37,910 bases of DNA. Origin: Bacteroidales bacterium. GTDB taxonomy: Bacteria; Bacteroidota; Bacteroidia; Bacteroidales; UBA932. The stretch's first letter is position 1; each line of letters begins with the position of its first letter. Made by a program: the position numbers and the translations under genes. Under the pieces are notes generated by a model that saw only the letters and a program-made list of their open reading frames with translations, ran no database searches and was not told the DNA's origin. The stretch spans positions 1-37,910 of the forward strand of contig JAFSPR010000057.1 in the NCBI GenBank assembly GCA_017451395.1, written 5' to 3'. Below, piece by piece: positions 1 through 37,910 of the stretch.

Positions 1-2
1 AT

Positions 3-1547
3 GCATCCAACAAGAATGTCCGTTGGGAAAGTACGAATACAGGTGTCGCAACCGTGAACAACGGCAATGTGACAGCCGTTAAAGCCGGTTCTGCGGCAAT
101 CAAGGTCATCACTGAGGATGGAAACAAAACCGCCGAATGTTCGGTTACCGTCAATGCAAAAGTTTATCCGGTAACATCAGTCAGCCTTGACAAGACTTCC
201 CTCACTCTGACGGAAGGTGACGCCTCTCAACTTACGGCAACGGTGCTGCCGGAAAACGCTTCGAATAAGCGAGTGAAGTGGTCGTCGGATAACTCAGGAG
301 TGGCTTCGGTTGATCAGAACGGATTCGTCTCTGGGGTTTCACATGGAACTACTACAATTAAAGTTAAGACAGAAGATGATGGAAAGATGGCCGAATGCTC
401 AGTTACAGTGGAGTCGAAAATAATACATGTAACGTCTGTCTCTTTGAGTCAAACCTCAGTCACGAGGACAGAGGGATTTATTGCAATACTTAGAGCTTTG
501 ATTGAACCTGAAAATGCTACTAATAAGAATGTTTATTGGTCCTCATTGGATGAATCTATTGCAACTGTCAATCAAGATGGTATGGTCTCTGCTATTTCCC
601 CTGGAACCACGTCTATTCGGGTTACGACTGAAGATGGTGGAAAGATTGCAGATTGTGTGTTTACGGTGAATCCGAAGACATATCCAGTTACATCGGTATC
701 TCTCAATCAGTCCAGTATGACTCTAACAGAAGGGGATACCTCGCGCTTAATCGCCACTGTTTGTCCGGATAATGCAACTAATAAGACTTTAAATTGGACT
801 TCGTCAGACACTGCAGTGGCAACAGTTGTTGATGGCCTTGTTGTTGCTATTAAACAAGGAACAGCAATAATTACAGCGACCTCAAATGATGATAACAGGT
901 TTAGTGCTTCGTGCTCTCTCCTTGTAAGAGAGCCCTTTGAATTTGGCGCAGTTGACCTTGGACTTCCATCTGGGCTAAAATGGGCAAATGCAAATGTTGG
1001 CGCTGAATCTATAGAGGAATCAGGTGATTATTATGCTTGGGGGGAGATAGAAACGAAAGCGGATTATAGTTGGGATACTTATAAGTGGGCAAAAGGCTAT
1101 TACAATTACCTTACAAAGTATTGTCCTGCAACCTATCAACACTGGTGGGAGAACAATGGAACAGCAGATTGTAAGACTGTATTGGACCTTGATGATGACG
1201 TTGCGAGAGTCAAACTAGGTGGAGGATGGAGAATCCCAACATATAAGGAATGGCAGGAATTGAAAACGCAATGTACTTGGGTTGGGGCAACAGTTAACGG
1301 AGTTAAAGGGAAAAAAGTAATAGGACCTAATGGAAATAGTATTTTTCTCCCCGCTGCTGGGCGGAGACTGGATAAAGGATTATATTTGGTAGGAGAATAT
1401 TTTTGGACGGGGTGTTATTGGTCATCAACGTTACATGTTTTAGGTCCTGATCATGCTGAGGCTATTGAGTTCTCGATTAGTGGTCAGCCAAGCTTTGATT
1501 ATGTGTCTCGTGAATACGGTCAATCCATTCGGGCTGTAACATATTAA
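3..1547 (+). CDS. BIG_2-repeat surface protein with C-terminal FISUMP-like domain (5' partial)
   Basis: The reading frame is open to the left edge, so the true start and any signal peptide lie outside the window; the GTG at position 54 is internal. The visible 514 residues hold the end of one bacterial Ig-like group 2 (BIG_2) repeat (about 1-52) and three further repeats (about 53-136, 137-222, 223-306). Each has the typical VTSVSL...LTEG...ATV.PENA.NK...W.S...VATV pattern. From about residue 310 a different domain begins with VDLGLPSGLKWANANVG and contains YYAWGE, GGGWRIPT, FLPAAGRR and YWSST. This matches the FISUMP-like (Fibrobacter major paralogous) domain common in Bacteroidales exported proteins. 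BIG_2 arrays usually form stalks of surface or adhesin-like proteins; the ligand is unknown. Base composition changes inside the gene: 241-300 is 33/60 G+C and 481-540 is 18/60, which suggests a mosaic. Confidence 0.85.
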   Translation, partial: ASNKNVRWESTNTGVATVNNGNVTAVKAGSAAIKVITEDGNKTAECSVTVNAKVYPVTSVSLDKTSLTLTEGDASQLTATVLPENASNKRVKWSSDNSGVASVDQNGFVSGVSHGTTTIKVKTEDDGKMAECSVTVESKIIHVTSVSLSQTSVTRTEGFIAILRALIEPENATNKNVYWSSLDESIATVNQDGMVSAISPGTTSIRVTTEDGGKIADCVFTVNPKTYPVTSVSLNQSSMTLTEGDTSRLIATVCPDNATNKTLNWTSSDTAVATVVDGLVVAIKQGTAIITATSNDDNRFSASCSLLVREPFEFGAVDLGLPSGLKWANANVGAESIEESGDYYAWGEIETKADYSWDTYKWAKGYYNYLTKYCPATYQHWWENNGTADCKTVLDLDDDVARVKLGGGWRIPTYKEWQELKTQCTWVGATVNGVKGKKVIGPNGNSIFLPAAGRRLDKGLYLVGEYFWTGCYWSSTLHVLGPDHAEAIEFSISGQPSFDYVSREYGQSIRAVTY

Positions 1548-1571
1548 CTCATTAAGATAAGAATAGAATAT

Positions 1572-2105
1572 ATGAAAACAATTGTTGTTATTGGGGCACC
1601 TAATACCGGTAAGACCAGTGTTATTTATGAAACTGTTAAATGGCTTTGGAAACAAGATCCAAGTTTTGAAAGGAAAGATGTGCTTTCTGATCCTGAATAC
1701 TTCGCTGAGATCAAGTCAGGAGCAAAAGCACCAGATCTAAGAACTGTTTTTGATGTAAAAGGCACAAAAGTATTCTTTTGTTCAGCTACTGATGATGTGC
1801 CTTGTATTGAACGTTTAAATAAATGCTTACTTGATTTGGATAAGAAAAACTATTTCCCCGACATTCTAGTCACCAGTTGCAGGCGATTTGACGACCCTGT
1901 CCCGCATGACAAAATGTTGCAAGAAATGAGGTGGGAATCGAAAGGATTCGAGCTCTTTGATTCTAAGGGGCAGAGGATGATTCAAATTCCGACTCTGGCG
2001 GTTAAACATGAAGGAGCAAAGAGTGATGTAATCGCATGGTATAATGTGTTAATTGCGAATCAACTTATTCATCTGTTAGGCTCATTGTTGTCTCTGGAGG
2101 ATTGA
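1572..2105 (+). CDS. Small P-loop NTPase-like protein of unknown function
   Basis: This 177-residue protein has no signal peptide or membrane segment and starts with a clear Walker A motif, GAPNTGKT (residues 8-15), after a short beta-strand (KTIVVI). That is the usual start of a P-loop NTPase fold. I cannot identify a safe Walker B; ILVTSC (about 98-103) follows a hydrophobic strand but has no acidic end. The family is not recognised. The gene begins 24 bases after the BIG_2/FISUMP gene on the same strand and has the same AT-rich composition, so the two probably arrived together. An ATPase or GTPase role is inference from Walker A only. A kinase of a small molecule would also fit the size. 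Confidence 0.7.
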   Translation: MKTIVVIGAPNTGKTSVIYETVKWLWKQDPSFERKDVLSDPEYFAEIKSGAKAPDLRTVFDVKGTKVFFCSATDDVPCIERLNKCLLDLDKKNYFPDILVTSCRRFDDPVPHDKMLQEMRWESKGFELFDSKGQRMIQIPTLAVKHEGAKSDVIAWYNVLIANQLIHLLGSLLSLED

Positions 2106-2242
2106 TTACCTCAGATGTTATTCTTGCATTCTCTTTTCTTCAAACAATTAATCAGCGATTTGTTTTTTATTTGCATACATCAATGGCCTTAGAACATACT
2201 GCGATGGGTGTTGGAGGGTAGTAGAATTGCGAAATAATAGTC

Positions 2243-2878
2243 ATGATTTTTCCAGGCTTCGATGCCGGCGCGGAGCTCCTTAATGGAGGCGGGGAAATGC
2301 TGGTACAATATGCTCCCGAGAGCGCACCTGTTTCTTCAATATCACTGAATCTGGAATCGCTTTCCTTGCTTGAAGGCGAAAGCGCAACCCTGGCGGCTAC
2401 AATATTACCAGAAGATGCATACAATAAGAATGTCTGTTGGACATCAGACAATCCAAATGTCGCTGCTGTTGACTCCAAAGGTAAGATAACTGGTGTTACT
2501 GCTGGATCTACAACAATCTGGGCGACAACTGAACAAGAATCAAAAAAGGCATCGTGTTCAGTAACAGTAGAGTCGAAGATATACCCGGTTGCCGATGTGA
2601 GTCTTGACAAGTCAAGTATAACTCTGACAGAAGGAGGGACAGCTCAATTAACCGCTACGGTGCTGCCGGAAAATGCCTCCAACAAGAATCTCCGTTGGGA
2701 AAGCACCAATACAGGCGTTGCTACCGTGAGCAACGGCAAGGTGACAGCCGTTAAAAAAGGATCCGCAAAAATCAGAGTAATAACAGAGGACGGCAATAAG
2801 ACGGCCGAATGCGATGTAACAGTAAAGCTTAAGACTGTAAACGGAGGTTTTGAAGGAATAGGCGAAGAGGAATGGTAA
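2243..2878 (+). CDS. Orphan BIG_2-repeat fragment, possibly a truncated surface protein
   Basis: The 211-residue frame has about 30 non-repeat residues, two BIG_2 repeats (about 32-113 and 114-197) and an acidic tail ending GEEEW. It lacks a signal peptide, a recognisable ribosome binding site and any C-terminal module, although BIG_2 repeats normally sit in exported proteins. A stop codon at 2222 closes the frame upstream. The second repeat is very similar at DNA level to the start of the window. It ends 2 bases before the convergent stop of the next gene. It may be a decayed remnant, a silent donor cassette for the neighbouring BIG_2 gene, or a real gene with an unusual start. I favour a remnant or cassette. 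Confidence 0.5.
   Translation: MIFPGFDAGAELLNGGGEMLVQYAPESAPVSSISLNLESLSLLEGESATLAATILPEDAYNKNVCWTSDNPNVAAVDSKGKITGVTAGSTTIWATTEQESKKASCSVTVESKIYPVADVSLDKSSITLTEGGTAQLTATVLPENASNKNLRWESTNTGVATVSNGKVTAVKKGSAKIRVITEDGNKTAECDVTVKLKTVNGGFEGIGEEEW
2650..2835 (+). repeat. BIG_2-coding direct repeat, related to 1-165
   Basis: This stretch encodes the last BIG_2 repeat of the orphan fragment. From about 2672 it runs nearly base for base with the start of the window, sharing blocks such as CCGTTGGGAAAG, AATACAGG and GTGACAGCCGTTAAA. The start of the stretch, TACGGTGCTGCCGGAAAA at 2654-2671, also resembles 235-255. The two copies are about 2.67 kb apart in the same orientation, so recombination between them would delete or duplicate the AT-rich segment between. 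Confidence 0.7.
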
Positions 2879-2880
2879 CC

Positions 2881-4107
2881 TCAGAAACTCACCCCCACAC
2901 TCACGATGCCGGAGGGCGTGCGGAAGGCGGTGAGGGAGGCGCCAAGGCCGACCCTGAAGCGGCCGGGGGTCCAAAGGACTCCGGCGTCAAGAAGGAGGCC
3001 GCGGGCCGAAAGGTCTGAGACGCGGGCCCAATTGCCGTCACTGTCTTCCCAAAGGACGCTCTGCTGCCCGTAGCCCAAACCGGCATAGGCGCTGAAGTGC
3101 TTGTTAATGGCATAAACCGGCCCGGCGGCCAGTGAAAGCCTGTGGCTTCGGCTGTTTCCGGAAGCCCAGAACCGGCCGAATTCACATGTGCCGTCACTAA
3201 GGCATTCGTAGGCAAAATCACCGGCGCTGAAATTACTCCTGGCGCTTATGTAGCCTCCGAATTTACCTCTCCCAACCGTAAGCATCAGGCCGAACGAAGG
3301 GACGGTCCAGAAATCGGCCTGAAGAAGAAGTGCCCCATTCCAAGAAGGCTTCCGTACCACCGAGGTGTCGGTAATTACACGTATGGGTACCAAGCCGGCA
3401 TTTATGTCCGAACGGACGCCTGTCATTTTTGGAAGGGCCGCCCATTTTACGGCCTCTATTGCCCTTATTGTGTCGCGCTGAAGGGAAAGCGCTTTGACCT
3501 CAACCGGTTGCGGCGCTTCCTTAACAACGGGCTTAGGAAGCCTCAACGCCTTACGGATAAGCCCGATCTCACTCTCGATGTTGCGAAGGTGCACGGCGTC
3601 GGTGCGGCCATCTCCAACTTTGGCGCGGATTTCCCTCGTCCGTTTCCTGACCTCTGGTTCTCCCGGGGGAAGAGATGCCAGGTAAGTTTCGGCCCAGGAA
3701 ATGTAGGTTCTTGCAATGTCGGGATCCTGCGTGGCCGATTTTTGTGCCTGCTGAACCAGTTCCTTGACTTTCCTCCACCTGTTGACGAAGATTTTTTCCA
3801 CGTCCCTCCACGCGATATACCTCAGGACTCCCTCCGGGGTGACGAGGGTAAGCGTACTGTTTCTGATATCACTGCGATATGTCTTCCACAAAGGCCCCTT
3901 GACCCATTCGGCCGCCGGAAGTATGTCTGAGACCGATAGTTTTTCAAGGAGGCCGTCAACGGCCTTGTTGTCGGCCACCGAAGGCCTCACATCACGTCCT
4001 TCGGCCCAAAGATAGTCTGCGCTGGAGCGGATGCTTTCCACCGTCTGGGCTCCTGCGGTCACAGAGAGAACAAGCAGCAGGATGAAAATGGATAACCGGC
4101 CTTTCAT
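2881..4107 (-). CDS. Exported protein with porin-like C-terminal beta-barrel
   Basis: The protein has 408 residues and an N-terminal signal peptide (hydrophobic run ending TAGAQ, about residue 21). A helical, charged periplasmic region follows to about residue 215. The last 150 residues alternate aromatic and small residues in short strands (LLLQADFWTVPSFGLMLTVG, YISARSNFSAG, HRLSLAAGPVYAI, FSAYAGLGYG, FRVGLGASLTAF) and end in SVGVSF. A C-terminal Phe after a beta-strand is typical of outer-membrane barrels. Its start codon overlaps the stop of the upstream lipoprotein gene by 4 nt (ATGA), so the two are translated together. The function is unknown; its neighbours suggest a role with the divergent Ser/Thr kinase or in envelope sensing. 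Confidence 0.75.
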   Translation of the reverse strand: MKGRLSIFILLLVLSVTAGAQTVESIRSSADYLWAEGRDVRPSVADNKAVDGLLEKLSVSDILPAAEWVKGPLWKTYRSDIRNSTLTLVTPEGVLRYIAWRDVEKIFVNRWRKVKELVQQAQKSATQDPDIARTYISWAETYLASLPPGEPEVRKRTREIRAKVGDGRTDAVHLRNIESEIGLIRKALRLPKPVVKEAPQPVEVKALSLQRDTIRAIEAVKWAALPKMTGVRSDINAGLVPIRVITDTSVVRKPSWNGALLLQADFWTVPSFGLMLTVGRGKFGGYISARSNFSAGDFAYECLSDGTCEFGRFWASGNSRSHRLSLAAGPVYAINKHFSAYAGLGYGQQSVLWEDSDGNWARVSDLSARGLLLDAGVLWTPGRFRVGLGASLTAFRTPSGIVSVGVSF

Positions 4108-4682
4108 CTCCTGTAAAAGGTCTGAAAACGGGTCACAATCTCCTCCAGGCGCTCCTGCTGAATTGTGGTCATGGAGCCGGAAGCGCCTTGAAGCCTTTCC
4201 TCAAGGATTTGATGCGCGCTGAGAATGGCGTCATCCACTTTACGGGAGCGGGAACTGAGGCATACGTTGCAAAGCTCCTCCAGGGCATCCAGGATGCTGT
4301 CCCAATGCCTCACTTCGTCATCCATTGCACGAAGGAGAAGTTCGTCGGAGTTGCCTATAAGTTCAAGGACGGATACAGACTCCGCAAAAACCCTTCCGTC
4401 TTTTGTGGAAAGGTAAAAGACTCCGCCCCGGCTAAGGAGAGCCACGTCATCATCCAGAAATTCGGCCGAATCCCATTCCGGTTTAAGGCATACATTCCCG
4501 TTGTCATCTATGATACCGGCTTTCCCACCAAGGTGAACTATTGAACGCTGATTGAAACAGTAGAGGGTGTCATCATAACGGGCAGGTGCGGCAAGGGATG
4601 GCATGTAACCCCTTTCGGCCTCACATGCAGCAAGGCCGAAGAAAAGGACTGCGCCGGCCAGATATGATTTGGAACTTTTCAT
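4104..4682 (-). CDS. Lipoprotein with WG-repeat-like segment
   Basis: This 192-residue lipoprotein has a type II signal ending LAAC (Cys20). Residues about 50-95 (GKAGIIDDNGNVCLKPEWD, then FLDDDVALLSR) resemble WG repeats, a beta-structured module with a G-[LI]-I-D-x-x-G-x-x-hydrophobic pattern. The C-terminal half is helical and rich in Glu, Arg and Leu, so it may form a coiled coil. It is the first gene of a two-gene unit with the porin-like gene and is divergent from the Ser/Thr kinase, sharing a 50-base promoter region. It may be a periplasmic partner or substrate of that kinase; this is inferred only from gene order. Confidence 0.75.
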   Translation of the reverse strand: MKSSKSYLAGAVLFFGLAACEAERGYMPSLAAPARYDDTLYCFNQRSIVHLGGKAGIIDDNGNVCLKPEWDSAEFLDDDVALLSRGGVFYLSTKDGRVFAESVSVLELIGNSDELLLRAMDDEVRHWDSILDALEELCNVCLSSRSRKVDDAILSAHQILEERLQGASGSMTTIQQERLEEIVTRFQTFYRR

Positions 4683-4688
4683 GGATTA

Positions 4689-4720
4689 TAAAAATACGTA
4701 AAATTCGCTACATTTGCAAA
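4689..4720 (-). promoter_or_regulatory. Bacteroidota-type promoter for the lipoprotein/porin-like pair
   Basis: On the minus strand TTTG (4717-4720) is followed by 20 nt and then TATTTTTA (4689-4696). That is one base off the -7 consensus TAnnTTTG, with correct spacing to the -33 TTTG. Its -33 element abuts the -7 box of the divergent kinase promoter, so the two promoters may compete. Confidence 0.5.
4709..4716 (+). promoter_or_regulatory. -7 box of the Ser/Thr kinase gene
   Basis: TACATTTG fits the Bacteroidota -7 consensus TAnnTTTG exactly and lies about 20 bases before the ATG at 4737. No good -33 TTTG is seen at 19-21 bases upstream. Confidence 0.55.
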
Positions 4721-4736
4721 GTCAAACAAACATGTG

Positions 4737-5621
4737 ATGATTCAGTCCTCCGGCTTTTTCTATTCCATGCAGCCCCTGCCCAGCGATGAGGCAAGGGAAA
4801 ACCTTGAGATTCTGTACGAGTCTCCGGATGGTGACTGCATTCTGCTCAAAGGGCACAGAAACGACCGCATGGTTGTGTATAAGGCCCTCAAAAATGCCTA
4901 TAAGGACGATCCCGTTCATCAGCGGATGCTCCGGCGCGAATATGAGATTGGGGTATCCCTCAAACACCCTGTCATCTGCGAAGTCCTTTCCTGGGTTACC
5001 CTTCCGGATTACGGCGACAGTATTGAAATGGAATGGATAGACGGCTGCACTCTGGACCAGTGGATAAAGACGCACTCCGGCCATAAAGGGCAGCTTCGGA
5101 GAATATTCATGCAGATTTGCGACGCCCTTTCCTACATGCACCAGAAAAGGGTTTTCCACAAAGACCTCAAGCCGGCCAATATCCTCATTACCACGTCCGG
5201 AGACTATGTCAAACTTATAGACTTCGGCCTTTCCGACACCGAATCCATCCTTACCGGTAAGGACCCCGCGGGAACGTGGCGCTACGCGGCTCCGGAGATT
5301 CTTGCAGGAGAGCGGGCCGACGAATCCTGTGACATTTACTCGCTGGGAATTATCATAAAAGAGTGTTCCGGGCGTTCTTTCAGCGGTATTGCAAGAAGGT
5401 GTACGGCTCACGACAAATCTAAACGGTATGCATCGGCCTCGGATGTAAAAAAGGCATTTATCAACAACGGGAAACGGTGGATATGGGCTGTAGTGTCGGC
5501 CATCGCCATTTTTGTTACAGGCGCAGGAATACTGTATTATTCAAACAGGGAGAATTCCGTTGAGAGGCTGTTCATGGATGCGGCCGAACAAGTAAGGGAG
5601 GCGGCTAATCCTTCCGTATAA
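4737..5621 (+). CDS. Membrane-anchored Hanks-type Ser/Thr protein kinase, divergent
   Basis: The protein has 294 residues if started at the ATG (4737); a GTG lies one codon earlier. The kinase domain covers about residues 20-235: VVYKAL with Lys49, a Glu at about 68 for helix C, HKDLKPAN (141-148, Asp143), DFG (162-164) and an APE motif. One transmembrane helix (WIWAVVSAIAIFVTGAGILYY) follows at about 247-267, with a periplasmic tail of about 27 residues. Two points are odd. The glycine-rich GxGxxG loop is not visible before Lys49, and the catalytic loop has HKD rather than HRD. All other catalytic residues are present, so activity is plausible. The 3' end overlaps the convergent HTH-like gene by 17 bases. 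The short outside tail has no sensor domain, so input may come from a partner such as the divergent lipoprotein. Confidence 0.9.
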   Translation: MIQSSGFFYSMQPLPSDEARENLEILYESPDGDCILLKGHRNDRMVVYKALKNAYKDDPVHQRMLRREYEIGVSLKHPVICEVLSWVTLPDYGDSIEMEWIDGCTLDQWIKTHSGHKGQLRRIFMQICDALSYMHQKRVFHKDLKPANILITTSGDYVKLIDFGLSDTESILTGKDPAGTWRYAAPEILAGERADESCDIYSLGIIIKECSGRSFSGIARRCTAHDKSKRYASASDVKKAFINNGKRWIWAVVSAIAIFVTGAGILYYSNRENSVERLFMDAAEQVREAANPSV

Positions 5622-6162
5622 CTATTATTCCGCCGTCGCGCCCGGCAATGTATGAAGGCGTTTTTTCTCCGTTTCGGAGTATCCACGGAAGAACAAGCGG
5701 AAAACCCTTTATTATGGAATTGGCCTCAAAGACATCCCCTTCCTGCAGTTTTGAGCGGACCGAATTCAACACAATGAAACGGTTACTGCCCTGATACTCC
5801 AAAGAGACAATACGGTCCGGGCGCCAGCCTATCTGGAAACGGTTTCCGGGTTGAAGGGTGTCGGCATCCAGGCGTTCGGCATTAAAATAGCTTGAGGAGG
5901 AGAATGAGGATTCCCGGAGACTGGAACAAAACGCACGGTAATCCTTGTATCCCACAAACTGGGAAAGCGCATCCAGCGTGCTGCGCCTTGGCGTAACAAC
6001 CATGCCCACGTATCCCCAGAGCCGTTTTAGTGTAGACGGCGAGATTCTCTCTTCCATCTCTTCGGACAAGGCGGTAAAGTCCGAAGTCGTGGAAAGTCTT
6101 CTGTCAAATTTAATTTCTACGGCCCGTTTCAGAAAGCCGAATTCAAGTTGTTCGTCAGCCAT
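5605..6162 (-). CDS. Small HTH-like Bacteroidales protein (possible regulator)
   Basis: This 185-residue soluble protein has an N-terminal pattern often seen in Bacteroidota proteins: an amphipathic helix, then FTALSEEM, ERISPSTLKRLWGY (about 38-51), RRSTLDALSQFVGYKDY (59-75) and FC. The conserved [IS]P[ST]TLKRLWGY and STLDxLxxFxGYxD elements look like a helix-turn-helix-type DNA-binding region. This is my reading of the pattern, not a proven function. The C-terminal half is beta-rich (about 100-180) and may bind a ligand. It overlaps the upstream Fn3/LRR lipoprotein gene by one base (TAATG), so it is translationally coupled to it. Its 3' end runs 17 bases into the kinase gene on the other strand. 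Confidence 0.65.
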   Translation of the reverse strand: MADEQLEFGFLKRAVEIKFDRRLSTTSDFTALSEEMEERISPSTLKRLWGYVGMVVTPRRSTLDALSQFVGYKDYRAFCSSLRESSFSSSSYFNAERLDADTLQPGNRFQIGWRPDRIVSLEYQGSNRFIVLNSVRSKLQEGDVFEANSIIKGFPLVLPWILRNGEKTPSYIAGRDGGIIVIRKD

Positions 6163-7952
6163 TATTTATATAGGATTTGCGTATTTGAGTCAACGTCCAC
6201 CGATTCCATTATGATGCCTTTTTTGAGCCATATTGTCTCCAGCAGGGGATTGTCATGGATGCCAAGATGCAGAAGGTTCCAGTTGGCGGAAAGATCCAGT
6301 TCCCTCAAATTGGATTCATGAATGAATACAACCGTAAGCCTGCCATTGTGGGAAAAGTCCATTGTTTCCAGCTTTACCTGGTAACATTCAAAATTGGAGA
6401 GTTTGGGGCAACGCGAAACATCTACTGTCTTAAGGTTATCGGATTGCAGTAAATAAAGGTAATAGAGTTCCGGATTGTCGATGATTATCTGCTTTAAATG
6501 AGGGTCCCGGCCCCCGGAGAAAAATCCAAGTTTCTTATTGGCCGACAAATCTATGGTTTCAAGCCAGTTGTTCCCCATTGAAAGGGATTTAAGGTTGACA
6601 AGGGTTTCCAGACCGCGGAGAGACTCCAGGTAAATATCCGAAAGGTTAACCTCCGTAATGTCCTGCAACTCGGACTGGGACATGGCGCCATCTGCGTTTG
6701 TGTCAAAATTTGCAAGAAGATACTCAAGGAGACCGGGGTCAAATTCCTGTTGAGGGGTATTGAAAACCCGGGCAGGTGATTCGAAGGTTTCGTATCCGTT
6801 CCCGCAAAAAACGCTGAAACTGTATTGGGTTCCAGGCGTAAGATTATCCCAGAAATACTCCAAAGACCCGCCCGCCGGGGAGACAGGAATCCTGGTCCCG
6901 TTATTGCCGGCATCATAAAGGATAAAACCGGCTTCCGTAAGATAGGATGTTTCTGTGAGAGCGGCACTGAGTGTAGCGGAATATGGAGTGGCAACTACGT
7001 CAATCTGTGCAATTTCCGGGCGTGGAACTTTGGGGGTGTCAAATGTCTTGGAGGCCGAAAAAACCGTAGACTCGTTTCTGGTGAAATAAGCCTTGAAAAC
7101 ATATTCGGTGGCGGGTTCAAGGCCGCCGAATTCAAAAGTGAACTCCCCATCGGAAGGGGTGCATTCGGCCTTTTGGCTTTCCGGGGCATTTGCCGGGCCG
7201 TAAATAAAACCGCAGGAAAAATCATTGTGGCTGGCCTTGAAAACGGCTTTTAGTTCGGCCGAAAAATAACTTGCGGTCACGGATGTTTCAACCTCAACGG
7301 AAAAAGGAATCTCCAGGGTGGTGAAAGAAAAATCCTCACTCTGGGAATTCTCCAACCCGTTTGAGAGTACGATGCTATAGTGGTAATGTGTCTCGGGTTT
7401 AAGGCCTTTGATGACAAAGACGGCCTCGGAGCCACTGACAGTTGGAGACCACTGTGATTTGGCGGTGTCGTTGCCGGCCTCCCATAGGAGCAAACTGCAA
7501 CTGTCAAGAAATTCGGCACCTGTAAAACCGGCATTTATGGTGGCCCCGTCTGCCGTTGTGGCGACAACCTTTGTCCAGGCAAATTCCGGCATTGGTAACT
7601 TGGCGGTTGTGAGAAGACGGGTCCCGGATAGGAGTTCCTGTTTACCGTTACTTAGGAAAGCGGCATATTGATAACTTGTAGCCGGGGTAAGGCCCTGGAA
7701 CGAGGTCTCTATTTTGCCTCCCGACGGGATGCTCTCCTGGCGAAGCCTCTTCTCACCTTCCCTCCACAGGTAAAATCCGGCCGAAGTCAGATTATCGGCG
7801 TTTTCAAGCGTAGCTTCAAGATGTGCGGAATCATAACCGGCTTCGCCCGTAAGCGTTTTCACGCCGGGCTGCATCAGTGTCTGCGGGGGCTCTGCGGTGC
7901 AGGACGCAAACATAGCCGCCGCCAACACTACAATGAACTCTAGTTTAGACAT
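6162..7952 (-). CDS. Surface lipoprotein with Fn3 repeats, EF-hand loop and leucine-rich repeats
   Basis: This 596-residue lipoprotein has a signal ending FASC (Cys18). Four fibronectin type III-like repeats occupy about 30-405; each holds a recurring GLxPxTxYxYxxxxSNG motif. They are followed by NFDTNADGAMSQSEL (about 416-430). That is a textbook EF-hand calcium loop with D, N and D at loop positions 1, 3 and 5 and E at 12. The C-terminal 160 residues carry irregular leucine-rich repeats of the type found in Bacteroidales surface proteins (LKSLSMGNN, LETIDLSAN, LKTVDVSRC, LRELDLSAN). The layout suggests an extended, calcium-stabilised surface binding protein. It starts from a near-perfect Bacteroidota promoter and is coupled to the HTH-like gene by TAATG. 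Confidence 0.8.
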   Translation of the reverse strand: MSKLEFIVVLAAAMFASCTAEPPQTLMQPGVKTLTGEAGYDSAHLEATLENADNLTSAGFYLWREGEKRLRQESIPSGGKIETSFQGLTPATSYQYAAFLSNGKQELLSGTRLLTTAKLPMPEFAWTKVVATTADGATINAGFTGAEFLDSCSLLLWEAGNDTAKSQWSPTVSGSEAVFVIKGLKPETHYHYSIVLSNGLENSQSEDFSFTTLEIPFSVEVETSVTASYFSAELKAVFKASHNDFSCGFIYGPANAPESQKAECTPSDGEFTFEFGGLEPATEYVFKAYFTRNESTVFSASKTFDTPKVPRPEIAQIDVVATPYSATLSAALTETSYLTEAGFILYDAGNNGTRIPVSPAGGSLEYFWDNLTPGTQYSFSVFCGNGYETFESPARVFNTPQQEFDPGLLEYLLANFDTNADGAMSQSELQDITEVNLSDIYLESLRGLETLVNLKSLSMGNNWLETIDLSANKKLGFFSGGRDPHLKQIIIDNPELYYLYLLQSDNLKTVDVSRCPKLSNFECYQVKLETMDFSHNGRLTVVFIHESNLRELDLSANWNLLHLGIHDNPLLETIWLKKGIIMESVDVDSNTQILYK

Positions 7953-7969
7953 TCCGTTTACTTGCTATG

Positions 7970-8000
7970 CAAATATAAGTTCATTTAAGGTTTATTCAAA
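7970..8000 (-). promoter_or_regulatory. Promoter of the Fn3/LRR lipoprotein gene
   Basis: On the minus strand TTTG (7997-8000), a 19-nt spacer and TATATTTG (7970-7977) match the Bacteroidota consensus TTTG-N19-21-TAnnTTTG exactly. The -7 box ends 17 bases before the start codon at 7952. Confidence 0.8.
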
Positions 8001-8024
8001 GTCCAAAACAGGTTCATATTCTTC

Positions 8025-8130
8025 CTGGCGCGCAAAACTTTGACACACACGCACTTACGCAAACTCGGGTGCACCTGCAGGTGCACCCGTGGTTTATCAA
8101 GTGGCTGAATTACAGCCGGTTACGCGCCAG
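8025..8130. repeat. 106-bp symmetric palindromic element, copy 1
   Basis: The element starts with CTGGCGCG and ends with its reverse complement CGCGCCAG. It has two 41-bp arms around a perfect 24-bp palindrome at 8066-8089 (half-site CGGGTGCACCTG). Read on the minus strand, it begins exactly 4 nt after the stop codon of the gene at 8135. The arm next to the gene also contains a small hairpin (GGCTG...CAGCC). Copy 2 at 11152-11257 has the same length, the same central palindrome and the same 4-nt distance from the stop of a paralogous gene. In matched orientation the gene-proximal arms agree at 34 of 41 bases and the distal arms much less. No U-tract follows the palindrome, so it is not a classical terminator. 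No transposase is nearby. Confidence 0.85.
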
Positions 8131-8134
8131 GGCT

Positions 8135-8671
8135 TTAGAAGCTCAGGACCACTCCGGTGCCGTACTGGCCGGCTCCAAAGCGGAGGGATGAGATTGTAGA
8201 CGTATTACGACTATTATAGTCTTTCGCCACCCATTTGAGACGTTGGGTACCAGTAATCCAAAGAGGAATGCCTATGCTAAATAGATGTGCTCCAACATAG
8301 ATAAAACTACCCCCTATGCCTATTAATGCCATTCCGGCAGATTTTTTGGGCTTTATTCCTGATGTGGGATCTATATCTTCGATGTTGTAAAATATATTCC
8401 CGTTGATTAATCCTGCAGTGCCAAGAATAGCTAAAGCGCCTCCTGCAATTGTCAAGCCTCTTCCCACATTAATTTGGCTGCAGGATCCAACGTAAGTATC
8501 GTAATAGATAGATTCCCCAACAGCAAAAAGGATATCTTCATCAGTCAACCGTTCACCGACTTCGTCACGTAGTCTTCCCCCAGAGAACGTCATAGATTGA
8601 GGTATATATTGCGCAAAAGCGCTCCCACTCGTAAGAAGGATAAGGAGCGCTATATGGATTAACTTTTTCAT
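8135..8671 (-). CDS. Small exported membrane protein, paralog of 10572-11147
   Basis: I chose the ATG at 8671 because it gives a proper signal peptide (MKKLIHIALLILLTSGSAFAQ) and overlaps the stop of the upstream phosphopantetheinyl transferase gene by one base (TGATG); a start at 8689 would add six residues. The protein has 178 residues, two glycine-rich hydrophobic segments (about 58-75 and 100-130) and ends FGAGQYGTGVVLSF, identical to its paralog. The function is unknown. The coding body is AT-rich (8341-8400 is 19/60 G+C), but the last 49 bases are GC-rich and match the paralog at 44 of 49 positions. The gene therefore looks like a divergent or foreign body carrying a conserved 3' end. 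A 106-bp element follows 4 nt after the stop. Confidence 0.75.
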   Translation of the reverse strand: MKKLIHIALLILLTSGSAFAQYIPQSMTFSGGRLRDEVGERLTDEDILFAVGESIYYDTYVGSCSQINVGRGLTIAGGALAILGTAGLINGNIFYNIEDIDPTSGIKPKKSAGMALIGIGGSFIYVGAHLFSIGIPLWITGTQRLKWVAKDYNSRNTSTISSLRFGAGQYGTGVVLSF

Positions 8672-9309
8672 CAGTCTCCCACCACCCACACAAGGACGTG
8701 GCGGTCGAAGGTCATGTATTCAAGGTTGAATTCCTGCTCGTCGTCGTCTTTGTCCACGAAGGTGGCTTCAAGCTCACCTTCTCCGCGGTAACGGAAGCGG
8801 TCTACCTCAATCTGCTCTGCGAAATCTACGCTGTAGAGGCTCAGGAGCTTGAAGATGGCTTCCTTGGCGCACCAGTAGATGGCGAGCTGCTCATTGCGCT
8901 TCTCATCGGGGAGATCATCAATCTCATCCTCGCTGAGGGCCTTTTTCTCCACGGCGGAGAAATCACGGTCCAGGGACTCTACGTCTATGCCGCAGTCCTG
9001 GTCTTCGTGGAGGATTACCGCCACATACTTCTCAGTATGGGTTATGGAGATGTTGGTGGGGTTGTTCTCAAGGTAAGGCTTACCGTTGTCGTGGTGGCTC
9101 AGGTATACCTTTTCATCAAAAAGCGTGTTGAGGAGGGCCCTTACCGCAAGGCGCTGCTTGCGGAGGGATTCGCTCTTTATGAACGAGATTTCTTCCATCT
9201 CGTCGGTGGGGGTGGCTGCAAGTTTTACCAGCTCATCCTCGGTTTCTGTAATCTGCCACACGCCGATGGTGGCTTCGTTTTCAAGTTCCTTCTTTAAATA
9301 AAGTGCCAT
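8671..9309 (-). CDS. 4'-phosphopantetheinyl transferase superfamily protein
   Basis: This 212-residue enzyme would transfer the phosphopantetheine arm of coenzyme A to a serine of a carrier protein in the cytoplasm. The two family signatures are present: GIDVE (107-111), which binds magnesium, and WCAKEAIFK (146-154), with the catalytic Glu and Lys in KEA. ISITHTEKYVAV (about 88-99) is the preceding conserved strand region. The length fits the two-lobed Sfp/AcpT type rather than the 120-residue AcpS type. No carrier protein or synthase gene is in the window, so the target may be fatty-acid ACP or a product encoded elsewhere. Its stop overlaps the start of the small membrane protein gene (TGATG). 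Confidence 0.9.
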   Translation of the reverse strand: MALYLKKELENEATIGVWQITETEDELVKLAATPTDEMEEISFIKSESLRKQRLAVRALLNTLFDEKVYLSHHDNGKPYLENNPTNISITHTEKYVAVILHEDQDCGIDVESLDRDFSAVEKKALSEDEIDDLPDEKRNEQLAIYWCAKEAIFKLLSLYSVDFAEQIEVDRFRYRGEGELEATFVDKDDDEQEFNLEYMTFDRHVLVWVVGD

Positions 9310-9387
9310 TACAAAGTGTTCTGAACAACAATAGGAAGCGCCCGATACTCTTTTTGGGGAGGGTATCAGGTTTCTCAGTTAAATGTG

Positions 9388-9472
9388 GTGGACAATCGTG
9401 GGGAAGGATCGTCTGAACCGACGACCTTCAACTGGCTGGATGTGACCGGACTGGGAGGCTCCATACTAATTG
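9388..9472 (-). other. tRNA-like remnant or hairpin in the ppt-mdh intergenic region
   Basis: The 270 bases between the divergent transferase and mdh genes contain, on the minus strand, GGTCGTCGGTTCAGACGATCC-like text (a 5-bp T-arm-like stem with a GGTTCA loop) ending in TCCACCA at about 9389. This resembles the 3' half of a tRNA. I could not build an anticodon arm or an acceptor stem from the rest, so it may be a decayed tRNA, an old attachment-site trace, or chance. The rest of the gap shows only the mdh -7 box. Confidence 0.2.
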
Positions 9473-9536
9473 TTACAAATTCATCCGCAAAGATAATCAT
9501 TTTTATGAATTCAAACACTTTTTGCGCGGAAATTAG

Positions 9537-9544
9537 TATCTTTG
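9537..9544 (+). promoter_or_regulatory. -7 box of mdh
   Basis: TATCTTTG matches TAnnTTTG and lies about 35 bases before the mdh ATG, giving a predicted leader of roughly 30 nt. A TTTG at 9521-9524 is too close to serve as the -33 element. Confidence 0.6.
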
Positions 9545-9579
9545 TGGCTGCAATTGAAACAATGTAAATAGAAAATATC

Positions 9580-10566
9580 ATGAAATTTCTCACTGACGAA
9601 AAACTCCTTATTGTTGGCGCAGCAGGTATGATCGGCTCAAATATGGCCCAGACCGCTGCCTGCCTTGGTCTTTCTTCAAACATCTGCCTCTACGATATCT
9701 TTGAGCCCGGCCTCAAGGGTGTCCTGGCAGAAATGGACCACTGCGCATTCGAGGGCGTGAACTTCACCGCCACCATCGATCCCGCAGAGGCCTTCAAGGA
9801 TGCAAAATACATCATCTCCAGCGGCGGCGCACCCCGCAAGGAAGGCATGACCCGTGAGGACCTCCTCAAGGGCAACTGCCAGATTGCCGCAGAGTTTGGC
9901 GACAACATCAAGAAGTACTGCCCTGACGCCAAGTTCGTGGTGGTTATCTTTAATCCGGCCGATGTTACTGCTCTCACAGCACTCATCCACTCCGGTCTTA
10001 AGCCCTCACAGCTCACTTCCCTTGCAGCCCTTGACAGCACCCGTCTGCAGGAGGCCCTTGCACAGGAATTCGGCGTACCTCAGTACAAGGTTACCGGCGC
10101 CCACACCTATGGTGGTCACGGTGAGGCAATGGCAGTGTTCGCAAGCCAGGTGAAGATTGACGGGAAGCCCCTGTCTGAACTTCCTCTATCGGCCGAAAGA
10201 TTTGCCGAAATCAAGCACAACACCATCCAGGGCGGTTCCAACATCATCAAACTCCGTGGCCGCAGTTCCTTCCAGAGCCCTGCATACCAGGCAGTTAAGA
10301 TGATCGAGGCCGCAATGGGCGGAGACAAGTTCTACTGGCCCGCCGGCACCTATGTTAACGAAGGCAAGTACAAGAACGTGATGATGGCAATGCCTACCGT
10401 AATTGACGCCACAGGCTGCCACTTCACCGCACCTCAGGGTACTGCAGAGGAAATGGCCGCGCTTGACGCCTCCTATGAGCACCTTGTGAAGATGAGGGAT
10501 GAGATTGTTTCCCTCGGCATCGTTCCCGCCGTAGCAGACTGGAAGAAAGACAACGCTAATCTTTAA
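9580..10566 (+). CDS. mdh: Malate dehydrogenase
   Basis: This 328-residue cytoplasmic enzyme interconverts malate and oxaloacetate with NAD(H). In anaerobic Bacteroidales it works in the reductive branch toward fumarate, succinate and propionate. The NAD-binding Rossmann motif GAAGMIGS is at 13-20. SSGGAPRKEGMTR holds the substrate-binding loop, NPADV follows, LDSTRLQEALA carries the conserved Asp and Arg of the family, and AHTYGGHG holds the catalytic His. The C-terminal MAMPTVIDATG fits the lactate/malate dehydrogenase fold. Length is normal. It has its own -7 box and is followed after 5 bases by the small membrane protein gene, so they are probably co-transcribed. Confidence 0.95.
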   Translation: MKFLTDEKLLIVGAAGMIGSNMAQTAACLGLSSNICLYDIFEPGLKGVLAEMDHCAFEGVNFTATIDPAEAFKDAKYIISSGGAPRKEGMTREDLLKGNCQIAAEFGDNIKKYCPDAKFVVVIFNPADVTALTALIHSGLKPSQLTSLAALDSTRLQEALAQEFGVPQYKVTGAHTYGGHGEAMAVFASQVKIDGKPLSELPLSAERFAEIKHNTIQGGSNIIKLRGRSSFQSPAYQAVKMIEAAMGGDKFYWPAGTYVNEGKYKNVMMAMPTVIDATGCHFTAPQGTAEEMAALDASYEHLVKMRDEIVSLGIVPAVADWKKDNANL

Positions 10567-10571
10567 GCAGG

Positions 10572-11147
10572 ATGAAAAAGATCATCGTTCTGGCTATCGC
10601 AGCCGTCGCGTTCATTGCTTCCGGCATTACGGCAAACGCACAGTATCGGCCCAGCACCCTCAGCCAGCACCGCGCAGGCCTTGAGGATGAGAACGGTCAC
10701 ACCCTTACCGACCAGGAAGTTTTCCAACTCATTGGTGAGGATGTCTACAACCAGACCTATGCAGGAGCATGCAAGCAGTACAAAACCGGTAAGATCCTCA
10801 CAATCGTGGGTGCTGCAACCGCAGGCGTCGGCCTGGTTGGTACCATCGCAGGTTCTGTCGCTACTGTTTATGCCATCGAGAACGGCCACGTTACCTATGA
10901 GACACAGAACGGCCAGAAAGTAGTCAAGGGTTATGACGACAAGGCTGCTCTTGCCGTACTGGGCTTTGCCACCGGCATCAGCCTCCTTGCAGCAGGTGAC
11001 ATCTGCCTCAGCGCTGGTATTCCGCTACAGATCATCGGCAAAAAGCGCCTGGACTGGATTGCTGATGAGTATAATCACAGCAACTACAGCGCAAACATCC
11101 GCTTTGGCGCCGGCCAGTACGGCACCGGCGTGGTTCTGAGTTTCTAG
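10572..11147 (+). CDS. Small exported membrane protein, paralog of 8135-8671
   Basis: The 191-residue protein starts with a signal peptide (MKKIIVLAIAAVAFIASGITANAQ) and has two hydrophobic glycine/alanine-rich segments (about 74-98 and 122-150). In between lies a short polar loop (YAIENGHVTYETQNGQKV). It ends FGAGQYGTGVVLSF, as in its paralog. The shared core LTDxxxxxxxGExxYxxTYxGxCxQ near residues 36-62 supports common descent. No function is known to me. The gene follows mdh by 5 bases and, unlike its paralog, has the GC-rich composition of the region throughout. A 106-bp palindromic element starts 4 nt after its stop codon and fills the gap to the convergent nrdG. Confidence 0.75.
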   Translation: MKKIIVLAIAAVAFIASGITANAQYRPSTLSQHRAGLEDENGHTLTDQEVFQLIGEDVYNQTYAGACKQYKTGKILTIVGAATAGVGLVGTIAGSVATVYAIENGHVTYETQNGQKVVKGYDDKAALAVLGFATGISLLAAGDICLSAGIPLQIIGKKRLDWIADEYNHSNYSANIRFGAGQYGTGVVLSF

Positions 11148-11151
11148 GCCC

Positions 11152-11257
11152 CTGGCGCATAAACGGCTGAGATTCAGCCACTTGATAAAAGTCGGGTGCA
11201 CCTGCAGGTGCACCCGTGTTTGTATAATCGGCACAGAATCAGCGCATTACGCGCCAG
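11152..11257. repeat. 106-bp symmetric palindromic element, copy 2
   Basis: The termini are CTGGCGCA and, imperfectly complementary, CGCGCCAG. A perfect 24-bp palindrome (half-site CGGGTGCACCTG) lies at 11193-11216 with exactly 41 bp on each side. The gene-proximal arm forms its own hairpin GGCTGA-GAT-TCAGCC. It occupies almost all of the 113 bases between two convergent stop codons (11147 and 11261), so it could act on transcripts from both sides. See copy 1 at 8025-8130 for the comparison. Confidence 0.85.
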
Positions 11258-11260
11258 CGG

Positions 11261-11767
11261 CTACCGCAGCGGCTCAAGCGCCACGGTGCCGGGGATGTTG
11301 TCCACCGGGGGCTCCCCGTGAAGGTAGATTATGCGCTGATTGGGGCTGCCACGGAAAAGGAGGTCCGTGTCCCTCTGCTCCAGGATGAACGGGCCGTCCA
11401 CAAGGACGTCCAGGTAAGGGAGCATTGCGGCCATCGTGGGATCGGCCTCAACTTCCTCAAGCGTGAATCCGGTCCAGCACCAGATGGTCTTTCCGGTTTC
11501 TTCCTTGATGCGGCGGGCAAGTTCCGTGAACGCCGGCGCCTGGTACATGGGATCCCCTCCGGAGAAGGTTACGTTGGACATTGAATCGGCCTTTACAATT
11601 TCCAAAAGTTCCTCAACGTCCATCCACTTTCCAGCATTGAAATCCCAGCTCTGGGGATTGTGGCACCCTTTGCAGCCATGCTTGCAGCCGGCGCAGTAAA
11701 TGGCCGTCCGGAATCCGGGGCCGTCGGCCATGGTCTGATGCAATATGTCAAGTACCCTGATTTTCAC
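11261..11767 (-). CDS. nrdG: Anaerobic ribonucleotide reductase activating protein
   Basis: This radical-SAM enzyme (168 residues) uses a 4Fe-4S cluster and S-adenosylmethionine to make the glycyl radical on NrdD. The cluster motif is CKHGCKGC (Cys28, Cys32, Cys35; the family C-x3-C-x2-C), with one additional Cys at 25. NVTFSGGDPMYQ (about 65-76) is the SAM-binding GGDP region and GFTLEEV follows. Length is normal. The start is a GTG at 11767. The gene lies 114 bases downstream of nrdD on the same strand. The gap contains alternative hairpins that could set its expression relative to nrdD. It ends 3 bases from a palindromic element. Confidence 0.93.
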   Translation of the reverse strand: MKIRVLDILHQTMADGPGFRTAIYCAGCKHGCKGCHNPQSWDFNAGKWMDVEELLEIVKADSMSNVTFSGGDPMYQAPAFTELARRIKEETGKTIWCWTGFTLEEVEADPTMAAMLPYLDVLVDGPFILEQRDTDLLFRGSPNQRIIYLHGEPPVDNIPGTVALEPLR

Positions 11768-11791
11768 CGTAATTGCTAAATGATTGATTTA

Positions 11792-11836
11792 TAGCCTTTT
11801 GTTAAATTTGCTCCAGGCTAAAAGGCCCGGAGCAAA
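11792..11836 (-). promoter_or_regulatory. Mutually exclusive hairpins between nrdD and nrdG
   Basis: Hairpin A pairs TTTGCTCC (11807-11814) with GGAGCAAA (11829-11836), an 8-bp perfect stem with a short inner GGC/GCC pair. Alternative pairings use the loop of A: GCCTTTT (11794-11800) with AAAAGGC (11820-11826), or TAGCCT (11792-11797) with AGGCTA (11815-11820). These cannot form together with the inner part of A. The arrangement resembles an attenuator or processing site just before the nrdG start. Confidence 0.45.
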
Positions 11837-11881
11837 ATTCACAATTGCCTGTATTTCAATAGTTTAAGTAAAACGGCTACC

Positions 11882-14092
11882 TTATTTGTGGATCACCCTG
11901 TCGTGGAGTTCGGCCAGTTTGCCGGCATTCCAGCGGTCTGTGGTACCTACAAGGTAACCGGTAATGCGCTGGAGGGTGTCAATGTGGTGACCGTGGCAGT
12001 GGGGGCACTCATGGAGGTCCTTCTCTGCGTTCTCATAGCCGCAGTCCAGGCAGCGGTTGCGGTTGTGGTTTACGGAGCCATAGCCGATGTCGTACTTGTC
12101 CATGAGGTCCACGATCTGCATGATTGCCTCCGGGTTGTGGGTGGCGTCTCCGTCAATTTCCACATAGAAGATGTGGCCTGCGTTTTCGTACTTGTGATAA
12201 GGGCCCTCGATCTTTGCCTTGTGCTCAGGTGTGCAGTGATAGTACACGGGAACGTGGCTGGAGTTGGTATAGTAGTCTTTGTCCGTGATGCCGGGGATGA
12301 TACCGAAGGTCTTCTTGTCCCTCTTGGTGAACTTTCCGGAAAGGCCCTCTGCGGGAGTTGCAAGGAAGGTGAAGTTGTGCTGATAGATCTCTGCGAAACC
12401 GTTGATCTTCTCTGCCATGTGGGAGACAATCCTAAGGCCAAGTTCCTGGGCCTCCGGGCTTTCTCCGTGATGCTTGCCGATAAGTGCGATGAGGCATTCG
12501 GCAAGGCCGATAAAGCCGATTGAAAGGGTACCCTGGTTGATAACCTTCTCAATGGTGTCCTCACTGTCAAGTTTCTCTGAGCCCAGCCACAGGCCGTTCA
12601 TAAGGAGCGGGAACTGCTTCTTGAGGGCGGTCTTCTGGAAGTCGAAGCGCTCGTTGAGCTGGCGGGCGGCTATTTCAAGGGCCCAGTCAAGTTTCTGGAA
12701 GAACTTCTGGATGCGGGCTTCCTTCTCAGGCTCCTCCCTCATTGCCTCGATGGCAAGTTTCACTATATTGATGGTAGTGAAGGAAAGGTTGCCGCGGCCG
12801 ATGGAAGTCTTGGGGCCGAACTTGTTGCCGTACACGCGGGTGCGGCAGCCCATGGTTGCCACCTCATGCTCGAAGCGGCGGGGATCATCGGCCTTCCAGG
12901 CGTCGTCCTGATTGTAGGTGGCGTCAAGGTTGAGGAAGTTGGGGAAGAAACGGCGGGCCGATACCTTGCAGGCGAACCTGTAGAGGTCATAGTTGGGATC
13001 TTCCGGGAGGTAACTCACGCCCTTCTTCTTTTTCCAGATCTGGATGGGGAAGATGGCAGTGCTTCCGTTACCTACGCCTTCATAGGTGGTGTTGAGGATT
13101 TCACGGATGATGCAGCGGCCTTCTGCCGATGTATCCGTGCCGTAGTTGATGGAGGAGAATACAACCTGGTTACCGCCGCGGCTGTGGATTGTGTTCATAT
13201 TGTGAACGAACGCCTCCATTGCCTGGTGTACGCGGCCGACAGTCTGGTTGATGGCGTGCTGCATTGCCCTCTCCTTGCCCTGAAGGCCCACGAGATCCCT
13301 CTTGAGGTAGTCGTCAATCCTGGCGGGCTTGAGCTCGCTGTAATCCTTATTCTCCATATCGGAGATCTTGTCGATCTCTTCCTCATAGGTCTTGCGGACG
13401 TAAGGGGCAAGATAGAAGTCGAAGGCGGGAATGGCCTGACCTCCGTGCATCTCGTTCTGGACGGTTTCCATGGAGATGCATGCAAGGACCGAAGCGGTTT
13501 CAATGCGCTTTGCAGGACGGGACTCACCGTGACCGGCCTTGAGACCGTGCTCAAGGATCACATCCAGGGGGTGCTGGATGCAGGTGAGGGACTTGGTGGG
13601 ATAGTAATCCTTATCGTGGATGTGGATGTAGTTACCTGCAACGGCCTCACGGACGGGGTCTGAGAGAAGGCACTCGTCAACGTAACTCTTGGTGGCCTCC
13701 GAGGCGAACTTCATCATCATGCCCGCCGGGGTATCGGCATTCATATTGGCGTTCTCACGGGTTATGTCGTTAACCTGGGCGTCAATGATGGTCTGGAAGA
13801 TCTCATTGGTCTTGGCCTTACGGGCAAGGTTACGTTTGTTGCGGTAGCGGATATACTCCTGGGCAACCTCCTGGCGGGGGCTGTTCATCAGGTGGCTCTC
13901 TACCACGTCCTGGATTTCCTCAACGGTCATCTCCTCCTTTGGCAGAAGGGAGATATCGTGGGCAATCTGGGCGGCCAGCACAATATCTTCACCGTTCTCC
14001 GTTACATCCATTGCCTTGAGGATGGCGGCAACAATCTTCTGGTTGTTAAATTCGACGCGACGTCCATCGCGCTTTAGTACACGTTTTACCAT
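11882..14092 (-). CDS. nrdD: Anaerobic (class III) ribonucleoside-triphosphate reductase
   Basis: The 736-residue enzyme reduces ribonucleoside triphosphates to deoxy forms without oxygen, using a glycyl radical made by NrdG. An ATP-cone regulatory domain is at the N-terminus (about 3-95, starting VKRVLKRDGRRVEF). The central glycyl-radical barrel follows. A C-terminal zinc site uses Cys681, Cys684, Cys696 and Cys699, and the radical glycine lies in RITGYLVG (Gly712). Length is normal and the gene is intact. It has a good promoter at 14139-14170 and lies downstream of a palindrome matching the PerR-box pattern, which would fit redox or metal control. Its presence without an aerobic reductase here fits an obligate anaerobe. 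Confidence 0.97.
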   Translation of the reverse strand: MVKRVLKRDGRRVEFNNQKIVAAILKAMDVTENGEDIVLAAQIAHDISLLPKEEMTVEEIQDVVESHLMNSPRQEVAQEYIRYRNKRNLARKAKTNEIFQTIIDAQVNDITRENANMNADTPAGMMMKFASEATKSYVDECLLSDPVREAVAGNYIHIHDKDYYPTKSLTCIQHPLDVILEHGLKAGHGESRPAKRIETASVLACISMETVQNEMHGGQAIPAFDFYLAPYVRKTYEEEIDKISDMENKDYSELKPARIDDYLKRDLVGLQGKERAMQHAINQTVGRVHQAMEAFVHNMNTIHSRGGNQVVFSSINYGTDTSAEGRCIIREILNTTYEGVGNGSTAIFPIQIWKKKKGVSYLPEDPNYDLYRFACKVSARRFFPNFLNLDATYNQDDAWKADDPRRFEHEVATMGCRTRVYGNKFGPKTSIGRGNLSFTTINIVKLAIEAMREEPEKEARIQKFFQKLDWALEIAARQLNERFDFQKTALKKQFPLLMNGLWLGSEKLDSEDTIEKVINQGTLSIGFIGLAECLIALIGKHHGESPEAQELGLRIVSHMAEKINGFAEIYQHNFTFLATPAEGLSGKFTKRDKKTFGIIPGITDKDYYTNSSHVPVYYHCTPEHKAKIEGPYHKYENAGHIFYVEIDGDATHNPEAIMQIVDLMDKYDIGYGSVNHNRNRCLDCGYENAEKDLHECPHCHGHHIDTLQRITGYLVGTTDRWNAGKLAELHDRVIHK

Positions 14093-14138
14093 ATTGCGTT
14101 TATATTTCTGTGATCTGTTGGTTAGGTCGGACTGGAGA

Positions 14139-14170
14139 CAAAGTTATATCAAGGTTTTTGTATTTACAAC
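14139..14170 (-). promoter_or_regulatory. Promoter of nrdD
   Basis: On the minus strand GTTG (14167-14170), a 20-nt spacer and TAACTTTG (14139-14146) fit the Bacteroidota promoter pattern. The -7 box ends about 46 bases before the nrdD ATG. Confidence 0.7.
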
Positions 14171-14204
14171 GATTTTTCTGAAAAAAGTTATCAACAATGC
14201 ACAA

Positions 14205-14238
14205 AATTGCCTGTTAATTTGTTGATTAACAGGCAATT
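14205..14238 (-). terminator. 14-bp dyad downstream of the EnvC-like gene
   Basis: AATTGCCTGTTAAT (14205-14218) and its exact reverse complement (14225-14238) form a 14-bp perfect stem with a 6-nt loop. Read on the minus strand it is followed by TTGTGC and lies about 75 bases after the stop of the gene at 14312. It may terminate that transcript before the nrdD promoter. The stem is AT-rich and the U-tract short, so an operator or recombination-type dyad is an alternative. Confidence 0.5.
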
Positions 14239-14252
14239 ATAAAAGTTTCTAA

Positions 14253-14269
14253 TTTAGAATTATTCTAAA
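14253..14269. promoter_or_regulatory. PerR/Fur-family-like operator upstream of nrdD
   Basis: TTTAGAATTATTCTAAA is a perfect 8-1-8 palindrome. Its core fits the published PerR consensus TTAnAATnATTnTAA at every defined base. It lies about 160 bases upstream of the nrdD ATG and upstream of its promoter. Recognition by a Bacteroidota Fur-family protein is inference. Confidence 0.45.
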
Positions 14270-14311
14270 CAATAACTTTTGTGTTTCTTGCAAACTAAAG
14301 TTATCAACACC

Positions 14312-15511
14312 CTAGTCCCTAAGCCAGGATTCAGGATTCTGGGGGGTGGTGTCCTGCCAGAGTTCAAAGTGGAAAAGGTCTTCTCCGCCGATGGTGTCCA
14401 CGATGCCCACAACCTGGCCGGTCTTGACCTTGTCTCCGGGCTTCACGGCTACGGTTGCAAGTTTGGAATAGAGGGTGTAATACGCGCCGTGGTTCACCAG
14501 CACGCACTGGTTGTAGCCGGGCAGCACCACTATCTGAGTGACGGTGCCGTTGAAGACGGCCTTGGCCTGGGTGCCGCGCTTTACGGCAAGTGTTACGCCG
14601 TTATTCTGCGGGAGGTCCACGTTCTGGTACACCGGGTGCTTATGCTTACCAAAGCGCTCTACAATTGCGCCCTCCACCGGCCATGGTAACCGGCCCTTGT
14701 TGGAGGCGAATTCATTGGAAAGTTTGGTATCGATTGCCGTGGAAGTCTTCTTGCTGGATTTTGCCGATCCGCCGCCCTTTTTCTTCTGGCTTTCCTTGCG
14801 GATTAAATCGGCAATCTTCTTATTGAGGTCCTCCTTCTGCCTGTTCTTGGCCGATAACTGCTGCTGGTACTTCTTGCGGTCGGAGCCCAGTTTCTGGACA
14901 AGGCGGTTACTCTCATCCTCCTCCCCGCGAAGTTTGGTGCGCTCACTGGCAATCTGCTTACGCGTTGCGGCTTCTGCGGCCCTGAGGCCTTCCAGACGCT
15001 CCTTTTCCACTTCCAGCGCGGCCGATGTCTCACGTATGCGCGTAGCCTGCGCGCCCATCTCCGATGCAAGGGAGCGAAGGTACCCAAACCGCCTGAAGCC
15101 CTGGCCGATAGACTCCGATGCCAGAACGTACATATACCACATACGGCTGTCGCGGTTCTTGTAGGTGCTCCTCACAAGACGGGAATAATACTTTGAAAGG
15201 GTGTCGTGACGGGCCTGGAGTTTATCTATGTCCTTCCGGCAGGTGCGGATGGAATCGTCCAGGATGCGGAGAGTCTGGTCCGATGCCGCAATGAGTTTTT
15301 CCCGCGCCTGGATCTTGCTCCTGACAAGCGTAAGGTTTGTGAGTTCTTTCTCCCGGGCCGATGAATTCTCCTTGAGCTGGCGGTTCAGTATGGCAATCTC
15401 CTTCTCCAACTGCGCCCTCTGGCTCTCCAGTTTCTTCATGGAACTGGATTTCTGGGCCGGGAGAGGCAGGGCCAGGGCAAGCGCCATTATTATTATAAGG
15501 AGCCTTCTCAT
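14312..15511 (-). CDS. EnvC-like murein hydrolase activator with degenerate LytM (M23) domain
   Basis: The protein (399 residues) has a signal peptide (to about residue 19), two long coiled-coil stretches (about 22-125 and 160-240), a KKKGGGSAKSSKK linker and a C-terminal LytM/M23 domain (about 275-399). The domain keeps the fold (WPVEGAIVERFGKHKHPVY, NNGVTLAV, GYNQCVLVNHG, YYTLYSKL, GDKVKTGQVVG). The zinc ligands are lost: the HxxxD is replaced within QNNGVTL, and the final HxH reads FHF. This is the EnvC pattern, in which the inactive domain activates cell-wall amidases during division. An activator role in the periplasm is therefore more likely than peptidase activity. Its start overlaps the TPR gene by 4 nt (ATGA). 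Confidence 0.85.
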   Translation of the reverse strand: MRRLLIIIMALALALPLPAQKSSSMKKLESQRAQLEKEIAILNRQLKENSSAREKELTNLTLVRSKIQAREKLIAASDQTLRILDDSIRTCRKDIDKLQARHDTLSKYYSRLVRSTYKNRDSRMWYMYVLASESIGQGFRRFGYLRSLASEMGAQATRIRETSAALEVEKERLEGLRAAEAATRKQIASERTKLRGEEDESNRLVQKLGSDRKKYQQQLSAKNRQKEDLNKKIADLIRKESQKKKGGGSAKSSKKTSTAIDTKLSNEFASNKGRLPWPVEGAIVERFGKHKHPVYQNVDLPQNNGVTLAVKRGTQAKAVFNGTVTQIVVLPGYNQCVLVNHGAYYTLYSKLATVAVKPGDKVKTGQVVGIVDTIGGEDLFHFELWQDTTPQNPESWLRD

Positions 15512-17133
15512 TGTTCCAGACGTTTTGCCATATTAAGGTATACCTGTGCCGAGTCTTTCTCTCCAAGGATCTCAAGCACCTTTGCGTAATGCCTGAGGAT
15601 CACGGGGCTGTCCTTGCCGCCGTAGAGCATAGCGTGCTTGAAGAAGGGCTTCGCCTCAAGGTCCTTTCCCTGGAGGTGGAGGATCCAGGCAAAGGTGTCA
15701 AGATAGGTGGCATTATCCGGCTCTGCCTCAATTGTTTTCTTGGACATAGTGTACGCCTTTTTCAGTTTCCTGCCTTCCTCCGAGAGGTAGTAGGCGTAAT
15801 TATTGAGAACCGGAGCGTACCCGGGGTCTATCTTCAGGGCCTTGTCGTATGCCTTGTAGGCCTCCTTGGAATTGCCTTTGGAGTGATATGCGTCCCCAAG
15901 TTGGGACCAGGATGCAATAAGGACCTTATTGTCCTTTGGATAATTCTTTATAAGGTAACGGCAGTTGCCGATTATAGCGTCGTAGTCCTCCAGCTGATAG
16001 TTTGCCATATTGGCGTAATCCATAAAGCCAAGTTCTGAGAAGCGGTTGAAGGCGTCAAGGGAAGCGTCCCTCATTGCCTCCCACTTCTGCTGCAGGGACA
16101 GCACCTGGATGTATGTAGCCGTAACGGGGATGCTCTCCGGGAAGGCAAGGGCCGCAAGGCGGAAGTAATTCTCCCCCTCATCACGTCTTCCGGTGGAGAA
16201 GAAGTAGGAGCCAACCGTGGTGTAGAGGGTGGAATCGGCCTGGGAATGCTCCACGGCAAGGACGGCAAGGGAGTCGAAACTGGGTCTGTGGGCCTGGAGC
16301 ACCTTGGGGTCAATGCTTCTTGTAATATTGCCGATATACATACTCTTGGACTGTGCGGGGATGTCCGGCGACGTGAAGAAGGGACGGAGCGTCCTGAAAT
16401 ACTCCGGATACTGCCTCTGATGCCTGTATACCTCGCTCATACCCATTGTAGCGGGGATGTAGGAACTGTCAAGTTCCAGGGCCTCGGTGAAGCGGGCGCG
16501 GGCAAGGGAGTCCTTGAAATCGGCCAGATATGCATCCCCCAGCATGGAGAGGATATGCGGCGACGAATAATCCTTGTTGAAGGTTTCCAGGGCCTCTACG
16601 GCAAGGTCGGGGCGGCCCATAGCCTGGTAGATGTCGTGGCGGGTGGTGGCAACTTCCTCCGACATCCCCCTCTGGCGCTCTATCTCCTCCAGGGCCAGAA
16701 GCGCCTTGTCAAAGTCCTTTTCCGTGAGATATACCTCTAAAAGTTCATAGGGGAGGGACTGATTCTCCGGGAAATCCTTCACGAGGGATTCATAGAGGGC
16801 TTTTCCATCGGCCTTATTCCCCTGCGCAAGATAAAGGCGGGCAAGGGTGCGCCTGTACCAGAAGTTGGTGCTGTCCAGCGCCACGGCCTTTTCAAGGGAG
16901 GCCTCGGCGCCCTGCATATCATTGAGCCTGAGTTGAGTCTGGGCCAGGTAATACCATACTGCGTCGCTCTCCGGAGAGGCCACGCTGAGGGTTTGCAAAA
17001 TGCGCTGGGCCTTTGCATACTGACCATTGGAATATAGGGAAACGGCGTCTACCAGATTGGACTCCACGGTTTGCGCCCTCAGGGGGAGCAGAAGGGCCAA
17101 AATGGCAAGTGCCAGAACGAATACTTTTTTCAT
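15508..17133 (-). CDS. Exported tetratricopeptide-repeat protein
   Basis: The protein has 541 residues with a signal peptide (LLLPLRAQ, about residue 20) and TPR motifs along the whole mature part. The clearest are at about 25-125 (YSNGQYAKAQRIL, WYYLAQTQLRLNDMQGAEASLEKA) and 395-500 (WSQLGDAYHSKGNSKEAYKAYDKALKIDPG). TPR arrays bind partner proteins. In other Bacteroidales I recall a TPR gene, a DUF4292 gene and an EnvC-like gene in this order; here the middle gene is absent and the TPR and EnvC-like genes overlap by 4 nt. This supports a joint envelope role. The -7 box is only 5 bases from the ATG, so the mRNA may be leaderless. Confidence 0.85.
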   Translation of the reverse strand: MKKVFVLALAILALLLPLRAQTVESNLVDAVSLYSNGQYAKAQRILQTLSVASPESDAVWYYLAQTQLRLNDMQGAEASLEKAVALDSTNFWYRRTLARLYLAQGNKADGKALYESLVKDFPENQSLPYELLEVYLTEKDFDKALLALEEIERQRGMSEEVATTRHDIYQAMGRPDLAVEALETFNKDYSSPHILSMLGDAYLADFKDSLARARFTEALELDSSYIPATMGMSEVYRHQRQYPEYFRTLRPFFTSPDIPAQSKSMYIGNITRSIDPKVLQAHRPSFDSLAVLAVEHSQADSTLYTTVGSYFFSTGRRDEGENYFRLAALAFPESIPVTATYIQVLSLQQKWEAMRDASLDAFNRFSELGFMDYANMANYQLEDYDAIIGNCRYLIKNYPKDNKVLIASWSQLGDAYHSKGNSKEAYKAYDKALKIDPGYAPVLNNYAYYLSEEGRKLKKAYTMSKKTIEAEPDNATYLDTFAWILHLQGKDLEAKPFFKHAMLYGGKDSPVILRHYAKVLEILGEKDSAQVYLNMAKRLEQ

Positions 17134-17138
17134 CCTTG

Positions 17139-17146
17139 CAAAATTA
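17139..17146 (-). promoter_or_regulatory. -7 box immediately before the TPR gene (leaderless mRNA likely)
   Basis: TAATTTTG on the minus strand matches TAnnTTTG and ends 5 bases before the ATG at 17133. Transcription would start at or next to the start codon. The nearest -33-like TTTTG is 25 bases away, longer than usual. Confidence 0.55.
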
Positions 17147-17186
17147 CTGCATTTTTCTCATTTTTGTGTAACAAAATCCGCACCTT

Positions 17187-17783
17187 TTGAAACGTTTCTA
17201 TATAAAACTGCATCTTATTACTTGGACGGGGGATGAAGAATCCCCTGGCGGACGCTGCTCCCCCGAGGAACTGGCAGCCGCCTGCAAGGATGGAAAAAGA
17301 GATGCCCAGAAACGTCTCTTTGACACCCTGGCGCCAAAGATGATGGCCGTGTGCATGCGTTATATGGGCAACCGTGAAGACGCAGAGGATGTGCTCCAGG
17401 AGGGTTTTGTAACGCTTTTCACAAAACTGGAAAGTTACAACGGTTCCGGATCATTTGAAGGCTGGGCCAGAAAGATCTTTGTAAACACTGCACTGATGCA
17501 TCTCAGGAAAACAGACGCCCTGGGATTGTCCGGAGACATCGAGGAGGCGCGGTCCCTCTCCACGGAAGAGGCCACCCCGCTCCAGAAGATGGGCTACAAG
17601 GAACTTATGGATCTGATAGCCCGCCTTCCCGCAGATGCCAGGACAGTTTTCAATATGTTTGTGGTGGAAGGTTATTCTCACAAGGAGATTGGCGCCACCC
17701 TGGGATGCTCGGAAGCCACTTCCCGCTCAAAACTTCAGCGGGCACGGCTTCAGTTGCAGGAAATGATTAGTAAGAGAAAATGA
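17187..17783 (+). CDS. ECF-type RNA polymerase sigma factor
   Basis: Region 2 covers about residues 35-105, including APKMMAVCMRYMGNREDAEDVLQEGFVTLF and WARKIFVNTALMHLRK, for -10 recognition and core binding. Region 4 covers about 135-195 with the HTH VEGYSHKEIGATLGCSEATSRSKLQRAR. Together they define an extracytoplasmic-function sigma factor. The start is uncertain. No ATG precedes region 2 in this frame, so I used the TTG at 17187; the ATG at 17232 is out of frame and soon meets a stop. The gene overlaps the next one by 4 nt (ATGA). That partner has an N-terminal anti-sigma-like part, so the pair is a likely signalling unit. The region 17134-17186 is shared with the divergent TPR gene. Confidence 0.88.
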   Translation: MKRFYIKLHLITWTGDEESPGGRCSPEELAAACKDGKRDAQKRLFDTLAPKMMAVCMRYMGNREDAEDVLQEGFVTLFTKLESYNGSGSFEGWARKIFVNTALMHLRKTDALGLSGDIEEARSLSTEEATPLQKMGYKELMDLIARLPADARTVFNMFVVEGYSHKEIGATLGCSEATSRSKLQRARLQLQEMISKRK

Positions 17784-18913
17784 GAGATAAGGACATAAGA
17801 GATATGCTCTATAACGCGGAGGAACCCGTTTCCCCCGGCGTTTGGAGTGCGGTAGCGGCAGGACTGGACGCAAAGAAACGCATTGTACCCGCATGGATGT
17901 GGGGAGCCATGGCATTTGCTGCGGCAGCCGCGGTAGCGGTGGGCGTTTTCCTGTGGCGTCCAAATCAAGGTTATAGGTTAGAAGAATTTACGCCTGCTTC
18001 CCCGCTTGCGGCACGGCTGGATAATTCCCTTTCCGGTGGCATCGTGACGCCACAATCGGCCTCACAGGCCCCGGTAAGGAAATCCGCTGCGCCCGTTGCT
18101 TTACGGGAGGAAGCTTCCCTGGAGGCCGTGCCAAACGCAGCCATTAACCCGGCGCCCCTTCAGAAGCTTTCTTCCCGCCTTGCAATGCCGCCAAAGAGTT
18201 ATTATGTGGCAATGGTGGATGACAACACCCTTCTCAATGAACTGGCCTGGGAGGCAAAACCTCTTCCCGGCAGGGATATCTCCCTTACCGCCGCAGGTAA
18301 TTTCCAGGCAAGTTCCAAGGCCCCGTTCCTTAGCCGCCGCGGTGCCGCCCCGGCCACAGCGCCCCAGGAAGGTGTGTTCAATCCCAATCCCGATTCCGAC
18401 AAACCCGGGTTCCCGTTCTCAGTGGGCCTTGGCGTAAAATGGAACTTCGCGCCCAGATGGGCCATCGGCACAGGCGTGAACTACCTCAACATCAGCCGCT
18501 CTTTCGCCGCAAACTTCGCAGACAACGGTTATGAGCTCACCCAGGTGCCCGTAGACAATATGCAGCACTGGATCGGCGTTCCCGTAAACTTCTACTTCGA
18601 CATAGTCCGCAGCCCCCGCTGGAGGGTGCACGTCCTTGCCGGCGGAGAAATGGATTACCTCCTTGCCAACAACTTCACGGTTCACGGCAACAAGCCCATT
18701 CCGTGGCAGAAAAAGGACACCTCATTCCAGTGGTCGGCAGGTATCGGCGCCGGCGCGGAGTACATGATCACTCCCCGGCTGGGCATCTACCTCAACCCCA
18801 CCGCCCGCTATTACTTCACACGCGTGAGCGGCGCGGACATTAACGGTCTCCCCGTCCATCCGGTCCGCTTCATGATGGAAGGCGGCCTCAGATTCTCCAT
18901 CGGCAGTTATTAG
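17780..18913 (+). CDS. Anti-sigma-like inner-membrane protein fused to an outer-membrane beta-barrel domain
   Basis: Residues 1-37 are a short cytoplasmic segment (MRDKDIRDMLYNAEEPVSPGVW...) suited to bind the sigma factor encoded just upstream. Residues 38-59 are a transmembrane helix (AWMWGAMAFAAAAAVAVGVF). A Pro/Ala/Ser-rich linker of about 145 residues follows. From about 210 the sequence looks like an outer-membrane beta-barrel (FPFSVGLGVKWNFAPRWAIG, GVNYLNISRSFAANF, VNFYFDIVRSPRWRVHV, AGAEYMITPRLGIYL, MMEGGLRFSIGSY). One chain would then link cytoplasm, inner membrane and outer membrane. Such combined proteins occur in Bacteroidota, but how they signal is poorly known. It is coupled to the sigma gene by ATGA. 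Confidence 0.8.
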   Translation: MRDKDIRDMLYNAEEPVSPGVWSAVAAGLDAKKRIVPAWMWGAMAFAAAAAVAVGVFLWRPNQGYRLEEFTPASPLAARLDNSLSGGIVTPQSASQAPVRKSAAPVALREEASLEAVPNAAINPAPLQKLSSRLAMPPKSYYVAMVDDNTLLNELAWEAKPLPGRDISLTAAGNFQASSKAPFLSRRGAAPATAPQEGVFNPNPDSDKPGFPFSVGLGVKWNFAPRWAIGTGVNYLNISRSFAANFADNGYELTQVPVDNMQHWIGVPVNFYFDIVRSPRWRVHVLAGGEMDYLLANNFTVHGNKPIPWQKKDTSFQWSAGIGAGAEYMITPRLGIYLNPTARYYFTRVSGADINGLPVHPVRFMMEGGLRFSIGSY

Positions 18914-18925
18914 CGTTTTTTTACG

Positions 18926-18933
18926 TATCTTTG
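18926..18933 (+). promoter_or_regulatory. -7 box directly before tsaE (leaderless mRNA likely)
   Basis: TATCTTTG matches TAnnTTTG and ends 5 bases before the GTG start at 18939. This predicts a transcript beginning at or beside the start codon. No -33 TTTG is seen. Confidence 0.6.
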
Positions 18934-18938
18934 CATAC

Positions 18939-19364
18939 GTGAAACACTCCATTGCAATCCATAGCCTTGAGGAGCTGCCCCAGGCGGCTAAGGCTTTCCT
19001 TTCAGAGATTGGTGACAACCGGCTCATTGCGTTCTATGCGCCGATGGGAGCCGGCAAAACCACGTTCACTACGGCAATCTGCCACGCTCTGGGCGTGAAG
19101 GAAGATGCAGTGAGTTCCCCTACGTTTGCAATTCTGAATGAATACCGCGCGGCAAGCGGTGAACCAGTATTTCACTTTGACTTTTACAGGATAAACCGCC
19201 TCACAGAGGCCCTGGACCTTGGCCTGTATGATTACCTGGACAGCGGCTGCCTGTGTCTTATGGAGTGGCCTGAGAACATTGAGGAGCTGCTCCCGGAGGA
19301 AACCCTGAAAGTGCACATCACTGTTCAGCCGGACGGATCCAGGGTAGTAGAATGGGAGGATTAG
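18939..19364 (+). CDS. tsaE: tRNA threonylcarbamoyladenosine biosynthesis ATPase TsaE
   Basis: This cytoplasmic ATPase (141 residues) works with TsaB, TsaD and TsaC to form t6A37 on ANN-decoding tRNAs. Walker A is APMGAGKTT (34-42), with Ala where many homologs have the first Gly. Family motifs SSPTFAILNEY (about 59-69), FHFDFYRI and CLMEWPEN are all present. The start is a GTG, placed by the -7 box just upstream and by normal length. ispE follows after 3 bases, so the two are one transcript. Confidence 0.95.
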   Translation: MKHSIAIHSLEELPQAAKAFLSEIGDNRLIAFYAPMGAGKTTFTTAICHALGVKEDAVSSPTFAILNEYRAASGEPVFHFDFYRINRLTEALDLGLYDYLDSGCLCLMEWPENIEELLPEETLKVHITVQPDGSRVVEWED

Positions 19365-19367
19365 CGT

Positions 19368-20201
19368 ATGATCACCCATCCCAACGTGAAAATAAACCTG
19401 GGACTGAACGTCCTCAGAAAGCGCCCTGACGGCTTCCATGACCTTGAGACGCTGTTCGTCCCCTACTTCGGGCTCACGGACACCCTTGAAATAATTACCG
19501 GAGAGGACTACAGCCGCACTATTGCCGGGCTGCAGGAAAAGTACGGCAGCCTTGCCCAGGCCATTTCCCCGGATGGGAAACTGATGATAACCATCGCACG
19601 GAAGGAAGGCGTGGACTGGGACCCCCTGAAGGACCTTTCGGCCAAGGCGTATATGATGCTGTCGGATGAGCACAAACTCCCCCCTATGAAGATCTTCCTG
19701 GAGAAGACCAACCCCGTGGGGGCAGGCCTTGGTGGTGGATCGGCCGATGCCGCCTTTGCCCTTAGGATGATATCGGAACTTGCCGGACTGGGGCTTTCGG
19801 ATGAGGCTCTTGCCGGGTACGCCGCCCGTCTTGGCAGCGACTGCGCTTTCTTTATATATAATAAGCCGATGATGGGTTCCGGCCGCGGTGAAATCCTGGA
19901 GCCGTTCCCGCTGGACCTTGGGGACCTGAGGCTGGAGGTGGTGGTTCCGGAAGGGATATCGGTATCCACGGCCGATGCCTACCGCGGGATAGTCCCCCGA
20001 ATTCCGGAAAAACCTCTGGCGGAAATCCTGCGTCAGGATCCCTCCACCTGGAAGGAGGAACTGAGGAACGATTTTGAGGAAACGGTGTTCAAAAAATACC
20101 CGGAACTTGCCGCAATTAAGGCGGCTCTTTACGCGAAGGGGGCGTTGTATTGCGCGATGAGCGGCAGCGGTTCGTCCCTATATACGCTTTTTCGTCCCTA
20201 A
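19368..20201 (+). CDS. ispE: 4-diphosphocytidyl-2-C-methyl-D-erythritol kinase
   Basis: IspE phosphorylates CDP-methylerythritol in the MEP pathway of isoprenoid synthesis. This 277-residue protein begins HPNVKINLGLNVLRKRPDGFHDLET, the family's substrate-binding N-terminus. It holds the GHMP ATP-binding motif PVGAGLGGGSADAA (116-129), LGSDCAFFI with the conserved Asp, and the C-terminal MSGSGSSLY. A good Shine-Dalgarno (GGGAGGA, 7 bases before the ATG) lies inside the end of tsaE. Length is typical. The next gene is 84 bases away; that gap shows no clear promoter or terminator apart from a T-run near 20220. Confidence 0.95.
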   Translation: MITHPNVKINLGLNVLRKRPDGFHDLETLFVPYFGLTDTLEIITGEDYSRTIAGLQEKYGSLAQAISPDGKLMITIARKEGVDWDPLKDLSAKAYMMLSDEHKLPPMKIFLEKTNPVGAGLGGGSADAAFALRMISELAGLGLSDEALAGYAARLGSDCAFFIYNKPMMGSGRGEILEPFPLDLGDLRLEVVVPEGISVSTADAYRGIVPRIPEKPLAEILRQDPSTWKEELRNDFEETVFKKYPELAAIKAALYAKGALYCAMSGSGSSLYTLFRP

Positions 20202-20285
20202 TCACGTGAAACGTAAAAACTTTTTTTGTGATTCTTGCTTTTAAGCCCGCAACTGGCGACATTGTACGCCAAAAAGTTGTGAGCC

Positions 20286-21497
20286 ATGAGGAGAATCGTC
20301 ATTTCCCTGGCGGTCGCAGCCGCCTTTCTTTCCTGCGCTAAAATACCTCTTATCGACATAGTGCCCCGAAGTTTTGTCCGGGGTCCACGCACCTATGGAG
20401 GCGGGCAGCGGGCGGCGGCGGATTCATCGGCCTGGAATACTCCGGCCGGGAAGGGCATCTACATCGCCGCCCTGCGTTTCCCGGAATGGGCTTCCTGGAA
20501 GGACGGGGACTTCCGCGGCGCGGAGGCCGTGCTTTTCCGCGACAGCGTGGAGGTTGCCGCTTGCCCTATGGGGGCGCTGCCGGACCCGGATCGCATACGC
20601 ATCATAGACGGCCACCTGTGGACCGATGTTGCCTCAAACGGAGAGACCGCCGTCTACTGCGACGGCAGGCACCGGCTTACCCTCCCGGAGGAGGAACTTC
20701 TGAAGGGCTTTCTCATAGAAAACGACACCATACATACCCTTGGGCAGCGTTCCGGGGGCGGCCTGTGCTACAGGGTGAACGGAGAAGAGGTGTTCTCCTC
20801 CGGCGCCGGGACTGTCTTCGGCCAGATGGAAACGGGCCCCGGCGGCACTCACTTCGCGTACGGCATCACCATCCGGAAGGGCGACGCCGTCACAACGGAA
20901 TACCATATTATGAACGGGGCCGATGAAATTGCCGTAGTCACCCCAAACGGCGGCGGGGCCATCTACGACATACGCGTGCGGGACGGAACGGTATACCGCA
21001 GCGAAAGGCGCGCGGAGCCTCCTTCCAGCCTCTGCCTTGTCATAGGCGACAGCGTCCACTCCCTCGGGATTGCAGCCGGGGAGGAGATACACCAGTGCAA
21101 ACTCATAGACATTGAAGGAGAGATGATGGTGAAGGGGTATTCCCTGTTCGGGACCCTTATCCGGCACTGGATACGTTCTACGGAAGGAATCCGCCATCAG
21201 GTGATAAGTACCCGCGGCGTTCCGGACATCTACGCCGACGGCGGCCGCCTGGCGTATTTCATCACCGGCAGTGACGGCCGGATTACTATGGCCGATATAG
21301 GCGGAGAGATAGTATCGGCCCGGGAAGACAGCCTGTTCCTTAAGATCCGGAGTTCCGCCTGTGCCGATTTCCGGAGCGGAACCTTCGCCGCGGCGCTTTC
21401 CGACACCTCCGGTAGGAAACACCGGCTGTTTCGGGACGGTCGCCTCATCCCCATTGATTTCAACGGTTATTTCACCTCTTTAAAGATTATCGAGTAA
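20286..21497 (+). CDS. Lipoprotein of unknown function, possibly beta-propeller
   Basis: The 403-residue protein has a type II signal ending FLSC (Cys17). The mature part is nearly all short beta-strands with recurring elements such as IRIIDGHLWTDV, ENDTIHTLGQRSGGGLCYRVNGEEVFSS, DGTVYRSE, GDSVHSLGIAAG and DGRLAYFITGSDGRITMADIGG. This looks like a beta-propeller, but I do not recognise a named family. Its stop overlaps the start of comM (TAATG), so the two are translationally coupled even though one product is a lipoprotein and the other a cytoplasmic ATPase. Most likely the coupling reflects compact packing rather than shared function. Confidence 0.75.
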   Translation: MRRIVISLAVAAAFLSCAKIPLIDIVPRSFVRGPRTYGGGQRAAADSSAWNTPAGKGIYIAALRFPEWASWKDGDFRGAEAVLFRDSVEVAACPMGALPDPDRIRIIDGHLWTDVASNGETAVYCDGRHRLTLPEEELLKGFLIENDTIHTLGQRSGGGLCYRVNGEEVFSSGAGTVFGQMETGPGGTHFAYGITIRKGDAVTTEYHIMNGADEIAVVTPNGGGAIYDIRVRDGTVYRSERRAEPPSSLCLVIGDSVHSLGIAAGEEIHQCKLIDIEGEMMVKGYSLFGTLIRHWIRSTEGIRHQVISTRGVPDIYADGGRLAYFITGSDGRITMADIGGEIVSAREDSLFLKIRSSACADFRSGTFAAALSDTSGRKHRLFRDGRLIPIDFNGYFTSLKIIE

Positions 21498-23053
21498 TGC
21501 TTGTAAATATTTATTCCGCAAAGATTATCGGCATTAAGGCCGTGCCTGTCAATGTTGAGATCAACATCACCCTTGGCGTTGGCCTGCACCTTGTAGGGCT
21601 GGCCGATGCCGCCGTCAAGGAGAGCCTTCTTCGCACAGTAACGGCCCTTCAGGCGCTGGGATTCCACGTTCCGGGAAAGAAAATTGTGATAAATCTGGCC
21701 CCGGCCGATATGCACAAGCAGGGCAGCGGCTACGACATCCCCATTGCGCTTGGGATAGTGGCGGCGTCCGGCCAGAGGGATATGCCCCTTCTTGGCAAAT
21801 ACCTCATTATGGGAGAGTTGGGCCTGGACGGAAGCGTGAGGTATGTGAGCGGATCCCTCCCTATGGTGGAACTGGCTATGGAAATGGGGTTCCGCGGATG
21901 CATCCTTCCGGAAGCGGCCGCGCTTGAGGCCGTGGACTACGCAGGAACGGAGATTTACGGGGTGAAAACGCTTGAGGACGTGCTCCGGATCCTTTCGGGC
22001 GTTCCTGCGCAGGACCTTCTGATATGGAATACGGAAGTGTACAGGGAGGCCCGTGAGAGGGCGATGAATCCTGAAAAGAGGTATATGGATTTCTCCGAGA
22101 TAATTGGCCAGGATGCGGCGCGACGGGGCGTGGAAGTAGCCGCGGCCGGCCAGCACAACGTACTTCTGGTTGGTGCACCTGGCAGCGGGAAAACGTCCCT
22201 TGCCAAGGCTATGGCGGGGATCCTGCCGCCGATGACCCTGGAGGAAAGCGCCACCACGTCAAAGATCTACTCCGTGGCGGGGACGTCGTCCGGGGGCCTG
22301 GGGCTCCTGCGGTCCCGGCCTTTCCGGGCGCCGCATATATCGGCCTCCAAGGCGGCGCTTCTTGGCGGCGGAAGCGGGGACAACATCCTTCCCGGGGAGG
22401 TGTCTCTTGCTACGGGCGGCATCCTTTTTCTTGACGAATTCTGCGAGGCGCCAAAGTCCATCCTGGAGGCGCTCCGAGGGCCGCTGGAGGACCGGAAAGT
22501 GTGCATTTCCCGCCTCAAGGCAAAGATTGAATACCCTGCTTCCTTTATGCTTGTGGCGGCGTCAAACCCCTGCCCTTGCGGCTATTACGGGGAGGGAGAC
22601 CGCTGCACCTGCACGCCAACGGTCCGTAACGCGTACCTTTCCAAACTGAGTGGCCCCATTATGGACAGGATAGACATTCAATTGTGGATGCATCCAGTTG
22701 AGACTCAGGCGCTTATAGCAGGGAAGAAGGCTGAGGCCTCAGATGCCGTGGCGGCAAGGGTAGTCCGCGCCCGGGAGATACAACTCCGGCGCTTCGAGGG
22801 GCTTGGGATCTACACCAATGCCGAGATGAGCGGGGCGCAACTGGAGGAGTTCTGCCCTTTATCGGCCCCCTGTAAAGACCTTCTTGAAAAGATAATCGAC
22901 CGCCAGGGGCTCAGCGCCCGCGCATACACCCGCATCATCAAGATTTCCCGCACCATCGCAGACCTCGCCGGCGTCCAGGACATCCTCCCTGAGCACCTTG
23001 CCGAAGCCGCCAGTTACCGTTTCCTTGACCGGCGGCATATAATGGGACTCTGA
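21497..23053 (+). CDS. comM: YifB/ComM-family Mg-chelatase-like AAA+ ATPase
   Basis: ComM is a helicase that helps branch migration of incoming DNA during natural transformation. This 518-residue protein has the N-terminal Lon-like ChlI domain (about 1-165, LHLVGLADAAVKES, INLAPADMHKQGSGYDIPIA) and a AAA+ domain. Walker A is GAPGSGKTS (226-234), RPFRAPHISASKAALLGGG follows, and Walker B is FLDE (311-314). A Cys-rich PCPCGYYGEGDRCTC insert and the C-terminal helical domain ending RHIMGL complete it. Length is normal. Similar genes exist in many non-competent bacteria, so a DNA-uptake role here is only possible. It starts on the stop of the lipoprotein gene and ends 1 base before the convergent CotH gene. 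Confidence 0.93.
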   Translation: MLVNIYSAKIIGIKAVPVNVEINITLGVGLHLVGLADAAVKESLLRTVTALQALGFHVPGKKIVINLAPADMHKQGSGYDIPIALGIVAASGQRDMPLLGKYLIMGELGLDGSVRYVSGSLPMVELAMEMGFRGCILPEAAALEAVDYAGTEIYGVKTLEDVLRILSGVPAQDLLIWNTEVYREARERAMNPEKRYMDFSEIIGQDAARRGVEVAAAGQHNVLLVGAPGSGKTSLAKAMAGILPPMTLEESATTSKIYSVAGTSSGGLGLLRSRPFRAPHISASKAALLGGGSGDNILPGEVSLATGGILFLDEFCEAPKSILEALRGPLEDRKVCISRLKAKIEYPASFMLVAASNPCPCGYYGEGDRCTCTPTVRNAYLSKLSGPIMDRIDIQLWMHPVETQALIAGKKAEASDAVAARVVRAREIQLRRFEGLGIYTNAEMSGAQLEEFCPLSAPCKDLLEKIIDRQGLSARAYTRIIKISRTIADLAGVQDILPEHLAEAASYRFLDRRHIMGL

Positions 23054-23054
23054 C

Positions 23055-24638
23055 CTATAGATTATCCAGCACAAATTGGAGGTGGATGTTGTAGTTTTTC
23101 TTGATGCGGGCAACGGCTTCGTGGAAGGACATCCGTTCATCTCCGTTGATGATCTGGCCGCCGTTCATTGAAGCGTCTTCGGCGGGATTCCACAGTTTGA
23201 AATTGAGTTTTGCACTCTCCGTAAGAAGGGCTTCGCACTCATCTATGTAATCCGGGATGGTCTGAAGCTGAGGAAGGAGTTCCCTGATACGGTCCCTGGT
23301 CTTTTGAAGAAAAGCCGGGTCTTGGAACAGGCGGTCATACCAGATGGCATGGCGGTTTATGAGGCGCCTGTCTCCGCCTGTAGTGTCAAATGTAAGCACT
23401 CCCCAGTCAAAGTCCCAGCAGGGACCGGCAACCAGTTTTCCGCCCTTGTCCTTGTGGATGAACACGCTTCCGGGATTACCTAGTTCGTGGTTTGTCATTA
23501 CTTCAAAGACTATCCAGTAATCTATGAAGGAATCTACGTCAATATATCTGGCATAACCATTTGAAGGGTCCTTGAAATTGTTGCCGTAAATGGCATCGGA
23601 AGCGGCTGCTATGTAGTTTTTAATGAATGTCTTCTTCTCCTGGGTGAGTTCGGAGGGGTCATCGGGGTCGGGATGTTTCACCGCAAACGGAATATTATGG
23701 TCCTTCCACTGGAAAGTGTTGTCATTATGGAAGTCAAGTTCCAGAAGGTAACCGTCGTTTTTGTCAATGTTGACACGGTCTCCGTCCACCCTCACCTGCT
23801 CTATGAGGAGGTAGTTCCCCACGTGCCTGCCGTTGAGGACCAGTTCCACGGTCTGGCTTCTGGGAGTCCAGGCAAGGCGCGTCATAGAAGACACCTTCAT
23901 TGCCACCATATTGCGCATCATAGTGCGGTCCATAAAGTTTGCAAGAAGTACCCAGCGCTTGTGCTCCGGGTAGCCGAATATGGACGCCTTCTCCTCCAGT
24001 TTCACAAGAAAGGGCTTCTTGGGCCACTCCCAGGTGGTATTTCCGCGGCCGCGGATGCTGCAGTTCATTTCCTGAAGGCCTTCAATGGCATCCGTCCCTA
24101 CTATTGAGATCTTTGCGTCAACATACGTCTCCTTTGAAGTTATTGCCTTGCCGCCATCTGTATCTACAAAAACCACGGGGAGGCCCGTGTGAACCATTCC
24201 AGGCTTGTAGGTTTTACCCACAACCATAAAATTCGCAGACTGAACGGCCACCCCATCCTTATCTTTGACACGAAGCTTAACCGTTCGGTTGTAGCTCTCG
24301 TCCTTGGTGTCATTCTGGACTATGGCAACATAGCTTCCGGGATTCTGGTCCTTTTCAAATGATTCAAGATGGAAACGGGAAGGGACATTGCCGTCCGTGC
24401 CAAGAAGCGTCACTTCCTGTAACTGACAGTCAGGATCCTCAACGGTGAAATGAAGGGGAGCGCTGCCGCCCGGCTCCAAAGTGACAATGCTGTCTATTAT
24501 GGTTATAGACTTAAGGGAAGGAGCAGAAGACTCCTCCTCCTGCTGCTGAGGGGTCTCCTCTTCCGGAGCAGGCTCTGGCGTCTTGGCGCAGGCAAATGCC
24601 AGCGCCAAAACAGCCATATATGCAAGAAATCGTTTCAT
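23055..24638 (-). CDS. CotH kinase-family lipoprotein
   Basis: The protein (527 residues) has a lipoprotein signal (Cys17) and a Pro/Glu-rich linker (about 20-40). An Ig-like segment (about 42-145) and a CotH kinase-like domain (about 150-480) follow. CotH signatures seen are SIRGRGNTTWEWPKKPFLVKL, LLANFMDRTMMRN, NYLLIEQVRVDGDRV, GYLLELDF and GPCWDFDWG. The last two resemble the catalytic and metal-binding Asp motifs of CotH, an atypical protein kinase first known in spore coats. A surface kinase as the last gene of a glycan locus is unusual. It overlaps the GH16 gene by one base (TGATG) and so is expressed with it. Its target might be a surface protein of the same locus; this is inference. 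Confidence 0.85.
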   Translation of the reverse strand: MKRFLAYMAVLALAFACAKTPEPAPEEETPQQQEEESSAPSLKSITIIDSIVTLEPGGSAPLHFTVEDPDCQLQEVTLLGTDGNVPSRFHLESFEKDQNPGSYVAIVQNDTKDESYNRTVKLRVKDKDGVAVQSANFMVVGKTYKPGMVHTGLPVVFVDTDGGKAITSKETYVDAKISIVGTDAIEGLQEMNCSIRGRGNTTWEWPKKPFLVKLEEKASIFGYPEHKRWVLLANFMDRTMMRNMVAMKVSSMTRLAWTPRSQTVELVLNGRHVGNYLLIEQVRVDGDRVNIDKNDGYLLELDFHNDNTFQWKDHNIPFAVKHPDPDDPSELTQEKKTFIKNYIAAASDAIYGNNFKDPSNGYARYIDVDSFIDYWIVFEVMTNHELGNPGSVFIHKDKGGKLVAGPCWDFDWGVLTFDTTGGDRRLINRHAIWYDRLFQDPAFLQKTRDRIRELLPQLQTIPDYIDECEALLTESAKLNFKLWNPAEDASMNGGQIINGDERMSFHEAVARIKKNYNIHLQFVLDNL

Positions 24639-25738
24639 CAGTTTTTCTGGAAGACACGGACGTAGTCTACCTCCATTGCTGTGGGAAGGCAGGACTCGTC
24701 AACTCCCTGGGCGCCGCCCCAGTTTCCGCCCCAAGCCAGGTTGAGGATAATATAGAACGGCTTGTAGAAAGGCCAGTAGTCGTGTCCCTGACCATTGTTA
24801 CGGTAGGTTAGAATGGATTTTCCGTCCTGATAGAAGGTCATATAGTCTTCCGTCCATTCCATTGCATAAACGTGGAATGATGTCTGTGAACCGGCAACGT
24901 ATCTTTCAGAATGCTCTGTAGGGGTGCCTCCGTTGTTGTAACGGTTACAGTGGATGGAAGCGCTGCAATAATCGGCGTGATATCCTACTTCCTCCATAAT
25001 GTCTATCTCGCCGTCCTTGGGCCAGCCCGTAAACTGTGAGGGCATCATCCAGAATGCAGGCCAGGTGCCTTTTCCTGAAGGAAGTTTTAACGACGCCTCG
25101 ATCCAGCCGTACGTCCAGCTCTTACGAGTGTTAAGACGTACGGACCGGACCTTGCCGTCTATTTTCTTTGCGTGAACTTTCAGGGTGCCGTTGGAGACTT
25201 CGGCTATCTTTACGCCATTGTACTCGCCGGCAACATAATCCTGTAGTTCATTGTTACCCCATCCGCCATCACCGGTCTGGTATTTCCAGTCGGCAGTTGC
25301 AGGCAGGCCCTCGTAGTCATCGAATTCATCGTGCCATACGAGCGTGTAGCCCTCAGGGGTCTCGATCCCTGTTTCCACGGGATCGAGACCGGGCTGCACT
25401 ATGGGCAGATATGCCCTTGTCTGTCCTACTTTGATAACCACCTTCCCTTCACGTGTTGCAGTAAGGGTATTGGGCTTTACCTTCACGGTAAAATTGCCCT
25501 CAGTGGCCACTGAATAAGGGGGCTCAATGCTGGTTACCCAATCATCCTCGCTGTAAACCTGGATACCGGCTGCTGAAGATGTGACGTAGAACTTGAGCTC
25601 TCCTCCGGGCTGTTCGAATTCCAGCTTTTCCGGTGAGAAGGCTATACTGTTCTCAGGAACCTCAGCAGCAGGCTGGGGAGCACAGCAAATTGCAAGAAAG
25701 ATGAATGGAATGGCTGTCAAAGTATGGATGGGTTTCAT
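24638..25738 (-). CDS. GH16 endo-beta-glucanase lipoprotein with BACON domain
   Basis: I set the start at 25738 (366 residues) because it gives a signal sequence with a Cys pair (18-19); upstream codons in the frame lie inside the preceding gene. A BACON-type domain covers about 32-115, a module that often lifts the enzyme off the cell surface. The GH16 domain (about 130-366) holds the catalytic motif EIDIME (244-249, nucleophile Glu244, helper Asp246, acid/base Glu249). This is the methionine-bulged form usual in laminarinases and related beta-1,3(4)-glucanases. GWIEASLKLPSGKGTWPAFWMMP lies before it. The protein would cut glucan at the surface to feed SusCD. It is 7 bases downstream of the SGBP gene. 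Confidence 0.93.
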   Translation of the reverse strand: MKPIHTLTAIPFIFLAICCAPQPAAEVPENSIAFSPEKLEFEQPGGELKFYVTSSAAGIQVYSEDDWVTSIEPPYSVATEGNFTVKVKPNTLTATREGKVVIKVGQTRAYLPIVQPGLDPVETGIETPEGYTLVWHDEFDDYEGLPATADWKYQTGDGGWGNNELQDYVAGEYNGVKIAEVSNGTLKVHAKKIDGKVRSVRLNTRKSWTYGWIEASLKLPSGKGTWPAFWMMPSQFTGWPKDGEIDIMEEVGYHADYCSASIHCNRYNNGGTPTEHSERYVAGSQTSFHVYAMEWTEDYMTFYQDGKSILTYRNNGQGHDYWPFYKPFYIILNLAWGGNWGGAQGVDESCLPTAMEVDYVRVFQKN

Positions 25739-25745
25739 AGTCCAA

Positions 25746-27212
25746 TTATTTGTTGTATTCCTGGAGGCAGATGTCCTTGATGGTGACAACTGCGCCTGCG
25801 GCATTGCCGCCGAAGTCGAAGATAAGGTTGATGTTGTCGCAGGAAACACCGGAGATCACAGGAGAAGTGACAACGGTATCGGTTCCTGCAGCAATTGTCA
25901 GGGCGCCTTTCTCCCAGATAGTCTCACCTTCGTGCTTGGGACCGCCGGCAGCATACTTCTCAATCTTGAAGAATGCAGGAGTATCCACACTTGCAGTGAA
26001 TTTAATCTGGAGAGCATATTTCTTCTCTTCACTGAGAGCGATGAAGCTGCCTTCATTGGGGAACATAAAGAACTGGTTCATCCACTGGCTTGTAGTAGCG
26101 TTCTCATAAGTTACTGCATAGGAGTTGCCGCTCTTCACCATAAAGGGAACTTCCGTTGTCTCAACCTCGGTGCCGTTCCATTCGCTGCCATTGCAGCTGT
26201 AATAGAAGAATTTCTCGCCGTTGGCATCAACCACTGCCTTCCAGAGGTTGGCAGCGCCGTTTACATCAAATACGAAGGAAGGATCAACCTCGGTGCCGGG
26301 CTCCGGTTCGGGTTCCGGTTCGGGTTCGGGAATCACTTTGTCGGGGGCGTTGGTGCCGTCATCATTGGCGTGATCCTTAAGGGTGATGCGTGTGATGGAA
26401 ACCTCCGTGCCTTCTGCGGCCCAGCCAAAGTCAAATACCATCTTTACGGCAGCGGCGTCAATACCGGGAACATCCTTCATATAGAAGATGTTTTCACCTT
26501 CCTGCATATCTTCCTGCTCAACAAAGAGGAAGTTGTCGTCACTTGTTGTGTCGGTGAGCTTGAAGGTAACACCGCCGCAAAGCTTGTTGACGGACACTAT
26601 GCAGGAGAAATCATAGTGCTTATCGGAAGAGAGGGAGACGTCTGCTCCGGGAACAAGGTGGAGCTGTGCCTGCCACTGACCGTTGCAAGTGCTGTTAATG
26701 GTAAGGGTATAAGGATTGATGGTGAAAGGAAGAGCAATCTCTCCGCCCCAACCCGGGCTGTGCCAGGTGTAACTCTTATCCATACCTGCATCTTCACCAA
26801 CTTTCCAGATATTGTACTGGGAGTTGTAGTTGAATCCGTTCCAACCCTGCTGTCCCTCAACTGTAAACTCAGCCTCGGAGTAATCTGCAGACTGGCCGGA
26901 AGCGTTGCTCACATACATACGTACCTTGAAAGTACCAGCATCGAAGAAGGTCTTCTGGAAACCGTTACCGGTACCTGCAAACACAAACTCTCCGGACTCG
27001 TTGGTCTGCCAGATAGGAATGAGACCGGTTACGCCATCGGGAAGGGAGAAAGTCACAACTGTTCCATCGACTTTAACTACAGGAGTGATACCTGCAGCAG
27101 AAGGAAGGGTTGCTCCGCCGGGGGTATCGGAATTACCGCCACTGGGCTTGGTGCAGGCTGCTGTTGCTATTACAAGTGCAGCGATGCTCAAAAAAGCGAA
27201 AATCTTTTTCAT
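25746..27212 (-). CDS. Surface glycan-binding lipoprotein (SusE/F position)
   Basis: This 488-residue lipoprotein (signal ending ATAAC, Cys20) follows susD, where SusE/SGBP genes usually sit. A PKD-like domain (about 40-118) is followed by two related beta-sandwich modules (about 120-290 and 315-488). Each ends in a matching block: VFDFGWAAEGTEVSITRITLKD and IFDFGGNAAGAVVTIKDICLQE. This suggests an internal duplication of a carbohydrate-binding module. A linker made of Glu-Pro repeats (EPEPEPEPEPG, about 299-309) separates them. Its role would be to hold beta-glucan at the surface for GH16 and SusD. SGBP sequences diverge strongly, so the family assignment rests mostly on position and architecture. 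Confidence 0.8.
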   Translation of the reverse strand: MKKIFAFLSIAALVIATAACTKPSGGNSDTPGGATLPSAAGITPVVKVDGTVVTFSLPDGVTGLIPIWQTNESGEFVFAGTGNGFQKTFFDAGTFKVRMYVSNASGQSADYSEAEFTVEGQQGWNGFNYNSQYNIWKVGEDAGMDKSYTWHSPGWGGEIALPFTINPYTLTINSTCNGQWQAQLHLVPGADVSLSSDKHYDFSCIVSVNKLCGGVTFKLTDTTSDDNFLFVEQEDMQEGENIFYMKDVPGIDAAAVKMVFDFGWAAEGTEVSITRITLKDHANDDGTNAPDKVIPEPEPEPEPEPGTEVDPSFVFDVNGAANLWKAVVDANGEKFFYYSCNGSEWNGTEVETTEVPFMVKSGNSYAVTYENATTSQWMNQFFMFPNEGSFIALSEEKKYALQIKFTASVDTPAFFKIEKYAAGGPKHEGETIWEKGALTIAAGTDTVVTSPVISGVSCDNINLIFDFGGNAAGAVVTIKDICLQEYNK

Positions 27213-27237
27213 TTTGTTTGTTATTGGTTAATGGTTT

Positions 27238-28755
27238 TTAATAATTATTCTGATTGAGTGTCCCAAGTGCTGCGTCTATCTCGCTCTGCGGGATGGGGAG
27301 ATATTTCTTGCTCTCGGACCAGGTGTTTGTGCGGTAGCCGTAGGTGTCAGGGACAAGTACGGTGGGGGCGTCACCCCAACGGACCAGATCCCAGTAGCGC
27401 TTACCCTCGCCGACGAATTCCAGACGGCGCTCCTGCTTGATGTTTGCAAGGGTTGCGTCAACTGTATCAGTAAGACCGGCGCGGTTATGAACCTTGTTCA
27501 GCCAGATCTTGGCGTTGGTGGGATCGCTGGCCAGGGCAAGCTCCGCAGCGTTCAGCAGGGTTTCGGAGAAGCGATAGATGCGATAGTTGTTGCCAAAGCG
27601 CATATCGGGGGCGCCGTCTCCGGTATTGTACTCGGACTGAAGGCCCTGATATTTTTCAAGGAAGTATCCGGTGTCCTGATAACGCTTTTCATAAGCATTT
27701 ACCGTTGCGTCGTAGCAAGTGGCGGCGCGACGGGTATCCGTTGCCTTGAACATCTCCACGGTTTCTTTGCGAACAGGTGCGAATCCCCAGCCGGCCTTAT
27801 GGTCATCGGCACCCTCTGCCATATTATAAGGGCCGATAAGCTGAGGAAGGATGGTTCCGCCTGCGCCAAGCACGTTGTCGTAGGAACGTACTTGGGCATC
27901 GGCCTTGTAGGCAATCTCAAAGATTGACTCCTTGCTCCACTCGCCTTCCGGCTTGAAGATGGTGCCATAATCGTCCACAAGGTCATATTCGGTAGAACCA
28001 ATGATTTCCTTCATATAATCAAGGGCCTTGGTATAGCGGGACTCGTCCTTCTGGTACATTACAAGTTCTGCGTAAAGCATATAGGCAAATGCCTTGGTAA
28101 GGTAACCGGCCTTTGCGTCGGGCTGCCTCATAGGCAGTGCATCAATGGCGATAGCGCCCTCAAGGTCGGCAATAATCTTGCCATAAACTTCGTCGGCGGT
28201 GAACTGGGTGCCGATATAAGGGTCCTCAAGGTTGGTCTCGTAGTACACGATGTTGCCCCAGAATTTCCAGAGCCAGCTATAGTAGTACACCCTGAGAAGC
28301 CTGGCCTGTTCAAGGATAAGGGACTCTTCCGTGTCATCTATTTCTCCGGCGCCCTTGGTCCATCCGGTATACTGGATAAGGTCATTGCACCTTTTTACAC
28401 CGGAATAACCGCAGGTCCAGATGGAAGTCATACAGGCTGTGGGAAGAGCCTCGAAGTTCATCATAAGGTGCCAGTACTGGTTGTCGGTCTTGCTCTCGCC
28501 GCCTACCCAGATTTGATCGGCCATAATGTCGCTCATAATCATAAGCGGATTGTACTGCCCGTTGGCCCAGTCTGTCCAGTGAAGGGGGGCATAAGCGGCC
28601 ACCAAGGCCTCCTGGAGGTGGTCTTTAGTTACAAAATATTCCTCTATAGGCTGCGCTGTGGGATTTTCCACGGTAAGGAACTTGTTCCCGCAGGAAGTGG
28701 CAGCAAAGAGAGCGGATGCTAATGCGACTGCTGAAAGTATATTTCTTGTTTTCAT
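27238..28755 (-). CDS. susD: SusD/RagB-family outer-membrane nutrient-binding lipoprotein
   Basis: The protein has 505 residues from the ATG at 28755, preferred over 28770 because a strong GGAGGG lies 7 bases before it and the signal peptide then starts MKTRNILSAVALASALFAATSCG (lipobox Cys22). The SusD fold is TPR-like with typical elements: FLTVENPTAQPIEEYF near the mature N-terminus, then LLRVYYYSWLWKFWGNIVYY, GYLTKAFAYMLYAELVMY and the C-terminal RRLEFVGEGKRYWDLVRWGDA. It works as a lid on SusC and delivers glucan oligosaccharides. The gene begins 17 bases after the susC stop. The protein is complete. Confidence 0.95.
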   Translation of the reverse strand: MKTRNILSAVALASALFAATSCGNKFLTVENPTAQPIEEYFVTKDHLQEALVAAYAPLHWTDWANGQYNPLMIMSDIMADQIWVGGESKTDNQYWHLMMNFEALPTACMTSIWTCGYSGVKRCNDLIQYTGWTKGAGEIDDTEESLILEQARLLRVYYYSWLWKFWGNIVYYETNLEDPYIGTQFTADEVYGKIIADLEGAIAIDALPMRQPDAKAGYLTKAFAYMLYAELVMYQKDESRYTKALDYMKEIIGSTEYDLVDDYGTIFKPEGEWSKESIFEIAYKADAQVRSYDNVLGAGGTILPQLIGPYNMAEGADDHKAGWGFAPVRKETVEMFKATDTRRAATCYDATVNAYEKRYQDTGYFLEKYQGLQSEYNTGDGAPDMRFGNNYRIYRFSETLLNAAELALASDPTNAKIWLNKVHNRAGLTDTVDATLANIKQERRLEFVGEGKRYWDLVRWGDAPTVLVPDTYGYRTNTWSESKKYLPIPQSEIDAALGTLNQNNY

Positions 28756-28762
28756 TTCTTTT

Positions 28763-28768
28763 CCCTCC
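28763..28768 (-). promoter_or_regulatory. Strong Shine-Dalgarno that fixes the susD start
   Basis: GGAGGG on the minus strand lies 7 bases before the ATG at 28755, and its first base overlaps the alternative ATG at 28770. Strong sites of this type are uncommon in this window, so it decides the start. Confidence 0.75.
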
Positions 28769-28772
28769 ATTT

Positions 28773-31700
28773 TTAGAATGCGACACTGATGCCTGCGGTA
28801 AAGGTGCGTGCCTGGGGATAAACACCGTAATCAATGCCCAGGGATGTTCCGCCGGAAGCAATTTCCGGATCAAAACCGTGATAACCCGTAAGGGTAAGAA
28901 GGTTTTCGGCGGCAATGTAGACGCGTACATTGGAGATGAGTATCTTGCGTGTAAGGGATTCCGGCAGGGTGTAACCAATCTGTATATTCTTGATACGGGC
29001 ATAAGAACCGTCATACACGTAAAGGTCGGAAGAAACCCAGTTGAACTTATCACCGATAACAAACCTGGGGATTCTGTTGGAGGTGCCTTCACCGGTCCAT
29101 CTGTCAAGCATATAGGAAGGAAGGTTGACGGAACGGATATCCGTGCGGCGGGTGCAGTCATACACCTGTACTCCGGCAACGCCCTGGATGAGCATTGAGA
29201 AATCTATTCCCTTCCAACTTGCCTGAAGATTGAGGCCGAATGTCCAGTCGGGGGTACCCTTTCCAATATAGGTACGGTCATTGTCATCAATGATTCCGTC
29301 GTTGTTGAGGTCCTTGAAACGGACGTCTCCGGGTGCGGCCTTGGGCTGGATGGGCTTGGCTTCTCCGGTTTCAGGATTTGTCCACACATAGGATGCAATC
29401 TCACCGGCATTCTGGAAAATACCGTCACTCTGGTATCCGTAGAAGAACGGGAAAGGATAGCCGTTTTCTGCGCGTGAGATGGTTCCTACACCCTGGAAGG
29501 AGTCATAGTTGGCCCAACCTGTGTCGTTACCAAGCTTCACGAGTTTATTCTTGAGATATGTTGCATTTGCATTGGCCCTGAAATTCCAGTCTCCAACGGA
29601 AAGCTTGTAGCCAAGTTCAAATTCAACACCGCTGTTGGCCATAATGCCAACATTGCCGATAGGTTTGCTTTCTCCCACATAGGAAGGGATGGGCATAGTC
29701 ATAAGCATACCGTCCGTAAGCTTGTAGTAGTAGTCTACGGTAAAGGTGAGCTTGTTCCCAAAGAATCCAAGGTCAAGGCCTACGTCGGTCTGGCTGGAGG
29801 TTTCCCAGCGGAGGCTCCTGTTTGCAAGGCCGCTGGCCTTTACGCCGATAGCCTCTGACTGGTCCTTTCCGTAGAAATAGTTGTTATTTCCCTCCGTAAG
29901 CACGGTGTAGCCAAAGTTACCGATATTCTCGTTACCGTTCTGGCCCCAGGATGCACGGAGTTTGGCGTTGCTGAGAACGGGAGTCAATCCCTGCATAAAC
30001 TCCTCTTTCCAGATGTTCCAGCCAAGGGAGAAGGAAGGGAATGTGGCCCAGTGATTATTGGAGCCGAAGCGGCTTGAACCGTCGTGACGTACAGTGGCCT
30101 CGGCCATATAGCGCTCTCCGTAGTTGTAACTTACACGCGCAAAGTAGGATGCCAGTTTAGCCTGGGCATAGGGGGCACCCCAACCATTGCGGTCGCCATC
30201 GGCCTGGAGACCGTTGGTGTAGTCAATATAGGGCTTGTGGATATCCTTGAGGAATTTGGAAGAGGCGCCAAGATATGCGCCGTTTGAGGCTTTGGCCGAC
30301 TGGCCAAGAAGGGCGGTGATGCTGTGCTTGCCAAACTCCCTGCTGTATGTGAGGGTGTTTTCAACCTGCCAGACCAGTGAATGACAGGCCGATGATGAGG
30401 CGTAGGACTCCGTTGCCTGCTGGCTGCTGCTGAGATAGAAGACATCTGAATAGCCGTCGTCTCCCCAGAATGAGAGGTCAAGGCCAAGGGCGCTCCTGAA
30501 TTTGAGGCCCTCGATGATCTGGAGTTCTCCGCTGAATCCGCCCACGAACTTGTGGCTCCATCCCTTTGTCCCGGGGAGGGAGAGAGCGGCCACGGGATTC
30601 ACCATTTCATTGTATCCGCCGCCGGGGACGGTGTACATCCTGCCATCTGCGCCGTAAAGCATTCCGGCAGCACCGTAAGTTGCAATCTGGTCTGCGGCCT
30701 CCTGCTCATTTGCATAGACGTTGAGGATAGGAGAAAGGGCCACGGCAGAACCAAGGGGAGAGCCCCAGGTGGAGTTGGTGGCAATGCCGGTAGATGTAAT
30801 ATAGGCGTAGGAGAGGTTGCTGCCCAGAGTTAATTTATTGAGGAAACTGCGGTCCTTCGTCCTGTCAAATACGTCATAGGTAGTGTTGCTCCTGAGGGTA
30901 AGACGGTCATAGTTGGACCTTCCCACATTACCGCCGATGATACCCTTCTGGCTGATATAGCCAAGAGAAAGATAGTAGTTTACCTTGTCCGATGCGCCGC
31001 TTACGCTCAGCTCGTGCTGGACCTGGGGAGCATTCTTGAAGAAAATCTCATCCTGCCAGTCTGTGCCTGCGCCAAAGCTTGAAGGATCGGCATACTTGGG
31101 AGCCTGTCCGGAATTCATCATTCCCTCGTTCACCATCATTGCGTATTGGGAAGCATTGAGGACACTGAGCTTTTTCCAGGGGCTGGAAATACCATAGGAG
31201 AAGTCATAGTTTATCCTGGCTGCTCCTTTGGTGCCCTTCTTGGTGGTAACAAGGATGACGCCGTTGGCTGCACGTGCACCGTAAACGGCACCGGAAGCTG
31301 CGTCCTTGAGCACTTCGATGGACTCGATATCTGATGGGTTCAGATAATCGATACCGCCTTCGATAGGCATTCCGTCAACAATGTAGAGGGGGTCAGAATT
31401 ATTGATGGTACCGGTACCACGGACGCGGATTCTTGCGGCTGCGCCGGGCTGGCCGGAAGAAGATGTTACGTTAACACCTGCTGCAAGTCCCTTGAGGGCA
31501 TTGTCAACACGTACGGGAGCTGTTTTCCCAAGTTCATCGGATGAGACCTTGGCTATGGAAGCGGTAACTACGCTCTTTTTCTGAACGCCGTATCCCACAA
31601 CCACAACGTCGTCAAGCATAATGGTGTCTTCTTCAATGATGATGACGGCGGAATCTGAAGCCGGAACCTTCTTGGTGACATACCCGATGGATGAAACCTC

Positions 31701-31904
31701 AAGAACGGCCCCTGCAGGCACGTTTGAGAGTGACCAGGCGCCGTCGGCATCTGTAACCGTACCATTTGACGTTCCTTCCACCATAACAGCCGCGCCAATG
31801 ACGGGATAGCCGGAATTATCCTGGACTATTCCGCTTACACGGCCCTGTGCAAAGGCACAAACGGAAATGGCAAAAGCCATAACAATGAGTAGTGCTTTTC
31901 TCAT
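28773..31904 (-). CDS. susC: SusC/RagA-family TonB-dependent transporter
   Basis: This 1043-residue outer-membrane transporter starts with a signal peptide (to AFAQ, about 20) and a carboxypeptidase-D-like regulatory domain (about 22-95, GRVSGIVQDNSGYPVIGAAV). The SusC signature DDVVVVGYGVQKKS lies at the TonB-box/plug border. The plug domain (about 115-235, with PLYIVDGMPI and RAANGVILVTTKKG) and a 22-strand barrel ending FTAGISVAF follow. It imports glucan oligomers together with SusD, powered by TonB. A -7 box lies in the 47-base gap after the GH3 gene, so it may have its own promoter besides read-through. The gene is intact and of normal length. Confidence 0.97.
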   Translation of the reverse strand: MRKALLIVMAFAISVCAFAQGRVSGIVQDNSGYPVIGAAVMVEGTSNGTVTDADGAWSLSNVPAGAVLEVSSIGYVTKKVPASDSAVIIIEEDTIMLDDVVVVGYGVQKKSVVTASIAKVSSDELGKTAPVRVDNALKGLAAGVNVTSSSGQPGAAARIRVRGTGTINNSDPLYIVDGMPIEGGIDYLNPSDIESIEVLKDAASGAVYGARAANGVILVTTKKGTKGAARINYDFSYGISSPWKKLSVLNASQYAMMVNEGMMNSGQAPKYADPSSFGAGTDWQDEIFFKNAPQVQHELSVSGASDKVNYYLSLGYISQKGIIGGNVGRSNYDRLTLRSNTTYDVFDRTKDRSFLNKLTLGSNLSYAYITSTGIATNSTWGSPLGSAVALSPILNVYANEQEAADQIATYGAAGMLYGADGRMYTVPGGGYNEMVNPVAALSLPGTKGWSHKFVGGFSGELQIIEGLKFRSALGLDLSFWGDDGYSDVFYLSSSQQATESYASSSACHSLVWQVENTLTYSREFGKHSITALLGQSAKASNGAYLGASSKFLKDIHKPYIDYTNGLQADGDRNGWGAPYAQAKLASYFARVSYNYGERYMAEATVRHDGSSRFGSNNHWATFPSFSLGWNIWKEEFMQGLTPVLSNAKLRASWGQNGNENIGNFGYTVLTEGNNNYFYGKDQSEAIGVKASGLANRSLRWETSSQTDVGLDLGFFGNKLTFTVDYYYKLTDGMLMTMPIPSYVGESKPIGNVGIMANSGVEFELGYKLSVGDWNFRANANATYLKNKLVKLGNDTGWANYDSFQGVGTISRAENGYPFPFFYGYQSDGIFQNAGEIASYVWTNPETGEAKPIQPKAAPGDVRFKDLNNDGIIDDNDRTYIGKGTPDWTFGLNLQASWKGIDFSMLIQGVAGVQVYDCTRRTDIRSVNLPSYMLDRWTGEGTSNRIPRFVIGDKFNWVSSDLYVYDGSYARIKNIQIGYTLPESLTRKILISNVRVYIAAENLLTLTGYHGFDPEIASGGTSLGIDYGVYPQARTFTAGISVAF

Positions 31905-31928
31905 AGAAAAAATTGGTTATTATATCTA

Positions 31929-31936
31929 CAAAATTA
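31929..31936 (-). promoter_or_regulatory. Possible internal -7 box before susC
   Basis: TAATTTTG on the minus strand matches TAnnTTTG, 24 bases before the susC ATG. No -33 element is clear and the region is AT-rich, so it is uncertain. Confidence 0.4.
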
Positions 31937-31951
31937 ATAATTAATCTCGTT

Positions 31952-34168
31952 TTACAGTACTTCAAATTCAACGGGCTCTCCGGAAGCGCTGTCGCCGGCA
32001 ACCCATAACTGGAAACTGCCGGGCTCTACGCCGTATTTGCCGTCAAGGCCGTAGAAGGCAAGGTCGCTGACGGGAATGCCGATGGTGATTGTACGGCTCT
32101 CCCCTGCGGCAAGGCTCACCCTCTCAAAGGCCTTCAGTTCCTTCACGGGGCGGGCGATGGAGCCCACAAGGTCACGTACGTACACCTGGACCACCTCAGT
32201 GCCTTCACGGCTGCCGGTGTTGGCAAGGGTGAATGTGACGGAGATGGTATCATCGGCCTTATATTCCTCTTTATCAAGGCCGATATTAGAATACTCAAAG
32301 CTAGTGTAGCTGAGGCCGAAACCGAAGGGGAAGAGCGGGTAGGCGCCGTAGTCAAGATAATATGACGTGTTTCCAAGGGATGTCTGGCCAGCCTCCAATG
32401 GAATGTCCTTCATAAGGAGTTCTCCGCTGTAGGGGCGTCCCGTCATATTGTGGTTGTAATACATAGGAGCCTGGCCCACGGTGCGGAGGAACGTTACGGG
32501 AGCCTTTCCGGAAGGATTCACGTCTCCGGCAAGGAGGTTTGCAAGGGCGGGACCTCCCATTGTGCCGGGATGGAAACTGTAGAGCATTGCGTTGCAGTTT
32601 TCAAGGTCGCGCTCAATTGTGAGGGGGCGTCCTGCCATAATAGATGCAACAACGGGCTTTCCCGTTGCCTTCAGAGCTTTAAGGAGTCCGCTCTGGGAGC
32701 CGATGAGATTGAGGTCGGCCAGGGAATGGGCCTCTCCGGAAAGGATGGCTTCCTCTCCAAGGAAGGCAAGGATGACATCGGCCCTTCTTGCGGCAGCAAT
32801 TACGTCCGAAAAATTTTCACGCTCTTCACGGCTGTAAGTGAGGCCGGGAACATAGGTGACTTTACCCGGGAAACGCTCCTCAAGGGCCTTCAGGGGCGTT
32901 ACGGTGTGGGATTTCTCACCGTCAAAGGTCCAGGTGCCAAGTTGGTCATGGGGGGCATCGGCCATAGGGCCGGTGACAAGGATGCGGAGGCCTTCCTTAA
33001 GCGGCAGGACCCCGTCATTTTTCAGGAGGATTGCGCTTTCCTCCGCGCTCTTCTGCGCCGCTGCAAGGTGCTCAGGGGCGTACTGGACGGCGGCGCCTTC
33101 CTCTATATTAATATAAGGATGCTCAAAAAGGCCCAGTTTTACCTTAATCCTGAGGATGTTGCGGACGGCGGCGTCAATCTGCGACTCCTTTACCTCACCG
33201 CGGCGCACCATTTCCTCAAGATGGCCGATAAAACCGTAGGTCATCATATCCATATCAACCCCGGCGGCTACGGCCTTCCTGACAGCGTCAGGACGGTCTT
33301 CGGCAAAGCCGTGATTGATCATCTCGCCCATAGAATTCCAGTCCGTCACCACCAGGCCGTCAAAGCCCCATTCTCCGCGGAGGATATCCTTTACAACATA
33401 TTTATTGCCTGTGGAAGGAACGCCGTCGTTGTCATTGAAGGAGGTCATAAGGGTCATAGCGCCTGCTTTCACGGCCGCCTCGAACGGAGGGAGATAGACG
33501 TTTCTGAGAAGATGCTCCGGGATAAGGGTACTGTTATAGTCACGGCCGCCTTCGGCAGCGCCATAACCCACAAAATGCTTGATGCAGGCAGCCATGGAAG
33601 TGGAATCCAGGGAGCGTCCCTGATAACCGTAAACCATAGCCTCCGCCATTCGGGCGTCAAGGTAAGGATCCTCACCGCTTCCTTCCGCAATGCGGCCCCA
33701 GCGGGGGTCACGCGCAATGTCAAGCATGGGAGAGAAGGTCCAGCGTATGCCCTGAGCGGTTGCCTCTACGGCCGCTACGCGCGCGCCTTCCTCTACCAAT
33801 GCGGGGTTGAAAGTTGCGGCAAGGCCAAGCGGAATGGGGAAGATGGTGTGAAAGCCGTGGATGACGTCGCGGGCAACAAGAAGCGGAATTCCAAGCCTGG
33901 ATTCCTCTACGGCGATGCGCTGGTACTCGTTCACCTTCACGGGATCAACCTCGTTGAGGATGGAGCCCACCTGGCCGTCACGGATTGCTCCGGCATAATT
34001 ACTTACCTCGCCTCCTACGGAGATCTGGTTCATCTGGCCGATTTTCTCCGAGAGGGTCATCTGCCTGAGGAGGTTGTCCACTCTTGAGTCCACATCATTT
34101 TTGGGCTGGCCGCAGGAAACGGCCGCCGCCACGATGGCGATAAGCAAAACAGGTGTTGAGGTTTTCAT
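31952..34168 (-). CDS. GH3 beta-glucosidase lipoprotein (BglX-like)
   Basis: The enzyme (738 residues) has a lipoprotein signal (AAVSCG, Cys19). It carries the GH3 (alpha/beta)8 domain (about 30-340), the alpha/beta sandwich (about 370-590) and a C-terminal Fn3-like domain (about 640-730, GTEVVQVYVRDLVGSIARPVKELKAF). The nucleophile is Asp276 in GLVVTDWNSMGEM. The substrate-binding motifs IARDPRWGRIAEGSGEDPYL and CIKHFVGYGA are intact. It would release glucose from beta-glucan oligosaccharides, most likely in the periplasm. It is the first gene of the locus, with a -7 box 28 bases upstream. Length matches BglX-type enzymes. Confidence 0.95.
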   Translation of the reverse strand: MKTSTPVLLIAIVAAAVSCGQPKNDVDSRVDNLLRQMTLSEKIGQMNQISVGGEVSNYAGAIRDGQVGSILNEVDPVKVNEYQRIAVEESRLGIPLLVARDVIHGFHTIFPIPLGLAATFNPALVEEGARVAAVEATAQGIRWTFSPMLDIARDPRWGRIAEGSGEDPYLDARMAEAMVYGYQGRSLDSTSMAACIKHFVGYGAAEGGRDYNSTLIPEHLLRNVYLPPFEAAVKAGAMTLMTSFNDNDGVPSTGNKYVVKDILRGEWGFDGLVVTDWNSMGEMINHGFAEDRPDAVRKAVAAGVDMDMMTYGFIGHLEEMVRRGEVKESQIDAAVRNILRIKVKLGLFEHPYINIEEGAAVQYAPEHLAAAQKSAEESAILLKNDGVLPLKEGLRILVTGPMADAPHDQLGTWTFDGEKSHTVTPLKALEERFPGKVTYVPGLTYSREERENFSDVIAAARRADVILAFLGEEAILSGEAHSLADLNLIGSQSGLLKALKATGKPVVASIMAGRPLTIERDLENCNAMLYSFHPGTMGGPALANLLAGDVNPSGKAPVTFLRTVGQAPMYYNHNMTGRPYSGELLMKDIPLEAGQTSLGNTSYYLDYGAYPLFPFGFGLSYTSFEYSNIGLDKEEYKADDTISVTFTLANTGSREGTEVVQVYVRDLVGSIARPVKELKAFERVSLAAGESRTITIGIPVSDLAFYGLDGKYGVEPGSFQLWVAGDSASGEPVEFEVL

Positions 34169-34196
34169 TCCGCGCGTTATTAATTAACTTTCTTCG

Positions 34197-34204
34197 CAAA
34201 TTTA
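34197..34204 (-). promoter_or_regulatory. -7 box of the GH3 gene and the glucan locus
   Basis: TAAATTTG on the minus strand fits TAnnTTTG and lies 28 bases before the GH3 ATG. No canonical -33 element is seen, as might be expected for a promoter that depends on an activator. Confidence 0.55.
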
Positions 34205-34263
34205 CCGGAAATGAAACATCAAGATTTCGTTTGTAGTTTTAAAGTAGTGGGTATAGAAAATTA

Positions 34264-34285
34264 AAGCGCTTTGTGTCAGGCGCTT
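34264..34285 (-). terminator. Terminator of the suf-regulator transcript
   Basis: AAGCGC (34264-34269) and GCGCTT (34280-34285) form a 6-bp stem with a 10-nt loop. Read on the minus strand it is followed by TAATTTTC. It lies 35 bases after the stop of the DUF6377 gene and before the GH3 promoter, so it would separate the two transcripts. Confidence 0.5.
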
Positions 34286-34319
34286 AAGTTTTTTCAAAGT
34301 ATGTAAAAAAGTAGTAAGA

Positions 34320-35909
34320 TTAAAGTTTGTCCGCAATGTCTTTTACCCTCTTTTCAAAGCCGTCGCGGTCCTGAAGGGCACAGTTTTTCACACTCACCTT
34401 GTAGTTGTAGATGGTGCTCACAGAATAGTCCAGCATAGCGGCAATCTTCTTGGAATCGTCTACGCCAAGGCATATGAGGGCGAAGATCCTCAGTTCCGTG
34501 GTGAGCCTTCCGGCAGGCGGATAAATACGGCCTTCCTCCTTGAGGAGCGCGTTGAAGCGGTCCGGAAAATCCGGATACATTGCAAGGAAGGTTCGGTCGA
34601 AGGTCTCGTAGAATTCCTCCCTGGCCTTTTCCGAACGGCCGGAGATGGAGAGTTCCTTCAGGAGTTGGTCGGCCTTTCCGTGCTTGAGAAGGTTACGGAA
34701 ATGATTGTCCTCCGTGCGGATTACTGAAATCTGGGAACTCAGGCCCTCCAGGAAGTTCACAATGTAGTCCCCCTTCACTTTATCGGCCTGGGCGAGTTTG
34801 CGGTTGCTGCTTTCAAGGGCAGCCTTGGTACGGGTGAGGTTACGGGAACGGGCCACAAGCATCCAGGTGGCAAGAAGGAGGATGACAACCAGGATGGCCA
34901 TAACCACCAGGCCCACTATTGCGCTGCTGCGGGCATCGGCCTGCCTTACGGCGTAGGCGTCCTCAACTTCCATCAGGAAGCGGGATATCTGCCAGGGGCG
35001 GAGGCGCGCGTTGTACGCCAGGGCGTCCTCCTGCGCCATCCTCAGATAGCGGAAGGAGCGGTCCACGTCACTGGGGAGGATGATCTGGGCCACCATCGTA
35101 AGCGAGGCATAGTCACGGACGGCGTTCACAAGGTCGCATTCGGCCGACTGGACCAGCCAGCGCATACGCTCGGGATGGTTTCCACGCCGATACTCTATCT
35201 CGCTCTGGAAATACGCGTGGATGGCATAATCTCGGTCCTCCGGCTTCACTCCGGCAAGAAGAAGGGCACTCACGCTGTCGGCGCTGTCAAGGTTTCCCTC
35301 CTCTATGAATTTATTGCGAAGGGCTATACGCCAGCGGGGGCTGTCTTTTGGAAGCAGGCGGAAAAGGGTGGGAAGGTAGGCCGATGCCGGGGGGATGCTA
35401 AGGCTCTCCACGATGCCGGAATTGCCTGCCATATCTCCCGAGAAATCGTAGAGCACCCAGTAGTACTGGGCCTTGAGGGCGGGAGAAAGGGAAGCCGAAT
35501 CTATTTGGCCGTAGAGTATCTGGGAGGCTTCCAGATAGTTTCCGCCCTTGCCGTAGAGGTGCCCCAGCATTATTGTGGCGGCATTGTAGCGGTCTATGTC
35601 CTTCAACTGATCCCTGGCAATGGCCTGGCAGGATTTCAGGTAATGCTGCGTGGAATCAAGGCTGTAGGAAAAGAATTCCCCGGCCATATTCATCCCCAGT
35701 TCATACAGGGCTTCGGGGCTTTTTGTTGTGCCGATAATTGAGCGCAGGGACTCAAGGCGGCCGTTTTTACGGGCGTAGTAGATTTCCCGGGAGGCAATGT
35801 AGCGGTCCAGTTCCTCAAGTTTGCTGCGGGTGGCCCGGTCAAGGGAAGACTGGGGTTCGCAGGCCGCAAGGCAGGCTAATGCAGCAAGTATGAGAAGGAT
35901 GCGTTTCAC
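34320..35909 (-). CDS. DUF6377-type membrane regulator (TPR periplasmic part, TM helix, cytoplasmic HTH)
   Basis: The protein has 529 residues and a GTG start at 35909. An N-terminal signal has a lipobox-like LAAC (Cys17). A helical, TPR-like region follows (about 25-325, with RSKLEELDRYIASREIYYARKNGRLESLR typical of DUF6377). One transmembrane helix lies at 331-352, then a coiled coil (about 355-385) and a C-terminal HTH-like end (about 480-515, SKKIAAMLDYSVSTIYNYK). Such proteins often regulate nearby glycan loci in Bacteroidales, so control of the adjacent GH3-SusCD genes is likely. The start overlaps the stop of sufD (GTGA), so it is co-expressed with Fe-S assembly genes, which is odd. 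A lipobox together with a TM helix is also unusual; the first segment may instead be a plain signal or anchor. Confidence 0.82.
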   Translation of the reverse strand: MKRILLILAALACLAACEPQSSLDRATRSKLEELDRYIASREIYYARKNGRLESLRSIIGTTKSPEALYELGMNMAGEFFSYSLDSTQHYLKSCQAIARDQLKDIDRYNAATIMLGHLYGKGGNYLEASQILYGQIDSASLSPALKAQYYWVLYDFSGDMAGNSGIVESLSIPPASAYLPTLFRLLPKDSPRWRIALRNKFIEEGNLDSADSVSALLLAGVKPEDRDYAIHAYFQSEIEYRRGNHPERMRWLVQSAECDLVNAVRDYASLTMVAQIILPSDVDRSFRYLRMAQEDALAYNARLRPWQISRFLMEVEDAYAVRQADARSSAIVGLVVMAILVVILLLATWMLVARSRNLTRTKAALESSNRKLAQADKVKGDYIVNFLEGLSSQISVIRTEDNHFRNLLKHGKADQLLKELSISGRSEKAREEFYETFDRTFLAMYPDFPDRFNALLKEEGRIYPPAGRLTTELRIFALICLGVDDSKKIAAMLDYSVSTIYNYKVSVKNCALQDRDGFEKRVKDIADKL

Positions 35910-36511
35910 AGGCTTCTGATGGCGTTTTCTATCTCTTCGCGCCTTCCTTCCGGGATGACCGGAGTGAGGAAGGAAATCATCTGGAGGGACTCCGCTTCCT
36001 TACGGGGGATGCCGCGGGAGCGCATATAGAAGAGTTCGTCCTCATTGAGGCGGCCAACCGTGGCGCCGTGTGAGCACTTAACGTCATCGGCATAAATCTC
36101 AAGTTGGGGACGGGTCTCCACCTTGGCGGAATCACTGAAAAGGATGTTGTGGTTCTCCTGGAAGGCTTCCGTCTTCTGGGCGTCCGGGGCCACCACTATG
36201 GTGCCGTGGAAGGTGACGTTTGAAGTGCCGCCTGCAATGCCGTTCACAAGTTGGGTGCTGCGGCAGCCGGGGGCCCTGTGATGCACCAGGATGCGGAAAT
36301 TCACCTTTTCATCGGCCTTGCAAAGGTAGAGGGCCTTCAGGGAGAGTTCCGCGCCTGGGCCCGTGAGATCCACGCTCACGTCAATGTCCCTGGATTCCCC
36401 GGGAAGCACCACGAACTCCAGTTCCAGCTTTTCCCCGGCCTTCACTACGTGCGTCATACCCGGCACCGACCGGGTATCTACAAGGGGATCTATGTATCTG
36501 CCGTGTCCCAT
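35906..36511 (-). CDS. sufD: Short SufD-like Fe-S cluster assembly scaffold protein
   Basis: This is the beta-helix core of SufB/SufD: TQLVNGIAGGTSNVTFHGTI, DAQKTEAFQENHNILFSDSA, DDVKCSHGATVG and ELFYMRSRGIPRKEA, which are SufD-type signatures. It has only 201 residues from the ATG at 36511, one base after the sufC stop; a start at 36547 would add 12 residues inside sufC. Typical SufD proteins have about 400 residues, so the N-terminal domain is missing. SufB is not adjacent. The protein may still pair with SufC, either as a minimal scaffold or with a SufB encoded elsewhere. The conserved Cys and His of KCSHG are kept. Its stop is shared with the start of the regulator gene. Confidence 0.82.
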   Translation of the reverse strand: MGHGRYIDPLVDTRSVPGMTHVVKAGEKLELEFVVLPGESRDIDVSVDLTGPGAELSLKALYLCKADEKVNFRILVHHRAPGCRSTQLVNGIAGGTSNVTFHGTIVVAPDAQKTEAFQENHNILFSDSAKVETRPQLEIYADDVKCSHGATVGRLNEDELFYMRSRGIPRKEAESLQMISFLTPVIPEGRREEIENAIRSL

Positions 36512-36512
36512 G

Positions 36513-37247
36513 CTAGAACTGGTCAAATCCTTCAGACTCAATTGCATCTATGAGTTCCCTTCCGCCTGTTTTCACTATACGGCCGTCCTTCAGGACGTGC
36601 ACAAAATCCGGCTGGACATACTCCAGAAGCTTATGGTAGTGAGTCACTATTATGGCAGACTTCTCCGGGCTCCGGAGGGCGTTTACTCCATCGGCCACAA
36701 TTTTGAGGGCGTCCACGTCAAGGCCGGAATCGGTCTCGTCAAGGATGCTGAGGGAAGGGTCCAGCATTGCCATCTGGAATATCTCGTTGCGCTTTTTTTC
36801 GCCTCCGGAGAAGCCCACGTTAACTTCACGCTTTGCAAATTCCGGCTTCATATTAAGGAATGCCATCTTCTCCTTCTGGAGTTTAAGGTATTCCCCGGCC
36901 TTGAGTTCTTCCTGGCCGTTAGCGCTGCGTTTGGCGTTTACCGCAGCCTTCATAAAGGCAGTAATAGTGACGCCGGGAATCTCTATGGGGTACTGGAAAC
37001 TGAGGAAAAGGCCCGCCCAGGCGCGTTCTTCGGGACTCATTGAAAGAAGGTCCTTTCCAAAGAAAGTGACGCTTCCCTCCGTTACCGTGTAGCCGGGACG
37101 GCCGGTAAGTACAGCCGCCAGGGTGCTTTTACCTGCACCGTTGGGGCCCATAACGGCGTGGATTTCCCCGGGGCCGATCTCAAGGTCCACCCCTTTCAGG
37201 ATTTCCTTGTCCTCTACCGAGGCATGAAGGTTCTTTATCTCAAGCAT
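36513..37247 (-). CDS. sufC: Fe-S cluster assembly ATPase SufC
   Basis: SufC is the ABC-type ATPase that drives the SufBCD scaffold. The 244-residue protein has Walker A GPNGAGKST (about 35-43), a Q-loop in LFLSFQYPIEIPG, the signature FSGGEKKRNEI, Walker B SILDETDSGLD and the H-loop VTHYH. SGGEKKRNE and DETDSGLD are characteristic for SufC among ABC proteins. Length is normal. sufB, which usually lies directly upstream in Bacteroidota, is replaced here by a pnuC gene 98 bases away. No sufS or sufE is seen in the window. Confidence 0.96.
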   Translation of the reverse strand: MLEIKNLHASVEDKEILKGVDLEIGPGEIHAVMGPNGAGKSTLAAVLTGRPGYTVTEGSVTFFGKDLLSMSPEERAWAGLFLSFQYPIEIPGVTITAFMKAAVNAKRSANGQEELKAGEYLKLQKEKMAFLNMKPEFAKREVNVGFSGGEKKRNEIFQMAMLDPSLSILDETDSGLDVDALKIVADGVNALRSPEKSAIIVTHYHKLLEYVQPDFVHVLKDGRIVKTGGRELIDAIESEGFDQF

Positions 37248-37287
37248 TGCGTTTTTATTAACTTCTTTATTTTCAATCTTTTATAAC

Positions 37288-37319
37288 TTTTACTCCTATC
37301 TGTTTTGACTGGAGTAAAA
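37288..37319 (-). terminator. 9-bp hairpin between pnuC and sufC
   Basis: TTTTACTCC (37288-37296) and GGAGTAAAA (37311-37319) form a perfect 9-bp stem with a 14-nt loop, 27 bases after the pnuC stop and 41 bases before sufC. The following minus-strand text (GTTATAAAAG) lacks a U-tract, so it could be a terminator or a regulatory hairpin in a sufC leader. Confidence 0.4.
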
Positions 37320-37345
37320 CGTGTAAACGCCACATAATCAATCAT

Positions 37346-37910
37346 TTAGCGATTACGGGCATAGAGTTTCCTCCAAGTAATAAGTGACCAGATGCCGTTC
37401 ACAAGGTACAAGCCGCTCACAATGGACATGAAAAAGTTTCCAACGCTTACGTGCAGGATAAGCTGGGTGATATTGACCAGCAACCAGGCAATCCAGCAGT
37501 CCCATTTCTTGAGGGCCGATAACAATTGCGCCGTAAGGATAAGCACGGTGACGGTGCAGTCAAGGTAGGGGTGGGGATCGGCCGGGAAAAGATTGTCCAA
37601 GGTCCATCCCCAGAGTGCCGCCACCAGCATCACGGCGCTTACGCTCATTATGCGCCAGGGCAGGCTGAGCATACTCACCTTGAGTTCACCCTTTGCCGTA
37701 GCCTCTTCCTTCTTGGGATGAGTCCAGCGGTAGTGCCCCAGTATGTTGATGGAAAGGGATATGGGCTGCAGCAGCAGGCTGGCATACAGGTCCCTGTTCC
37801 AGAACAGGAAGAACAGCGCGATGGTGTACAGGTATCCTACCCAGAAATTGTATTTTGAATTGCGTCCGGCAAGGAACACGCAGGTCAGGCCCAGTATACT
37901 TGCTATCAGG
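37346..37910 (-). CDS. pnuC: PnuC-family nicotinamide riboside transporter (5' partial)
   Basis: The frame runs off the right edge, so the N-terminus is missing; the GTG at 37879 is internal. The visible 187 residues hold several transmembrane helices and PnuC patterns: GRNSKYNFWVGYLYTIALFFLF, LLLQPISLSINILGHYRW, LSALKKWDCWIAWLLVN and FFMSIVSGLYLVNGIWSLITWRK. PnuC imports nicotinamide riboside (or, in related members, other vitamins such as thiamine) by facilitated diffusion across the inner membrane. The substrate cannot be told from this part. In Bacteroidota pnuC often lies with thiamine genes, but the upstream neighbour is outside the window. Confidence 0.9.
   Translation of the reverse strand, partial: LIASILGLTCVFLAGRNSKYNFWVGYLYTIALFFLFWNRDLYASLLLQPISLSINILGHYRWTHPKKEEATAKGELKVSMLSLPWRIMSVSAVMLVAALWGWTLDNLFPADPHPYLDCTVTVLILTAQLLSALKKWDCWIAWLLVNITQLILHVSVGNFFMSIVSGLYLVNGIWSLITWRKLYARNR

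Follow-up and report, generated by a model that had tools for sequence, protein, structure and literature searches.

The two palindromic elements described here are best read as REPIN-like units: in each, a central hairpin lies between two inverted REP-type arms of 41 nt, and the unit would serve a single-strand transposase of RAYT type, about 305 amino acids long. We assign this reading a probability of roughly 85% and take the elements to be the REPINs of a divergent RAYT group. The elements lie in a stretch of 37,910 nucleotides from a Bacteroidales contig, all of which was analysed and which is called the window below. What was established directly is that the elements form a family of fixed size located at gene ends, that most of the examined RAYT genes have matching elements beside them, and that one site is empty. 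The features of the window to which we refer are as follows.

8025..8130, no strand: element W1, 106 bp, window-type subfamily, 4 nt past the stop of orf8135, which lies on the minus strand
8025..8065, no strand: outer arm of W1, 41 nt, matching the outer arm of UBA4230 element L245:946 at 35/41
8066..8089, no strand: core palindrome of W1, predicted terminator-like on the plus strand
8090..8130, no strand: inner arm of W1, 41 nt, 34/41 identical to the inner arm of W2
8135..8689, minus strand: orf8135, a paralogue of orf10572, its 3' end abutting W1
8671..9309, minus strand: 4'-phosphopantetheinyl transferase-like gene (PF01648)
9580..10566, plus strand: malate/lactate dehydrogenase-like gene in the middle of the invertible segment (putative name, from reading the protein)
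10572..11147, plus strand: orf10572, a paralogue of orf8135, with W2 beginning 4 nt from its 3' end
11152..11257, no strand: element W2, 106 bp, flanked by the convergent orf10572 and radical-SAM gene, with stops 4 and 3 nt away
11193..11216, no strand: core palindrome of W2, predicted terminator-like on both strands
11261..11767, minus strand: radical-SAM activating enzyme gene (PF13353, PF04055), nrdG-like (a name of our own); outer neighbour of W2
11769..11868, no strand: weak sister-subfamily match (E 0.017) between the nrdG-like gene and the next, reductase-like gene

The perfect palindrome CGGGTGCACCTGCAGGTGCACCCG is the exact midpoint of both W1 and W2, and the 41-24-41 layout of exactly 106 bp that had been proposed for the two is correct. 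Re-alignment of the gene-proximal arms returned the same count of 34/41 as before, and the distal arms do differ: the outer arms of W1 and W2 are unlike each other. The window-type subfamily has the ends CTGGCGC/GCGCCAG and the core CGGGTGCAC-N6-GTGCACCCG. Each arm consists of one tag and the imperfect dyad TAA-N4-CTGA-N3-TCAG-N4-TTA, and stop codons are available in the arms as TAA (columns 9-11) and TGA (columns 17-19). The tag is CTGGC in the window's subfamily, while sister subfamilies have tags such as GTGGAG, GTGACAG and GTCGAATG; the foot is CTGG in the former and GTGG or GTAG in some of the latter, so that the canonical REP foot GTAG / GT[AG]G is absent from the window's subfamily. The weak match at 11769-11868, missed by a stricter script, carries the sister-subfamily core GCTCCAGGC..GCCCGGAGC.

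A search for the 24-mer core with at most 3 mismatches found 16 places in the 2.15-Mb genome to which the window belongs, and 0 for a reversed control pattern. Twenty-two copies in this genome align over 106 columns without a gap, the left end being degraded in two of them (C52 and C65). A model built from the copies located at least 62 element places at E<=0.01, which is a lower bound since 150 of 720 candidates were scored and the genome is 81% complete. Many of these places hold sister subfamilies with different ends and centres and similar arms; their lengths are about 92-111 nt by model placement, mostly 105-107, and by eye the ends and centres differ between subfamilies yet remain self-complementary. 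The original prediction anticipated many same-size copies with covarying arms. The copies and their size were found, and arms of freely varying length did not occur in the window's subfamily; the covariation was not seen. The elements are extragenic, a simple script for ORFs placing 4 of 110 within one, and two near-identical copies (102/106), C88 and C103, have unlike flanks. No constant target-site duplication was visible by eye beside the copies inspected, and the one empty site that was read comes from a distant relative. Named matches are Bacteroidales/Bacteroidia MAGs, chiefly from the rumen or another forestomach. The exact 20-bp core was found in no viral contig, the element model R1 gave nothing below E 0.1 at the Y1-gene loci of 29 other genomes of the order, Rfam 15 yielded 0 matches over the gathering score in the whole window, and a literature search found no paper on these Bacteroidales repeats.

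Both strands of W1 and W2 fold with z-scores of -5.0 to -7.4 relative to 200 shuffles each, and no shuffle equalled them. The idea that an RNA structure is kept by covariation of the arms is unsupported, because pairing between the arms of the window's subfamily did not exceed that of shuffles, for the long hairpin and the cloverleaf alike. Double changes in the per-pair tables of this subfamily were concentrated at columns 38-42/65-69.

The likely partner of the elements is a transposase of the RAYT type (Y1/HuH), some 305 amino acids long. The HuH histidines H60 and H62 and the tyrosine Y120 are invariant in 20 of 20 aligned proteins, and the Pfam Y1_Tnp cut-off was exceeded in all six that were scanned; with the NCBIfam RAYT model NF047646, six proteins score 20.6-41.7 bits, under its 80-bit cut-off. 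A structure model derived from two sequences reached a mean pLDDT of 45.7, too poor for fold comparison. At least one element lies near 18 of the 20 aligned genes, and in 16 of the 20 it overlaps the stop codon or lies within 20 nt of it; a recognised element is missing at L340, which is at a contig end, and at L343. When a pair of elements accompanies one RAYT gene, the two have the same tag and core by eye, the 5' side included. The window's own subfamily flanks a RAYT gene in Tb.RUG.533 (L183) and UBA4230 (L223). The genome of the window, which is 81% complete, yielded no RAYT gene flanked in this way, and its C73 RAYT gene has elements only at 300-700 nt. Among 40 other genomes of the genus, 22 contain both a long RAYT gene and elements, 2 the gene only, 6 elements only and 10 neither (Fisher p 0.0004, uncorrected for relatedness). 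The suggestion that a RAYT-type transposase should be sought elsewhere thus led to genes in both the genome and the genus, and because most of those examined have matching elements beside them, the REP/MITE-like option with a RAYT fits best among those first put forward.

A mechanism consistent with these observations may be outlined. One strand of an element would fold, and the RAYT would recognise the tag and the arm dyad, cut the element and copy it to new places. The insertions that survive would be mostly those at stop codons, where the arms would supply stop codons to abutting genes and the centre may serve as a two-way terminator. Old copies may turn into rearrangement junctions. Several results weigh against the REPIN reading: a RAYT gene flanked by the window's subfamily was not found in the 81%-complete genome, some RAYT genes lack a recognised or close element, eight genomes of the genus have the gene or the elements alone, the NCBIfam scores stay under the cut-off, the structure model is poor, and movement itself was not seen, most orthologous copies looking inherited.

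The location of the elements invites another interpretation. Of 161 neighbouring gene 3' ends, 148 lie within -30..+25 nt of an element, and 47 neighbouring genes stop inside it. The core scored as terminator-like on three of the four strands of W1 and W2, and the sister subfamilies contain A/T-flanked hairpins, so that the bidirectional RNA end envisaged earlier is retained in part, as a prediction from sequence. Orthologous copies mostly look inherited, both flanks aligning in 57 pairs, and old copies would persist for long times. All this, and the fact that RAYT genes likewise mostly have their element at the 3' end, would be expected if the elements were host-owned bidirectional terminator cassettes that selection maintains where genes end, and that RAYT genes carry just as other genes do. 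We regard this as improbable. Three of the four convergent gene pairs in the window manage without an element, their genes overlapping or separated by 0-2 nt, and at one orthologous site, the C52 locus in genome G015, the convergent stops are 1 nt apart and the element is absent. Like intrinsic (bidirectional) terminators, the elements place a stable hairpin 45-50 nt past stops, often between convergent genes, but they add large arms, matched to a transposase, and such fixed-length 41-nt arms with sequence-conserved dyads are unnecessary for termination. Nor would termination require the elements flanking one RAYT gene, on its 5' side too, to agree in tag and core. A simple local duplication, in which a gene was copied together with its 3' palindrome, deserves almost no credence. 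It is suggested by the paralogy of orf8135 and orf10572, which have RFGAGQYGTGVVLSF in common at their C-termini and whose ends beside the elements are 92% identical over 49 nt, and by the alike inner arms. However, it accounts for the likeness of W1 and W2 only, and not for their unlike outer arms; we reject it as a full explanation because further copies, in at least 60 other places, occur across the window's genome.

Rearrangements at the elements raise the question of a site-specific recombinase, for which the core (9-6-9, with inverted half-sites and a variable 6-bp middle) would be the crossover and the arms accessory sites, the genes between being inverted or exchanged. Synteny breaks were counted in 19 of 115 cases at elements vs 1 of 80 at points 1 kb away. 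RUG784 and RGIG7900 have the segment between W1 and W2 in the opposite orientation to that of the window, RGIG7961 and UBA4230, with inner and outer arms each remaining on their own side, and the 3' end of the 4'-phosphopantetheinyl transferase-like gene faces an element in L232, L215, L245 and L174. At one locus (L080/L199) the two halves of the element differ in similarity, 21/41 against 40/41 (p 1e-6). In a comparison meant to reveal hybrid arms, those of the RAYT-less locus L219 match those of L223 at 21-27/41, near background (mean 21.8, 99th percentile 29). Two other apparent half-replacements were discarded: L185 vs L236/L230 looks by eye like a 1-nt indel in L185, and L078 vs L193 was set aside because little left flank is present there, at a contig end. 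A recombinase target nevertheless seems highly improbable to us. The 19 breaks stem from about five loci, ordinary recombination between inverted repeats accounts for the same events, and sister subfamilies differ in the centre while their arms remain alike; in searches directed at Y1 transposases, no recombinase could be connected with the elements. If the elements are REPIN-like units, it is possible, though we are inclined to doubt it, that they act as chromosomal junction boxes. Exchanges at their common core, for which the long RAYT or some other enzyme might be responsible, would change the order and orientation of element-capped genes and bring about their gain or loss. A transposase-tied repeat would then have become a gene-order shuffling system in rumen Bacteroidales.

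The earlier statement that no named family has this layout was partly right; REPIN/RAYT is the closest named kind, and Quentin 2018 mentions 'atypical secondary structures' in Bacteroidetes. In the passages of Bertels and Rainey 2011 (PMC3116915) covered here, REPINs are also drawn as a long hairpin and a 'clover' fold, and compensatory changes preserve the long hairpin of GI REPINs. The present elements share with these the inverted pair of REP-type arms around a hairpin spacer, the extragenic position and subfamilies tied to RAYT genes. They differ in the fixed 41-24-41 length of the window's subfamily, in a centre that is highly conserved while the arms vary (the spacer is the less conserved part of a REPIN), in fewer copies, a RAYT of about 305 amino acids and stop-codon placement, and in compensatory arm changes that do not exceed shuffles. 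TnpAY1 subclass 2.6, as it appears in parts of Quentin 2018 (PMC6006769), comprises Bacteroidetes Y1 proteins (median 179 aa, HuH NH[LIV]H, YIH[QN]NP) with such structures flanking them and copies elsewhere in the genome. The Bacteroidales proteins are likewise Y1 proteins flanked by repeated structures, with NNP after the tyrosine, but have about 305 aa, D/N-H-x-H and other motif letters. In PMC6006769 the subclasses that possess a large C-terminal domain lack an association with REPs, whereas here such a domain and REP association occur together. TIRYT/TIRtron units (Di Nocera 2013, PMC3733652, in the passages covered) are RAYT-like genes that have long repeats with partial self-complementarity on their flanks, some of these recurring in the genome and overlapping gene ends, and REP dimers there have structured spacers. 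The likeness lies in a RAYT-like gene with long repeats at its ends and in the structured spacer, but those passages neither name Bacteroidales nor describe a common arm dyad. REPINs are expected at more than 100 copies per genome; the counts here are 22 for the window's subfamily and at least 62 in all, from an 81%-complete genome in which 150 of 720 candidates received a score.

Most known REPIN/RAYT systems come from Proteobacteria. In the Bacteroidales group the transposase is longer, one genome contains several matched repeat subfamilies, and the repeats have an unusually strict layout and are placed at stop codons. With one arm plan and many tags and centres, it offers a natural series in which the specificity of transposase for repeat may be tested, and it supplies candidate cases of inversion and gene gain bordered by such repeats.

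The window contains two elements on either side of the genes orf10572, mdh (malate/lactate dehydrogenase-like) and PPT (4'-phosphopantetheinyl transferase-like), and one weaker match nearby:

8025-8130, the element W1
11152-11257, the element W2
11769-11868, a weak sister-subfamily match occupying the gap from the nrdG-like gene to the next gene; its core, GCTCCAGGC..GCCCGGAGC, resembles that of C40:1989, a copy in the window's own genome

The original prediction gave W1 and W2 a length of 106 bp each, with a perfect 24-bp palindrome between 41-nt arms and CTGGCGC/GCGCCAG ends, and all of these features were borne out. On each strand, both elements fold far more stably than shuffles (z -5.0 to -7.4).

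A search for further copies had been suggested, and such copies were found. In the own genome the half-site CGGGTGCACCTG occurs 12 times, with both strands counted, and the 24-mer with at most 3 mismatches occurs at 16 places, compared with 0 for the reversed pattern. BLASTN with W2, together with the core pattern, yielded 22 copies whose alignment is gap-free across all 106 columns; in two of them (C52 and C65) the left end is degraded. R1, a model built on these copies, matched at least 62 places (E<=0.01) in the own genome of 2.15 Mb, comprising the 22 copies and 40 more; this is a lower bound, with 150 of 720 candidates scored. A mere pair confined to the window is ruled out by these gapless copies and additional places. 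The 40 belong mainly to sister subfamilies, which have in common with the window-type subfamily the arm plan TAA-N4-CTGA-N3-TCAG-N4-TTA and differ from it in their ends (GTGGAG, GTCGAATG, others) and in their central hairpins, often adjoined by A- and T-runs. Among 60 relatives, R1 matched 24 of the 36 congeneric genomes and, weakly, 2 of the 24 from other families of the order. The exact pattern was present at 80 or more loci in named genomes; the matches listed were all Bacteroidales/Bacteroidia MAGs, with isolate names mostly indicating rumen or other forestomach. At four RUG395 loci (L175, L176, L180 and L182) the centre is nearly identical (CGGGTGCACCGCGCGGTGCACCCG plus extended flanks) and the arms are unrelated, as if the centres had been homogenised within one species. 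Other intergenic repeats were also encountered: clustered GGACCTGGTCCA-type palindromes on own contigs C102 (locus L070, about 1790-1990) and C73 (L136), and repeated GACCTGCGAC-type words adjoining copy C43a (L013, 4650-4840, own contig C43), with a similar stretch beside C9.

In the 22 copies, conservation falls on the columns of the ends, of TAA/TTA and CTGA/TCAG, and of the core; an information profile drawn from 93 others picks out the same columns. The covarying arms sought as a mark of a discrete family did not appear in the 22 copies. For a long hairpin 66.9% of cells were paired, a value equalled or exceeded in 477 of 500 shuffles, and for a cloverleaf the value was 71.1%, equalled or exceeded in 475 of 500. 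Because neither fold shows covariation, the arm symmetry of the window-type subfamily looks like a repeated recognition sequence rather than RNA pairing. Pair-preserving double changes appear to cluster beside the core (columns 38-42 with 65-69).

Placement relative to genes was examined in 115 distinct window-type elements (22 own and 93 in 80 fetched loci), a sample that includes orthologues and is not independent, with gene calls from a simple longest-ORF script. Enough flank was available for 110: two 3' ends border 59 of these, a 3' and a 5' end border 41, and two 5' ends border 4, while 4 more fall within an ORF and 2 are undecided. Neighbouring 3' ends fall -30 to +25 nt from the element in 148 of 161 cases and 0 to +10 in 92; 47 genes stop within the element, 21 of them precisely at the TAA of columns 9-11. 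For shifted control windows, 430 of 492 of which were inside ORFs, the corresponding proportion was 10 of 53, and 40 sister elements gave 33 of 52, weaker than the window type. Three of the four convergent gene pairs in the window lack an element, with a gap or overlap of 0-2 nt. The convergent pair flanking own copy C52 was traced through 60 genus genomes, and 12 stretches were read. In G015 the two stops lie 1 nt apart and the element is absent; in G062 the site has an element of another subfamily, in G019 an extra gene flanked by two elements, and in G036 a plain long hairpin that lacks arms. Other arrangements were seen in the rest.

A RAYT-type transposase, which the original prediction suggested looking for elsewhere, was found. 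Y1_Tnp (PF01797) matched in 31 of 41 genus genomes, including 5 places in the own genome. Twenty proteins of ~305 aa (long RAYTs) can be aligned as a single group in which the HuH histidines and the Tyr are invariant; their C-terminal part (~160 aa) had no Pfam match in the members scanned, and PDB sequence matches were weak (IS200/IS605 TnpA, E 0.0023; TnpA_REP 4ER8, E 0.95). At least one element was present in the fetched stretch for 18 of the 20 genes, the others being L340 (a contig end) and L343. Elements lie on both sides in 16 of 20, counting distances up to ~1.2 kb, and within 20 nt of the stop codon, or overlapping it, in 16 of 20; by eye, tag and core match across the two sides of a RAYT. 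In L343 (G017) the gene is bordered on both sides by a different, GCATGGTAGATTCTACCATGC-type hairpin repeat rather than the ~106-bp element, and in L332 (2341-2713) a tandem of three elements follows the RAYT, the third with its centre reversed. Second-class Y1 genes (290-305 aa; L325 on own C40, L339 in G015) had no recognised elements adjoining. The window-type subfamily itself flanks a RAYT in L183 (Tb.RUG.533) and L223 (UBA4230); L219, the same locus as L223, has a single element in place of the RAYT. None of the five long RAYTs found in the own genome (C3, C41, C80, C101, C73) has window-type elements beside it. Among 393 genomes of the order, a sample with just two other genus genomes, full-length matches occurred only in the own genome, and 38 others matched in the N-terminal domain only. 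Across 40 other genus genomes, long RAYT and elements occur together: 22 have both, 2 the long RAYT only, 6 elements only and 10 neither (p 0.0004, relatedness ignored).

Gene order also changes at the elements. In RUG784 (L232) the orf10572-mdh-PPT segment enclosed by the two elements has the opposite orientation to that in the window, whose order is kept in RGIG7961 (L215) and UBA4230 (L245); in RGIG7900 (L174), as in RUG784, PPT adjoins nrdG. The window and RUG784 have exactly the same arm next to orf10572 (41/41), despite its element in RUG784 facing another outside neighbour, and both inner arms of RUG784 carry this sequence. Inner arms agree at 29-41 of 41 positions among the window, RUG784, RGIG7961 and UBA4230, against an unrelated-arm background with mean 21.8 and 99th percentile 29; the RGIG7900 arms are unlike. 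Over all testable flank pairs, which are not independent and represent about 5 loci, 19 of 115 were no longer collinear across the element, compared with 1 of 80 across a point 1 kb out (p 0.0004). Own copies C88:2461 and C103:1569 are identical at 102 of 106 positions with unlike flanks, and in L222 (RGIG7900) the C103 left flank is joined to the C88 right flank via one element. Where both flanks are kept (57 pairs), mean identity is 86.0% in flanks, 70.6% in arms and 91.6% in the core. In L080/L199 one half is nearly identical and the other is not (p 1e-6; one locus).

A literature search, with subscription papers and preprints outside its coverage, found no paper on the present elements. 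They were compared with the systems in Bertels and Rainey 2011 (PMC3116915), Nunvar 2010, Di Nocera 2013 (PMC3733652) and Quentin 2018 (PMC6006769). The closest of these is Quentin's subclass 2.6 from Bacteroidetes, although its proteins are shorter than the long RAYTs; the same paper describes any subclass whose C-terminal domain is large as not REP-associated. The elements have the anatomy (inverted tagged arms, structured spacer), the RAYT partners and the presence/absence pattern of REPINs, inverted REP pairs served by a RAYT, from which they differ in their fixed length, conserved centre, long RAYT, stop-codon placement and link to gene-order changes. We infer that transposition, binding and termination would take place at these elements.
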